Source: Paucilactobacillus suebicus DSM 5007 = KCTC 3549
GTDB taxonomy: Bacteria > Bacillota > Bacilli > Lactobacillales > Lactobacillaceae
Assembly: GCF_001434475.1 (NCBI RefSeq)
Contig: NZ_AZGF01000016.1
Location: forward strand, 1-53,229
Length of the DNA stretch: 53,229 bases
Reading direction: 5' to 3'
In this document: positions 1 through 53,229 of the stretch, piece by piece
Layout: each line of letters starts with the position of its first letter
Position numbering within the stretch: position 1 is the first letter of the stretch
Notes under the pieces: model-generated
What the model was told of the DNA's origin: nothing
Seen by the model: only the letters and a program-made list of their open reading frames with translations
The model's database searches: none
Translations under genes and position numbers: made by a program

Positions 1-203
1 TAACTGCTGATTTGATAACTATCACTCCTGTAGTGTGTTTTTATATTATTTATAATTTAATTGATGTAATTTTCATTACAGGTGCCATTGTATCGCTTTC
101 AGATTTCAAAAAGATCGCACAAAAGTTACAATTGATTACAAATATTACATACATATTTCATATATTCTTCAAAATAGCGTCACTATGGGATTATCAGTCA
201 TAA
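1..203 (+). CDS. 3' end of an unrecognised, probably membrane, protein (partial)
   Basis: The reading frame is open from the left window edge to a TAA at 201-203, so this may be the C-terminal ~67 residues of a longer gene rather than a small gene starting at the TTG at 12. The peptide has a strongly hydrophobic stretch (around VCFYIIYNLIDVIFITGAIV) followed by a mixed tail, which fits the last membrane segment of an integral membrane protein. A symmetrical hairpin directly after the stop supports a real gene end. I do not recognise the family. A chance open frame in AT-rich DNA is the alternative. Confidence 0.35.
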   Translation, partial: TADLITITPVVCFYIIYNLIDVIFITGAIVSLSDFKKIAQKLQLITNITYIFHIFFKIASLWDYQS

Positions 204-240
204 AAAAATAAGCAAAAATTTAACATTTTTTGCTTATTTT
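204..240. terminator. Bidirectional rho-independent terminator
   Basis: The inverted repeat AAAATAAGCAAAAA / TTTTTTGCTTATTTT has a 7-nt loop and is A-rich on the left and T-rich on the right, so it can end transcription from both sides. It follows the stop of the partial gene at 203 and lies about 90 nt beyond the 3' end of the convergent EamA transporter gene. Confidence 0.7.
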
Positions 241-328
241 CGATAAATATTCGATTTTTATGACGAAATAATCTATTTTATGTGATGAAAATGTGAACTT
301 ATGACTAAACCATGTCAATCATGTAACA

Positions 329-1288
329 CTAGTCCGCTCCCATTTTAGCATGTGTTCCTTCACGACGTCTGTTCCCCATGAAGGTCACAACTGAGCCGAA
401 GATAATAATGACAATTCCAATAATTGTTGTCAAAACAATTTTATCGCCAATCAACAAAGCGGCAAATATCGGAGCTAATCCGGGTTTGATAAAGAATACA
501 AGGGATGCTGTTGAAACATTTGATCTTTCCATTGCCAGAAAGTAAAAGGCAAAGCCACCACCAGTAACACATACACCAACGAAAAATAGCATCCAGAAGA
601 AGTGCATGTTCACGTTGTTAAATAGCGGGATAGCACTAAACTGACTCAGCCAACCGACCGACTTCATTGCGTGGGCAATAGTTGGAATATTTGTAATTTC
701 AATTAACACAAATAGTTCTACGGCACCAACCAAGAATGTAAAGCAAGTCATTACGATTCCGTTATACCCACGATGCACTGAGCCGTATCGCGAAATAATA
801 CTGTACAAGCCAAATGTCATTGCTGACGTAATTGCTAACGTTAGTCCAACAGGATCAGTTAAATTAGCAGGGTTCACAATTACCAGCAATCCGATAATTG
901 AAATAATCACAGCTAAGAAATTTGCTCGGCCTAATCGTTCATGCAAAATTAAGTATGAAAAGATCAAGGCAAATACGGGATTGGCACTAAACACAACGGC
1001 AACTGTTGACGCTTGAGTGTAGCTAATTGACAACTGGAATAGAGTCATGCTGACTACTAGACAGGTAAATCCAGTAAGTGCAAATAGCTTTAAATCACGC
1101 CAATGCAACATTTGTCCTTGAATACGTAAACTTCTGATTGCAAATGGTAACAGAACAATTCCACCAATACTAAAACGGATCCAGTTAATTTGGATTGGGT
1201 TAAAAGCGTTTCCCGCCGATTTTAACGTAATTTCCATTAAACTGAAAAATACCGTAGATAATCCAATAAATAAAGCTGTCTTCTTCAC
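329..1288 (-). CDS. EamA/DMT-family membrane transporter
   Basis: The 319-residue protein has about ten hydrophobic helices in two homologous halves, the layout of EamA (drug/metabolite transporter superfamily) permeases that export amino acids or other small metabolites. Family-like stretches include FSLMEITLKSAGN at the first helix, the VFSANPVFALIFSYLILHE region closing the first EamA repeat, and VFFIKPGLAPIFAALLIGD closing the second. The start is GTG at 1288, preceded by AAAGGAG. It lies 18 nt behind the AEC transporter gene and is probably co-transcribed with it. The substrate cannot be read from sequence. Confidence 0.85.
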   Translation of the reverse strand: MKKTALFIGLSTVFFSLMEITLKSAGNAFNPIQINWIRFSIGGIVLLPFAIRSLRIQGQMLHWRDLKLFALTGFTCLVVSMTLFQLSISYTQASTVAVVFSANPVFALIFSYLILHERLGRANFLAVIISIIGLLVIVNPANLTDPVGLTLAITSAMTFGLYSIISRYGSVHRGYNGIVMTCFTFLVGAVELFVLIEITNIPTIAHAMKSVGWLSQFSAIPLFNNVNMHFFWMLFFVGVCVTGGGFAFYFLAMERSNVSTASLVFFIKPGLAPIFAALLIGDKIVLTTIIGIVIIIFGSVVTFMGNRRREGTHAKMGAD

Positions 1289-1306
1289 AAGAAACTCCTT
1301 TTCTCT

Positions 1307-2254
1307 CTATACTAATGACTTAATTACAACCATCAAAATCGGTACCACAATAATACTCATTAGGGTGGTCTCAGTAACCATGATTGCGGCGTAGTCAGCG
1401 TCAGCATCATACAACTTAGAAACAACTGGTGCATTAGTCATTACAGGCATGGCTGCTTGTAAAATAAATACTTGTTTCATTAAAATTTCCATGTGACTTG
1501 GAATAACCAGCAGTGCCATTAATGCAGGCGCACATAAAAATCGGCCAATTAAAATCCAAATGGAATCGCGGTTAAATCGCATACGCGATATACCAGCATT
1601 TGAAACGGCAATTCCAATAAACAACATAGACATCGGAATTGTTAATCCACCAACATACGTTAAATCACTCTGTAAAAATGAGGGTAATTTAATATGCAAA
1701 ACGACCAAAATAATACCAATAATAAAACCCATTAGTGGAGGTGAAAAAATCTTTTTCAATGTTGCTAGCAGGTTAATCTTTGCCTTGCCCATTCCATCGC
1801 GTTGAATCAGCCACACTCCTAACGTCCAAAAGAATGTAGTGTTGGCCATATAATAAACCAAGACGTAAGGCAACGATCGGTCACCAAACAACGCAAGATT
1901 AATCGGTAACCCGACAAAAACCGTATTTGAATTAAAAAACATTGATTCAAATAGACCAACATGACTTGATTTAATACGAACAGCGCGGCTAATAACTGTT
2001 GAAGCCGCAAATAATATTAGCATCGAAATAACCGGATATCTTAAATCAGGCAGCAATGTTTTCAACTGTTCTGCGGTAAAATCCTTCATAATCGTAGTTA
2101 CCATATAAGCTGGCAGTGCTACTTGAGTAACCAATTTTGAAATCATCCGAGTCGAGTTTTCATCAAACCACCCTCGCTCGTTAAGTATGTAACCAATGGC
2201 CACCATTACTAAAATGACGAAAACACCGGAAACACTGGAAAGAAAAACTCCCAT
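1307..2254 (-). CDS. AEC-family (auxin efflux carrier/malate permease-like) transporter
   Basis: The 315-residue integral membrane protein has about ten helices and the AEC layout: an N-terminal half with NERGWFDENSTRMISKLVTQVALPA and a C-terminal half with QAAMPVMTNAPVVSKLYDAD. Bacterial members move organic acids such as malate or malonate; in lactobacilli they often lie near malolactic or citrate genes, but no such gene is adjacent. AGGAGG lies 7 nt before the ATG. It is the first gene of a two-gene unit with the EamA transporter. The acc operon directly upstream has its own terminator. Confidence 0.85.
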   Translation of the reverse strand: MGVFLSSVSGVFVILVMVAIGYILNERGWFDENSTRMISKLVTQVALPAYMVTTIMKDFTAEQLKTLLPDLRYPVISMLILFAASTVISRAVRIKSSHVGLFESMFFNSNTVFVGLPINLALFGDRSLPYVLVYYMANTTFFWTLGVWLIQRDGMGKAKINLLATLKKIFSPPLMGFIIGIILVVLHIKLPSFLQSDLTYVGGLTIPMSMLFIGIAVSNAGISRMRFNRDSIWILIGRFLCAPALMALLVIPSHMEILMKQVFILQAAMPVMTNAPVVSKLYDADADYAAIMVTETTLMSIIVVPILMVVIKSLV

Positions 2255-2313
2255 TCCTAGGCCTCCTAAAATTATGTAATACGAAAATTATAGCACATGA
2301 ATTAAAAACATTA

Positions 2314-2338
2314 AACGGCCGAATTCCTTGTGGCCGTT
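2314..2338. promoter_or_regulatory. Inverted repeat upstream of the AEC transporter gene
   Basis: AACGGCC and GGCCGTT flank an 11-nt spacer, between the acc operon terminator and the AEC gene start. There is no T-tract. It may be an operator for the AEC-EamA unit or a second hairpin in the acc 3' region. Confidence 0.3.
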
Positions 2339-2348
2339 GGATTGCATT

Positions 2349-2374
2349 AAAAAAAGCGGTTACAATGTAACCGC
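2349..2374 (-). terminator. Rho-independent terminator of the fabH-accBCDA operon
   Basis: Read on the minus strand, GCGGTTAC-ATT-GTAACCGC is followed by TTTTTTT. It begins 13 nt after the accA stop. Confidence 0.85.
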
Positions 2375-2387
2375 CATGCGACTTAAA

Positions 2388-3146
2388 TTATTTCCACTGT
2401 TTTAAAAAATCAAGAAATTTGGTTTGCCTCATTTTTACCAATTGAGGGCCACTAAATTTATCTGTTTTTTCAATAGCTTCGTCAACAGCTCTTCTAATTC
2501 TACCAATGATTTGATCGTCTTCCGTGATTATCTGATCTATCAAGCCCAATCTTTTAAGAGCTTGAGCAGTCATTGGTAAATCATCACTCAGATCATGGTC
2601 AGATTTAACAATCGAGGCCACCGCTTCAGGAGAAGCCACTGAAAAAATGGCGTTTTCAAGCATTAAGATTTGATTGGCATTCGTAAACGCTAATGCTCCA
2701 CCACTATGCCCTTCTCCAAGGATAACGCCAATATTGGGAACAGTTAGTCGGCCCATTACATCGATCATATCTGCAATTGCTTGGCTTTGTCCCTGATACT
2801 CCGATAATTCACTAGCATCTGCACCCGGCGTATCAATAAAGCTAATCACAGGTCTACCAAAACGTTGCGCTGCTTCAACAAGGCGGGTTGCCTTTCGATA
2901 ACCACTAGCAGAAACCATGCCACCATTAAATCTTTGACGCTGCTGTGGTGTCTTGCCTCGATTAACAGTCAGTACTGTTACTGGACGACTGCCAAATAAA
3001 CCAATGCCGCCAATCAGTGCGTGATCATCCCCTGTTACTCGATCACCATGAATTTCCACAAAGTCAGTAATCAGATTACTGATAATATCCATGCCACTAA
3101 TTCTTTCAGCCGATCTAATTAATTTTAGTTGTTCTTCTAACGTCAT
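2388..3146 (-). CDS. accA: Acetyl-CoA carboxylase, carboxyltransferase alpha subunit
   Basis: This is the alpha half of the carboxyltransferase, which moves CO2 from carboxybiotin to acetyl-CoA to make malonyl-CoA for fatty acid synthesis. Crotonase-fold motifs are visible: FNGGMVSASGYRKATRL, FIDTPGADASELSEYQGQ and LGEGHSGGALAF. The start chosen is the ATG at 3146 (protein begins MTLEEQLKLIRSAERISGMD), 4-5 nt after AGGTGA and just after the accD stop. A longer frame to 3236 would overlap accD by 86 nt and adds residues not typical of the family. The resulting 252 residues match the short AccA of Firmicutes. Last gene of its operon. Confidence 0.95.
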   Translation of the reverse strand: MTLEEQLKLIRSAERISGMDIISNLITDFVEIHGDRVTGDDHALIGGIGLFGSRPVTVLTVNRGKTPQQRQRFNGGMVSASGYRKATRLVEAAQRFGRPVISFIDTPGADASELSEYQGQSQAIADMIDVMGRLTVPNIGVILGEGHSGGALAFTNANQILMLENAIFSVASPEAVASIVKSDHDLSDDLPMTAQALKRLGLIDQIITEDDQIIGRIRRAVDEAIEKTDKFSGPQLVKMRQTKFLDFLKQWK

Positions 3147-3150
3147 ACTA

Positions 3151-3936
3151 TCACCTCTGATGCAAGGTAAGCAGTTTGCCAAGATAATCTCGCAGGTCTT
3201 CTCGTCTAATTCGATCATCAATAAGTCCGTGTGCAAATAACTGACTAGCCTGCTGAAAATCCTTAGGAAGCTGTTCTTGACTCGTCGCTTGGATTACCCT
3301 TGGGCCGGCAAAGCCGATTTGTGCCTGATCTTCTGCCACAACAATATCATTTTTAAATGCAAAGCTGGCAGACACGCCGCCCATCGTTGGATCAGTGAGT
3401 ACACTGATCGACACCTGGTGGCAACGATCGTATTGTTGCTTAGCCGCTAAAATTGTATTCATTTGCAACAGAGAAAAAATTCCCTCCTGCATTCGTGCCC
3501 CACCTGAAGCAATCATCAAAATTAGTGGTATTCTTTTTTCTTCCGCAAATAGATAGAGCTGCTTAATTCGATCCCCAACGGTCGTATTTAAAGTGCCCAT
3601 CATAAAGTGGCTATCCATAATACCAATTGCACACTGTTTATTATCAATACTGCCAGTACCTACCGTTATTGCTTCAGTGATCTCAGTTTTTTTTCGAGCT
3701 TCTGCAAGTTTTTCACTATATCCAGCAACTTTAAGCAAATTATCACTATTAGGTAGCATACTGATTGGTTCAAATGAACCATCATCAATAGTAATCGTCA
3801 GACGTTCTTTAATTGTAAGTCTTTGATAGCTACCACACTGTGGGCATTTCTTTATGGATCCCCACTCAAGTTGATTAACATGGCCGCCACATGCAGGACA
3901 CTTTGTCCAGACACCCTTATCCGGTAAATGACTCAT
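3151..3936 (-). CDS. accD: Acetyl-CoA carboxylase, carboxyltransferase beta subunit
   Basis: The beta half of the carboxyltransferase, 261 residues. The N-terminus carries the expected C4 zinc ribbon (CPACGG near residue 14 and CPQCGS near residue 32), followed by the crotonase-fold core with ASGGARMQEG and LTDPTMGGVSASFA, which bind acetyl-CoA. It overlaps the 3' end of accC by about 20 nt, and its stop is 5 nt from the accA start, so the subunits are translationally coupled. Confidence 0.95.
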   Translation of the reverse strand: MSHLPDKGVWTKCPACGGHVNQLEWGSIKKCPQCGSYQRLTIKERLTITIDDGSFEPISMLPNSDNLLKVAGYSEKLAEARKKTEITEAITVGTGSIDNKQCAIGIMDSHFMMGTLNTTVGDRIKQLYLFAEEKRIPLILMIASGGARMQEGIFSLLQMNTILAAKQQYDRCHQVSISVLTDPTMGGVSASFAFKNDIVVAEDQAQIGFAGPRVIQATSQEQLPKDFQQASQLFAHGLIDDRIRREDLRDYLGKLLTLHQR

Positions 3937-5248
3937 GCTTTTCCAACCTCATATCTAACGTTTCAACCGCAAAAACACCCTTTTTATACCACGAAGATGC
4001 CAAAATTTTTTGTAAATCATGCAGGTTCGTGCTAACTCCGTCAATTTTGATATTTGCCAGTGCTTTTTGCATAAGGGTCACAGCTTCTAATCGATTCTTG
4101 CCATTAACAATAACCTTCACTAACAGGGCATCGTAATAACTTGGCACATTGTCCCCACTTTGATAACCAGTATCAACTCTGATACCTTCAGGAAAACTAA
4201 AAGTCGATAATTGGTTATTGTTTGTCGGAGCGGTTAAATTAATTCGACATTCAATCGCCACTCCATCACAAGATGGTATTTGCCGACTCAAGCGAGACTC
4301 ATTAGATGCCAATTGTAGCTGTAGCATCACGATATCTAGTCCTGTTGTCGTTTCCGTCACACCGTGTTCAACCTGCAGTCTCGTATTCATTTCCAGAAAA
4401 TAGAATCTATCATCGCTAAATAAAAATTCAACTGTACCCAGTCCTTGGTAGTTAACACCATCGAGAAGTCGATGAACAGTCACAATTAGCTCTCTTCGTT
4501 GAGCATCTGTAATAAAAGTTGCCGGACTTTCTTCAATAATTTTCTGCCTACGAACCTGCATCGTGCAGTCACGATCTCCAAGAACCAAAATCCGACCGTT
4601 TTGGTCACCAATAATTTGGACTTCAATATGTCTTGCATGTTTCAGCACTCGTTCTAAATAAATCGAAGTACTGCCAAATGCAGAACTTGTTTCTTGCTTG
4701 GCAATTTTTAATTGACTATTAAGGTCGTCTGGCGATGTAACGATTCTAATGCCTTTGCCACCGCCACCCTGACTCGCTTTAATTAATAAGGGAAATCCAA
4801 TTTTTAAAGCGGCTCGTTCGGTCGCATCTGGATCATTCAACACAAAGGTCCCCGGAATAATTGCAATACCACGACTAGCTGCAAATTTACGAGCGGCAGC
4901 CTTATCTCCCATTAAACTAATCAAATCAGCTTGGGGACCCAACCATGTTAACCCACATTGTGAACACATTCTGGCAAATAATGCATCTTCGGCCAAAAAT
5001 CCATATCCAGGATGAACAGCATCTGCATGTGAGATAACGGCCGCCATTAAAATACCTTCACGATTCAAATAAGATTCTTGTGCTTTTGCTGGACCAACAC
5101 AATAAGCTTCATCCGCCATTTTAACGAACTTAGCATCCTTATCAGCAGTTGAATAAACCGCCACAGTACGTACGTTCAGTTGTTGACAGCTTTTCATAAT
5201 TCGGCACGCAATCTCACCACGATTGGCGACTAAGACCTTTTTAAACAT
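3917..5248 (-). CDS. accC: Acetyl-CoA carboxylase, biotin carboxylase subunit
   Basis: ATP-grasp enzyme that carboxylates the biotin on AccB. It starts MFKKVLVANRGEIACRI, the canonical biotin carboxylase N-terminus; the ATG at 5248 is preferred to an upstream in-frame ATG at 5266. The glycine-rich ATP loop (KASQGGGGKGIRIV) and the catalytic EMNTRLQVEHGVTE segment are intact. At 443 residues it is of usual length. It overlaps the end of accB by 8 nt. Confidence 0.95.
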   Translation of the reverse strand: MFKKVLVANRGEIACRIMKSCQQLNVRTVAVYSTADKDAKFVKMADEAYCVGPAKAQESYLNREGILMAAVISHADAVHPGYGFLAEDALFARMCSQCGLTWLGPQADLISLMGDKAAARKFAASRGIAIIPGTFVLNDPDATERAALKIGFPLLIKASQGGGGKGIRIVTSPDDLNSQLKIAKQETSSAFGSTSIYLERVLKHARHIEVQIIGDQNGRILVLGDRDCTMQVRRQKIIEESPATFITDAQRRELIVTVHRLLDGVNYQGLGTVEFLFSDDRFYFLEMNTRLQVEHGVTETTTGLDIVMLQLQLASNESRLSRQIPSCDGVAIECRINLTAPTNNNQLSTFSFPEGIRVDTGYQSGDNVPSYYDALLVKVIVNGKNRLEAVTLMQKALANIKIDGVSTNLHDLQKILASSWYKKGVFAVETLDMRLEKHESFTG

Positions 5249-5627
5249 CCTGTTTGTGACCTCCACGAATTATAAATAATGGTTGATCATACTCAACGGC
5301 TTCACCATCTTGGCACAGCACACTCAACACGTTGCCTTCGTCAGGAGTATTTAATTCATTAAAGAGCTTCATACTTTCAATTTGGCCAAGAACTGCACCG
5401 GCTTTAACGTTATCACCAATCTTAACCGGCTGTTCATTAGCATGGAAGATGCCAATCATCGGGCTATTAACTGTGATCGTACCGTCCGCCTCATCGTTGC
5501 GATGAAAAGGCATTGAAATATCTTTTCGATCTAGCTCGATTTCGGTGTCGTCGATTTTCAACCGTGCATGTACAAAATCCATCTTCGTCAGATCATTTAT
5601 TATCTTTTCTAATTGTTGAGAATTCAT
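5241..5627 (-). CDS. accB: Biotin carboxyl carrier protein of acetyl-CoA carboxylase
   Basis: A 128-residue carrier: a charged N-terminal segment, a short linker, and a C-terminal biotinyl domain beginning near residue 50 (SPMIGIFHA). The biotin-accepting lysine is in ESMKL near residue 87; most BCCPs have (A/E)AMK, so Ser replaces Ala before Met. It lies 9 nt after fabH and is cotranscribed with accCDA. A BirA ligase would have to be encoded elsewhere. Confidence 0.93.
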   Translation of the reverse strand: MNSQQLEKIINDLTKMDFVHARLKIDDTEIELDRKDISMPFHRNDEADGTITVNSPMIGIFHANEQPVKIGDNVKAGAVLGQIESMKLFNELNTPDEGNVLSVLCQDGEAVEYDQPLFIIRGGHKQDV

Positions 5628-5636
5628 TTTACGCCC

Positions 5637-6608
5637 CTAGAATTTGATAACCATGCTGCCATAATCCAACCCAGCACCAAAGCCACTGATCAGCACCTGT
5701 TTGCTTCCAGATACATCAAGTTGTGCCAACGTTACCGGAATTCCAGCTGAAGAGGTATTGCCATATTTTTCCACGGTATGAGGGAATTTTTCGAATGGAA
5801 TATCTATTTTATCGGAGATTGACTCGATAATCCGTAGGTTCGCCTGATGGCAAACAACATAATCAATCTTATCAGGACTAATTGATGAAGAATTCAATAA
5901 CGTGGTAATTTGTTTTGGAACCGTATTTGTTGCAAATTCAAAGACTGCCCGCCCATTTTGGTAGAAGGCATCTGTTCGAGGATAACTATCTTTATCAATT
6001 TTCTTTAAAGGACTAACTCTGCCACTATGGATCGTATCTGCTTGTGAACCATCAGATTGAATTTTCTCCGCAATCAAGAATTCATCAGATTCATTTTCAG
6101 AACGGCTGAGAATTGCTCCACCAGCTGCATCACCAAAAAAAACCGCAGATGTTCGATCTTGAAAATCCATCATTTTAGAATTCACTTCTGCACTAATAAC
6201 CATTGCATGTCTAAAAGTACCGCTAGTCATCATTTTATCGGCAATACTTAACCCGAATACAAATCCAGCACAAGCCGCACTGATATCAAACGCCATTGCG
6301 TTAGTTGCACCAATTTTTCCTTGAACGATACAGGCAGTAGCTGGCGTTAGAGAATCTGGTGTGATCGTTGAGACAATAATTAAGTCAACTTCATCAGCTT
6401 GTAAATTGGCTTTTTTAAGTAGCTTTAGCGCAACATTGGCTGCTAAATCCGAAGTGTTTTCATCATTCATTGCATAGTGTCGTGAGTGAATGCCCGTATG
6501 TGATACTATCCATTCATCACTAGTTGGCATGATTTCTGCCAGGTCGTCATTAGTAACAACTTTACTTGGTACATATCCCGCTAGTGCGCTAATCTTGGCA
6601 AATGCCAT
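5637..6608 (-). CDS. fabH: 3-oxoacyl-[acyl-carrier-protein] synthase III
   Basis: The initiating condensing enzyme of type II fatty acid synthesis, joining acetyl-CoA and malonyl-ACP. The thiolase-fold catalytic triad is visible in the 323-residue protein: Cys in ISAACAGFVFG (near 112), His in CHQANLRI (near 250) and Asn in KYGNTSSAGIP (near 280). First gene of a fabH-accBCDA unit. The other fab genes (fabD, fabG, fabF, fabZ, acpP) are absent from the window, so the main fatty acid locus lies elsewhere and this may be a second acc locus of the kind known in some lactobacilli. No FabT-type box was recognised upstream. Confidence 0.95.
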   Translation of the reverse strand: MAFAKISALAGYVPSKVVTNDDLAEIMPTSDEWIVSHTGIHSRHYAMNDENTSDLAANVALKLLKKANLQADEVDLIIVSTITPDSLTPATACIVQGKIGATNAMAFDISAACAGFVFGLSIADKMMTSGTFRHAMVISAEVNSKMMDFQDRTSAVFFGDAAGGAILSRSENESDEFLIAEKIQSDGSQADTIHSGRVSPLKKIDKDSYPRTDAFYQNGRAVFEFATNTVPKQITTLLNSSSISPDKIDYVVCHQANLRIIESISDKIDIPFEKFPHTVEKYGNTSSAGIPVTLAQLDVSGSKQVLISGFGAGLDYGSMVIKF

Positions 6609-6759
6609 GTGCTACTCCCCGCTTCCTTATAAATTAAAAACCACTCTATTTTAGCGTAGTGACTTACAAAATACTACTGATTAACATTTAAAAAAGCGTT
6701 AATATCACTGATATTTAATGTTTTCCTCGTTACAAGACTGCATTGCTTTATTTATCGAT

Positions 6760-6815
6760 TAAAATAAAAAGTTCCGTTTGACTGATTTCTTTCATCTGAA
6801 ATCAATTAACGAAAC
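6760..6815 (-). terminator. Terminator of the GGDEF-EAL gene
   Basis: On the minus strand an imperfect hairpin starts at GTTTCGTTAATTGATTTC, closes with GAAATCAGTCAAACGGAAC, and is followed by TTTTTATTTT. It starts about 34 nt after the stop of the gene at 6849. Confidence 0.7.
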
Positions 6816-6848
6816 TCAATATAACATAATTCTACATTCTCTTGACTA

Positions 6849-8660
6849 TTAGTTAATATGTTCTTGTTCTGGCAAAACTGGCTTTGCAAAATAATATCCT
6901 TGTTGTCGATAAATACCATATTTATCAACAGAATATTTAGATTCATCCTCAGTTTCAACGCCCTCTAGAACAAATTCAAGATTATTTTTTTCGGCAATAT
7001 CGTGCCAAAATCCGATTCTCTCTAAAAGTTGGTCTGGATCATTAGTTTTGCGTAAATTCTGAATTGCAAACTTAATTCCATCAATGAATGGAAACATGTT
7101 TAGTATCAATTCATAACTATTATCACTACCAACGTCATCCAAATAAACTTTGATGCCTGATTCATGATAAAGAGCACTAATTTTCTTAATAATATTTAGA
7201 CTGGGTGCATCCATAACCTCGATCACAAACTCACTTATACGTGGCTCATGACGTTTAAACCGCGCCAAATCCTGCGCAATTTGTGAATCACTGAATTGTT
7301 GTGAAGTTAAATTGATATTTACACCTGTACAATCATTATGATTAAGGACCTGTTTAACTAGGCTGATCTGGGTTGTAACTGGAATTTCAAAATTGTCAGG
7401 CAATAGCCATTGGTTGCGATCAAATTCACGTAGCAACATTTCGTTTAACAATAATGGATGGTCCGGTTTGCTGGCGTCAACAATTGGCTGAACAAAGTAA
7501 CGATAAGTGGGAAACCAATTAGTCGCTTCCTTCGCATGTTGAGCAACACCTTCAACAGTAATCGCATCTCGTCCTAATTTGCTGCGTGTCAGACTTTTAT
7601 TAGCCCGGCCATAGGCGTCATCGATTGTTTCGTCAACGGTCTGCACCTGTGTTGCGCCAATCGAAACTGTCATTGACAGAGTTTTATAATTATAATCGAA
7701 TGTGTGTGTCCGAATTGTATCCCAGCAATCCAACAAAATAGGTGCAGTATCTACGGTGGAAGCATTCATAAAAATAATGTTAAATTCTTCCCCGCCAGAT
7801 CTGAATAAATGATAAACGGTCGCATATTGCTGCAAAACGGTTTGTAGGAGCGTTTCAAATTCAGATAAAATGACGTTAGCTCCGAGATGTCCAAATCGCT
7901 CATTGATGCTAGTAAATTTATCAATATCTACAATTGCTAAGGTCATCGGTTTATGCCCCTGCTTGGACATGTTAAATAAACTGCTAATATCTCTCTCATA
8001 TGATGCGTATAGATCAGTTGGGGTCAAATCGGTTTGCCTATCATCTGACATTGAAAGACGGTGTCTATACTCAATAATCCAATAAACACACGTCAACAAA
8101 GTCATTAACATATAAACAATAATATTGGACCAAATAAAACTACTATTAAGCTTAACGTTGGGAAATGTGAGCCAAAACCCAAGAGAAACATATAATCCTG
8201 CTCCCAAACAAAAACTCAATCTATACTTAATATCACTCATCCACGTACGAATCGCTACTAATAGAACAAATAACCCAAACATAGTTAGAACATTTTGCAC
8301 CGAAAATAGATTTGATAAATGGTATGCTCCCCAAATCAAAAATAGGACCGCACACCTGGCAAAATATTCAATTGAGTTTATTCGGCGATCCAATACCGGA
8401 AACGCAATTAAAAATACACCAATACTAGCGTAAATCCAAGAATTATTATAAACATACAAACTGGTAAAACTTATAATTGCCGCAAGAACCCACACAACTG
8501 CCGGTAAGCAGATTCTAATCAAGATATTTCGTGTAGCAGTTTCACTTGTATTTATCTCCAGCAAATTCCAAAGTTTCGTGTATGCAACCACAATTATCGT
8601 GACAAATGCTGCAGCAAAAATCATTAAAACTAATTGCGGTAAAAATTCATCAGCTGTCAA
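6849..8660 (-). CDS. Membrane-bound GGDEF-EAL protein (c-di-GMP synthesis/degradation)
   Basis: About 603 residues: six or seven membrane helices over the first ~200 residues, a GGDEF domain (~235-375) and an EAL domain (~385-605). The cyclase signature is intact as RSGGEEF, with no RxxD I-site before it (TVYH at that place), so product inhibition is not expected. In the EAL domain most catalytic positions are present: EML for EAL, N in VNINL, E in FVIEV, DD in VYLDDVG, K in GIKFA, E in LEGVE, Q in QQGYYF. Loop 6 is unusual (DDVGSDNSYEL instead of DDFGTGYSS), so phosphodiesterase activity is uncertain. Two TTG codons can start it; the one at 8660 is 7 nt from GGGGG and is preferred over 8666. 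Single gene with its own promoter. Confidence 0.9.
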   Translation of the reverse strand: MTADEFLPQLVLMIFAAAFVTIIVVAYTKLWNLLEINTSETATRNILIRICLPAVVWVLAAIISFTSLYVYNNSWIYASIGVFLIAFPVLDRRINSIEYFARCAVLFLIWGAYHLSNLFSVQNVLTMFGLFVLLVAIRTWMSDIKYRLSFCLGAGLYVSLGFWLTFPNVKLNSSFIWSNIIVYMLMTLLTCVYWIIEYRHRLSMSDDRQTDLTPTDLYASYERDISSLFNMSKQGHKPMTLAIVDIDKFTSINERFGHLGANVILSEFETLLQTVLQQYATVYHLFRSGGEEFNIIFMNASTVDTAPILLDCWDTIRTHTFDYNYKTLSMTVSIGATQVQTVDETIDDAYGRANKSLTRSKLGRDAITVEGVAQHAKEATNWFPTYRYFVQPIVDASKPDHPLLLNEMLLREFDRNQWLLPDNFEIPVTTQISLVKQVLNHNDCTGVNINLTSQQFSDSQIAQDLARFKRHEPRISEFVIEVMDAPSLNIIKKISALYHESGIKVYLDDVGSDNSYELILNMFPFIDGIKFAIQNLRKTNDPDQLLERIGFWHDIAEKNNLEFVLEGVETEDESKYSVDKYGIYRQQGYYFAKPVLPEQEHIN

Positions 8661-8764
8661 ATTCAATTCCCCCTTATAGTCTAAAGGTGTCGATAATTAG
8701 ATGAAATCTAATTGACATTAATTTATCCCCAAAAAACTGATTTACCATTTTTTAAATCAATTCA

Positions 8765-8809
8765 AAGTATATACGTACTTATTTTATTACGTTTATATTT
8801 TTGTGACAA
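8765..8809 (-). promoter_or_regulatory. Promoter and possible operator of the GGDEF-EAL gene
   Basis: On the minus strand, -35 TTGTCA (8809-8804), a 17-nt spacer, and -10 TAAAAT (8786-8781). Directly after the -10, over the expected start point, is the inverted repeat AAGTA-N6-TACTT (8765-8780), a good place for a repressor. The leader to the start codon is about 100 nt. Confidence 0.6.
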
Positions 8810-8848
8810 GTATCAAACAGTTAAATATGTTAATTTTCTGAAATTATC

Positions 8849-8890
8849 AAAAAATAAAAGAGCTACTTCAAAATGAAGTAACTCTTTTAT
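8849..8890 (-). terminator. Terminator of the tRNA-Leu gene
   Basis: Long stem ATAAAAGAGCTACTTCA / TGAAGTAACTCTTTTAT with one mismatch and a 3-nt loop, followed by T residues on the minus strand. It starts 8 nt after the mature tRNA end. Confidence 0.85.
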
Positions 8891-8897
8891 CAATTTA

Positions 8898-8983
8898 TGC
8901 GGCGAAGAGGACTTGAACCTCCACGGTCATAATTGACCACAAGATCCTTAATCTTGCGCGTCTGCCAGTTCCGCCACCGCCGC
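8898..8983 (-). tRNA. tRNA-Leu (anticodon AAG)
   Basis: An 86-nt class II tRNA. Read on the minus strand it starts GCGGCGGTGGCGGAACTGG and ends CTCTTCGCCGCA; CCA is not encoded. The acceptor stem pairs over 7 bp with one G-U. The anticodon arm is CAAGA-TTAAGGA-TCTTG, giving anticodon AAG, which reads CUU and, if A34 is deaminated to inosine, CUC/CUA. The long variable arm (around GGTCAATTATGACC) is the leucine type. Confidence 0.93.
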
Positions 8984-8996
8984 ATCAACGAATAAT

Positions 8997-9025
8997 ATCA
9001 TAGCAAACTATTCGTTAGTTGACAA
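8997..9025 (-). promoter_or_regulatory. tRNA-Leu promoter
   Basis: On the minus strand, -35 TTGTCA (9025-9020), a 17-nt spacer, and -10 TATGAT (9002-8997), 13 nt before the tRNA 5' end. Good consensus and spacing for a housekeeping sigma-A promoter. Confidence 0.75.
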
Positions 9026-9041
9026 GGTCAAATTACAAAAA

Positions 9042-9482
9042 TCACTTAATTTCCTTTAACCTGCCGCCACATTTGCCACATACGTAACGTCGTGTGTTAA
9101 ATCGACGATGTCGAATAATAATCGTGTGACAACTTTGGCACTGATACTGAACCACATGCTGACGAGCCGTTGTCAACGGTGCATAACGACTTCCGCCAAC
9201 TTGAACCAACAATTTCTTAAAATCTTGACTTCGGTGATGATAATCACGTCCGGTTAAGTGCAAATGGTAGTGACACAGCTCGTGTAAAACAACACCCTTG
9301 AGTGTATGCTCGTCAAACTGTTCAATCATTAGAGGATTGATATCAATATGATGATCACTAAGGTGATAACGACCACCAGTAGTTTTTAACCGACGATTAA
9401 ATACAATTTTGTGAACAAATGGCCGATTAAATAATTCTAATGACCATTGCATTGTCAGTTTTTGTAATTGCTCATTTGTCAT
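9042..9482 (-). CDS. SprT-like zinc metalloprotease-fold protein
   Basis: The 146-residue protein has an HExxH zinc motif (VLHELCHYHLH, near residues 66-76) and a C-terminal zinc ribbon (CQSCH and CGKCGG), the layout of the SprT/YdiU-neighbour family. The fold resembles the SPRTN/Wss1 DNA-protein crosslink proteases, but the role of bacterial members is not established. Its ATG overlaps the tex stop by 4 nt, so translation is coupled with tex. Confidence 0.88.
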   Translation of the reverse strand: MTNEQLQKLTMQWSLELFNRPFVHKIVFNRRLKTTGGRYHLSDHHIDINPLMIEQFDEHTLKGVVLHELCHYHLHLTGRDYHHRSQDFKKLLVQVGGSRYAPLTTARQHVVQYQCQSCHTIIIRHRRFNTRRYVCGKCGGRLKEIK

Positions 9483-11665
9483 GCGACTGGCTGATCCTTT
9501 GGTTCAATCATTGTGAGTTGAACCCGTTGTCGGTCAACATCAACCGAATCAACCCATACATCAACAATATCGCCTACTGCAACAATTTTACGAGGATCTC
9601 TCGTGAACTTGCGACTAAGTTTGGAAACGTGGACCAATCCGTCATGCTTAACACCGACATCCACGAATGCGCCAAAATCAACAACGTTTCGAACAGTGCC
9701 TTGAAGCTTCATCCCCGTTTTTAAGTCCTCAATAGTCAAGACATCCTTACGTAATAACGGAGTCGGCATATCATCACGTAAATCACGTCCTGGTGCTTGG
9801 AGACTAGCCTTAATATCTTTAACAGTTTCCGCTCCTAGACCAGTTTCATCAATCAACTGTTGGTCGTTCAACTGGTTAATTTTCTGATTTTGTTGCGTAT
9901 CTCCAATTTGTGCGACGCTCACTCCAGCAAGCTCCAAAATTTTTTTTGCGGCTGAATAACTCTCGGGGTGCACATCGGTATTATCAAGTGGATTTTTACC
10001 ATCAATAATTCGTAAAAATCCTACTGATTGTTCGTATGCCTTGGGCCCCAGTCGAGGAACCTTCTTCAACTGTGCACGACTATCGTATCGTCCATTCTCA
10101 TCACGGTAGTGCACAATATTCAGGGCAATCGTCTTAGACAACCCAGAGATGTGAGTCAACAACTGGTAGCTAGCCGTGTTAAGGTTCACACCAACCTGAT
10201 TGACAGCTCGTTCAACCACTGCATCAAGTTCATTATCTAAATCCTTATTTGGTAAGTCGTGCTGATACTGGCCAACGCCGACAGACTCGGGATTAATTTT
10301 AACAAGCTCTGCCAATGGATCTTGCAGTCTGCGTCCAATACTAATCGCACTTCGCTGTTCAACGTGCAGATCGGGAAATTCGTCACGAGCTTCTTGACTT
10401 GCAGAATAAACAGAAGCCCCCGCTTCATTAACAATCACGTAGTAAACTGGTCGGTTTATTTTTCCTAGTGCAGTTGAAACAAATTGTTCAGACTCTCGAC
10501 TCGCAGTACCATTACCAATCGCAATCATCTCAACGCCGTACTTTTCAATTAAATCGATTAATTGCCCTTCAGCCGCATCTCGTTTACTTTGGGGAGCCGG
10601 TTTATGTGGGTATATAACGTCCTTAGTTAAAAATTTACCATTTTGATCAATCACTGCCAATTTACATCCTGTTCGATACGCAGGGTCGAAACCTAGGACA
10701 ATTTTACCCTTCATGGGCGCTTGCATTAGCAAATGGTAAAGGTTCTCTCCAAACACGCCAATGGCTTGTTCCTGGGCCTGTTCTGTCAATGTGTGACGTA
10801 ATTCGCGCTCAATGGCAGGCCCGATGAAACGTTTGTACGAATCTTCATATGCCTCTTCAATAAATTGTGAAGATTCGCTTTCTGGGCGATGTCCAATTAG
10901 ACGAAAATGCAAATAATTTTCAACTGGAGATTCATCAACGTCAAACTTAACACTCAGGACCTTCTCTTTTTCACCACGATTAATTGCCAACACTTGATAT
11001 GAAGATAGATTAACGAGTCGTTCTTCAAATTCATAATACTGTTGATAGACACCCATTTCGTCAATGCTTTTACCGCTTTTCTTAACACTGGTAACCATTT
11101 TAGCGTGCTGCATTGTGTAATTACGCACCCAATTACGGATATTAGCCACTTCACTAAAAGTTTCTGCTAATATTTCGTGTGCACCATCAAAAACATCGCC
11201 AATGGCAGGAAGACTTTTATCTGCGTCAACATATTGTTTGGCTTGTGTTGCTAGATCGCCTTGTTTGAATGACATGATCCAATTGGCTAATGGCATTAAA
11301 CCGTGTTTCTTTGCGATCATCGCCTTTGTTTGTCGCTTTTGTTTATACGGTAAATATAAATCTTCAACATCTTGAATTTTTTCTGCTTGGTTAATTTGCG
11401 TACTTAACTGCTTGGTCATTTTACCTTGCTCAGCAATGCTGTTGAGTACAGCTTGTTTACGATCCTGCAGTGCCGTGACGCGCTTATATTCATTCTGAAT
11501 TGATAAAATTTGAACCTCATCCAGGCTGCCAGTTACTTCCTTACGGTACCTTGCAATGAACGGAATCGTATTTCCTTGGTCCAAAAGATCAAGAACTGCA
11601 CCAATTTGGTGCTGAGATGCATCATCAATTTGCTTACTAACTAAATTTACTAATTGTTCTTCCAT
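9479..11665 (-). CDS. tex: Tex-family RNA-binding transcription accessory protein
   Basis: The 728-residue cytoplasmic protein has the full Tex layout: helical Tex_N region (~1-200), a YqgF/RNase H-like domain (~325-450, LGFDPAYRTGCKLAVID), helix-hairpin-helix repeats (~490-560, LNTASYQLLTHISGLSKTIA) and a C-terminal S1 domain (~645-715, GTVRNVVDFGAFVDVGVKHD). Tex binds nucleic acid and influences transcription; in some pathogens it affects toxin expression and fitness. SprT-like is coupled behind it. A structured leader lies between nadE and tex. Confidence 0.95.
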   Translation of the reverse strand: MEEQLVNLVSKQIDDASQHQIGAVLDLLDQGNTIPFIARYRKEVTGSLDEVQILSIQNEYKRVTALQDRKQAVLNSIAEQGKMTKQLSTQINQAEKIQDVEDLYLPYKQKRQTKAMIAKKHGLMPLANWIMSFKQGDLATQAKQYVDADKSLPAIGDVFDGAHEILAETFSEVANIRNWVRNYTMQHAKMVTSVKKSGKSIDEMGVYQQYYEFEERLVNLSSYQVLAINRGEKEKVLSVKFDVDESPVENYLHFRLIGHRPESESSQFIEEAYEDSYKRFIGPAIERELRHTLTEQAQEQAIGVFGENLYHLLMQAPMKGKIVLGFDPAYRTGCKLAVIDQNGKFLTKDVIYPHKPAPQSKRDAAEGQLIDLIEKYGVEMIAIGNGTASRESEQFVSTALGKINRPVYYVIVNEAGASVYSASQEARDEFPDLHVEQRSAISIGRRLQDPLAELVKINPESVGVGQYQHDLPNKDLDNELDAVVERAVNQVGVNLNTASYQLLTHISGLSKTIALNIVHYRDENGRYDSRAQLKKVPRLGPKAYEQSVGFLRIIDGKNPLDNTDVHPESYSAAKKILELAGVSVAQIGDTQQNQKINQLNDQQLIDETGLGAETVKDIKASLQAPGRDLRDDMPTPLLRKDVLTIEDLKTGMKLQGTVRNVVDFGAFVDVGVKHDGLVHVSKLSRKFTRDPRKIVAVGDIVDVWVDSVDVDRQRVQLTMIEPKDQPVA

Positions 11666-11885
11666 CTAACTTAAAATGCTCCTTACTGCAGAAAACGAGA
11701 AAACAGGCCTCTAAGATGCCCAAATGAAAACAGACAATCAGTATACTGTACACTTCAACATATTGATTTTTCTGTTACATGGCAAGTTTCTAACCTGTTT
11801 TCAACATTTCACTTTTTAACTGAGAAATCCATCTACACCTAATAAAATACGATAATTGTCTTACATATTCGATAAAGGTGATATT
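11666..11885. other. Intergenic leader between nadE and tex with nested inverted repeats
   Basis: GAAAACAGG (near 11697) is complementary to CCTGTTTTC (near 11796). Inside it AACAG/CTGTT and CAATCA/TTGATT can also pair, and a 10-bp palindrome CAGTATACTG sits in the centre. No clear sigma-A promoter or terminator was seen. It would form a folded 5' leader on the tex mRNA if transcription reads through from nadE. Confidence 0.3.
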
Positions 11886-12710
11886 TTAGCGCCACCATTC
11901 ATCATATACACTGATAGGCAAATGCCTCTTGTGTTGAGTTCTTGTGTACCATGACTCAATTTTTTCAGCCGCTGTGTCGTCAATCTCACGGCCCTCAAGA
12001 TAATCGTCAATTTGATCGTACTTCACGCCCAAAGCAACCTCATCAGGCAGCGCCGGCCGATCATCTTCTAAATCAGCCGTTGGAACTTTGATGTACAGTT
12101 TCTCTGGCGCATTAAGTTTCTTTAATAACTGTTTACCCTGACGTTTATTTAAGCGCCACAATGGTGTTATATCAGCACCACCATCACCAAACTTTGTATA
12201 AAAACCGGTCACAGCTTCAGCAGCATGATCCGTTCCAACCACCGCACCACGAGTTTGACCAGCAATCCCATATTGAGCAATCATGCGTTGACGCGCTTTA
12301 ATATTACCCTTATTAAAATCACTGATTTCTAGATGATTTGCTTGCAACGCTTTTTCCATCGCATCAGCAGCATCCTTAATATCGACTCTCATGATCTGAT
12401 CTGCTTGCATAAATTCAATGGCTTCCATGGCGTCAGATTCATCAGCCTGATTACCATATGGTAGACGTACTGCGATAAATTGGTAGTCGTCATTACCTGT
12501 CTGTTTACGCAAATCAGTGACCGCCATTTCGGATAATTTACCCGCTAAAGTTGAGTCCTGGCCTCCTGAAATACCAAGTACTAATGTTTTTAAACCAGTC
12601 TTCACAAGGTAATCTTGCAAAAACGAAACACTTCGATTTATTTCTTCGTCAACATTAATTGTTGGCTGCACCTTTAATGCATCAATAATTGTTTGTTGTA
12701 AGGGTCGCAT
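11886..12710 (-). CDS. nadE: NH3-dependent NAD+ synthetase
   Basis: Makes NAD+ from nicotinate adenine dinucleotide, ATP and ammonia. The PP-loop signature is [15 protein letters not shown] (near residue 45). [25 protein letters not shown] is the NaAD/ATP binding region typical of NadE. At 274 residues there is no glutaminase domain, so it uses free ammonia. GGAGG lies 7 nt from the ATG and 12 nt separate it from pncB. Together they form the salvage route from nicotinate to NAD+. Confidence 0.95.
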
Positions 12711-12722
12711 CAGTGAGCCTCC

Positions 12723-14189
12723 TTAAAATTTTAAATGATTAACGTAATCATGCATATCGTGAAGAATCATCATCTTATTGTCATAACACTTCTGCGACAA
12801 GTCAACGGGATATATTTGTGGATTTAAGTCTCGCTTATATTCATCCCACAATAAATCCAGATGAGTAGCAGATGAACGCTTAATTTGCTGCAAAGATGGC
12901 TGGTTGTAAACCAATTTTCCATCTTTATAAATATGCTGCAGAATTGGCCGAGCTTCAAAACGTTCAATTGTCTTATTAATATACGTGTAATCAGGACTAA
13001 ACATAAAAATACTATCCTGCTTGCGTGGGTCCTCGTCGGCTAGGGTAACATAGTCACCTTCTGACTTGCCGTCTGCTAAGTCAGTGATTCTCCATACTTG
13101 CTTTTTACCAGGAGTTGAGACTTTAATCGCATTGCTGGAAATTTTAATCGTATCTACCATTTCACCGGTCACATTTTCAAATGAGACCAACTTGTAAACT
13201 GCTCCAAGGGCCGGCTGATCATATGCGGTAATTAGCTTAGTACCAACTCCCCATACATCGATCTTGGCCTTTTGCATCTTTAAGTTCATGATGGTCTTCT
13301 CATCAAGATCGTTTGAAGCATAGATTTTGGCGTTAGTAAAGCCAGCTTCATCTAACATCTCACGAACTCGTTTTGAAATATATGCCATATCGCCACTATC
13401 AATTCGAACCCCTTGGAAATTAATTTTATCGCCCATTTCCTTAGCAACTCGAATGGCACTCGGCACACCACTTTTAATTGTGTCAAAAGTATCCACCAAA
13501 AAGACACAATCATAATGGCTTTCAGCATAAGCTTTAAATGCCTCATAGTCACTCATATACGCTTGTACCAGTGCATGCGCATGTGTGCCACTAATTGGGA
13601 TATCAAACAGTTTGCCTGCACGGACATTGCTGGTAGCATCAAAGCCGCCAATATATGCAGCTCTGGTTCCCCATACAGCCGCATCCATTTCCTGGGCACG
13701 ACGAGTACCAAATTCCAACACCGGGTCGTCGCCAACTACAGATTTGATCCGTGCTGCTTTAGTGGCAATCAAAGTTTGATAATTAACAATGTTAAGTAGC
13801 GCTGTTTCCAGTAACTGTCCCACAAGTAGTGGAGCATCCACCTGCATAATCGGTTCATTGTTGAATACAAGGTCACCTTCAACCGCACTATTAATCGATC
13901 CTTCGAACTTAAAATCCTTCAAGTAGTCCAAAAAGCCGTCATCAAACTGGTCAGTACTTCTTAAATATTCAATATCACTATCAGAAAATTTTAGTTGTTC
14001 AACATATTCAATGACACGCTGTAACCCTGCAAATATCGCATAACCGTTACCAAAAGGCATTTGTCGAAAATATAGTTCAAAGACTGCACGACGATTGGCA
14101 ATTCCCTTTTTCCAGTAGGTCTGCATCATGCTAAGCTCATAGGCGTCAGTATGGAGTGTAAGGCTGTCATCTGGATACTGGTAATTCAA
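12723..14189 (-). CDS. pncB: Nicotinate phosphoribosyltransferase
   Basis: First step of the Preiss-Handler route: nicotinate plus PRPP gives nicotinate mononucleotide, driven by ATP hydrolysis. The family N-terminus reads DDSLTLHTDAYELSMMQTYW, and FGTRRAQ, SGTHAHALVQAY and RIDSGDMAY form the substrate and phosphate sites. The start is ambiguous. An ATG at 14204 has a weak ribosome site, whereas the TTG at 14189 lies 7 nt behind GGAGAG and gives a 488-residue protein that starts close to the conserved region; the TTG is preferred. The gap to nagR is 13-28 nt and to nadE 12 nt. Confidence 0.93.
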   Translation of the reverse strand: MNYQYPDDSLTLHTDAYELSMMQTYWKKGIANRRAVFELYFRQMPFGNGYAIFAGLQRVIEYVEQLKFSDSDIEYLRSTDQFDDGFLDYLKDFKFEGSINSAVEGDLVFNNEPIMQVDAPLLVGQLLETALLNIVNYQTLIATKAARIKSVVGDDPVLEFGTRRAQEMDAAVWGTRAAYIGGFDATSNVRAGKLFDIPISGTHAHALVQAYMSDYEAFKAYAESHYDCVFLVDTFDTIKSGVPSAIRVAKEMGDKINFQGVRIDSGDMAYISKRVREMLDEAGFTNAKIYASNDLDEKTIMNLKMQKAKIDVWGVGTKLITAYDQPALGAVYKLVSFENVTGEMVDTIKISSNAIKVSTPGKKQVWRITDLADGKSEGDYVTLADEDPRKQDSIFMFSPDYTYINKTIERFEARPILQHIYKDGKLVYNQPSLQQIKRSSATHLDLLWDEYKRDLNPQIYPVDLSQKCYDNKMMILHDMHDYVNHLKF

Positions 14190-14217
14190 TGTTGTTCTCT
14201 CCATTCTCTCGGTGCTG

Positions 14218-14919
14218 TTATTTTTCTAGTACAAACTCAAATCTGTCACCCACATATTGCGTATGGGTATACTCAAACGGCCGACCATCCTGTAAATACG
14301 AAATTTGGCGTAGCCGCAACAGGGCTTCTCCACGCTTAACGTGCAAGTATTCAGCAATCTTTTCTGAAGCTGACATGGCTGATACTGTTTGAATAGCCCT
14401 TCTTGGATGCAATCCAGCTTTTTCCTCAAGTGCTTTGTAAAGTGAAGTTGTAACCTCTTCTTTGCTAAAGCCTTCAATTAAATCGGCCGGTACTGCAGTT
14501 ACTTCATAGCAAATTGGAACATTGCTACCGTAACGAATCCGTTCCATTCTCAAAACCTTTTTACTACCGTCCAACTGTAATCGTTCAATTTCACTTTGTG
14601 ACGGTGTCATTAAGTGATAAGAAATTGTCTTACTGGAGGGGACTTTACCAGCAGCTAACATTAAATCAGTAAAGCTGGTTACACCAGACATTTTCTCTTG
14701 AACTTTACGATTTGCAACAAACGTCCCCGAACCAACGTGACGCTCCAGGATCCCGTCATCAACTAACGTTTGAATTGCTTGTCGCAAAGTCATTCGACTA
14801 ACGTTAAATAGTTCTGCCAACTCTCGTTCAGCCGGAATTCGTTCACCAACTCGCCACTTTCCGTTTTCAACATCTTGTTTTATCTGATTATGAATCTGGA
14901 TATATACCGGTGATGTCAT
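14218..14919 (-). CDS. nagR: GntR/HutC-family regulator, probable NagR
   Basis: About 233 residues: N-terminal winged helix (1-75; ELFNVSRMTLRQAIQTLVDDGILER) and a C-terminal UTRA ligand-binding domain, the HutC subfamily. Lying directly behind nagA, it most likely represses amino sugar genes and responds to glucosamine-6-P or GlcNAc-6-P, as NagR/YvoA does. The ATG at 14919 is 7 nt from AAGGAG; a GTG one codon upstream is less likely. It is transcribed between nagA and pncB, so this operon joins amino sugar use and NAD salvage. Confidence 0.88.
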   Translation of the reverse strand: MTSPVYIQIHNQIKQDVENGKWRVGERIPAERELAELFNVSRMTLRQAIQTLVDDGILERHVGSGTFVANRKVQEKMSGVTSFTDLMLAAGKVPSSKTISYHLMTPSQSEIERLQLDGSKKVLRMERIRYGSNVPICYEVTAVPADLIEGFSKEEVTTSLYKALEEKAGLHPRRAIQTVSAMSASEKIAEYLHVKRGEALLRLRQISYLQDGRPFEYTHTQYVGDRFEFVLEK

Positions 14920-14955
14920 CACGCCGCTCCTTTCATCGTGACCTTGACTGAATTA

Positions 14956-16095
14956 TTACTTACGATTATCAAACAACCGACCGTAACTGTAAACACATTC
15001 GACGTTTAAATTACCGTTTAAAACGTTTAAATCAGCATCTTTACCAATCTCAAGAGTCCCTTTTTGATCTAGGCCAAACTCGGTGGCTTGATTAACAGAT
15101 GACATTAAGACTGCTTCTTCAATAGAACATCCTGTAAAACTAATTACATTTTTAAATGCATCATTAAATGTCAACACTGATCCCGCTAGATTGCCAGACT
15201 CTAAACGTGCTTGTTTATCCTTAACGATTACTTTTTGTCCGCCAAGTTCACTGATTCCTTCAGGCATTCCCTTTGCTCGCATTGAATCAGTTACCAGTTC
15301 AATTTTGTAGGGACCTTTTTGATCAAAAGCTAATTTAATCATATCAGGAACGATATGGAAGCCATCGCAAATCAGCTCACAGTATAAATCATCTTCAAGC
15401 ATTGCGTGTCCCGTAACACCAGGCTCGCGGTGCTTAAACTCTCGCTGTGCATTATACAGGTGAGTAATGTGAGTAGCACGACTGGCTAGCATTTGTTCAC
15501 GAGTTGCATTGCTATGACCCGCCGCAGGGACAATTCCATGTGACAAACAGTAATCTTCAAACTTACGGGCACCCTTATCTTCTGGGGCGTAAGTGATAAC
15601 ACGAATTCGATCCCCTGATATTTGATTCCACTGATCCAGTAAACCAACATCTGGATCCTTAATATACTTACCAGGTTGTGCACCCTTGTATATTTCTGCA
15701 ATAAATGGTCCTTCAAGATGAGTACCCTGAATGACAGGATTTTTTTCCGCAGCTTTAGCAACACCCTGCATTGCGTGTGCAATGTTTTCGTTAGACTGAG
15801 TCATTGTGGTTGGAAAGATCGTGGTAATTCCCTCGTGCACCATTTTATTTACCATTTCGTCGATCTGTTTTTCATCACCATCCATGGTATCAAAGCCGTA
15901 GCCACCATGCGTGTGTACGTCGATGAATCCCGGTACAATCTTTTTTTGATTAACAAATTCAACTTGGTCACCAGCTTGAGCCCGATACTCGCTCATTGGG
16001 CCAATACCTTCAATTTGTTTGTCAAATCGGACGTAGCCGTCATGAATTACTTCTAATCCTGTGTAAACTTCCGCGTGCTTTAGTACAATACTCAC
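14956..16095 (-). CDS. nagA: N-acetylglucosamine-6-phosphate deacetylase
   Basis: Hydrolyses GlcNAc-6-P to GlcN-6-P and acetate, feeding cell wall amino sugars into glycolysis or back to UDP-GlcNAc. The amidohydrolase metal motif PGFIDVHTHGGYGFD (near residue 55) and later ligands in QGTHLEGPFI, PAAGHSNAT, THLYNA and LVTDSMRA match NagA at 379 residues. It starts at GTG behind AGGGAG. The proC stop is 26 nt upstream. GlcN-6-P supply could also serve the UDP-GlcNAc used by both polysaccharide loci in this window (inference). Confidence 0.95.
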   Translation of the reverse strand: MSIVLKHAEVYTGLEVIHDGYVRFDKQIEGIGPMSEYRAQAGDQVEFVNQKKIVPGFIDVHTHGGYGFDTMDGDEKQIDEMVNKMVHEGITTIFPTTMTQSNENIAHAMQGVAKAAEKNPVIQGTHLEGPFIAEIYKGAQPGKYIKDPDVGLLDQWNQISGDRIRVITYAPEDKGARKFEDYCLSHGIVPAAGHSNATREQMLASRATHITHLYNAQREFKHREPGVTGHAMLEDDLYCELICDGFHIVPDMIKLAFDQKGPYKIELVTDSMRAKGMPEGISELGGQKVIVKDKQARLESGNLAGSVLTFNDAFKNVISFTGCSIEEAVLMSSVNQATEFGLDQKGTLEIGKDADLNVLNGNLNVECVYSYGRLFDNRK

Positions 16096-16121
16096 CGTAA
16101 TTGTCTCCCTATTATTTACTT

Positions 16122-16904
16122 TTATCGATTAACCGTGGCATCAATGCCCTTGATGACAGAGTTCATAAACCCTGCTTCTTCCATTGCTAACAAGCCAGCA
16201 ACCGTGCTTCCACCCGGTGAGCAAACTGCATCCACAAAGTCCATCGGTGTTTGGTTCTTTGAATTTAATACCATATGTGAAGATCCTTGTAACGTCATCG
16301 CTGCAATTTCAGTAGCTTCCTTTTTAGTCAATCCGTACTTTACCCCAGCACGACTCAATGCGTCAATAAAGAAGTCAACATATGCTGGCCCACTGCCAGC
16401 AATCGCACTAAAAATTGCAAATTTACTTTCTTGTTGCCAGCTAACCTCGCCAAGAACCTCAAATGTCTTCACAGCTACTGCTTTTTTGTCGCCTATTAAA
16501 GCATCATTATCGGCTAAGGCCGTCATTCCCACATTACCTTCAACATTAATATTTGGCAAAGCACGTAAAATTGGTATTGATGTTCCGATCACATTTTCAA
16601 TTTCCGTGACACTTAAGGACCCGATAATTGAAATGAGTGTTTTATCAGCAAGTTGGCTCTTAATTTCATTCAAAACCACAACTGCTGCATTGGGTATTAC
16701 AGCCAGCACCACTATATCAGTTTGTTTGGCCACCTCAATGTTTGAATCAACGGCAACGACCCCAGTTTCTTTAGCAAATGGTTCGTAGGTCGTTTGGTGC
16801 GTACTATGAACATAGATGTCGGAAGGGTCAAATTGATTAGCATTAATTAGTCCCTTAATAATCGCTTGTGCCATTTCTCCAACGCCGATAAATCCAATTT
16901 TCAT
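16122..16904 (-). CDS. proC: Pyrroline-5-carboxylate reductase
   Basis: Last step of proline synthesis: NAD(P)H-dependent reduction of pyrroline-5-carboxylate. The N-terminal Rossmann motif IGFIGVGEMAQAIIKG and the C-terminal proC signature AGSGPAYVDFFIDAL...CSPGGSTVAGL are intact at 260 residues. AGGAGG precedes the ATG. It is the first gene of the run proC-nagA-nagR-pncB-nadE, whose spacings of 10-35 nt suggest a single transcript. Confidence 0.95.
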   Translation of the reverse strand: MKIGFIGVGEMAQAIIKGLINANQFDPSDIYVHSTHQTTYEPFAKETGVVAVDSNIEVAKQTDIVVLAVIPNAAVVVLNEIKSQLADKTLISIIGSLSVTEIENVIGTSIPILRALPNINVEGNVGMTALADNDALIGDKKAVAVKTFEVLGEVSWQQESKFAIFSAIAGSGPAYVDFFIDALSRAGVKYGLTKKEATEIAAMTLQGSSHMVLNSKNQTPMDFVDAVCSPGGSTVAGLLAMEEAGFMNSVIKGIDATVNR

Positions 16905-17100
16905 GTTGTTACCCTCCTAATAAGGTTTCAAATTAAATAGGTGCATCCGATACATTTCCCTATAATGATACAACAAAAAGCGTTTCATCGCCGTAATTTA
17001 AGTTAAAAAATAGCTGTAGCATGTGACAAATCCACTTTTGGTAAGTTTACTGTTTTCTTTTTTGCTTTTTCTGTTCACTTTTTACCCTGTATGACGAAAC

Positions 17101-17213
17101 GTGAATCAAAGGACTGAACCACATCATATAACAAACCCCCACCTAATCCCTAAGACCATGGGATTAGGTGGGGGTTTGTTATATGAGACGGTTCAAAACG
17201 TCCTTGGATTCAC
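17101..17213. repeat. Long imperfect palindrome (element A) at the 3' end of the reductase gene
   Basis: The distal stem is 27 bp without mismatch (17124-17150 with 17160-17186; core ACAAACCCCCACCTAATCCC), closed by a 9-nt loop. Below it come TGAACC/GGTTCA, a 4-nt bulge AAAC (17196-17199) on the right arm, GGAC/GTCC, and an outer GTGAATC/GATTCAC. The right end covers the TGA stop of the reductase (17210-17212). No T-tract follows on either strand, so it does not look like a plain terminator. The architecture is shared with the three elements at 31015-31385. Confidence 0.85.
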
Positions 17214-18559
17214 TCTACTATTTTGCCATCCTGTTCAATCGCCATCATTGCCACTTCGTTTAGAAAGTTTACCGGTCGGTTGTATCTTGGATGGAAAAAC
17301 ATGTCTGTTAGTGCCAAGTCTTCAATTGTATTATGATTTTGAATCGCCAACGAGACTGTATTAGCTGCCTGCGTTACATCGTGTGGGCACCTTATTTGAA
17401 TTCCTAACACTCTATGGTTATCAGCATGATACACCAATGTCACCAAAATATTAGCATTGTCTTTCATAAAAGTTGCCCGATATGGACCATCATACGTTAC
17501 ACTTTTAGTCGGTATATTCAGCTTATTAGCAATTCTTTGGGTTATACCGGCTGACGAATACGTTGTGTCAAATATACTAAGAGCCGTTGTTCCTTGTGCA
17601 CCACGATCCTTTAACTGATATCCGTTGATATGCAGCGCAGCGATTTTAGCTTGGCGAATTGCATTTGTTAGCTGTGGTAAATATTGCTGCTGATTTGTCG
17701 CATTTTGACGAGTCGTTCGCACATCGCCGATTGCATAAACATCATGATTCGAAGTTTGTTCAAAATCATTTGTAATAACTGCACCACGTCGATCTAACTT
17801 AACTTGTCCTCGTACTAAAGACGAAAGTGGCATAAATCCAGTGCAGACAATCGCCAGGTCGTACGATGTTTTACGATTATCTGACACAATTTCTAAATGA
17901 TCACCGTGGTCAACAAAACTTGACACTGAATCGTTTAAATAAACCTGAACACCATGATCAGTCAGCAATTGGCACACCGTTTCCGCCATCGGCTCATCAT
18001 AATAATGATTAAGCAAATACTTGCGACTTTGGTACAGTGTCACATCATGCTCAGAACATAGAGCTTCTGCCAGTTCGACTCCCAGATAACCACCACCCGC
18101 TATAGCAATTGATTTCATCCCCACCAAGGTTTTAACAAGTTCTTGGGTAGTATCATAATTTTTAACAAGTTTCACTTTGTTACTGGTGACGCCAATGATT
18201 GGTGGCACTGTCACAACGGAACCAGTCGCTAGTATTAGCTTGTCATATGTATCCATAAATTGACGATTGCTATCTAGGTCTTGCACTAGAACTTCGTGGT
18301 TTTGGACATCAATTTTTAAAACATCATGCTTCAGCTGCATGTTAACGCCTAGCTTTGTAAAATCAGATGCTGAAGATAGAGCAAGCGAGTCTAGGTGTTT
18401 AATCTTTTTACTTAAAAAAAGTGGAACCCCTGCGTCTACAAAGGCAACTTTAGTGCTTCGTTCGTAAACTGTTACATCTACATGATCATTACTTGATTGA
18501 ATCAGCTGGCTAACAGCCGTTGTCCCTGCGATAGTTGCACCAATGATAATAACCTTCAT
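17210..18559 (-). CDS. NADH oxidase/CoA-disulfide reductase-like flavoprotein lacking the redox cysteine
   Basis: The 449-residue FAD/NAD(P)H-dependent pyridine nucleotide-disulfide oxidoreductase has FAD motifs VIIIGATIAGTTAV (N-terminus) and HDVYAIGDVRT (near residue 275), an NADH motif IAIAGGGYLGVELAEAL (near 150) and a C-terminal dimerisation domain. In Nox and CoA-disulfide reductases the catalytic Cys lies near residue 42 in a FLSCG motif. Here the same place reads VDAGVPLFL and has no Cys. The enzyme therefore should not form the Cys-sulfenic acid or mixed disulfide; it may make H2O2 or have another acceptor (inference). GGGGTGA lies 7 nt before the ATG. The divergent EAL pseudogene starts 108 nt upstream. 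Confidence 0.85.
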   Translation of the reverse strand: MKVIIIGATIAGTTAVSQLIQSSNDHVDVTVYERSTKVAFVDAGVPLFLSKKIKHLDSLALSSASDFTKLGVNMQLKHDVLKIDVQNHEVLVQDLDSNRQFMDTYDKLILATGSVVTVPPIIGVTSNKVKLVKNYDTTQELVKTLVGMKSIAIAGGGYLGVELAEALCSEHDVTLYQSRKYLLNHYYDEPMAETVCQLLTDHGVQVYLNDSVSSFVDHGDHLEIVSDNRKTSYDLAIVCTGFMPLSSLVRGQVKLDRRGAVITNDFEQTSNHDVYAIGDVRTTRQNATNQQQYLPQLTNAIRQAKIAALHINGYQLKDRGAQGTTALSIFDTTYSSAGITQRIANKLNIPTKSVTYDGPYRATFMKDNANILVTLVYHADNHRVLGIQIRCPHDVTQAANTVSLAIQNHNTIEDLALTDMFFHPRYNRPVNFLNEVAMMAIEQDGKIVE

Positions 18560-18583
18560 TATTTTTCACCCCAAATTTAATGA

Positions 18584-18625
18584 TACTTTCCATTTAAAGT
18601 ACATACGTATAAACTATGCTATAAT
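18584..18625 (+). promoter_or_regulatory. Promoter region of the EAL pseudogene with an inverted repeat
   Basis: An extended -10, TGCTATAAT (18617-18625), precedes the TTG start by about 40 nt. Upstream is a perfect inverted repeat TACTTT-N6-AAAGTA (18584-18601), placed between the divergent reductase and EAL genes, a possible shared operator. No good -35 was seen. Confidence 0.5.
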
Positions 18626-18667
18626 GCAATTGTTTGCAATATCGAACGTCGTTAGGAGCTATTTATT

Positions 18668-19372
18668 TTGACAACAGATGAACAACCACTTTATCGTTAC
18701 TTTGCACAACCAAAGGTTAACTCATTTCTTAAATCAATCGTTGGCTGTGAGCTGCTATTAAAACTTCATACTTCAGAAGGATGGCGACAACCAGAAGATT
18801 TTAACCAAGTTCCCAGCTACATTGTGGCGGACCGTCTGGTAAAATCAACCGAAGTATTGGCATCCAAAATTGGCAACGTTTCGGTTAATTTAAGTACGAT
18901 ACAACTCATTAACCCATTAATTAGAAACGCTTTGCTCAAAGCGCAGACTAACTTGCGGCCAGTCAGATTGGTGATTGAAATGATTGAAGAAGATAATGGT
19001 GTCTAAATCCAAGATCCTAGCGTGTTAGACGCGGTCAAAAGTTTCACCGATAACGGGCTCAGCTTTTCGATTGATGATGTTGATTCAGGTCAAAACACGT
19101 GGGAACATATTCAACCATTACTACCTTATGCTACTGAATTTAAGTACGCTCTGCAAAACCGTAATGAACATCTCAGCGATCCTGACGCTAGGAAGAGAAT
19201 TCAAGTGTGGCAGCAACGTGCCGATCAATTCAACATTCAGCTAATTGTAGAAGGAATAGAAGATTCATCAGACGTTAAATGGGCTGACAAAATGCAACTA
19301 GATCTACGCCAAGGATACCATTATGGCAAGCCGTCTTTAGTCCGGTTAAAGGACAGCGATCCAGACAACTAA
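18668..19372 (+). pseudogene. EAL-domain c-di-GMP phosphodiesterase gene interrupted by a TAA codon
   Basis: A stand-alone EAL domain (~234 codons) broken by an in-frame TAA at 19004-19006; the frame continues without shift to 19372. Upstream of the stop are GCELLLK (EAL position), VSVNLS and LVIEM. After it come FSIDDVDSGQ, EFKYAL, IVEGIEDS and RQGYHYGKP. Apart from the stop, nearly all catalytic positions are kept, so the loss looks recent. The start is TTG behind TAGGAGC. It is convergent with the EAL-pgaD-pgaC operon. Sequencing error or suppression of the stop are the alternatives; otherwise only a 112-residue fragment is made. Confidence 0.85.
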
Positions 19373-19401
19373 ATTAATCTGAATGGTCAGTTTCTTCGCA
19401 T

Positions 19402-20730
19402 TTACTTAGTGCTGCTACTGACCATCTTTTTTCTTTCCGGGCTAACCCAAGTACCAATGCCGCGCCCCATAATCGTTTGCCAAGCTGGAATAAAGGTCGT
19501 AATAATAGTGATGGGATTAACCATCCAATAAAATAACATATAGAGTGGCGCAAAAATCAAGTACTTAAATTTGGCGCCGTGATGATCCAAAATCAGTGCC
19601 GCTAGTAATTGTAAAAAGCCAGCCATCATTTCAAATGTGACAAAAATAAATGACATGTAAAACGCATGAAAAAATCTTTCCCAGTCACCCTCAATGATGA
19701 ATGAAACAATCGTAAATATAAAAATCAGCATCGTGATCGCAAAAAAGAATGACCACATAATGGACAGTGTTGAATCAACAAACATCGATAATTGATATCG
19801 ATGTTTTATTGGATGGAAGAAAAACTTTTTGAAGTTAGTCAACCATACCTCTGTACCTCCCTGTGCCCAACGCTTACGCTGCTGATATAAATCCTTAATT
19901 GTTTCTGGTACATTCATATGAAACACAATGTTAGGGGCAAACCGCGGGACGGCACCAATCATTTGGTGATCCCAAGCAATACTAATATCTTCAGTTGCCC
20001 GATCCTGACGAAACCCACCGACATCAATCAGAAAGTCTTTACGATACAAAGTATTGGCTCCGCTATACGCATACATCGAATCATTAACAGCACTCTGACT
20101 ACGTTTAATAACACCCACAATACTTGAAAATTCGACGGTTTGTGATTTACAAATTAATTTTGTCCTATTTTGAACGTCCATATTGGCGGTGACTGCTGAT
20201 GTATTCATGTCACGATCATGGATGAAGTAATTCATATACTTCATTAATGCATCCGGCTCTGGGATAGTATCTGCATCGTTACTCAAAATATATTCACCTT
20301 TAGCAAAATGCATGCCAATATTGAATGCGTGAGCTTTTCCCTTATTTTTTAGGATCGTAATCATTCGTAAACGCGGATATTCGTCAGCCAGTTTCATTAC
20401 AATGTCTTTGGTTTTATCCGTAGAACCGTCATTCATAATTAAAATTTCATAATTAGTGTAATTCAAATTATCAAACAGATACCGAATTGTTGATTCAATC
20501 ATGATTTCTTCGTCGTGAGCTGGAATCATAATTGTTACCCATGGTTGTTTTTTTACGGGAAGCACTTCCCAGTTGTCATCATACTGAGTATTTCTAAGAA
20601 ACCGGTAAGACAATGAACCACAAAACCAGAAGAAAGATCCAATAATTGGATAAAGGCATAGGACTAGTAGGAAAATGTTTATAATCGTGCCACTAGTCGT
20701 ACTTTCAAAAAGATGATTAATCATTGTCAT
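19402..20730 (-). CDS. pgaC: PgaC/IcaA-like processive polysaccharide synthase (GT2)
   Basis: The 442-residue membrane glycosyltransferase of family 2 has N-terminal helices (~15-45), a cytoplasmic GT-A domain (~60-300) and a C-terminal membrane block of four helices (~310-430). All processive synthase motifs are present: NDGSTD (100-105), DAD (152-154), TED (246-248) and QRKRW (284-288). This set is shared by cellulose, hyaluronan and poly-beta-1,6-GlcNAc synthases; the partner PgaD-like gene makes a PNAG-type polymer the best guess. There is no PilZ domain. No pgaB/icaB deacetylase or outer export gene is adjacent. It is the last gene of the EAL-pgaD-pgaC operon. Confidence 0.88.
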   Translation of the reverse strand: MTMINHLFESTTSGTIINIFLLVLCLYPIIGSFFWFCGSLSYRFLRNTQYDDNWEVLPVKKQPWVTIMIPAHDEEIMIESTIRYLFDNLNYTNYEILIMNDGSTDKTKDIVMKLADEYPRLRMITILKNKGKAHAFNIGMHFAKGEYILSNDADTIPEPDALMKYMNYFIHDRDMNTSAVTANMDVQNRTKLICKSQTVEFSSIVGVIKRSQSAVNDSMYAYSGANTLYRKDFLIDVGGFRQDRATEDISIAWDHQMIGAVPRFAPNIVFHMNVPETIKDLYQQRKRWAQGGTEVWLTNFKKFFFHPIKHRYQLSMFVDSTLSIMWSFFFAITMLIFIFTIVSFIIEGDWERFFHAFYMSFIFVTFEMMAGFLQLLAALILDHHGAKFKYLIFAPLYMLFYWMVNPITIITTFIPAWQTIMGRGIGTWVSPERKKMVSSSTK

Positions 20731-20742
20731 TATTTGATCTTC

Positions 20743-21252
20743 CTAATTAATTTCATTGCTGTGCTGTTCCTTAAATAGATCCTTGATTTCATGGGTGTCC
20801 AAGTTTTGTTCTGGCTTAACTTCATAAAAACGGACAGAATGACAAAATTCCGGTGATCCAAACTGTTGATCAAAGAAATCGCTCACTTCGTCTTCTCTTT
20901 CGTGTTGCCCAATTGGGTCAAACGTTGGCCATTGTTCAACCAGCCGGTCGCGCTTCCGGTTCTGAATAATCGTCATAAAAACGGAATATACTAATACCAT
21001 CGCAAAACAGAATAATAGTAAAATACCAATAAACTTAATTTCAAAGAAGCCTTCTGAATAACTCCACCAAGGTTTGATTCGACCAGTCTGCAACCCAATG
21101 TAGCTACGTGCAGTAATTATAATGGGCACGACAACACAGACCCAGCCAATTAGTGCAACTAGGGTCTGCTCAATCTTTAGCAACCAGTGTCCATGTTCAA
21201 AATACTTATCAGTGTACAACTGTTGTCCTATTTTTTCTGTTTTTTCATTCAT
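20743..21252 (-). CDS. PgaD/IcaD-like small membrane partner of the polysaccharide synthase
   Basis: 169 residues with two membrane helices (~30-52 and ~74-98) and a charged cytoplasmic tail. This is the topology of PgaD, the small subunit that in E. coli joins PgaC to bind c-di-GMP and switch on poly-GlcNAc synthesis. Sequence similarity to PgaD is weak by eye, so the call rests mainly on topology and on lying 12 nt before the PgaC-like gene. Its own start follows GAGGTGA, 12 nt after the EAL gene stop. The long hydrophilic C-terminus (~100-169) is larger than in typical IcaD. Confidence 0.65.
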   Translation of the reverse strand: MNEKTEKIGQQLYTDKYFEHGHWLLKIEQTLVALIGWVCVVVPIIITARSYIGLQTGRIKPWWSYSEGFFEIKFIGILLLFCFAMVLVYSVFMTIIQNRKRDRLVEQWPTFDPIGQHEREDEVSDFFDQQFGSPEFCHSVRFYEVKPEQNLDTHEIKDLFKEQHSNEIN

Positions 21253-21264
21253 TGACTCACCTCA

Positions 21265-22059
21265 CTAATCAATTAACGGATTTTTCGGCTTACCAAATCT
21301 GTATCCCTGTAGTTCTCCAATCTGTAATTGTTGCGCCAAATCTTCATCCTCTGGATTTTCAACTCTAGTTAAGATCATCTCAAAATTCCACTTTTGTGCT
21401 AATTTATTCCAAGACTGTAAATTCAAATCAAGCCACTGAGTCGGATCCTTTTTCCTAAATTCATCCATCACACATTTAACTTGATCAGTAATTGGCAACA
21501 ACCACTCGATTCTATCGTAAAATTCTTGTGTAGCATCCGCATCATCAATGCAAAACTCCATGCCATAGTACTGAGCTTGCTCAATTTGACTTTTCAGACG
21601 TCTCTGCGTGAATCTGGTTAACGAACCAGTTGGTGCATATTCAATGATTAAAGACATGGGATCAATTTTACTAATTGCCCATCGAACAAAATATGAAAAT
21701 TCTGGGCTTAAAATTTGACTGACTTCAAGATTAATCGATAGCCTCATTTGTTCCCTGGGTAACGACTTAAAGGTCTCTTCAAGTAAACTGATAACTCGCT
21801 GAAGCGGCACATCAAGTTCACCTGGTAAAGTCCACTTATTCTGATTTCTTTGTCTTAGCAAACATTCATAGCAGATAACTTGTCCGTGATCACCAACTGT
21901 TTCTTGAATGAAATATCGTAGTCTTGCTTGTTCTTCTTTTTCCAAATAATTATTTGAACGTTGACGTGAATAGTAATAGTAAATAATAATTGTGACCATT
22001 GCTACAACGAGTGCAATAATACTGATCACTAATAAAAGTAGTTCAAGTTCAGATAACAT
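21265..22059 (-). CDS. Membrane-anchored EAL-domain protein, probably inactive or receptor type
   Basis: 264 residues: one N-terminal helix (~6-30) and an EAL domain (~45-264). Kept positions: ECL (65-67, for EAL), N110, E140, DD 172-173, K195 and Q251. The EGVE motif has become TRVE (231-234), losing its first glutamate, and loop 6 reads DDADATQEF, so hydrolysis of c-di-GMP is doubtful and a binding or regulatory role for the synthase behind it is possible (inference). The chosen ATG at 22059 follows GAAGGGA; an upstream frame to 22107 lacks a ribosome site. First gene of the EAL-pgaD-pgaC operon. Confidence 0.85.
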   Translation of the reverse strand: MLSELELLLLVISIIALVVAMVTIIIYYYYSRQRSNNYLEKEEQARLRYFIQETVGDHGQVICYECLLRQRNQNKWTLPGELDVPLQRVISLLEETFKSLPREQMRLSINLEVSQILSPEFSYFVRWAISKIDPMSLIIEYAPTGSLTRFTQRRLKSQIEQAQYYGMEFCIDDADATQEFYDRIEWLLPITDQVKCVMDEFRKKDPTQWLDLNLQSWNKLAQKWNFEMILTRVENPEDEDLAQQLQIGELQGYRFGKPKNPLID

Positions 22060-22398
22060 GCAGTTGTTCCCTTCTATTTTACTCTTACGTGCCAACGTGT
22101 TTACCAAGAAATTATACGACGTTTTCTTACCAGTAATTAAGAAAAAAGTTATTTTAACTTATATGTAATATAATTGTAAATTTTGTAGAACCCAATCAAA
22201 TATAATTTGAGGAAAAAAAACTTATTCCACCTCATAATTACTAATTTAGTGTTTAAATTCATCTAATCCAAACGTGCATTTAAAGGATATTTCTGACCAC
22301 AAAGGACCACAAGGCTAAAATCCAAATCAAGATTTTGGCCTTGTGGTCCTTATGTTATGCGAGCAAATTGACTTTATTTCCATTCTCTTAGTGCGCTA
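22060..22398. other. Intergenic region upstream of the EAL-pgaD-pgaC operon
   Basis: It holds a probable minus-strand -10 TATAAT about 50 nt before the EAL start and, further out, the long hairpin at 22301-22351. No gene was seen in the AT-rich remainder. Confidence 0.4.
22301..22351. terminator. Long hairpin with the GGATTTTGGCCTTG-type core (copy 1, variant)
   Basis: The 13-bp outer stem AAGGACCACAAGG/CCTTGTGGTCCTT encloses an inner AAAATC/GATTTT hairpin. The outer-arm base and inner sequence match the hairpins at 25383 and 49442, whose arms differ but pair. It is probably a terminator-like element for the Nudix gene (minus strand). Confidence 0.65.
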
Positions 22399-22857
22399 TT
22401 AATTTTTTTGAATAAATTTTTCTGCAGCAGATAGCATATCTGCAGTTTGCTGATTGAGCAATGGTGGCAACTTATCAAACGCAAAGTACCTAACACTCAG
22501 TGTTTCGTCCGTTACATGATCAAGTTCGTGGCCACCAACCTGTTTTACTAAAAACAATCTCGAAATTGTTTGCGTAATATCGCCGTTGGGATAGTGGACC
22601 TCTCCTCGGTCAAAGATATCTATTCGATCAAGAATTTCCACATCAATGCCACTATCCTCTTTGTATTCTCTCACACATGCCTGCGCATATGTTTCTCCAA
22701 ATTCTAAGTATCCTCCCGGTAAACTCCAGTTACCAGTATCCACTCGTTCATTTAACAAAACCTCGTTATGATCGTTCAACAGAATACCTGCCGCTGTATT
22801 CATAATAATTGGACGATGCCCGACCAACTTTCTAATTTCGTGAACATAATCTGCCAT
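22399..22857 (-). CDS. Nudix hydrolase
   Basis: The Nudix box lies in GGYLEFGETYAQACVREY followed by KEDSG: G-x5-E-x7-RE-x2-E is intact, but the second glutamate of EE is Asp. These enzymes hydrolyse nucleoside diphosphates linked to another moiety; the substrate cannot be told, though the N-terminal YVHEIRKLVGHRPIIM resembles small ADP-ribose/8-oxo-dGTP-type family members common in lactobacilli. The ATG at 22857 lies 6 nt after AGGTG and is preferred over the upstream start at 22866. Single gene, 152 residues. Confidence 0.88.
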   Translation of the reverse strand: MADYVHEIRKLVGHRPIIMNTAAGILLNDHNEVLLNERVDTGNWSLPGGYLEFGETYAQACVREYKEDSGIDVEILDRIDIFDRGEVHYPNGDITQTISRLFLVKQVGGHELDHVTDETLSVRYFAFDKLPPLLNQQTADMLSAAEKFIQKN

Positions 22858-22889
22858 TAACATCACCTCGATGATATCGTAGTATATTT

Positions 22890-24224
22890 TTAAAGATCCG
22901 CGAATAAATCATTAAATGATTCAGTCATTGTTGGATGAGCATATATTTGATCGCGCAAAATAGTGGCCGGTGTATGCGTCTGCATTGCCAGTGCAATCAA
23001 ATTAATTGTTTCGTATGATTCCTCGGCATAAATCGTTGCTCCTAAGATTTCATCCGAATCATTGTCGACAATTGCTTGAAGATACCCACGATCATCACCA
23101 ATAACCTTGGCCTTTGGTATTGCTCCCGCGGAGAGTGTTAATACCTTAATATTTTTGCCACTCAAGGCTGCCTGAGAAGCTGTCATGCCGATTGTAGAAA
23201 TAGACGGGTTTAAAAAAGTAGTAGTTGAATACACCGGTCTATTAGCCAATGTCTTATTCTTTGAGCCAAATAATTGGTTATTAACAATTCGATAATCATC
23301 AAGAGAAATATAAGTAAACTTAGGCCCACCATTCACATCACCAAGCGCCCAAATATGGTCAACATTTGTTTGTAAAGTATCGTTCGTTAAAATTTCTCCA
23401 TGCGAACCAATCTTAATAGTTGTGTTTTCTAATCCCAGTCCATCCGTATTGGATCGTCTACCAGTTGCGACAAGCAATGCATCGGCATCGACAATTTTCT
23501 TCTCTCCATTTTGTTGATAAATTAATTGAACCCCGTCATTAGTATCCTTTACCTGCATCAAATCCGCTTTTAACTTTAAATCAATACCGTCACTAATCAA
23601 ATCCTGTTCCACCATCGAGGCAATATTTTCATCTATGTTTTTGAGAATTCGATCAGAATGTCCCAACACCGTTACTGCACTACCAAACTGTTGGTACATA
23701 GAAGCAAATTCCAATCCAATTGGACCACTTCCCAGGATGGTTAATTTTTGAGTTTGGTGGTCAGCATCCAACATTTCACGAGAGGTATATACATGACGGC
23801 TGCTGTCAATTCCATCAATCGCTGGAATAATTGGTGTTGAACCAGTATTAATAAAAAATTTATCAGCTGTTATTTTTTCTCGACCCGATTCATCAGTTAC
23901 CTCAATAGTCTGATTATCGATAAAGCTAGCCGTAGCATTCAGTACGGTCACCAGGTCTAAATCAGCAATTTTATGATAGTTAGCATTTCTTAACTTACTA
24001 GTTAACTGATTTTTAATTGCTAATGACTTTTCATAATCGACACCACGTTGCGCGTTAATAATCATATTTTTGGTTGGTAAACATGCGACATTAATGCAGG
24101 TACCACCATACATTTGTGCATCTTTTTCTATTACTAGCACCTCTTGACCATGCTTTGCTAAAGAACCAGCCAATGTTTTACCTGCCTTGCCGAATCCAAT
24201 AATCACATTTTCAAAGTGTTTCAT
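22890..24224 (-). CDS. rclA: RclA-like FAD disulfide reductase (reactive chlorine/HOSCN resistance)
   Basis: The 444-residue pyridine nucleotide-disulfide oxidoreductase starts VIIGFGKAGKTLAGSLAKHG and has the redox pair in GGTCINVACLPTKN (both Cys present, near residues 43 and 48), an NAD(P)H motif near 170 (ILGSGPIGLEFASMY) and the C-terminal HAHPT-type dimer motif as YAHPTMTESF. The start and CxxxxC segment are close to RclA of E. coli and the HOSCN reductases of lactic acid bacteria. Divergent from an HxlR regulator carrying a Cys at position 14, which fits redox-induced expression. Confidence 0.85.
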   Translation of the reverse strand: MKHFENVIIGFGKAGKTLAGSLAKHGQEVLVIEKDAQMYGGTCINVACLPTKNMIINAQRGVDYEKSLAIKNQLTSKLRNANYHKIADLDLVTVLNATASFIDNQTIEVTDESGREKITADKFFINTGSTPIIPAIDGIDSSRHVYTSREMLDADHQTQKLTILGSGPIGLEFASMYQQFGSAVTVLGHSDRILKNIDENIASMVEQDLISDGIDLKLKADLMQVKDTNDGVQLIYQQNGEKKIVDADALLVATGRRSNTDGLGLENTTIKIGSHGEILTNDTLQTNVDHIWALGDVNGGPKFTYISLDDYRIVNNQLFGSKNKTLANRPVYSTTTFLNPSISTIGMTASQAALSGKNIKVLTLSAGAIPKAKVIGDDRGYLQAIVDNDSDEILGATIYAEESYETINLIALAMQTHTPATILRDQIYAHPTMTESFNDLFADL

Positions 24225-24333
24225 TTGTAAGATCCTCCCCGATAAATATAATAGAAGTAATTATCTTAATTATAGTATTAAAATTAGATTTGAAAATTAG
24301 TCACTTTAAAGTAACCCCTAAAGGAGAACAGCC
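24225..24333. promoter_or_regulatory. Divergent rclA / HxlR promoter region with near-palindrome
   Basis: A 16-bp near-palindrome GTCACTTTAAAGTAAC (24300-24315, one mismatch) lies 19 nt before the HxlR start, a plausible HxlR operator. A minus-strand -10-like TATAAT sits near 24272 for rclA. Confidence 0.45.
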
Positions 24334-24675
24334 ATGGACAATCTCTATATTGCTGATAATACTGAATTCACCTGTCCCGTGGAAGCAACCACCAGTCTGA
24401 TAGGCAGAAAATGGGTGCCAACAATATTACTGACACTTGATGCATCGCCGAAACGGTTTGGCGCATTAAAATCTGAAATTGCTGATTGCAGTAAAAAGAT
24501 GCTCATTCAGCAACTGAACTTACTGTTGGAAAATAATTTAGTTATTAACATCAAAACAGTCGATAACAATAGCACGGAGTCCACATACATGCTATCATCA
24601 ATGGGACAATCTCTGATGCCAATTGTCAAAAGCATGCGCAACTGGGGCAATAATAACCTAGCTTGTGAACGTTAA
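24334..24675 (+). CDS. HxlR/DUF24-family regulator with conserved N-terminal cysteine
   Basis: The 113-residue winged-helix protein has the family features: Cys14 in EFTCPVEAT, GRKWVPTILLTL, a recognition region around KKMLIQQLNLLLENN, and a wing. In Bacillus, DUF24 regulators such as HypR and YodB sense disulfide or hypochlorite stress through this cysteine. Lying divergent from the RclA-like reductase, it probably controls that gene. AAAGGAG is 8 nt from the ATG. Confidence 0.9.
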   Translation: MDNLYIADNTEFTCPVEATTSLIGRKWVPTILLTLDASPKRFGALKSEIADCSKKMLIQQLNLLLENNLVINIKTVDNNSTESTYMLSSMGQSLMPIVKSMRNWGNNNLACER

Positions 24676-24786
24676 AGTCGAGTTTATTAATCTACTCACT
24701 TTCATTTTAAATTTATCAACATCTGTTAATTTACCCCATTGGTGATAAACTGTGAGAAACAACTAAGTATTGTGAGGAGGGTTCGT

Positions 24787-25344
24787 ATGCCAGATTTGCG
24801 GGTTCGACGAACACTAAAATCAATCAAACAAGCTTTTATAGATTTAGTTAACGAAAAAGGATTTGAAGACGTTACAGTCACTCAAATTGCTGATCGTGCA
24901 GTAATCAATCGGCTCACATTTTATAAACATTATGAAGACAAATATGACTTGGCCCAAAAACTGATTATTAGGTTTGGCGATGATTACGAAGAAATGGTGG
25001 TCAAGCGAAACCTCTTGGCCAGAAAAGACCTATCCTTTTCGCAAACTTTTCACATTCTCGGGCCAGAATTACAGTCGATGTTTATTACGAGAAATGAAGA
25101 AGTAAAGGCGCTAAAAACGCTGCAAATTGGCTCATTAACCTTAGAGTCAGAAATTCAACAGGTTTTATCGAAAAACATTAGTCATTTAATCCATCACGAT
25201 ACTTCAGTACTTGAAAAATATGTACTCTCATCAGCAATCACAGGTTTAATTAACTACATCATTGATATGGAGAAACTGCCGAACTATAAGGAACTGCAAC
25301 AGTTGCTTGCAGATGTAGAGAAAATATTTGATTTTACAAATTAA
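24787..25344 (+). CDS. TetR-family transcriptional regulator
   Basis: 185 residues with an N-terminal helix-turn-helix: TVTQIADRAVINRLTFYKHYEDKYDLAQ is the TetR signature. The C-terminal part is all-helical and lacks a recognised ligand domain. The start is the ATG at 24787, 5 nt after AGGAGGG; a longer frame to 24739 is not supported. Its target is not evident: rclA-HxlR is upstream, the sugar transporter is convergent. It shares the unusual NRLTFY variant with the regulator at 33180 (NRQTFY). Confidence 0.85.
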   Translation: MPDLRVRRTLKSIKQAFIDLVNEKGFEDVTVTQIADRAVINRLTFYKHYEDKYDLAQKLIIRFGDDYEEMVVKRNLLARKDLSFSQTFHILGPELQSMFITRNEEVKALKTLQIGSLTLESEIQQVLSKNISHLIHHDTSVLEKYVLSSAITGLINYIIDMEKLPNYKELQQLLADVEKIFDFTN

Positions 25345-25382
25345 GATCAAAAATGGAATAACCGTTTTATGGACGTAACGAA

Positions 25383-25431
25383 AAGCCCTCAAGATCAAGA
25401 ATCCAAATTAGGATTTTGGCCTTGAGGGCTT
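25383..25431. terminator. Long hairpin with GGATTTTGGCCTTG core (copy 2), convergent gene end
   Basis: Outer stem AAGCCCTCAAG/CTTGAGGGCTT and inner AATCC/GGATT. Wider flanks (TGGAATAACC...GTTTT near 25352 and AAAACCTGG...TTATTCCA near 25441) can also pair. It lies between the convergent TetR and sugar transporter genes and can end both. Confidence 0.7.
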
Positions 25432-25480
25432 AATTTGACTGGAAAACCTGGTTTATTCCAACCCTTTTAATGACTTACTT

Positions 25481-26875
25481 TTATGCTTTTTTAACAGTTT
25501 CACTATCTTTCGAAGCTTCACGATTACGCATTTCCATTTCAATTTCTTCAAGCGTTTTGCCTCGAGTTTCCGGTACCATGAAAATAACAAAGAATATTGA
25601 AACAATGGCAAAGAAAGTGAAGACGGCAAACGGTCCTCCAACATTGTTATGGAAGGTTGCCAGTAATACAAGGAAGAACTGAGAAACAATAAAGTTACCA
25701 ATCCAGTTAGCGGCAGAACCAATTGAATTACCAACACCACGAACATTCAATGGGAATATTTCACCAATCATTAACCAGCAAATTGGTCCCCATGAAACGG
25801 CAAATCCGAAAATATAAACGGCAATTAGGATCATTGTCGGCACGGCTGCCGCCTTAACGTCCAACGTGAAGTTCAGTACTGACAAAGTACCAATCGCAAG
25901 GGCCATCACAATTGACCCAAATAAAAGAATTGTGCGGCGGTTAAATTTGTCCATGATCTTGTAAGCGAGTAACGTGCAGACAAAGTTAACGACACCAATA
26001 CCAACTGAAATCCAAATGGCATTACCTTCCGCAAAACCAAAGCCTTTAATAAAGACCTGTGGCAAGAAATAAATAACTGAATTAATACCAACTAGTTGCT
26101 GTAAAAACATTAATCCAATTGCCACAATGACGGCTGGACGCGCAAATGTAAATAATTCCCTTAGTCCACCCTTTGGCTGATTGGCGACCGCCTGAATCTC
26201 TGATAATTCCTTATCAGGATCTTCATCAGTATTTTCACGTAGTTCATGCAAAACAGTCCGAGCTTCATCAACCTTGCCTTTTTCAACCAAGAATCGTGGA
26301 GATTCAGGCAAAATTAGTGAACCAATAAATAGTATTGCAGCAGGGATCAATGCTGATCCAAGCATCCAACGCCAGTCACGAATACCCAACAAATTATGAC
26401 CTAAGAATCCCAAATTGGAAACATATGCAAGCAAAATACCTAAGGTAACCATTAATTGAAACATTGTCCCCAATGATCCACGATGAGGTGCATCGGCTAA
26501 TTCTGCCAAATAAGCGGGTGTTAACGCCGAAGCTGACCCGACGGCAAAGCCTAAAATAATTCGTGCGGTGATCATTGAAACAAACCCTGACGCCGTCATT
26601 GATAATCCAGAACCTAGTAAGAACAAAATTGATGCAAACAGCAATAACTTTTTTCGCCCAAACTTATCGGATAGTGAACCAATGGAAAGCGCACCAATGG
26701 ATGATCCAATCAAAACAGACGAAGTAATAAATCCTGTTTGCTCAACGTTCAATTTAAAGTCACTTTCGATCAGTGAGGAGGCTCCAGAAATAATACCAGT
26801 ATCAAAGCCAAACAATAGTCCTCCTAATGCACCAAAAACGAAAATAAAAAATATACTTAAATGTCGAGTACGCAA
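25481..26875 (-). CDS. Sugar:H+ symporter, MFS sugar porter family
   Basis: 464 residues, 12 helices. Sugar porter signatures are all visible: GFDTGIISGA in helix 1, SDKFGRKKLLL between helices 2 and 3, PESPRFLVEKG before the central loop, QQLVGINSVIYFLP in helix 7, and PETRGKTLEEIE after helix 12. Related transporters carry xylose, arabinose, glucose or myo-inositol. The start is TTG at 26875, 6 nt behind GGGGGAG. The promoter has a cre box over its -35, so it is likely repressed by CcpA when a preferred sugar is present. Confidence 0.92.
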   Translation of the reverse strand: MRTRHLSIFFIFVFGALGGLLFGFDTGIISGASSLIESDFKLNVEQTGFITSSVLIGSSIGALSIGSLSDKFGRKKLLLFASILFLLGSGLSMTASGFVSMITARIILGFAVGSASALTPAYLAELADAPHRGSLGTMFQLMVTLGILLAYVSNLGFLGHNLLGIRDWRWMLGSALIPAAILFIGSLILPESPRFLVEKGKVDEARTVLHELRENTDEDPDKELSEIQAVANQPKGGLRELFTFARPAVIVAIGLMFLQQLVGINSVIYFLPQVFIKGFGFAEGNAIWISVGIGVVNFVCTLLAYKIMDKFNRRTILLFGSIVMALAIGTLSVLNFTLDVKAAAVPTMILIAVYIFGFAVSWGPICWLMIGEIFPLNVRGVGNSIGSAANWIGNFIVSQFFLVLLATFHNNVGGPFAVFTFFAIVSIFFVIFMVPETRGKTLEEIEMEMRNREASKDSETVKKA

Positions 26876-26921
26876 TGTAATCTCTCCCCCTTAAAAAGTT
26901 ATAAGCCTTTCAACGGATCAA

Positions 26922-26958
26922 ATTATATCCTCTTCAAAGTTTTATGCAAGCGATTTCA
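26922..26958 (-). promoter_or_regulatory. Sugar transporter promoter with CcpA cre site
   Basis: On the minus strand, -35 TTGCAT (26949-26944), a 16-nt spacer, and -10 TATAAT (26927-26922). A cre box TGCAAGCGATTTCA (26945-26958) fits the TGNAANCGNWNNCA consensus and overlaps the -35, the position for repression. Confidence 0.7.
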
Positions 26959-27432
26959 TTTGTGAAAAAAAGCGCTAATTAGTCAATCATCCTTTGGTCT
27001 ACTATCCATTTGCTTAATATTTTGTTAATAAAGTGCATATGAACACCATACTAATTATGTTGATAGGTGCAACTATCCCCTGTATCTTTTTTTAATCAAT
27101 AATCTTCACAAACCGACAATCGCCAATACTTTTATTTTGTTAGTAATGATTTATTTCATAAATTTTATCGTTAAATTTCAATCAAATAAATAATCAGGTT
27201 TTTATCATAATATTTGTAGGTACATGTATTTTTCTTCAAATTGGTATATAGAAAAAAATAATTTTCTTTTTTCTTCATTTATCCGTGCACTTACACGTAT
27301 TGTGTCAACTTTATCGAATCAATCGACCAATAATTCAAATGAGTGGCAACATTAATTGGTATACTTTTGCAGTTATCGTTACTTATTTATGAAAGTTATG
27401 CAAATAAATCGGGTTCGTCATGTTTCATTTTA
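26959..27432. other. Gene-free AT-rich intergenic region
   Basis: No coding frame, tRNA or array was found between the divergent sugar transporter and YhgE-like genes. A small hairpin GATAG-N6-CTATC is near 27062. Nothing else was recognised. Confidence 0.5.
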
Positions 27433-27474
27433 TGCAAGCAATCACTTGCATTCTTTAAAAAATCATGATATCTT
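27433..27474 (+). promoter_or_regulatory. Promoter and TetR-type operator of the YhgE-like/TetR operon
   Basis: A perfect inverted repeat TGCAAG-N6-CTTGCA (27433-27450) overlaps the -35 TTGCAT (27446-27451). It is followed by a 17-nt spacer and -10 TATCTT. The TetR gene of the same operon is the natural candidate to bind it. Confidence 0.65.
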
Positions 27475-27504
27475 CTAATCATTCAAGAAAAGTGAGGCGT
27501 TATT

Positions 27505-28830
27505 ATGAAATTCAAGCAATTTATTAGTAGTAGGGGCCCTGTTTTAGCTTTATTTGTGGCATTAATGTATGGTATTTTGGTATTTGCAATTTACTTTACG
27601 GGCTACCACGCAATGCCAAATAATATTGACAAACTAACTGTCACCGTTGTTAATCAAGATAAAAACAGTAAACAGCTAGCTAAACAAATCAAAAAAGCTC
27701 TGCCATACAATCATATCAAGTCAACGACAGATCTAGGCAAGGCCAAACAGCAACTTAACAAACGTAAAACATACTTGATTATCGACATTCCCAAGAACTT
27801 TTCTAAGGATGTGTCGGCTAATAAACAACCTAATTTTAACTTTTATATTAACGAATCCACTCAGACTTCGATCGTATCAGCCATGAAATCAACAGCCACG
27901 ACGTTGGGAAATTCTGTTAATCAAAAGCTCACCATTCAAAAAGGGACATTAATGATCGCCAAGCCTCAACTAGCAAAATTGAGTACAGAATTAAAGCAGG
28001 AACAAGCCACTGCACAAACTAAATTGGCGCAAGAAAAACAAACAATCGCAGCAGCTCCTGCCAACCAACAAGCAGCACTGACTGCTAAACTTAAACAGCA
28101 AACTGGTGCTAGTGAATCCTCTGCAAAGACAGCAGCAACTAACAAGAAAAATCAAATTATTAGCAGTGCCACAAAGGAAGCAACCCCGTTAGCCAATAAT
28201 ATTAAGGTGAAGATTCATCGCGAAAATAAGGTTAAAGAGGGTTTAAACTATTCGCTCGCACCATTTATTGCTAATTTGGCCATTTATCTGGGTGCACTAA
28301 TTGGTACACTCCTACTTTACGGAACCTACGCCAAATTTGCTCCAATAATTGGTAGATTCAAATCTTTCGCCAATCTTGAAATAACAATGGTATTGATTTC
28401 AATTATCGCTTCTGCAATTGTCACTTGGGCAATAACTGCCATGATGGGATTAGGTACAAGTCAATATCTAAATCTATGGTTAACTCACATGCTTATGATT
28501 TTTGCTTCACTTAATTTCAATTCAATTCTGATGTTGTTGATGGGACAAATAGGAAGTTCGATTAATATATTTTTTACCATGCTTCAGGTGGTTGCCGGTG
28601 CAGGAATGATTCCACTCGCCACCATGAATGGATTCTTTAGCGCTATTCACGGACTCATGCCAATGTATTATGGCGTCAGTGCTGATTTCAATGCTATGTA
28701 TGGTGGTACAGGAACTACTTCTCTTTGGACAGGACTAATCATTCTAACAATTTGTATTCTGATTATTAATATTATTATTGTCGCTATCCGTAAACGCCAA
28801 CCAATGTTAGACTTTAGTAAACTAAGCTAA
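27505..28830 (+). CDS. YhgE/Pip-like ABC-2 type membrane protein
   Basis: 441 residues: helix 1 (~12-35), an extracytoplasmic region (~36-250) with a Lys/Gln/Ala-rich coiled part (~155-220), then about five helices to the C-terminus. The early VTVVNQDKNSKQLAKQI and TYLIIDIPKNFSKDV segments match the YhgE/Pip and DUF3533 group of ABC-2-like permeases. It is shorter than typical YhgE proteins, and no ATPase is adjacent. With a TetR regulator 18 nt downstream it resembles a self-regulated stress or drug response unit. Substrate unknown. Start ATG after GTGAGG. Confidence 0.8.
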   Translation: MKFKQFISSRGPVLALFVALMYGILVFAIYFTGYHAMPNNIDKLTVTVVNQDKNSKQLAKQIKKALPYNHIKSTTDLGKAKQQLNKRKTYLIIDIPKNFSKDVSANKQPNFNFYINESTQTSIVSAMKSTATTLGNSVNQKLTIQKGTLMIAKPQLAKLSTELKQEQATAQTKLAQEKQTIAAAPANQQAALTAKLKQQTGASESSAKTAATNKKNQIISSATKEATPLANNIKVKIHRENKVKEGLNYSLAPFIANLAIYLGALIGTLLLYGTYAKFAPIIGRFKSFANLEITMVLISIIASAIVTWAITAMMGLGTSQYLNLWLTHMLMIFASLNFNSILMLLMGQIGSSINIFFTMLQVVAGAGMIPLATMNGFFSAIHGLMPMYYGVSADFNAMYGGTGTTSLWTGLIILTICILIINIIIVAIRKRQPMLDFSKLS

Positions 28831-28848
28831 CCGAAAGGAGTCTGCGCC

Positions 28849-29430
28849 TTGGCAAATAATAACACCACAGAGGAACGCCTTTTAACCGCTTTTTCTGATC
28901 TAGTTTTGAAATACGGTTATCGAGGTACTACTACCAAAAAAATTGCAGATGTGGCCGGCGTTAATGAAAGTACTATTTTCAGACATTTTAAAGATAAGCA
29001 CGGTATTCTTAACGAGCTAGTCAACAAATATTTACAGGACGCTGACCAAGCGGCAAATGATTTCAAACCAATCGGTGATATTGAATTGGATTTAATTCAA
29101 GGAGCCAAAATCTACGAAACATTTACCACGACTCATCGATCCGTCTTCTTAATTGGATTACGTGAATCTTACCAATTTCCAGAAATTGCCGATGCTGTTA
29201 GACAGTTACAACAACGATTCAAAAAAATATTAGTTGATAAGTTCACGGAAATGGCTGAATCTGGCGAGATCAGTTCGACAGTTGATATAAAAAACGAAAC
29301 TGATAACTTTGTGTTAATGATATTTGGCAACGTTGTACTATCATTCGCATACACAGACGCGGAACTATACATCCCCAGCAATCAGTTTCTAGAAAACAAC
29401 GTACGTCTCTTTGCTTCACATCTAAAATAA
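28849..29430 (+). CDS. TetR-family regulator of the YhgE-like operon
   Basis: 193 residues, with the helix-turn-helix in TTKKIADVAGVNESTIFRHFKDKHGIL. It starts at TTG, 8 nt after AAAGGAG, and is the second gene behind the YhgE-like protein. Operon position and the 18-bp operator in the common promoter suggest autorepression relieved by a ligand (inference). Confidence 0.9.
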   Translation: MANNNTTEERLLTAFSDLVLKYGYRGTTTKKIADVAGVNESTIFRHFKDKHGILNELVNKYLQDADQAANDFKPIGDIELDLIQGAKIYETFTTTHRSVFLIGLRESYQFPEIADAVRQLQQRFKKILVDKFTEMAESGEISSTVDIKNETDNFVLMIFGNVVLSFAYTDAELYIPSNQFLENNVRLFASHLK

Positions 29431-29480
29431 TATAAAAAAGCAATCTACCAACCAATTGCAGTTGTTAGATTGCTTTTATA
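29431..29480. terminator. Bidirectional terminator between TetR and map
   Basis: Stem AAAAGCAATCTA/TAGATTGCTTTT, with an A-run at the left and a T-run at the right; it lies between two convergent genes. Confidence 0.85.
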
Positions 29481-29492
29481 TTATTTGAAAGA

Positions 29493-30287
29493 TTATAACA
29501 GATATTTTGCATCATACTCTGGATCCTGACTGGTAAGAATCTTAGGACCATCTTTAGTAATTACAATCGTGTGTTCATACTGTGCACAATCTGATCCATC
29601 AGCAGTCACATAATATTCCCACTCATCATGAGGAACCTGCTTATCAGCTATTTCCCAGCCACCAGTAGTAATCATAGGTTCGATCGTAATAGTCATGCCC
29701 TCTTTGAGACGAAGACCGTGGCCCTTTTCCCCGTACGCGGGGACATCTGGGCGTTCGTGCATCGTTGGTTGGATGCCATGACCAATTAGTTCACGAACGT
29801 CGCCACAATTGTTTTCTTCTTCAGTATAATGTTGAATTGCGTATCCAATGTCACCAAGTCGATTACCAATTACCGCCTGATCGATACCAAGGTATAGCGA
29901 TTTTTTGGTGATATCCATTAACCGTTGACGTTCTGGTGAAATTTCACCAACTGCAAAGGTCCAGCATGAATCACTCATGTATCCTTGCCAGTTTACTACC
30001 GTATCAACAGAAACAATGTCGCCTTCTTTAAGCATTAGACCACGACGAGGTATCGCATGAGCCACCTCATCATTGATAGAAACACAAGTTGCATACTTGT
30101 ATCCTTCAAAGCCCATTTCAGCCGGAATAGCACCATGACTTTCAATATATTCACGGCCAAACTTTTCAATTTCCCAACTGGAAACGCCAGGTTTAATAAT
30201 ATCCTGTAAGCCAACGTGCATGCCAGCTAAAATTGCGCCTGACTTGGCCATACCTTCAATTTCACGTTCTGATTTAAGTGTGATCAT
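29493..30287 (-). CDS. map: Methionine aminopeptidase type I
   Basis: Removes the initiator methionine from nascent proteins. The pita-bread fold metal ligands are visible: D in SVDTVVNWQGYMSDSCW (two Asp), H in GHGIQPTMHE, E in TITIEPMITTGG and E in AQYEHTIVI. At 264 residues it is the expected size for lactobacillar Map. Single gene, convergent with the TetR gene. Confidence 0.95.
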   Translation of the reverse strand: MITLKSEREIEGMAKSGAILAGMHVGLQDIIKPGVSSWEIEKFGREYIESHGAIPAEMGFEGYKYATCVSINDEVAHAIPRRGLMLKEGDIVSVDTVVNWQGYMSDSCWTFAVGEISPERQRLMDITKKSLYLGIDQAVIGNRLGDIGYAIQHYTEEENNCGDVRELIGHGIQPTMHERPDVPAYGEKGHGLRLKEGMTITIEPMITTGGWEIADKQVPHDEWEYYVTADGSDCAQYEHTIVITKDGPKILTSQDPEYDAKYLL

Positions 30288-30551
30288 TTAATTGCATCCC
30301 CATTAAAAATTCATTTCTAAAAAACCAAGGTCAAGTGTATCACAAATGATATGATTGATACAAAAATCGTGCCTTCAATTCAACTACCATATAATTATAC
30401 GTAATATTTCTTGATTATGGAGATTGTCTAATAATATAATAATATTTTGATGAGACAACAATCATATCCGTTGTTACACATGACCGCTAATGTTACTATT
30501 AAGCAGCGATGTAAGCAGTACCATAATATATCTTGGAAGGAACTATGACTT

Positions 30552-30878
30552 ATGATTAACGAATATACAAAAACATATCCGGTAATAATCACAAAGTACG
30601 ATAATAAGCACTATGTTGCCACATCACCCAATATTCTGGGATTAGTTGTTAAGGGAAGTTCTTACACTGAGACGCGTGACGCTTGCGTAAGTGAAATTAA
30701 GTCAATGATCGAAATTCCGAATTTTCCACGTGTTCAAGATACTGTTGATTGGGATCTAGACGAAAATCGAAAAATGGAATTCATAAATATCACGTGGCAA
30801 ATTGAGACGCAACAGTTTGCTAACAATCGCAAAACTGATGTTAATAAACATACTGCGGTGATAGAACTTCAAGAATAG
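30552..30878 (+). CDS. HicB-like protein without a HicA partner
   Basis: 108 residues. The N-terminal half (YPVIITKYDNKHYVATSPNI then LGLVVKGSSYTETRDACVSEI) resembles the partial RNase H fold of HicB antitoxins: a beta-strand pair, a T/S-P-x-I-x-G turn and a helix. There is no C-terminal DNA-binding domain of the usual HTH/RHH type and no HicA toxin on either side, so it is an orphan or has another role. AAGGA precedes the start. Its own terminator follows at 30901. Confidence 0.55.
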   Translation: MINEYTKTYPVIITKYDNKHYVATSPNILGLVVKGSSYTETRDACVSEIKSMIEIPNFPRVQDTVDWDLDENRKMEFINITWQIETQQFANNRKTDVNKHTAVIELQE

Positions 30879-30900
30879 AAATTAATTCGAATTATCCGTA

Positions 30901-30950
30901 ACGACCACAGATTAATTGTGCTCTTAAAAATTGATCTGTGGTCGTTTTTT
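30901..30950 (+). terminator. Terminator of the HicB-like gene
   Basis: Stem ACGACCACAGAT/ATCTGTGGTCGT followed by TTTTTT on the plus strand. Confidence 0.85.
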
Positions 30951-31014
30951 ACTTTAAAGCGTCAGTGTTGGCGCACTTTTGTAGTATGACCTGAATTTTT
31001 GTCAATTTTGTGTT

Positions 31015-31140
31015 GAAATGAACTTCTCCAAGCAGACCTCTCCGCTTAACACACAAAGGCCAATCATCCCAAAACCAGGGATAATTGGCCTTTGTCCGTT
31101 AATGCTCGAGGTCTAAACGCTTGGCTTCGTTCTCTAATCT
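31015..31140. repeat. Palindromic element B1 (first copy of a 126-bp tandem repeat)
   Basis: Basal stem CCAAGC/GCTTGG (31028-31033 with 31119-31124), AAAC bulge (31115-31118), second stem AGACCTC/GAGGTCT, then the distal hairpin CAAAGGCCAAT-ATCCC / GGGAT-ATTGGCCTTTG (31054-31094). It is followed head to tail by copy B2. It lies between convergent genes. Confidence 0.85.
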
Positions 31141-31266
31141 GAAATGAACTACTTCAAGCAGACCTCTCCGCTTAACACACAAATACCAATCATCCCAAAC
31201 CCAGGGATAATTGATCTTTGTCCGTTAATGCTCGAGGTCTAAACGCTTGGTTTCGTTCTCTAATCT
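31141..31266. repeat. Palindromic element B2 (second copy of the 126-bp tandem repeat)
   Basis: Same length as B1, with about ten substitutions and no indels. The lower stems and AAAC bulge (31241-31244) are unchanged (AGACCTC/GAGGTCT, CAAGC/GCTTG). The distal stem has lost pairing at GGCC (now TACC versus GATC), so drift has begun there. Confidence 0.85.
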
Positions 31267-31385
31267 GAAATAAACTACCTGACACAGATGCACAACATAT
31301 AAACAACAAGGGTGACTGACCAAAATTGTCAATCACCCTTGTTGTTTATATGACGGCATCTAACCGTGTCGTTTCGTTCCCTAAT
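31267..31385. repeat. Palindromic element C abutting the lactate oxidase stop codon
   Basis: Basal GACAC/GTGTC, AACC bulge (31362-31365), AGATGC/GCATCT, and a distal 23-24 bp stem (31296-31352; core AACAACAAGGGTGA) with one mismatch. It begins GAAATAAACTAC and ends TTTCGTTCCCTAAT, like B1/B2 (GAAATGAACT ... TTCGTTCTCTAAT). Its end covers the lactate oxidase TAG. Confidence 0.8.
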
Positions 31386-32373
31386 ATTTAATATTCAACA
31401 GCTTTGCATTCTTAATATCAGCAACCGTCTTAGTACCAGCCAACTGCATAATAATCTTTAATTCATCATTTAAGTGATTGAATACAGATTCAACCCCCTT
31501 TGCTCCGCCTAATGCTAATCCGTAAATTACTGGACGGCCCATTGCCACCAGATCAGCACCAGAAGCGATTGCTTTGAAGACGTCGGAACCACGACGTACA
31601 CCAGAATCGAAGATCACTGGTACTTGGTGGTTAACAGCCTTAGCCACATCAGCTAATACATCAAAACTAGCTGGACCACCATTTAGTTGACGACCGCCAT
31701 GATTTGATACATATACACCCGCAGCGGCGGCATAGATTTCACTGATTCCTTTACCTTTACCATCACCCTCGCTAAATTTAGTTAAGTTAGCCATTGGTAT
31801 TGGAAATTGGAAATTATTGATAATATCTGCTTCACGATAGCCATCCACAGTTGCATCAACAGTTAAAATAATTGCCTTAACTCCTGCATTCTTGGCCTCA
31901 TCCAACAAGGATTCATTAAAGGTCCAATCTTTACTCATGTATAACTGGAAAAACTGTGGTGCACCTTCACCAGCAGCGGCAGTATCGGCTATCGAGGTTG
32001 ATGAATAAGTACTTTGTGCCATTAAACCACCAGCAGCTGCAACACCCTTAGCCGTGTCAATCTCGCCTTTAGCATGTGCTAAACCCTGTGCTGCCGTTGG
32101 AGCCATCATGATTGGTGTCTTCAAGTCTAACCCAAACACCTTGGTATCTGTTTGTGGATTTTCAATATTACTCAACGCCTTGGGTACAATTTATTTGTGT
32201 GAAAAGGCACTCCGATTGGCACGTAGCGTCCATTCATCTTCAGAACCACCAGAAATATAACCAAATCCACCGGTTGGAATAATTTCCTTTGCTTCCTTTT
32301 CCAGACCAGGCAAGTTCAAAATATCTAATGCTTTCTCATTTTCATTTTGCTTATATCCGTTTACTACAACCAT
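31381..32373 (-). pseudogene. lctO: L-lactate oxidase-like FMN enzyme gene with a nonsense codon and an internal deletion
   Basis: The frame starts at the ATG at 32373 (8 nt after GGAGG) and reads GYKQNENEKALDILNL...FGYISGGSEDEWTLRANRSAFSHK, then TAA at 32193-32191, then in the same frame IVPKALSNIENPQTDTKVFG and onward to 31381. In lactate oxidases a residue, often Leu or Gln, stands at the TAA; CAA to TAA is the simple explanation. A second lesion is visible: after ISEIYAAAAG the sequence jumps to VYVSNHGGRQL, so about 40 residues are missing, including the segment with the FMN-contacting lysine (VKGI in relatives). The 3' part keeps VFDSGVRRGSDVFKAIASGA. Both lesions make the enzyme inactive. 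Confidence 0.88.
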
Positions 32374-32415
32374 ATCGGTCGCCTCCATAATATTATTTAA
32401 ACACCAATTGCACTC

Positions 32416-32444
32416 ATTTTATCTACTTACAAAAAGTAAGTCAA
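32416..32444 (-). promoter_or_regulatory. lctO promoter with TetR-type operator in the spacer
   Basis: On the minus strand, -35 TTGACT (32444-32439), a 17-nt spacer, -10 TAAAAT (32421-32416). The spacer holds a perfect inverted repeat ACTTAC-N5-GTAAGT (32425-32441). The TetR gene immediately upstream is the likely binder. Confidence 0.7.
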
Positions 32445-32461
32445 TAAAAACGTCTCCTTTC

Positions 32462-33112
32462 TTAATGATTCGTTGCGCTTAATCCCGTCAGCATATACTG
32501 AATTAAATGTTCAACTTCGGCGTCTTCATTCCAAGTCTCGGTTGGAAAAATAATATAATGCTGAATGAAATAACCAGCGATTGTAGAAGCCATAAATCTA
32601 AAAATTTCTGTATTAGACCAGTTCACCATTTCTCCCTGATCTTTTAGTTCATTGATTTCATTAGTTATATCATCAATAAAATAATGTGGCAGTGAACTGA
32701 TTAAATCAAGCTTCATATCATCATTATATATCAATTCACTGACAAATATTTTAAGAACGGAAACGTTTTCAACTAAAAAAGGAATTCTAGAAATTACAAT
32801 CGTACGTAAAAAGTCCTCCAAGTGTGGACAGTCGGAAAGCATCCCCTCACTAGTCATCTCATGCAAAACGTTTGGAATAATGGAATTAATTAATGGTGTG
32901 ATAATGCACATCAATAATCCCTTTTTGCTACCAAATTTGCCGAAAATACTTCCTTCCGAAACTCCGGCAAGTGATGCAATTTCGCTGGTACTAGTATTTG
33001 AATAACCATTCTTTGCAAATAATTCAATTGCAGCGTTAAAAATCAGAGTTTGATTTTTTGTTAGATCCGCTGTTTCTGGTGCACTAGTGTATAAATCACT
33101 AATTGTTTTCAT
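32462..33112 (-). CDS. TetR-family regulator next to lctO
   Basis: About 216 residues with helix-turn-helix STSEIASLAGVSEGSIFGKFGSKKGLL. The ATG at 33112 is 7 nt after AGAGG and is preferred over 33133. It lies upstream of the lctO pseudogene on the same strand, with a TetR-type inverted repeat in the lctO promoter between them, so it probably represses lctO. The regulator frame is intact although its target is broken. Confidence 0.88.
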   Translation of the reverse strand: MKTISDLYTSAPETADLTKNQTLIFNAAIELFAKNGYSNTSTSEIASLAGVSEGSIFGKFGSKKGLLMCIITPLINSIIPNVLHEMTSEGMLSDCPHLEDFLRTIVISRIPFLVENVSVLKIFVSELIYNDDMKLDLISSLPHYFIDDITNEINELKDQGEMVNWSNTEIFRFMASTIAGYFIQHYIIFPTETWNEDAEVEHLIQYMLTGLSATNH

Positions 33113-33179
33113 CAAATGGCCTCTTTTTATCAATTTCAGTTAATTCTACTACAAATTAGTGAAGTATATAAAACGTATT

Positions 33180-33746
33180 TCAGTATTGATTTTGATATTT
33201 TTTAACACCATCGTTATCTGCATTTTGAACTTCTCTGATCATTTCAACAATTTTAATAATATCCTTGTCAGATGGTATCTTACTGTACTTAATCATAAAA
33301 TCTACAGTTGCGTTAATCAAAGACATATAGACCTCATGATTGAACTCAGAAACATGTTTACGGCTGACAACTTGGATAAAGTCCATCATTCGTTCTTCAA
33401 TTTCCTGATTTAGATCATCCGATGCAGACTGGACCTCATGCAGCACAATGATCTCTCTGTAGTGTGCAGTCAGATAATTACACATGATCATTAATACTTC
33501 GTTTCGATCATGATGAGTAAGACTAGTATCTTTATAAAATTTAGTAGTTTTAACAAAGAAATCAGATGCGACTTGGTGTGCTAAATCAAACTTGTCCAAA
33601 TAATGCAGATAGAATGTTTGTCGGTTAATAAATGCTTGCTTAGTAATTTCGCTCACGGTAACGTGGTCCATTCCCCGTGAGAGTGTCAGGTCGATAAATG
33701 CCTTTTTAATTGAATCAACACTTCTTTTGCTTCTCAAATCAGTCAT
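33180..33746 (-). CDS. TetR-family regulator
   Basis: About 188 residues, helix-turn-helix HVTVSEITKQAFINRQTFYLHYLDKFDL, same subgroup as the regulator at 24787. Start ATG at 33746, 7 nt after AGAGGG. Upstream (33790-33850) are dyads ACTATATATAGT and GTGAGTGGTCAC, possible autoregulatory sites. No obvious target gene; YaaA is divergent. Confidence 0.85.
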   Translation of the reverse strand: MTDLRSKRSVDSIKKAFIDLTLSRGMDHVTVSEITKQAFINRQTFYLHYLDKFDLAHQVASDFFVKTTKFYKDTSLTHHDRNEVLMIMCNYLTAHYREIIVLHEVQSASDDLNQEIEERMMDFIQVVSRKHVSEFNHEVYMSLINATVDFMIKYSKIPSDKDIIKIVEMIREVQNADNDGVKKYQNQY

Positions 33747-33985
33747 ATCATTACCCTCTTTTGGTTGAAATACTACCATCCACCCTACTGTTCCGTAGTT
33801 ATTTATTGCATATAGTGTTTACTATATATAGTGAGTGGTCACTTCACTTTGACTTCATTATATCTAGATAATTAATTTAATCAAGGACAATTCACAATTT
33901 TATGTCACAACTGAACATTATCGTCAGACTCAGTGCCATTCATGATAAGATGACATCAAATACATCAATTCAAAGAAGGTACACC

Positions 33986-34732
33986 ATGAAAATCATTATT
34001 GCTCCGGCCAAAAAAATGATCGTTGACACAGATTCATTTTCCACTCAAAGTGAACCCGTTTTTTTAAATCAAACTGATCAGATACTGAACAAGTTACAAT
34101 CATTAACATACACTCGAGCAAAGGAATTATGGCAATGCAGTGATAAGATCGCCCGTCCTAACTATGAATGGCTGAAAAAAATAGATTTAAGAAAAAATCT
34201 AACACCAGCTGTTTTGGCATACTCTGGTATTCAATACCAATACATGGCACCGGATCTGTTCACAGCACCAGCATTAGATTATATTCAGCAAAATTTACGC
34301 ATTTTATCTGGATTCTATGGTATTCTCAAGGCTTTTGATGGAATCGTTCCTTACCGTCTTGAAATGCAATCCAGTCTTAGCATCAATAACACTGTTAATC
34401 TCTATCAATTTTGGCACGATCAAATATACAATGATCTTGACTTTGATAACAACATCGTCGTAAATTTGGCTTCACAAGAATATTCAAAGAGCGTCTCACC
34501 TTTTTTAAAACCCGGTGAGCAACTTATTGATGTCGTATTCGGTAGCCTGGTAGATGGTAAAGTTAAGGTTAAAGCAACCCTGGCAAAGATGGCCCGTGGA
34601 GAAATGATTAGATATATGGCCGAACATCAAGTTAAGGTTTTATCTGAGTTAAAAAAATTTGACCATCCAGATTACAAATTTTCTTCTTCTCTTTCAAACG
34701 ATCAAAAGCTAGTTTTTCTATATCAAAAATAA
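33986..34732 (+). CDS. yaaA: YaaA-family peroxide stress protein
   Basis: 248 residues starting MKIIIAPAKKMIVDTDSF, the typical UPF0246 N-terminus. Other family segments are YSGIQYQYMAPDLF, LRILSGFYGILKAFDGIVPYRLEM and VNLASQEYSKSV. In E. coli, YaaA limits free iron and DNA damage during H2O2 stress and binds DNA. The ATG at 33986 follows AAGAAGG; a frame to 33902 has no support. Confidence 0.92.
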   Translation: MKIIIAPAKKMIVDTDSFSTQSEPVFLNQTDQILNKLQSLTYTRAKELWQCSDKIARPNYEWLKKIDLRKNLTPAVLAYSGIQYQYMAPDLFTAPALDYIQQNLRILSGFYGILKAFDGIVPYRLEMQSSLSINNTVNLYQFWHDQIYNDLDFDNNIVVNLASQEYSKSVSPFLKPGEQLIDVVFGSLVDGKVKVKATLAKMARGEMIRYMAEHQVKVLSELKKFDHPDYKFSSSLSNDQKLVFLYQK

Positions 34733-34790
34733 ATTCCAACAACAGATATTGACTTCTCCATGTGTCAGTATTTTTTGTTCGCTTATTTTT

Positions 34791-34859
34791 AAATAGTAAT
34801 AATTACTATTTACAATGTTGAACAGTTCTTGTATAGTCAAATAGTAATGATTATTATTT
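34791..34859 (+). promoter_or_regulatory. Promoter flanked by two Zur-type boxes
   Basis: Two 21-bp dyads of the Bacillus Zur type: 34791-34811, a perfect palindrome centred on TAGTAATAATTACTA, and 34839-34859, centred on TAGTAATGATTATTA. Between them are -35 TTTACA (34809-34814), a 17-nt spacer and -10 TATAGT (34832-34837). Box 1 overlaps the -35; box 2 lies over the start region. Zinc-bound Zur would block this promoter. Confidence 0.8.
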
Positions 34860-34874
34860 AGGAGTGATTTTTTG

Positions 34875-35774
34875 ATGTTTCGTTTACGTAATGCGTTAGT
34901 CTTTTTGGGTTTATTAGTTTTCAGTTTAGTCATCTTATCCCCGTCGCAGGCCAATGCCGCCGACAATCATAAAATTAAAATTGTGACAAGTACTGATTTT
35001 TATGGTGAAGTTGCGAAGGCAGTTGCTGGTAATCATGGGGATGTAACCTCTATTATTAACAACCCATCGGTGGACCCTCATGATTATGAGCCGACGACAA
35101 AAGTAGCAAGCAAAGTTAGCAAAGCCAATATCATCGTGGAGAACGGATTGAACTACGATCCGTGGATGAGTAAATTAGCCAAAAATGCACATAATGCACA
35201 ACTAATTAACATTGGTGGAACCATTATGCATAAGAATGTGGGAGACAACCCGCACATTTGGTATGAACCCACAACCATGACCAAATACGCCAACTACTTG
35301 GCAGATCAATTAGGCAAGGTTCAACCACAAAATAAACAAGCATTCAAAGAGAATGCCACAAAGTACATTGCCTCGCTCAAGCCTGTTAATGATGAGATCC
35401 GTAAGGTCAAGAAACAGACAACCAAAAGCCAAACTGTGTATGTCAGCGAGCCAGTTTTCGACTATGCAGTTGAATCTTTAGGATACAAAGTTGGTAACCA
35501 CAGTTTCGAAGAAGCGGTAGAAAAAGGTACGGATCCATCCCCGACATCCATTAAGCAGATGCAAAATGGCATTAAAAACCATAAAATTGCTTTTTTTGTT
35601 GATAATAAGCAAGTTAGCAGTAAAACGGTTAAAAATTTTGTTAAACTGGCAAAGCAAAATAATGTTCCGGTACTGAAAGTTACGGAAACCTTACCTGCTC
35701 ACATGAATTATCGTCAGTGGATGCTGTCTCAATATCGCCAATTAAATAAAATTTTAAAAAGTGAATCCAAGTAA
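34875..35774 (+). CDS. Zinc (metal) ABC transporter substrate-binding protein, no lipobox
   Basis: The 299-residue secreted protein of the ZnuA/TroA cluster A-I family has metal ligands suggested by DPHDYEP (His), GDNPHIWYEP (His), and D/E and H residues near YRQWMLSQY. The signal peptide (LVFLGLLVFSLVILSPSQANA) ends ANA-AD, a signal peptidase I site; the LxxC lipobox usual for Gram-positive binding proteins is absent. No permease or ATPase gene is adjacent. The ATG at 34875 is 10 nt from AGGAG; a TTG one codon earlier is at 7 nt and is equally possible. The double Zur-box promoter points to zinc. Confidence 0.88.
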   Translation: MFRLRNALVFLGLLVFSLVILSPSQANAADNHKIKIVTSTDFYGEVAKAVAGNHGDVTSIINNPSVDPHDYEPTTKVASKVSKANIIVENGLNYDPWMSKLAKNAHNAQLINIGGTIMHKNVGDNPHIWYEPTTMTKYANYLADQLGKVQPQNKQAFKENATKYIASLKPVNDEIRKVKKQTTKSQTVYVSEPVFDYAVESLGYKVGNHSFEEAVEKGTDPSPTSIKQMQNGIKNHKIAFFVDNKQVSSKTVKNFVKLAKQNNVPVLKVTETLPAHMNYRQWMLSQYRQLNKILKSESK

Positions 35775-35814
35775 AGCATAGAAAATTCTGTACTAAAACC
35801 ACGCGGTTAACCAT

Positions 35815-35863
35815 AAAAAGCGTAGCAGATGGAAATCAATTTCTTCATCTGCCACGCTTTTTT
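35815..35863 (+). terminator. Terminator of the zinc-binding protein gene
   Basis: Stem AAAAAGCGTaGCAGATG/CATCTGCcACGCTTTTTT with a T-run; about 40 nt after the stop. Confidence 0.85.
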
Positions 35864-35937
35864 CATTACTACATTTGGTGAATCATTAAAATTTATACTA
35901 TCACGTGCACCTAAAACTAATACTAGTTCATGTAATG

Positions 35938-35970
35938 ATTGTTGCAATGGAAACAAAACATTGATATTCT
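35938..35970 (+). promoter_or_regulatory. marR promoter with shared operator motif (site 1)
   Basis: -35 TTGCAA (35942-35947), a 17-nt spacer, -10 TATTCT (35965-35970). The motif ATTGTTGCAATGGAAACAAA (35938-35957) covers the -35. A near-identical motif covers the start site of the acetyltransferase gene at 36595. Confidence 0.6.
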
Positions 35971-36003
35971 TATCGTAATGACCAAATATGAGGAGCAACA
36001 GTT

Positions 36004-36459
36004 ATGAAGGAACAGGAACAATTTTTAAACGGTCTAAGTACGTTGCTTGATAAGATGCAGTTACTTGACCGGGACACAATGCAAAGTCAATTGAACGGAT
36101 TTAAACCGGCAGAAGTTCACACGATTGAATTTATTGGCAAACACAGTCACACCAATGTTACACAGATATCAAGTGCCATGTACGTCACCAGAGGAGCTGT
36201 TAGTAAAATGACCAAGCGACTGATGGCAAAAGAACTAATTGAAAGCTACCAAATATCTGATAACAAAAAAGAAATTTATTTTCGCCTAACCACAGCTGGA
36301 AAACGTATATTTAACATTCATGAATCATTAAATCATCAATTTGAAAAACGAGATGAGTCTGTATTTAAACAAACTAGTCAGGCCGATATTGATGCAGTCT
36401 TATCCTTTATATCAAAATACAATCAACATTTAGATGTCCTTATTAAGGATCGGCAATAG
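36004..36459 (+). CDS. MarR-family transcriptional regulator
   Basis: 151 residues with a winged helix: HTNVTQISSAMYVTRGAVSKMTKRLMAKELIESYQ plus the wing DNKKEIYFRLTTAGK. GAGGAGC lies 9 nt before the ATG. It shares an operator-like 20-mer with the downstream acetyltransferase promoter, suggesting that it controls itself and that gene. No redox cysteine pair is present, so its signal is likely a small ligand. Confidence 0.9.
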   Translation: MKEQEQFLNGLSTLLDKMQLLDRDTMQSQLNGFKPAEVHTIEFIGKHSHTNVTQISSAMYVTRGAVSKMTKRLMAKELIESYQISDNKKEIYFRLTTAGKRIFNIHESLNHQFEKRDESVFKQTSQADIDAVLSFISKYNQHLDVLIKDRQ

Positions 36460-36491
36460 GATTACTCTTAAAATCAACTTCCTGCAGTTGT

Positions 36492-36547
36492 GTAAGGCCC
36501 TCAAGACTATCATTCATAAAATTGAATTATGGGTTTGAGAGCCTTAC
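36492..36547 (+). terminator. Long hairpin after marR
   Basis: Stem GTAAGGC-CTCAA/TTGAG-GCCTTAC with one mismatch and a secondary inner pairing (TTCATAA/TTATGGG region). It is followed by TCTTTTAATTAG, a weak T-tract. Confidence 0.6.
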
Positions 36548-36567
36548 GTCTTTTAATTAGTCTTTTG

Positions 36568-36614
36568 TTGACAAAGAAACAAAGCACTGGTAATATTGTT
36601 GCCATAGAAACAAT
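36568..36614 (+). promoter_or_regulatory. Acetyltransferase promoter with shared operator motif (site 2)
   Basis: A near-consensus promoter: TTGACA (36568-36573), 17 nt, TAATAT (36591-36596). The motif ATTGTTGCCATAGAAACAAT (36595-36614) begins in the -10 and covers the start point; it matches 17 of 20 positions of the marR promoter motif. Confidence 0.7.
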
Positions 36615-36631
36615 AAAAAGGAGTGATCAAT

Positions 36632-37162
36632 TTGAATAATTTTGATAAATTACTAAAAATAAACTGTTTTTCAACTGACCAAGACGCTCGTGACCTTGCT
36701 GCAGAGGTACTAGAATCAAATTTCAACTGTGAAATCAACTGTGTGGAGATCGATCCAAGCGTTAAATTCGCCCACCATGCCAAAGGTTGCACAATTGCTG
36801 CTTCCAAGATTGATGCAGACACTGTTATATTCCAAAACGTTACAATCGGCGCTAATCAAACTTATAACAAGGTTACTAGTCAATGGGAAGGTCTAGGTAA
36901 TCCAGTCATTGGTAAAAACGTTGTTATTGCTGACGGTGCAAAAGTTGTTGGTCCAATTATTATTGGAGATAACACTGTCATTGGTGCGGGATCAGTAATC
37001 ACTAAGGATATTCCAGCTAATTCAATTGCATTTGGCGTCAATCATTTTAAACCAAAAGACGACCATTATTCACCTGTCTTTTACAAGCAAATGCCACAAC
37101 CATCAGAAATTATAGACGCTTGCCAAAAGGTCATCCAACGCTACCAACAAACTGATAAATAA
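36632..37162 (+). CDS. Serine acetyltransferase-like hexapeptide-repeat protein
   Basis: 176 residues with left-handed beta-helix hexapeptide repeats (VIFQNVTIGAN, PVIGKNVVIADGAKVVGPIIIGDNTVIGAGSVITKDIPANSIAFGV) as in CysE and related O-acetyltransferases. The catalytic His is probably in VKFAHHAKG. It is shorter than CysE, and no cysteine synthesis gene is adjacent, so the acceptor is uncertain. The TTG at 36632 is 8 nt after AGGAG and is preferred to a GTG at 36623 that overlaps the ribosome site. Confidence 0.8.
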   Translation: MNNFDKLLKINCFSTDQDARDLAAEVLESNFNCEINCVEIDPSVKFAHHAKGCTIAASKIDADTVIFQNVTIGANQTYNKVTSQWEGLGNPVIGKNVVIADGAKVVGPIIIGDNTVIGAGSVITKDIPANSIAFGVNHFKPKDDHYSPVFYKQMPQPSEIIDACQKVIQRYQQTDK

Positions 37163-37176
37163 CTCATACCTAGCTC

Positions 37177-37222
37177 AAAAAAAGATTCATGATGTCTTTC
37201 TTCCAACATCATGAATCTTTTT
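37177..37222. terminator. Bidirectional terminator
   Basis: AAAAAAGATTCATGATGT / ACATCATGAATCTTTTT, 10-nt loop, A-run before and T-run after, between convergent genes. Confidence 0.88.
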
Positions 37223-37233
37223 ATATACTTTGG

Positions 37234-38151
37234 TTATAGTTCATCTTTTAGTAACAAATAGTTAACTAGCGTTCTAGCTTCAGATTGACTTCCTTCAACA
37301 ACCTCAGGATGGTAAATTAACTGAGGGTCATTTAAATCAATTACTTTAAACTTACTGCTTATTTTTTTTAACGTTGGCCATGTTTCATCTGCGTACCGAT
37401 TACCAATCACGTAACCAAAATCAATTTTCGTAAACGGCCGTGATAGTTCGTTAATCACTTCAATACGATTCGAATCGATAAAATCTTGAGTACCAATCAA
37501 CAATGGCATTAATGGATAATCGCTGATATCAATTAATGGGTCATTGGCGACAAATTTCCAGTGATTTTTCAGGCCATAGTATTGAGCTGCAAAACCGCCC
37601 TTGGATGAACCATATAACACAATGTGGTCCATAGAAATATTGAACCGTTTAATGGTTTGAAGAATTAGCATGATAACATCGTTTTCAAACGTGGAATAAT
37701 TTTGGGTATTCATGAAAAAAGAGCCCACATTCAGATTAAAATCAATAATTCTTAAGACAATCGTGTTTCTTGGCACACCATCAAAACTTTCGGTGACATA
37801 TCTAGACCAGTAATTTGATTGTACCATTTCATCGTAAATGCCAGTACCACCAAAATCAACCACTAAATTTCTCGGTTGTACGTTCGAAAGACTAGCCGGA
37901 TCAAGTTTAAAGACCAGCCCCCGGTAACGGGCATACCCAAACTGATCAACCTCAATTAACTTACGTGGTACATAATGATGCTGGTGTCCCCGACTATGGT
38001 CCAATATCAAATCACGAGCTAACAATTGCTCGTGCGTTTTATAAAACTCCTGATTACCTAGCACGGCTGCTGAAAATGGATTATCAGTTGAATCAGTAAT
38101 TAAATCAATTGATCCATCTTCATTACTTACTAACTGATTTATTACTTCCAC
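37234..38151 (-). CDS. Putative alpha/beta-hydrolase-fold protein of unknown role
   Basis: 305 residues, no signal peptide or membrane helix. A nucleophile-elbow motif is visible: IVLYGSSKGGFAAQYYGLK (G-S-S-K-G-G near residue 193), with downstream LIYHPEVVEG offering a possible catalytic His near the C-terminus and DFGGTG as a possible oxyanion region. The overall pattern resembles Asp2 and XcbB/CpsF-type proteins linked to surface glycan modification, but I cannot assign a family firmly. It lies alone near the exopolysaccharide cluster, followed by a strong terminator. Confidence 0.5.
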   Translation of the reverse strand: MEVINQLVSNEDGSIDLITDSTDNPFSAAVLGNQEFYKTHEQLLARDLILDHSRGHQHHYVPRKLIEVDQFGYARYRGLVFKLDPASLSNVQPRNLVVDFGGTGIYDEMVQSNYWSRYVTESFDGVPRNTIVLRIIDFNLNVGSFFMNTQNYSTFENDVIMLILQTIKRFNISMDHIVLYGSSKGGFAAQYYGLKNHWKFVANDPLIDISDYPLMPLLIGTQDFIDSNRIEVINELSRPFTKIDFGYVIGNRYADETWPTLKKISSKFKVIDLNDPQLIYHPEVVEGSQSEARTLVNYLLLKDEL

Positions 38152-38378
38152 AAGTGCCCCTCCTCCATTTTTAAGTATTATATTAAACTACTCAATACTT
38201 ACCAGCGTTATATCGGTATATATTAATCATATATCTTTCACCTATAAAAGTTAACCCCTACGTCAATATATACATATATAAATATATTCGTGCTGTTTTA
38301 ACTAATAATATTGCAATCCAGACACTGATTGTGATACATTGCAAAACATCAAGGATATCCTGAAGGAGGTCACGTGCA

Positions 38379-38633
38379 ATGCAAAAAAATGAACGAATGG
38401 ATTTAAACGTCACCACTGATTTAAAACAGGCAGCAGACCAATTTACTCATGATAAATTTCGACTATCATTAGATGAGTACTTAACTCTCATTATTGAAAG
38501 TTTGGCTTCTCAGCAACTAGGAGAACACAATTTATTAAATCAGGATTTGGTAGAGCGTATCAATAACTCAATGCACGATAAAAATTCTGAATCAGCTGCC
38601 GATTTTATAGAACGCCTGGTAAACGGCGAATAA
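38379..38633 (+). CDS. Ribbon-helix-helix RelB/DinJ-like protein (orphan antitoxin-like)
   Basis: 84 residues. The N-terminal MDLNVTTDLKQAADQFTHDK then FRLSLDEYLTLIIESLA has the strand-helix-helix pattern of RelB/DinJ antitoxins. AGGAGG lies 9 nt before the ATG, and TTGCAA/ATACAT with 17-nt spacing is a possible promoter upstream. No toxin frame follows: a convergent terminator and glycosyltransferase come next. It may be an orphan antitoxin or a small regulator. Confidence 0.65.
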   Translation: MQKNERMDLNVTTDLKQAADQFTHDKFRLSLDEYLTLIIESLASQQLGEHNLLNQDLVERINNSMHDKNSESAADFIERLVNGE

Positions 38634-38678
38634 AAAGCTTCATTAGCTGATTTTTTGACCAGTTAGTGAAGCTTTTTT
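38632..38678. terminator. Bidirectional terminator overlapping the GtrB-like gene end
   Basis: AAAAAGCTTCA / TGAAGCTTTTTT with further wobble pairing inside. Ends the RHH gene on the plus strand and the GtrB-like gene, whose stop lies in the stem, on the minus strand. Confidence 0.8.
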
Positions 38679-39659
38679 AGTTGTCATATCAATTTGTGTC
38701 TTAGAATTAACCGTTTTTTCAATTTGATATCTTGGTCGTTGTTTTACTTCCGTAAATACCTTACCAATATATTCACCAATAATGCTCAGCGACGTTAACT
38801 GAACTCCACCTAAAAACCAAATCGAAATCATTAATGATGGCCAACCAGTGGTAGTATTCCCCAAAAATCTTTGAATAAGTGTATAAACCATTAGTGCGAT
38901 GCTTAGAATAATACTAGCAAAGCCTAAATACATAATAATTCTAATTGGTGCAAGCGAAAACGACGAGATGCCATCAAAGGCAAAATTCAACATTTTCTTT
39001 AACGGATACTTTGATTTACCGGCATAACGTTCTTTACGCATATAGTACACCTTAGCGCTCGGATACCCAACCAGTGGCACAATACCACGTAAGAAGAGGT
39101 TTCGCTCACGATACTTGAGTAAGGCATGGATGGCTCTCTTGCTCATTAATCTATAGTCGGCATGATTGTATACCATCTTCACACCAAAATGTTCCATCAG
39201 CTTATAAAACGTTTCTGCACTATACTTCTTAAACCAAGTATCAGTCTTCCGATTATTACGCACTCCATACACGACATCCGCCCCTTCAAGATACTCATCC
39301 ACCATCTTAGGAATAATATTAATATCATCCTGAAGATCAGCATCAATCGTTATTGCAATTGAAGTACTTTGTTCAACCATGGTTAAGCCAGCAATTAATG
39401 CATTCTGGTGGCCAAAATTTCGGCTGAATTTAATTCCACTCACATATTTGTTGCTGTCATTTAAAGACTCAATGCACGACCAAGTATTATCTCTACTACC
39501 ATCATCAACAAATAAGATTCGGCTCTTTTTACTAATTTTTTGATTTTTTATTAACTGAGTTAATATCGAAGTTATCTCTTTCGCAGTTTCGAAGATTACC
39601 TCTTCTTCATTAAAGCAAGGGATGATAATCGTTAGAATATTTACTTCATTGTTTACCAA
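38643..39659 (-). CDS. GtrB/CsbB-like polyprenyl-phosphate glycosyltransferase
   Basis: About 338 residues: a GT2 GT-A domain (IIIPCFNEEEVI, VDDGSRDNTW, KFSRNFGHQNALIAGL, TIDADLQDD), then GKSKYPLKKMLNFAFDGI and two C-terminal helices. This is the GtrB/CsbB/DPM1 layout: enzymes that transfer a hexose or HexNAc from a nucleotide sugar to undecaprenyl phosphate for use outside the membrane. The TTG at 39659, 6 nt after GGGGTGG, is preferred to 39692. It is 100 nt behind the PssE-like gene with its own possible -10 (TATAAT near 39705), so it is part of the locus but perhaps separately controlled. Confidence 0.85.
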   Translation of the reverse strand: MVNNEVNILTIIIPCFNEEEVIFETAKEITSILTQLIKNQKISKKSRILFVDDGSRDNTWSCIESLNDSNKYVSGIKFSRNFGHQNALIAGLTMVEQSTSIAITIDADLQDDINIIPKMVDEYLEGADVVYGVRNNRKTDTWFKKYSAETFYKLMEHFGVKMVYNHADYRLMSKRAIHALLKYRERNLFLRGIVPLVGYPSAKVYYMRKERYAGKSKYPLKKMLNFAFDGISSFSLAPIRIIMYLGFASIILSIALMVYTLIQRFLGNTTTGWPSLMISIWFLGGVQLTSLSIIGEYIGKVFTEVKQRPRYQIEKTVNSKTQIDMTTKKASLTGQKIS

Positions 39660-39758
39660 AGCAATCCACCCCAATTTAATCTCGTTTAACACTTATATAG
39701 GTATTATACTACTATACGTTTAAAAATAAATTTGGCGCTTAATTTAGAGACTCCATTC

Positions 39759-40613
39759 TTAAACATCAAACTGTGTCTCATGAATACCGGCATTCATTAA
39801 ATCGTAAGGATTATGCATTGACTTTTCATCCCACGATGCAATTCCCACAACCATCGAAATTGCCAAATTAACTAAATTAGTATTTTCTTTCAGTGCATTA
39901 TTGAATCCATTTTTAATCCGATCTGCAGCAATTTGTGCTCCATCCGCATCTGAGTACAGCAAGATTGCCCACGTTGGGTCATCATTATTTAACAGGTAGG
40001 TAATATCATTTGTTCTTGTTTTTTCTTTAATCGTTGTAGACGTGATTTTGAGAAGCGTCTCCAGTTGATTTTCACTCATCATGCGTTTTAAATCATCAAA
40101 ATATCTGATTTTTATAATCGCCGTTGTAACTGGCAGGTTAAATCTACGGTTTGTTTCAATAAACACAGCTACATCTTCTACATACGCAACAGTGGTTCTC
40201 AAATTTGTTTGCTGATCAAATGCCCCTCTCTCAATTAATGCTGTTCTCAAACTACTATTGGATTGTTGTAGTTTAACTTGATTGCGGGTCATAAAATATA
40301 GTGATAGCGATAGCATCAGGGGTAGTAAAATCCAAAAACTAAGTTGCCATGATATGTCTGCGTCTTTTACTAAATACTGATAAATTTCAAATACCGCCTG
40401 TATCGCCATAAACAGCATATTACTCAGGATGCTCGGCAAAAGTCCATAAAAATACGTAACTATTAGTAACCCAACAGTGCAAAAGAGGTAAATAACGTTG
40501 ACTAACTCATGTCCGGTCAATGTCATTAGAACGGCCGTAATACTGAATAAAGTTAAAAACAATAATAAACCAACGTCTTCCAACAGTGATTCACGCTTGT
40601 CTCTATTTTTCAT
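39759..40613 (-). CDS. PssE/YdaK-like c-di-GMP receptor with degenerate GGDEF domain
   Basis: 284 residues: four membrane helices (~15-108) and a GGDEF-fold domain (~125-284). At the active site GGDEF is replaced by NNDDP (209-213), so it cannot be a cyclase. The inhibitory-site motif RxxD is intact as RTND (200-203), exactly five residues before it. This combination is the hallmark of Listeria PssE and Bacillus YdaK, which bind c-di-GMP and activate a polysaccharide synthase. The ATG at 40613 follows GGGGGA by 7 nt and overlaps the PssD-like gene end by 11 nt. Confidence 0.88.
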   Translation of the reverse strand: MKNRDKRESLLEDVGLLLFLTLFSITAVLMTLTGHELVNVIYLFCTVGLLIVTYFYGLLPSILSNMLFMAIQAVFEIYQYLVKDADISWQLSFWILLPLMLSLSLYFMTRNQVKLQQSNSSLRTALIERGAFDQQTNLRTTVAYVEDVAVFIETNRRFNLPVTTAIIKIRYFDDLKRMMSENQLETLLKITSTTIKEKTRTNDITYLLNNDDPTWAILLYSDADGAQIAADRIKNGFNNALKENTNLVNLAISMVVGIASWDEKSMHNPYDLMNAGIHETQFDV

Positions 40614-42717
40614 GTTTGTGTCCCCCATTCAGTAATGACTGCTTTTTTAAAATTAAAATCACGACAGCGCATAAAGCAACCAAGGCAAGAACAATTAATC
40701 CGAGATATAAAATAATCTGAGAATTACTGTCAAAAAACCTCTTTTTTACTAATGATTCATTTATAGCTTTATCCTTCTTAAATCTGTACCCATAGTGATT
40801 GTTATTTTGGTCGACTACAATGGCATCCCCCGAATACTGTTCAATGTTTTTCTGGAAATTAATTTGTGTTGAAGCCAGATAAGCAGCCTGATTTGAGGCT
40901 CCAGTTACAACAAGCATTCCTCGTCTCTTATTGTATGGAGATCTAAGCAACTGAGCTGTACCAACTTGTGTACCGTAATTCTTTTCTATACTCAATTTTT
41001 CGTTAGACACAATTCTTGTTAAATTTTTTGAAAATTTAAAATATAAATCTTTATTTAAATCTTTAATCATCTTGTTTGATTTTGGTGTTCCAATGACGAT
41101 TACATTAGAATTGGCCAAAACCTTATTACTAGGTTTGTGAGTGTAGAATTGAATATTACCAGTATTGCTCTTAGCAAAACTACCAATTAAGTTGAAGACA
41201 TTGGTTAATGTTTGATAGTCAACCGATGATAACCTCTTTGGTAGCACCACTGCGATGTTATTATACGTTTGGTGTTTAATAAATAAAGTTGGATAGTTAG
41301 TATAAAGCAAGTCATTGCTTCGTTCAGATTTAACTATCATTCTCGAACTTGGTTCTACCTGAGCCCATGGTGTATTTGAATTATCAGAATTATCATTTCC
41401 GTTTGTTTCAAGATCAAAAGCCACCTGAACTGTAAAACTATTACCTAACGCCGTTCCACGAGGAACATCCACAGTCAGTTCATCCCCATCAGCATGAGAC
41501 TTAGTTAGTTTTTTACTTCCAAGTGTTGTGTTATTAACGTAAACAGTAACCAATGAATTTTTAAAATCCATGTTTTTACTATATTTAAAATGAAGTTTAA
41601 CCTTTGACCCATCAGCATTAGAACGATCATTTGGTAAACTAATTTGATAGGTTGTTGTTCGATGACCTGAACCCGTGACGACATCTGGTGAACTTGTAAG
41701 TTTGTATTTCTCATTATCATGCAGTGATGAACTGTCAGTATCTGTTGATGAAGTAATTGTTTCTGCGGACTGATTAGTTTCATTCATTAATTCTTGGTTT
41801 GCGACAAACCGTGCGGCTTTTTTTAGCAGTTTGCCGTTTTTAGCTGTGACAACTAAATAGTGCTTGCCATTTTGATATTGGGTCATAACCAATGCGTTAT
41901 TTTTGAGTTTTGACTGATCAATTTTATTTTTTAAATTATTTGGTAGGTGATTATATGTCATCACTGCCATAATGTAATTTCCACTTTGTGCGTTCATGTC
42001 CGAATATTTCACAACGGGTATCTGTTCATTAGCGGTTGTGATAACTCTGGCTTCGCCTGCCAATGTGATCATTGCAGCAGTTAGCTCATCACTTGATGCA
42101 TTGTTAGGGGTAACAATTTTTGACTCCTGATTTGCAATCGTATCCTGGCCGACAAAATGGCCATAAAATGATGCCACGGTATTATCGGCATCCTTTAGTT
42201 GGTACTCAAAATTAACATTCGATCCGCTCTTTATGGTTAACCAATTGGCTGGAGTTTGTGCTAGTTGATAATTACCTTTACCTTTTTTAGTTAATATTTG
42301 TCCAGTAATTTTAAGAGTATTATCGCCACTCAACAAACTAACTGGTATCTTAATTTGTTCTGTCTGAAATCCTGACTTATTGCTTGGACGAAACGAATAA
42401 AATTTAACCCCGTTAATAGAAACCGTTATATCTGATGTTTGCTTTGATGATAGTTGTGAAACTTGATAGTTAAGGTTAAATGTTGCATTTTTGACATTCC
42501 AATATTCCATTTTGGTAAAGTACATATTAGATTCAACAGACTGTCCCGACAATGTTGTTGTACTATTTTGAAATTGCTGAGTATACGTCTGGTTAGCCGC
42601 ATGCACGTCACCAACCTCAAAAGTAAAAAATACGCCCACAGAAATGATAATTAAAAACCATTTAATGATAACGCTTTGTTTTATACCATTTTGCTTGTTG
42701 ATGAAAAACTTGTTCAC
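40603..42717 (-). CDS. PssD/YdaN (BcsB-like) extracytoplasmic synthase subunit
   Basis: 704 residues: an N-terminal signal/helix (~10-35, ending near DVHAA), a long extracytoplasmic beta-rich region and one C-terminal helix (~670-695, IILYLGLIVLALVALCAVVILI). This is the BcsB layout: a carbohydrate-binding partner that guides the chain leaving the synthase. The start is taken as GTG at 42717, 7 nt after GGTGGGG; an ATG at 42750 would extend further into the PssC-like gene. With the GTG start the overlap with PssC is 56 nt. Confidence 0.85.
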   Translation of the reverse strand: MNKFFINKQNGIKQSVIIKWFLIIISVGVFFTFEVGDVHAANQTYTQQFQNSTTTLSGQSVESNMYFTKMEYWNVKNATFNLNYQVSQLSSKQTSDITVSINGVKFYSFRPSNKSGFQTEQIKIPVSLLSGDNTLKITGQILTKKGKGNYQLAQTPANWLTIKSGSNVNFEYQLKDADNTVASFYGHFVGQDTIANQESKIVTPNNASSDELTAAMITLAGEARVITTANEQIPVVKYSDMNAQSGNYIMAVMTYNHLPNNLKNKIDQSKLKNNALVMTQYQNGKHYLVVTAKNGKLLKKAARFVANQELMNETNQSAETITSSTDTDSSSLHDNEKYKLTSSPDVVTGSGHRTTTYQISLPNDRSNADGSKVKLHFKYSKNMDFKNSLVTVYVNNTTLGSKKLTKSHADGDELTVDVPRGTALGNSFTVQVAFDLETNGNDNSDNSNTPWAQVEPSSRMIVKSERSNDLLYTNYPTLFIKHQTYNNIAVVLPKRLSSVDYQTLTNVFNLIGSFAKSNTGNIQFYTHKPSNKVLANSNVIVIGTPKSNKMIKDLNKDLYFKFSKNLTRIVSNEKLSIEKNYGTQVGTAQLLRSPYNKRRGMLVVTGASNQAAYLASTQINFQKNIEQYSGDAIVVDQNNNHYGYRFKKDKAINESLVKKRFFDSNSQIILYLGLIVLALVALCAVVILILKKQSLLNGGHKHEK

Positions 42718-43924
42718 GAATATACCCCACCATTCCATAAGCTGCCACAATCAGCCACATTTGACTATAAACTAAGTACATAAACACTATCAGCAATAGA
42801 TTGCTAAACTTCATTTCACCTTTCTCAGTTGTAATCGTTGCAAAGGTACTAATCACAAACATCAGAATGGCAAACAGCCACAACGAGTTGCTGAACCCTT
42901 GAAGGGTTGAATGTGCTAACCCGGCAACGGAAAGCACAAAGGCCGTATCCGATAAAATTAACGATGTCATTAGAAGAAAATAAACCGATAAAAAGTACAA
43001 AAGATCAAACCTAATCGGCCTGCCAGATTTTTGAAACAATTTTTTGGCATTTTTAATAATCACATAGATATTTCCTTTAACCCATCTTGTCCGTTGATGA
43101 AACCAGACATCTAGAGTCTGTGGTTCCTGTTCCCACGTCACAGCACGTGGCTGGAACTGGATTCTGTAGCCCATTTGATAAACTCTAAAACTAATTTCAG
43201 TATCTTCTGCAAGTGCTTTAATGTCCCAGCCACCGATTTCATCTAGCACGTCACGACGAATCACATAATTTGTACCCGGGATAGTGCATAAATGAAATAA
43301 ATGTTGTCTGCCTGCTTGCGCCATCCATTGAAAAGATAAAGTTTCGATATTAATAAATCGAGTCAATAAAGTTGCGTCTTTATTGCGCGTTCTGAACTTT
43401 CCAATAACTGCTGCAAGCTGGCGATCATTCAACAATTCGGCTACTAACAGCCTTAATGCCTCATGTTCAGGTGTGTTATCTGCATCATAAACTGAAATGA
43501 TGCTTCCTTTGGCCTGCTTTAAGCCAATATTCAATGCGTTTGATTTTCCTTTACCGCCATTGGTTTTGTCCGTATTAATAATTTTTAATCGGGCACCAGT
43601 AAATTCTTCCTGCAACTCTCCCAATAATTGTGCGGAATTATCACTAGAATTATCATTAATAACAATTACCTCATACTTGTCATGCGGATAATCAAAACTC
43701 AGTAAGGATAACACCGTTTTGACAATAACAATTCCTTCGTTGTGTGCAGGAACCAGGATAGATACGAACGGTACTTTACTCGGCAAAGACTTATCGACTT
43801 TTTTTACTTGTTTTAAATACCATGTGTATCCGGCAATTGTTAGGATTAAGTTAACAACTAAAATGCCCCAAATTGAGATGATAGCAATCATTAATAAAAA
43901 ATCGAGAATTGAGATATTATTCAC
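42662..43924 (-). CDS. PssC/YdaM-like processive glycosyltransferase (GT2)
   Basis: 420 residues: N-terminal helix (~10-35), GT-A domain (~50-290), four or so C-terminal helices. Processive motifs: NDNSSD (90-95), DAD (147-149), AED (239-241, the TED position) and QRTRW (277-281). There is no PilZ domain; c-di-GMP control is expected through the separate PssE-like protein. In Listeria the homologous complex makes poly-beta-1,4-ManNAc. The GTG at 43924 lies almost on top of AGAAGG, so the start is uncertain; an ATG at 43891 is possible. Confidence 0.88.
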   Translation of the reverse strand: MNNISILDFLLMIAIISIWGILVVNLILTIAGYTWYLKQVKKVDKSLPSKVPFVSILVPAHNEGIVIVKTVLSLLSFDYPHDKYEVIVINDNSSDNSAQLLGELQEEFTGARLKIINTDKTNGGKGKSNALNIGLKQAKGSIISVYDADNTPEHEALRLLVAELLNDRQLAAVIGKFRTRNKDATLLTRFINIETLSFQWMAQAGRQHLFHLCTIPGTNYVIRRDVLDEIGGWDIKALAEDTEISFRVYQMGYRIQFQPRAVTWEQEPQTLDVWFHQRTRWVKGNIYVIIKNAKKLFQKSGRPIRFDLLYFLSVYFLLMTSLILSDTAFVLSVAGLAHSTLQGFSNSLWLFAILMFVISTFATITTEKGEMKFSNLLLIVFMYLVYSQMWLIVAAYGMVGYIREQVFHQQAKWYKTKRYH

Positions 43925-43927
43925 CTT

Positions 43928-45484
43928 CTAGCGTTTAAACATGTTTCGATAAATGCGTCGACCAATCAGAATGAACACAGTCAAAATTAGTGATACGAGT
44001 ATGAAGAACACAGCTAAAATTAGCCCTTGAATTTTGAAAAATCTCTTAAAAATAGTATTACTTGTTTGACCATTATCTTTAACGTGAAACGTACTTGTCT
44101 TATTTTTTATTTTTTCATACTCTTTGTTTAAGTAATACTTACCTGACCGATACTCAACCGTTGTGGATCCTGAATGAATCCTTGTTTGCCACCGTTCATT
44201 CTTAGGACTTAGCCAATCGGTTTGTAACGAATCAATTTCTTTTTTATCAGTCTGTAATTGTGAGTTAGATTCCGGTATCGAAATTGTCAGAGCTGTCGGT
44301 ACATTAAATTTAATCTTACTTGTATTCTTCATGCTATTAATTGACGATGCGGGCAATGCAAACAAACTCTGTACTGCCGTTCGACTATTATTATCTTGTT
44401 TTAGATACGTCACGTCTGTGTTCGGTAGTAACAACCAATGATCAGCCTTAGCCAACGAATTATTTCTAAGAACTGTATCTTGATTCCAAAAATTTTGTGC
44501 ACTAATGCCGACTGGAAAAACTTGATTATTTGCAAAACTAACAAAGTATTTCGTAAACATTTGGCTTAGTTCCGGTCCATCATCCTTGGTCGCCCCGCCA
44601 ATCGTTGGCGCCTGAACAAAAATAACTCCACCATAATTTTCAACTTTTCTTAAAGCCGTTGTGAATCGTTTATAAGCTTGTAATTCAGTATTTTTATCAA
44701 CTGTCACTGTACTAATTGCAAATGGTATATTGTGATCGCTACAATATTTACTTGTTTTTACTAATAATTTCAAATTCACATACGGTGAAACATTAGTAAA
44801 TGTCAGTAACGGCTTGTATTGGGAATTATCACCAAATAGCTGTGATAAGGTACTTTCCGCAACCATTAACTCCAATCCATTATTTGCTATTTCTGGAATA
44901 TATGCGTTCTTCCCAACGATCGTACTAAAAGAATAATTTTTTTGATTCTGCTGCTGAGTTTTCAACTCACCAATTGGCTGAGCACCAGATGGGGCCTTCT
45001 TTATCACAGTTATTGATTCACTAAACGGTAATATCTGCTGGTTATCACCGTCGTCTAAAATAAACTGTTGCTGATGAACCCGTGCCGTGGTCACGTTCAT
45101 TTGTGTGGCCTCGTTGTTAGTTAACCCGGCACCAATATGAATTTTATAACCAGTAAAGTTATCACGATCTGATTCAAATTGATGGTTGGTAAACCCAGCC
45201 TCATCCCAATTCACCATTGTTATCACTGCTGTATAACTACTATTTAGCATTCCACCATGGTAATTGGATTCTTTCAGCGTTCGCACCCTAAAATTCATAC
45301 TAGTTAAAATTCGTTGTAAAGTATCAATCTTCTTTTCATCATGATCTGCTGTATTTTTTGAATCATAGACAAGCATGATTTTATTTCCAGAATTGGTGGT
45401 AGCTTGGGCATTTGCATTCAAGTTAACCAAAATCAAAACCAACAATGCTGTCAATAACACTACATAAAGCTTAATTTTATGCAT
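43928..45484 (-). CDS. PssB/YdaL-like secreted DUF2334-type protein with degenerate active site
   Basis: 518 residues: signal helix (MHKIKLYVVLLTALLVLILV), an extracytoplasmic region, and a C-terminal helix (~480-505) with a basic tail. The middle resembles DUF2334, a polysaccharide deacetylase-related domain: LLTFTNVSPYVNLKLL matches the family's LRIEDVSP block but has TN for the metal-binding ED, and VIFVQAPTIGG stands where a HGYTH-type histidine motif is expected. The domain is thus probably not a deacetylase. The ATG at 45484 overlaps the PssA-like stop as ATGCATAA; GGCGGTG precedes it. Confidence 0.75.
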   Translation of the reverse strand: MHKIKLYVVLLTALLVLILVNLNANAQATTNSGNKIMLVYDSKNTADHDEKKIDTLQRILTSMNFRVRTLKESNYHGGMLNSSYTAVITMVNWDEAGFTNHQFESDRDNFTGYKIHIGAGLTNNEATQMNVTTARVHQQQFILDDGDNQQILPFSESITVIKKAPSGAQPIGELKTQQQNQKNYSFSTIVGKNAYIPEIANNGLELMVAESTLSQLFGDNSQYKPLLTFTNVSPYVNLKLLVKTSKYCSDHNIPFAISTVTVDKNTELQAYKRFTTALRKVENYGGVIFVQAPTIGGATKDDGPELSQMFTKYFVSFANNQVFPVGISAQNFWNQDTVLRNNSLAKADHWLLLPNTDVTYLKQDNNSRTAVQSLFALPASSINSMKNTSKIKFNVPTALTISIPESNSQLQTDKKEIDSLQTDWLSPKNERWQTRIHSGSTTVEYRSGKYYLNKEYEKIKNKTSTFHVKDNGQTSNTIFKRFFKIQGLILAVFFILVSLILTVFILIGRRIYRNMFKR

Positions 45485-46964
45485 TGGCATCACCGCCTTC
45501 ATCGGTATTCCAAAGCTGTTTATTTAGCATGTCTGATATAAACAAAATAACTGCTAAATCAAAACTCAACGGCGCCATAAACATATGTTTAGCAAGATCA
45601 GCCTCACCATCACCAAGAATTGAAATGATTGGTACAAATACGAAAATAGTCATTAATCCGACTACCAACAAAAACCTTAAAATACCGTGGAAGCGCCTTG
45701 AACGAAAATCTCTATAAGCTCCAACAGCATAAACGGCGACAAATCCAATGGCCGTTAAACAGACAAATGCGAACCTACCGGGATAAAACGCACTTAAATA
45801 TGAGCTGTACAATGTAAAATATCTAACTTGTTCATTAGGCTTATGTCCAGCTCCACGCGTATAATCACCAACAGATTTTACCTGTGTAATCATGACGTCT
45901 TTGGCGGCTAAATCCATTAAATTAATAAATTGCTGACGATTATGTAAATAGTATTTAACGAACCAGACAATGTTCATTTTGCTGGTTAGTTTTTTGGTTA
46001 TGTTTTTGCTAGTTGGTTTAACCGCATCAAAAGTCTTTGAATAATAAGCCTGCGATCTCATCAGCGCATATTGTTCATTAACTCCTTGTTTATCAATTTT
46101 CTTGCTTGGATCGTTAGTTTCCATTAATGCTCCATAAGAAAAAGCTTGATACGTATTGTAACTAGTAAAGTCTTTATTAATAGAAGCGTAAATCACTATG
46201 CCGGAAATCAGTAGACATCCCATACCCACAATCACTGCCAATCGCCTTGCTTTAAATCCTGGCAAAAACACTAATCCAATTGCCACCACAGAAAAGCTTA
46301 AAGCTAGTGGCGCGTTCTGCTGTTTACTAGTTATCAGTAGAATGGTACTAACAAAAAACAAAATAATGACTGGCCACCGCCGCTTAGTACATTGACGTGC
46401 TAATAACATGATGGCAGCAAATGAATAGATTGTGGCAATGAACATCTCGGGTTCACCAAAAAAAGAATTGAAGTATAACGTAAAGGATGAATCACCAAGT
46501 ATAAACACAACGATCAGGGCAATCACGTAGCTAACCAGATTATGATGAGGATAAACAAGCGATTTGGTTAATAAATAAATCGCACCAAGATAAAACAAAT
46601 ACCAAACTAACCCCATGAAGCGAATATCAAAAATTGTCTTACTATAAAATAACTTGTTCAAAAATAGAGCCATGTGTACAAACAAAGTTTGTGTTGAAAC
46701 TACAACTGCATGATTCTCATTAAAATATTGGTAAATACCAAATTTAGTCACAATATAGCTCATAAACTGACTGTGGTTTGAGGGTAATCGATAAATGCCG
46801 TTACTGTTCATTGCCCTATAAAAATCACCAGTATCACCCAGGCCGTTGATCGGTGGAACAAAAAGTAAGATACCGCTAATGATAGCCACAAGAATCATCG
46901 CCACCATCGCTGGTGAAACATGTTCACTAATCCTGATTAAAATTTTTTTGGTGAATTTTCCCAT
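45477..46964 (-). CDS. PssA-like polytopic membrane protein, possible GT-C glycosyltransferase
   Basis: 495 residues with about eleven helices. After helix 1 there is a large outer loop starting NGLGDTGDFYRAM, and FNSFFGEPEMF lies near residue 165. Acidic pairs in the first outer loop and multiple helices are typical of GT-C glycosyltransferases that use polyprenyl-phosphate sugars. A second large outer loop (~260-370) is hydrophilic. Together with the GtrB-like enzyme at the end of the locus it could add a side sugar to the polymer (inference). GGGAG lies 6 nt before the ATG. Confidence 0.65.
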   Translation of the reverse strand: MGKFTKKILIRISEHVSPAMVAMILVAIISGILLFVPPINGLGDTGDFYRAMNSNGIYRLPSNHSQFMSYIVTKFGIYQYFNENHAVVVSTQTLFVHMALFLNKLFYSKTIFDIRFMGLVWYLFYLGAIYLLTKSLVYPHHNLVSYVIALIVVFILGDSSFTLYFNSFFGEPEMFIATIYSFAAIMLLARQCTKRRWPVIILFFVSTILLITSKQQNAPLALSFSVVAIGLVFLPGFKARRLAVIVGMGCLLISGIVIYASINKDFTSYNTYQAFSYGALMETNDPSKKIDKQGVNEQYALMRSQAYYSKTFDAVKPTSKNITKKLTSKMNIVWFVKYYLHNRQQFINLMDLAAKDVMITQVKSVGDYTRGAGHKPNEQVRYFTLYSSYLSAFYPGRFAFVCLTAIGFVAVYAVGAYRDFRSRRFHGILRFLLVVGLMTIFVFVPIISILGDGEADLAKHMFMAPLSFDLAVILFISDMLNKQLWNTDEGGDANA

Positions 46965-46976
46965 AGATGACTCCCA

Positions 46977-48101
46977 TTAATATAATGAAGCAATTAAAGC
47001 AACTAAATTATTGAACGAATAAGCATCATTCGTTGTTGCATCTCCAAGGCCACCGAAAATATCCGATTTTGAATTTAAGATTTGCGATTTCCACACTTCA
47101 TTCATCGATTTTTGGTAATATTTTTGATTATTTTGATTAGCAAAAATAATTGCAGCTAATGCATAATTCGCTGCTGACTGATCTTTATTTACAGTAGCTC
47201 CATTAGTGGAATACGCGTTGTAAAGCGACCGATGATCTATCTTAATTTTTAACCACCGAATGGTTGTCAGCTTAATTTGATTTATTTCAGATAAATGCAC
47301 GAGTGTCTCAAGTTCTTCTGAAGTATTTAAATTAGCGGAACTGTAGGTACCATTTGACCAGTTATAACTAGATGCATATAAAGGAAAAGCATCACCTAAA
47401 TAACCATCTTTCACCAATTTCAGTTGCTGCTGATAATACTTTTGATCTGTTTTCGAAGCATACTCAAAATGTTTTAATACTAAAAAATCATAACAATATA
47501 ATGAGCTATCGCTACTAGCCTGATCTGATTTAACGTCATAAAAATTAACTAAATGTCCTTTCTTGATGACGTGTTTGGTTAAAAATTGAAACCGTTGAGC
47601 GGCTTCTTTTCTGTATCTTTGACTATGTGTTAACTGAGCATATGTTTGTAATGAACGAATGATACGCAGGTCATCAATCGTGGAATTAACACTGGCTTTT
47701 TTATTTGTTTTTGGATTATAGCGATAGCTGAACTGATCGCCTTGGTCAAAATAACGTTTCGTGGTTTGATAAAATTTTCTAAATTGTGAATACTGGTGAG
47801 TTTGTACCAGATAATTAAGCCAAAGGCCGGAAGATTCCAGTAGCATTTCATGACCCGTTGCAACCTTTTTTTTAGTTCGATATTGATGATAATTTGTATA
47901 TATCCCCTGTTTAGCCAGCATCTTTGTGTCAATAAAATGTTTCAATAGTGCATCACGATGCTTGTTTCGATTGAAATGTGTATTAATTATCATCGCTTTG
48001 CAATTACCCTTTGGAACTTGCACATCGGCATCACGGTTGCTGCAACCGGTAAGTATTAAAAAAATTATTCCGAAGATGATCAACATCTTTAATTTTTTCA
48101 T
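46977..48101 (-). CDS. PssZ/YdaJ-like glycoside hydrolase family 8 lipoprotein
   Basis: 374 residues. A lipobox LTGC (Cys20) directs membrane anchoring outside the cell. GH8-like motifs: GHEMLLESSGLWLNYL (Glu85/Glu89, acid region) and STIDDLRIIRSL (Asp143/144). In Listeria PssZ, a GH8 enzyme, cuts the Pss polymer and disperses aggregates; in Bacillus YdaJ is the first gene of the yda operon. It may trim or release the polysaccharide here. First gene of the operon, 12 nt before the PssA-like gene. Confidence 0.85.
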   Translation of the reverse strand: MKKLKMLIIFGIIFLILTGCSNRDADVQVPKGNCKAMIINTHFNRNKHRDALLKHFIDTKMLAKQGIYTNYHQYRTKKKVATGHEMLLESSGLWLNYLVQTHQYSQFRKFYQTTKRYFDQGDQFSYRYNPKTNKKASVNSTIDDLRIIRSLQTYAQLTHSQRYRKEAAQRFQFLTKHVIKKGHLVNFYDVKSDQASSDSSLYCYDFLVLKHFEYASKTDQKYYQQQLKLVKDGYLGDAFPLYASSYNWSNGTYSSANLNTSEELETLVHLSEINQIKLTTIRWLKIKIDHRSLYNAYSTNGATVNKDQSAANYALAAIIFANQNNQKYYQKSMNEVWKSQILNSKSDIFGGLGDATTNDAYSFNNLVALIASLY

Positions 48102-48222
48102 TTCCGTATCACCATATAGACTCTCTATTAATTATTACGTATCCACGTGATTATTGTACTATACTTAACTTGTAATTTAATAAGAATTACTTAAAAAATT
48201 AATTTTATTTGGAGAAAAATAT
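48102..48222. promoter_or_regulatory. Divergent promoter region of the Pss-type operon and mnaA
   Basis: A 121-nt AT-rich region with several -10-like hexamers (TATAGT and TATACT around 48165, on opposite strands). No unambiguous -35/-10 pair on either strand. GGAG lies 8 nt before the mnaA ATG. Confidence 0.4.
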
Positions 48223-49365
48223 ATGGAAAAAATTAAAGTGATGACCGTCTTTGGGACAAGACCTGAAGCCATAAAGATGGCACCAGTTATTCAATTGCTG
48301 TCTGCTGATCCTAGTTTCGAACTAATCAACGTTGTGACAGCACAACACCGAGAGATGCTTGATCAGGTGTTGTCTATTTTTCATATTCATCCCCAATATG
48401 ATTTAAATATTATGAAAAAAAGCCAATCTTTAACCGATATTACGGTAAATGTGCTAAATGAAATGGATAAGATATATTCTCGTGAATCGCCCGATATTGT
48501 CCTAGTGCACGGAGATACATCTACCACATTTTCTGCCAGTTTGAGTGCGTTTTACCACCACGTCCCTGTTGCTCACGTTGAAGCTGGCCTCCGCACCTGG
48601 GATAAGCATTCCCCGTTTCCTGAGGAGATCAACCGGCAGACAACTGACGATATCAGTGAGATATATTTCGCACCAACAAAACTGAGTAAAAATAATCTCA
48701 AGAGTGAGCACCATCCTGAAAATCATATGTGGGTCACCGGTAATACGGCCATAGACGCACTAAAAGAAACGGTAACAGCAAACTATCACCATAATGTATT
48801 AGACGTGGTTAACAAAAAAAACCGCATTATTTTAGTCACCATGCATCGCAGAGAAAATCAAGGCAAACCAATGGAAGATGCATTCAAAGCCATCAAAGAG
48901 GTAATTGATAGTACCGAAAATGTCGAGGCAATTTTCCCAGTACACTTTAATCCTGTCGTAAGAAGAATTGCTAACAGTATCTTAGGAAACGACCCACTGA
49001 TTCATCTAATCGAACCTTTAGATGTTATTGATTTTCATAACTTAGCAAACAAGAGTTACTTCATCATGACTGATTCTGGCGGCGTTCAAGAAGAGGCTCC
49101 GTCACTAGGTAAACCAGTTCTCGTCTTGCGAAATACAACAGAACGACCTGAGGGCATCAAAGCTGGCACACTTAAGTTAGTTGGCACAAATCCAGATACC
49201 ATAAAATCATCAATGATTGAGCTATTAAATAACCCAAAAGCATATAGCCAAATGGCGAATGCTAAAAATCCTTACGGTGATGGGTTTGCGGCCAACAGAA
49301 TTTGTGAAGCACTAAAATATTACTTTAATATATCCAAAACGGCACCAGAAGAATTTGGAGATTAA
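48223..49365 (+). CDS. mnaA: UDP-N-acetylglucosamine 2-epimerase (non-hydrolysing)
   Basis: Interconverts UDP-GlcNAc and UDP-ManNAc in the cytoplasm. The 380-residue GT-B-like protein shows family motifs: VFGTRPEAIKMAPVI (N-terminus), TAQHREMLDQVL, VHGDTSTTFSASL, HVEAGLRTWD, TMHRRENQG and MTDSGGVQEEAPSLGKPVLV. Divergent from the Pss-type operon with a 121-nt shared promoter region. Because UDP-ManNAc is the donor for the Listeria Pss polymer, the placement suggests the same monomer here. Confidence 0.95.
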   Translation: MEKIKVMTVFGTRPEAIKMAPVIQLLSADPSFELINVVTAQHREMLDQVLSIFHIHPQYDLNIMKKSQSLTDITVNVLNEMDKIYSRESPDIVLVHGDTSTTFSASLSAFYHHVPVAHVEAGLRTWDKHSPFPEEINRQTTDDISEIYFAPTKLSKNNLKSEHHPENHMWVTGNTAIDALKETVTANYHHNVLDVVNKKNRIILVTMHRRENQGKPMEDAFKAIKEVIDSTENVEAIFPVHFNPVVRRIANSILGNDPLIHLIEPLDVIDFHNLANKSYFIMTDSGGVQEEAPSLGKPVLVLRNTTERPEGIKAGTLKLVGTNPDTIKSSMIELLNNPKAYSQMANAKNPYGDGFAANRICEALKYYFNISKTAPEEFGD

Positions 49366-49441
49366 AATACAAGTTTCATAGTCGCTAAGTAAATGAAAAC
49401 GATATTGGAACAACGTCCGTAATTATCTACCAAAAATAATT

Positions 49442-49493
49442 AGATCCCCAAAATCAAAATCCAAATCATTTAGGATTTTAGCCTTGGGGATCT
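49442..49493. terminator. Long hairpin with GGATTTTAGCCTTG core (copy 3), convergent gene end
   Basis: Outer stem AGATCCCCAA/TTGGGGATCT and inner AAAATCC/GGATTTT. Same internal sequence as the hairpins at 22301 and 25383. It lies between convergent mnaA and the diguanylate cyclase gene. Confidence 0.7.
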
Positions 49494-49546
49494 TACTTTC
49501 TAGAAACAACGCATCTTTATTATTGTTCTCTTGTAATTAATATTTT

Positions 49547-50710
49547 TTAATTTGTGTGCGCCAATTTTTTCCCTTCAATGGTAATTTGATCTCTACCATT
49601 ATGCTTACTGGTATACAAATTATCGTCAGCACGCTTATAAGTATCATCTATAATTTCATCTTCACCATGTACCGCAGTCACACCCACAGAAATAGTTACA
49701 CGAATCGTATATTCATTATAATGAAACTCAGCACTACGAATAGCTTCAAAGCACGCTTGAATAATTGGCCGAACTTCAGCTGGATTTTTTTCAGGAAATG
49801 GAATATTAAATTCTTCTCCACCAGTTCGATATACCTGATCAGATTTATCGTATTTTCCTAACGTGTTTCTTAATGTCGTCACTACTCCAACCAACACCTC
49901 ATTACCAGCTAAGTGACCGTAAGTATCATTAATGCTTTTGAAGTGATCAACATCTAGTGTTACTAGTGTCATGGGCAGTTCCAAATCCCTGGCTCTTTCA
50001 AACATTTTCTTAGCATCCCGTGTGTACATCGAGTAAGTTTTAGCACTAGTCAATGCATCATAATCAGCTAGTTTGGTCAACTCGCGGTCGTGTTCCACCC
50101 GACGACCCTGATAAATCAGATATACGCCAGATACCAGCCCAAACACCATGAACATCAAAAAGCCTTGACTAATTACCTCGTACTTTAATGGCCCACCATT
50201 AATGTCGACTCTCGATGACCAATAGGCCAGTCCTAAATACGCCAAAAAAATGATTCGTGGCCAAAATTTATGGCCAAATTTAATATGAAAGATCCAATTA
50301 ATAGTCAAAACCACAATCAAACCAGCGAAAAGGCTAATGTATCTTGCAGTCATTAAAAATTGATACGGATATAACCATAAAGCAATTAATGCTACTGATC
50401 TAATTAGATAATTCCATAATTCCATTTCAACCGAAACTAAACTAACTGCCAGCGTAAAAATTGCCACATTAACCGTTAAAATTGGATTGGAGCTAAGATC
50501 ACCTCTAGCAAAGAAAAATAAAGCACTCGTACCAATCGTATAGACAAGCGTGAACAAAGTTGCAAGGAGGGCGCCTCTTTTTTTACCGTACGTCATTTTC
50601 AAAGATTCAAATGACAATGAAACATAGATAGCATTAAACCCAACAATGAAGAAAATACCAAATAAACTTTTCATTAACCATTGAGTCAAAGTAAATTCGT
50701 AAAATGCCAT
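49547..50710 (-). CDS. Membrane diguanylate cyclase (GGDEF)
   Basis: 387 residues: about six helices (~10-200) and a C-terminal GGDEF domain (~210-385). The active-site motif is RTGGEEF (GGEEF 297-301); the metal-binding LDVDHFKSINDTYGHLAGN block is intact. The I-site RxxD is replaced by DKSD, so product inhibition is not expected. It sits convergent to mnaA, close to the Pss-type locus, and is the window's best candidate for the c-di-GMP source. Start ATG behind GGAGGCG. Confidence 0.92.
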   Translation of the reverse strand: MAFYEFTLTQWLMKSLFGIFFIVGFNAIYVSLSFESLKMTYGKKRGALLATLFTLVYTIGTSALFFFARGDLSSNPILTVNVAIFTLAVSLVSVEMELWNYLIRSVALIALWLYPYQFLMTARYISLFAGLIVVLTINWIFHIKFGHKFWPRIIFLAYLGLAYWSSRVDINGGPLKYEVISQGFLMFMVFGLVSGVYLIYQGRRVEHDRELTKLADYDALTSAKTYSMYTRDAKKMFERARDLELPMTLVTLDVDHFKSINDTYGHLAGNEVLVGVVTTLRNTLGKYDKSDQVYRTGGEEFNIPFPEKNPAEVRPIIQACFEAIRSAEFHYNEYTIRVTISVGVTAVHGEDEIIDDTYKRADDNLYTSKHNGRDQITIEGKKLAHTN

Positions 50711-50845
50711 TATCTACGCCTCCATCATTGAAAAATAAAAAGTACACACAAAGTGTATACTCAGTAATAACTTCTATACGTATTATACAGCAAAAATACA
50801 AATTCCCTCACGAATCACTAAAGAAAACTTTTATTGACCGCTTTA

Positions 50846-51709
50846 TTACTCTAATTTGCGACGTGCTAGTGCAAAGTTACCAACTGTTGCGGAGCCATTA
50901 TTCTTAACAGTTGGCATAGTAATATAATTTTCTAAATCACCAACGTCAATGTAATCATTCATTAATTGATTATATTCATAACGTACTTTATCTAAGAATT
51001 GTTCACTGACAACCCCACCACCAAATACAATTTTCTCAGGTAGAATTGAAAGAGTAGTTTGTAATGCAGCTTGGGCAACATAATAGGCCATGATATCCCA
51101 AACATGATCAGATAAGGGAACATCTTCTCCCCTATGCCCAGTACGAGCCTGAAACGTTGGACCGCAAACCAGTCCTTCAAGGCAATCACCATGATACGGA
51201 CAAATTCCAGGAAAATTTAAATCATCTGGGTGTCTTTTGAGTCTGATGTGCCCAATTTCTGGATGACCGGTTTCTCCTAAAAATTTACCATTAATTAGGG
51301 TTCCCGCACCAACTCCTGTTCCAATTGTGTAGTATGTTAATGACTTAATTTTTTCGTTAGCCGTGACATATTCACCGTATGCTGATCCGTTTACGTCAGT
51401 CGTCCAAAGGATTGGCATGTTGAAATTATTTTTCATGAATCCTAAAAAGTCAGTATTCGACCAATTTATTTTAGGTGTGTCCGTAATATAACCATATTTT
51501 GCTGAAGTCTTAATAATCTCAATCGGCCCAAATGAGGAGATAGAAATAGCTTTTAATTCTGTGAACTGTTTAAAATAATCCACGGCCTTTTGTAATGTTT
51601 CAGCTGGCGTTGTTGTCTTAAATTCAATTCTATTTATGACCTGAAAGTTTTCATCGCCAACAGCGCAGACAAACTTTGTTCCGCCAGCCTCTATACTTCC
51701 TAATAACAT
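50846..51709 (-). CDS. scrK: ROK-family fructokinase
   Basis: Phosphorylates fructose to fructose-6-phosphate. 287 residues; N-terminal phosphate loop LGSIEAGGTKFVCAVG, sugar-binding ETGHPEIGHIRL, and the ROK zinc site CPYHGDCLEG. The IEAGGTK start and GPTFQARTG segment are typical of bacterial ROK fructokinases. It is not beside a sucrose or mannose gene; fructose-6-P feeds amino sugar synthesis and could serve UDP-GlcNAc supply (inference). Confidence 0.9.
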   Translation of the reverse strand: MLLGSIEAGGTKFVCAVGDENFQVINRIEFKTTTPAETLQKAVDYFKQFTELKAISISSFGPIEIIKTSAKYGYITDTPKINWSNTDFLGFMKNNFNMPILWTTDVNGSAYGEYVTANEKIKSLTYYTIGTGVGAGTLINGKFLGETGHPEIGHIRLKRHPDDLNFPGICPYHGDCLEGLVCGPTFQARTGHRGEDVPLSDHVWDIMAYYVAQAALQTTLSILPEKIVFGGGVVSEQFLDKVRYEYNQLMNDYIDVGDLENYITMPTVKNNGSATVGNFALARRKLE

Positions 51710-51798
51710 GTATATTACGACCTCGATTCTTCACTAAATAGCATCTGTAGTATACATCATACCATGTGGTTATATAAATATTTATCTAACATAAAACA

Positions 51799-51843
51799 AA
51801 AATAAGAGATTCGATGGGTTCAGCCCATCAAATCTCTTATTTC
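51799..51843 (-). terminator. Terminator of the LPXTG surface protein gene
   Basis: Stem AATAAGAGATT-GATGGG / CCCATC-AATCTCTTATT with one mismatch and loop TTCAG. On the minus strand a T-rich tract follows. It starts 16 nt after the gene stop. Confidence 0.85.
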
Positions 51844-51856
51844 ATCTAGTTATCTT

Positions 51857-53229
51857 CTAGTTTCTTCTGCGACGTTTAAAACCAAACATTCCAAGTGTTA
51901 ATCCTAACATCGATAAACCTAATACCGATTCAGCAACACTGTCTGAACTATCACCAGTTTGTGGAAGTTTGTTGCTCTTTGTTTGTGAGTTTTGTTTAAC
52001 CCCATCTGAGCTGTTGCCCTTAATGCTATTGCCAGTTGACGATTGCGTCATCCCAGTCGAGGCCGAACTGCCAGTAGTGGTTGAACCAGGATTGGTTGTA
52101 GTACCACTTGCATTCGAACCAGTTCCGGTTGTGTTGCCAGTGCTACTGTTACCAGTACCATTGTCTGAATTGCCACCACCATTTGTGGCTGCTTTGGCTT
52201 TGACAATTACAGTAACCGTCTTAGAAACAGTGTTGCCAGAAGCATCAGTGTAAGAATAAGTGACGTTATAAGTTCCTGGTGTCGACAAATCAACACTGCC
52301 AGTGACTGTAATATCGTCAAATCCAATCGCATTACCATTTGCATCTGTGGCCGATACGAAATTATCTGCGGCAGTCCAATTTGAACCAACTGTAACTGTC
52401 GAATCGTTTGCCGAAATTGATGCCTTTGTGGCAGTTACCGTAACAGTGGCAGTCTTTGAAATTGTGTTACCTGCACTGTCCGTGTAACTATAAGTTACAT
52501 TGTAAGTTCCCGGTGTCGTTGTATCAACGTTACCACTCACTGTAACATCACTCAAATCAATCGCATTACCATTTGCGTCAGTAGCTGAAACAAAGTTATC
52601 TGCTGCTGTCCAAGTTGCATCTGGGCCAGCAACTATTGTCGTGTTCTTGGTATTAATCGTAGCCTTTGAGGCGACTACCGTAACGGTTGCTGTCTTTGAA
52701 ATAACATTACCAAGGCTATCCGTGTAACTATAAGTTACATCATAAGTACCTGGTGTCGTTGTGTCGACATCCCCACTTACTGTAATGTCACTCAGATCAA
52801 GAGCGTTACCACTTGCATCAGTAGCTGAAACAAAGTTATCCGCTGCTGTCCAACTTGTATCTGGGCCAGCAACCAATGTTGTGTTCTTAGTATTAATTGC
52901 AGCCTGCGAAGCGACTACCGTGACTGTCGCAGTTTTTGAAATAACATTGCCCGCGCTATCCTTATAACTGTAAGTAACTTCATAATTACCAGGCGTATTA
53001 GTATCAACTGAGCCCGTGACGGTTAAATCAATTAGGCTAAGTGCATTACCCTCTGCATCAGTCGCTGAAACAAAGTTATCTGCTGCTGTCCAAGTTGTGT
53101 CTGGACCAGCAATTAAAGTTGAATCTTTGGTATCAACGCTTGATTGTGAGGCAACCACTGTGACTGTTGCAGTCTTAGAAACCTTGTTACCAGCGGCATC
53201 TGTGTAGCTATATGTGACATCATATGTTC
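51857..53229 (-). CDS. LPXTG-anchored surface protein with Big_3-type repeats (partial, 5' end outside)
   Basis: The frame is open at the right window edge, so the N-terminus is missing. What is visible: the end of one repeat, then three 80-residue repeats and one of 78 with near-identical WTAADNFVSATDA, TPGTYNVTYSYTD and GN-ISKTATVTV blocks, the pattern of bacterial Ig-like Big_3 domains. Then a Ser/Gly/Thr/Asn-rich stalk of about 85 residues, the sorting signal LPQTGD, a hydrophobic helix and the basic tail KRRRRN. Sortase A should anchor it to peptidoglycan; the repeats probably extend an N-terminal adhesive domain (inference). Confidence 0.92.
   Translation of the reverse strand, partial: TYDVTYSYTDAAGNKVSKTATVTVVASQSSVDTKDSTLIAGPDTTWTAADNFVSATDAEGNALSLIDLTVTGSVDTNTPGNYEVTYSYKDSAGNVISKTATVTVVASQAAINTKNTTLVAGPDTSWTAADNFVSATDASGNALDLSDITVSGDVDTTTPGTYDVTYSYTDSLGNVISKTATVTVVASKATINTKNTTIVAGPDATWTAADNFVSATDANGNAIDLSDVTVSGNVDTTTPGTYNVTYSYTDSAGNTISKTATVTVTATKASISANDSTVTVGSNWTAADNFVSATDANGNAIGFDDITVTGSVDLSTPGTYNVTYSYTDASGNTVSKTVTVIVKAKAATNGGGNSDNGTGNSSTGNTTGTGSNASGTTTNPGSTTTGSSASTGMTQSSTGNSIKGNSSDGVKQNSQTKSNKLPQTGDSSDSVAESVLGLSMLGLTLGMFGFKRRRRN
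52218..53229 (-). repeat. Tandem 240-bp repeats in the surface protein gene
   Basis: Four complete units (periods 240, 240, 240 and 234 bp) and a partial one at the window edge, encoding Ig-like domains. The inner units are the most alike, consistent with recent duplication; the unit next to the stalk (TKASISANDSTVTVG) has diverged and lost two codons. Confidence 0.88.

Follow-up and report, generated by a model that had tools for sequence, protein, structure and literature searches.

A putative c-di-GMP-switched exopolysaccharide operon of the Pss type in Paucilactobacillus suebicus and its relatives

The locus described here raises the question of whether a lactobacillus carries an exopolysaccharide synthase system of the kind known from Listeria, and, if so, whether its product would contain ManNAc and its synthesis would be switched by c-di-GMP. 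It lies in a stretch of 53,229 nucleotides from P. suebicus DSM 5007 (the whole of which is called the window). Taken as a whole, we consider it quite probable that the locus is a Pss-type, synthase-dependent exopolysaccharide operon, switched by c-di-GMP and with a ManNAc-containing product, all of its biochemical steps being predicted from sequence.

Layout and spread of the locus

An ORF check and hmmscan confirmed the gene set, order, strands, tight overlaps and divergent mnaA of the original prediction, with eight genes, each a single full-length open frame. The minus-strand run (38643-48101) comprises the genes for a glycosidase lipoprotein, a GT-C protein, a DUF2334-like protein, a GT2, a BcsB-like subunit, a degenerate GGDEF protein and a GtrB-like protein, which overlap or are spaced by gaps of 3-66 bp. 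The first in-frame start of the BcsB-like ORF, at 42750, is a TTG and overlaps the GT2 gene; the true start is probably located further in. A search against Rfam at gathering thresholds revealed no c-di-GMP riboswitch in the window, a tRNA being the sole match. The promoter scan was discarded as uninformative, with 53 consensus matches in the window against 60.3 expected. Terminator-like sites in the window number 14, with 7.8 expected.

The BcsB-like gene was found in 45 of 251 Lactobacillaceae genomes, the host included; the Pss-type locus is common in lactobacilli and not special to P. suebicus. Of 89 relatives, 84 carry the five-gene core (WsfD-DUF2334-GT2-BcsB-GGDEF) on a single strand with its order preserved, so the grouping of these genes is not due to chance; of the other five, L104, L106, L114 and L123 are interrupted where contigs end, and in L139 the genes are present and exceed the distance limits. 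Relatives were collected by a scan of genome contigs in which the best 80 of 349 were kept, hence distant relatives are under-sampled, and among those collected the core is kept across Lactobacillales and Bacillales. The predicted pathway of Pss polymer synthesis thereby extends across much of the lactobacilli, including several food species. At least one core or glycosidase gene is in two open pieces in 15 of the 89 related loci, with assembly error and decay not separable, which would fit a locus that is intact yet silent, or decaying; such a fate is very improbable for the window, whose genes are full-length and whose core persists in both orders.

The synthase, its predicted product and accessory proteins

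The PssC-like processive GT2 (42662..43924, minus strand; 420 aa) matches PF13641 (1.3e-30, hmmscan) and is 64% identical to Listeria PssC over 414 aa (584 bits). The outcome named in the original prediction as speaking against it, a GT2 lying in a cellulose or hyaluronan clade, was not encountered, the best PDB matches among cellulose and hyaluronan synthases scoring 79 and 30 bits, respectively. Bacterial cellulose synthase was rejected as an identity, as a PilZ domain gave no Pfam match at 0.1 in the GT2, which shows its identity to PssC instead. The PssD-like protein of the BcsB family (40603..42750, minus strand) matches PF03170 (1.6e-40, hmmscan) and is 36% identical to PssD. With UDP-ManNAc from MnaA as substrate, the GT2 would build a beta-linked, ManNAc-containing chain and, with the BcsB-like subunit, export it.

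The gene mnaA (48223..49365, plus strand, divergent) encodes a predicted UDP-GlcNAc 2-epimerase, the sole TIGR00236 match at E <= 1e-60 in the host genome (3.5e-153, over the cut-off). All 45 pss-positive Lactobacillaceae genomes have it, as do 133 of the 206 pss-negative ones, according to a cross-reading of two 251-genome lists assumed to contain the same genomes (their handles agree). All five pss-negative genomes of the host genus in the sample also carry it, so mnaA is not dedicated to the Pss-type pathway, and its adjacency was dismissed as proof of a dedicated epimerase. Among the 89 related loci, just 7 were found to have mnaA in their flanks. Genomes in which it flanks the locus belong to Paucilactobacillus, Loigolactobacillus, Lapidilactobacillus and, in three cases, Enterococcaceae, and its varied orientations there suggest repeated association with the locus.

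These observations bear on the alternative that the polymer is a different one, PNAG-like or cellulose-like, and that mnaA is a mere neighbour serving another cell-wall glycan. The best curated model for the GT2 is indeed PgaC/IcaA (182.7 bits, under the cut-off of 422.3) and BcsA cellulose synthases are its nearest matches of solved structure (3.7e-21, PDB), while the frequency of mnaA in pss-negative genomes and its rarity in the flanks point the same way. However, the product of PssC, by far the closer relative of the GT2, is ManNAc-based, the Listeria polymer being described as beta-1,4-ManNAc with alpha-1,6-Gal (PMC6307706), none of the 45 pss-positive genomes lacks mnaA, the gene recurs beside the locus in several genera and orientations, and the upstream glycosidase gene belongs to the PssZ family. 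We regard the alternative as unlikely, and the putative ManNAc backbone of the product as supported by the co-occurrence of mnaA together with the precedent of WsfH/WsfD, which was proposed to place alpha-1,6-Glc on ManNAc via a lipid carrier (PMC2943079).

The latter precedent concerns the PssA-like protein (45477..46964, minus strand), a predicted GT-C hexose transferase that matches the WsfD family (NF051875, 8e-152, over the cut-off), as does Listeria PssA (1.2e-169), to which it is 37% identical. Its structure model retrieves GT-C enzymes as the best PDB matches, all of them weak (best E 2.7e-3, none at E <= 0.001). The GtrB/PgfS-like protein (38643..39692, minus strand), encoded 66 bp after the receptor gene, scores under the cut-off with both NF047588 (245.5 bits, cut-off 500) and PRK10714 (156.3 bits, cut-off 529), and is a candidate polyprenyl-phosphate hexose synthase. 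Of the 89 other loci, only 9 were found to be flanked by a GtrB-like gene, that of P. vaccinostercus not among them; in three loci from Paenibacillus (L141, L145, L146), a GtrB-like gene immediately precedes the GH126 gene. The GtrB-like enzyme would produce polyprenyl-phosphate hexose, which the WsfD-family protein would attach extracellularly to ManNAc as an alpha-1,6 side group; PssA would thus gain a testable assignment, lipid-linked transfer of alpha-1,6-hexose onto ManNAc.

Deacetylases of the DUF2334/NodB type carry a motif of an Asp-Asp pair with His ligands. The PssB-like protein (43928..45502, minus strand), predicted to be secreted and membrane-anchored, is 23% identical to Listeria PssB and 29% to an Enterococcus homologue; its DUF2334 match is weak (0.021, hmmscan), and its structure model (pLDDT 86.6) finds PelA (9cgy, 6e-8) as the best PDB match. 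In an alignment of 25 sequences, the first Asp of the pair at the DUF2334 match is present in none and the second in five (the window has T-N), no His is invariant, and only H122, which precedes the DUF2334 domain, reaches at least 90%. The deacetylase label given earlier is put in question, for PssB as well, by this missing ligand pattern. The protein is probably not a metal-dependent deacetylase and might rather be a factor for assembly or binding outside the cytoplasm.

The lipoprotein (46977..48101, minus strand; LTGC lipobox) had been labelled GH8 and is reassigned here to the GH126/PssZ type. In phmmer searches of the PDB, it matches 3ren (CPF_2247, 5e-26) and 6r2m (PssZ, 7.5e-5), and it retains, as E89, D143, R146, Y204 and Y313, the five signature residues reported for GH126 as Glu84, Asp136, Arg139, Tyr194 and Tyr307 in CPF_2247 numbering (PMC7479077). 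GH8 was ruled out on these grounds, with no Pfam match to PF01270 at 0.1 in the window glycosidase. The E. faecalis homologue matches PF01270 at 2.8e-4, under the cut-off, and the two families are described as structurally related (PMC7479077). The glycosidase may trim or release the polymer.

The receptor and its I-site

The PssE-like membrane protein (39759..40628, minus strand) gives a borderline GGDEF match (23.0-24.3 bits, cut-off 23.8; best E 3.5e-5), as expected of a degenerate domain. As originally predicted, its signature is degenerate, reading NNDDP; its I-site RxxD is kept as RTND (residues 205-208, codons at 40005..40016, minus strand, counted from the start at 40628). The third I-site ligand, R237, is encoded at 39918-39920 (minus strand, same count), and R205, D208 and R237 correspond to R359, D362 and R390 of PleD (PMC7288161). 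Identity to Listeria PssE is only 31%.

With three clades excluded (Enterococcaceae, Paralactobacillus and six Secundilactobacillus loci), all 68 aligned rows have R205 and D208, and all 67 with a letter at the position have R237; as the clades were removed after the alignment had been seen, these counts describe the remainder and are not an independent test. Listeria PssE binds c-di-GMP with a Kd of 0.79 uM and is required for synthesis of the polymer there (PMC4125290). The host genome gives seven GGDEF matches in addition to the receptor, two of which lie in frames also matching EAL, and 12 EAL matches, ten over the cut-off; a neighbour gene (49547..50710, minus strand; PF00990, 1.3e-29) encodes a predicted active diguanylate cyclase with a GGEEF motif. 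We infer that the window locus is gated by c-di-GMP, which the comparison supports: binding at the I-site would turn the GT2/BcsB complex on.

All 9 Enterococcaceae genomes in which the locus was found have lost RxxD and gave neither GGDEF nor EAL matches; the motif is also lost in six Secundilactobacillus genomes with 3-9 GGDEF matches, so the presence of GGDEF proteins does not ensure that the I-site is kept. The 65 genomes that retain it all encode further GGDEF proteins, and the 10 that have no GGDEF proteins all lack it (Fisher 4e-9, kinship ignored). The underlying 81-genome table omits the partial records L039 and L040; L104, L106, L114 and L124 were searched for GGDEF and have no usable receptor row, and the search left out L100, L123 and L125 (the last of the same species as L074). 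The GGDEF counts may include the receptor itself, yet the best match in all 71 positive genomes is <= 1e-29, against 3.5e-5 for the receptor. On the GT2 tree, the I-site changes state four times and provides two independent pairs on supported branches, with which the sign test is not significant; the association, the Fisher test being blind to kinship, was set aside as proof.

Receptor genes retained without an I-site probably have a role beyond c-di-GMP binding, and could be taken to mean that the receptor is purely structural and that synthesis is constitutive or under transcriptional control. For the window this is distinctly unlikely, given that it keeps three of three I-site residues, that the other receptors of the family, outside the three clades, do not vary at these positions, and that the host possesses the further GGDEF and EAL proteins listed above. 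With c-di-GMP gating kept for the window, we lean towards a view in which the Pss synthase carries this control as a removable layer, with PssE as an obligate subunit. The site would have been lost about four times on the GT2 tree, including in Enterococcaceae devoid of c-di-GMP enzymes, with the operon persisting and the polymer made without c-di-GMP or under a new signal, and the six Secundilactobacillus species would be caught mid-loss, enzymes present and site eroding. Relatives with and without the site offer natural receptors for studying roles beyond sensing.

Comparison with known systems

No published account of a Pss-type locus in lactobacilli or enterococci was found in the one open-licence library searched. 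The original prediction of a Pss/Yda-type layout holds for its Pss part, the GT-C gene being present and the receptor following BcsB, and not for the Yda order J-K-L-M-N. The B. subtilis yda operon runs glycosidase-receptor-DUF2334-GT2-BcsB, and we know of no PssA/WsfD gene in it; in the window, the receptor gene is the sixth and the WsfD/PssA gene the second (the Yda order being taken by description). The functional set of ydaJKLMN is similar, as compared by description and not by sequence, and includes a degenerate GGDEF receptor, YdaK, reported as the product of the second gene, in which disruption of RxxD (R202A, D205A) inhibits EPS production (PMC5422440). The gts operon of L. acidophilus (GtsA/GtsB/PdeB), already likened to Pss by its authors, also places a c-di-GMP receptor beside an EPS-linked GT2, but that receptor is a degenerate EAL protein in a three-gene operon, and BcsB-like, GH126 and WsfD genes are not mentioned in the description available to us (PMC6123363). 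The Enterococcaceae operon (L040, L136, L138, L171-L177) matches the window in six genes and their order, but RxxD is missing from 10 of 10 receptors, and nine genomes have no GGDEF or EAL match.

The claimed likeness to Listeria pssA-E is borne out: the window has homologues of all five genes on one strand in the shared order, and in both systems the receptor gene closes this series of five and its product combines a degenerate signature with an intact I-site. In contrast to the window, where the GH126 gene comes first in the operon, the Listeria pss locus yielded no GH126 gene; the glycosidase lmo1913, which we take to be PssZ, sits in the dgcA-dgcB-lmo1913-pdeC operon. The window further differs by a GtrB-like gene after the receptor and by the divergent mnaA. 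Judged by its proteins, the locus looks like the Pss-type system already known, here in a lactobacillus.

A Pss-type operon and its relatives

The genes named in the original prediction are all present in the window with the coordinates it assigned. The divergent mnaA (48223-49365, plus strand) is followed leftwards on the minus strand (38643-48101) by genes for a GH126 lipoprotein, a WsfD/PssA-like GT-C protein, a DUF2334/PssB-like protein, a GT2/PssC-like protein, a BcsB/PssD-like protein, a degenerate GGDEF/PssE-like protein and a GtrB-like protein, with neighbouring operon genes overlapping or separated by 3-66 bp. Just past the operon (37234-38151, minus strand) lies a gene for an XcbB/CpsF-family capsular polysaccharide protein (NF033892, 4e-48, over the cut-off), and near the contig end (51857-53158, minus strand) a repetitive surface protein was recognized by reading its sequence; it carries an LPQTG anchor motif and Ig-like repeats that resemble one another.

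Searching plasmid records by tblastn, with the BcsB-like sequence as query, gave five matching records, including three from Listeria and one from Enterococcus faecalis, which yielded annotated pssA-E genes and an E. faecalis operon, respectively. The predicted likeness to Listeria Pss was borne out by blastp, with identities of 37% to PssA, 23% to PssB, 64% to PssC, 36% to PssD and 31% to PssE; the corresponding values for the E. faecalis operon are 31%, 29%, 66%, 46% (over a 585-aa piece) and 28%, and 37% for the glycosidase. The WsfD family model NF051875 is matched far over its cut-off by both Listeria PssA and its E. faecalis homologue. The window locus is a further member of the Pss kind.

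The BcsB-like protein was matched in 45 of 251 sampled Lactobacillaceae genomes, representing 16 of 40 genera; a profile of it matched in 19 of 398 class-level genomes (the window genome counted, some matches being weak). A genome scan with the GT2 protein found 349 relatives, and the loci of the best 80, together with two plasmid-collection records and seven Enterococcaceae loci, form a set of 89. The WsfD-DUF2334-GT2-BcsB-GGDEF core occurs in this order in 84/89; among the other five, four are interrupted by contig ends and one falls outside the distance limits of our script only. The GH126 gene lies upstream in 73 loci, downstream in three, and was not found in 13, which include the three from Listeria and all seven from a second, distinct Pss lineage in Secundilactobacillus (L121, L122, L125, L127, L128, L130, L133); S. 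similis carries both lineages (L074 and L125). In six of ten enterococcal loci a small additional gene (103-163 aa) adjoins the operon (L040, 14953-15264; L138, 9040-9507; L136, L171, L172, L173); the L138 copy is lipoprotein-like, and a family search with the L040 copy gave no match. At least one operon gene is broken into two or more open pieces in 15/89 loci (e.g. L075, L078, L081, L117, L136), as a result of either sequencing error or real decay.

The predicted c-di-GMP receptor and I-site loss among relatives

The receptor (39759-40628, minus strand) has NNDDP in place of GG(D/E)EF, preceded five residues upstream by RTND. The I-site of PleD is described as R359, D362 and R390 together with an arginine from the partner molecule (PMC7288161); by alignment and spacing, its counterparts here are R205, D208 and R237. 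When ten sequences from Enterococcaceae, six from Secundilactobacillus and one from Paralactobacillus are removed from the 85-row alignment, R205 and D208 are invariant in all 68 remaining rows, and R237 in all 67 that have a letter at that column. Of the 15 positions that are otherwise invariant, these three residues and N70 vary most in the ten enterococcal rows; D18, F60, W99, L143 and Y211 are fixed there.

Nine of 105 Enterococcaceae genomes encode the GT2 protein (E <= 1e-100); RxxD is absent from every Enterococcaceae receptor, and neither GGDEF (PF00990) nor EAL (PF00563) matches were found in any of the nine. E. faecalis is described in PMC13229355 as lacking a diguanylate cyclase. 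In the Paralactobacillus metagenome-assembled genome (1.2 Mb, possibly incomplete) the sole GGDEF match is the receptor itself, and no EAL match was found. Among 81 genomes tabulated, 65 have GGDEF matches and a kept site, ten have neither, six have GGDEF matches and a lost site, and none keeps the site without GGDEF. A simple rule is contradicted by those six, all Secundilactobacillus, which have lost the I-site yet have 3-9 GGDEF and 1-3 EAL matches; in the separate lineage of this genus the site is altered in six of seven loci and kept in L125, GGDEF proteins being present. The state of the I-site requires four changes on the GT2 tree, which offers too few independent pairs for a significant association with GGDEF.

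The host genome (2.65 Mb) has eight GGDEF matches, the receptor counted, and 12 EAL matches, ten of them over the cut-off. Three EAL matches lie within the window, one with an internal stop; members of the c-di-GMP set are located there at 6879-7991 (minus), 18698-19333 (plus) and 21286-21786 (minus), the others elsewhere in the genome. The GGDEF tally varies widely among relatives, with 20, for example, in P. vaccinostercus.

Predicted functions in chain modification and precursor supply

The lipoprotein was originally labelled GH8, but its closest solved structures are 3ren (CPF_2247) and 6r2m (PssZ), both assigned to GH126 in PMC7479077, and it keeps 5/5 of the GH126-invariant residues listed there. 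The label was nevertheless close: 3ren itself carries the title 'family 8', and GH126 and GH8 are related families.

The closest match to the predicted structure of the PssB-like protein (pLDDT 86.6) is PelA, a Pel modification enzyme (E 6e-8, TM 0.40), with small deacetylases lower among the matches (E 4.6e-3 and weaker). In an alignment of 25 PssB-like sequences, the first Asp of the pair expected at the start of a deacetylase domain is kept in 0/25 and the second in 5/25, and no His is invariant, from which we infer that the role of this protein is probably non-catalytic or non-metal. Against this inference, PMC6307706 places PssB among deacetylases and reports it as required for cell-wall-associated EPS in Listeria; a table footnote there reads 'function of deacetylase remains to be studied'.

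Listeria Pss is described as beta-1,4-linked ManNAc bearing terminal alpha-1,6-galactose (PMC6307706). According to PMC2943079, the alpha-1,6-glucose branch on ManNAc of an S-layer glycan needs WsfH and WsfD, the glucose being interpreted as transferred from a lipid carrier that WsfH charges. In the window a single gene string includes both a WsfD-family protein, for which modelling weakly suggests a GT-C fold, and a GtrB-like lipid-linked hexose synthase; a GtrB-like gene occurs in the flanks of 9/89 loci and immediately upstream of the GH126 gene in three Paenibacillus loci. We propose that PssA transfers the side chain, using a donor made by the GtrB-like protein.

Across the family sample, 178/251 genomes carry mnaA (TIGR00236, E <= 1e-60): by reading the two genome lists together, it is present in 45/45 pss-positive versus 133/206 pss-negative ones (Fisher, 3.5e-8, kinship ignored). 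The copy adjoining the locus is the only one in the host. It is not dedicated to the Pss pathway, since one copy is likewise present in each of the five genomes of this genus that lack pss. The fetched flanks of 7/89 other loci include mnaA in differing orientations; four of these loci belong to lactobacilli, representing three genera, and three to Enterococcaceae.

Proposed working and known systems

Most likely, c-di-GMP made by the several cyclases of the host would bind the I-site of the receptor and thereby activate the GT2/BcsB complex, activation through a c-di-GMP receptor having been reported for PssE and YdaK. The WsfD protein would decorate the chain outside the cell, and the GH126 lipoprotein would trim it. 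No comparative account of I-site loss in lineages without c-di-GMP enzymes turned up in the limited library searched. The only study found on c-di-GMP and EPS in lactobacilli (PMC6123363) deals with a different operon, which its authors likened to Pss.
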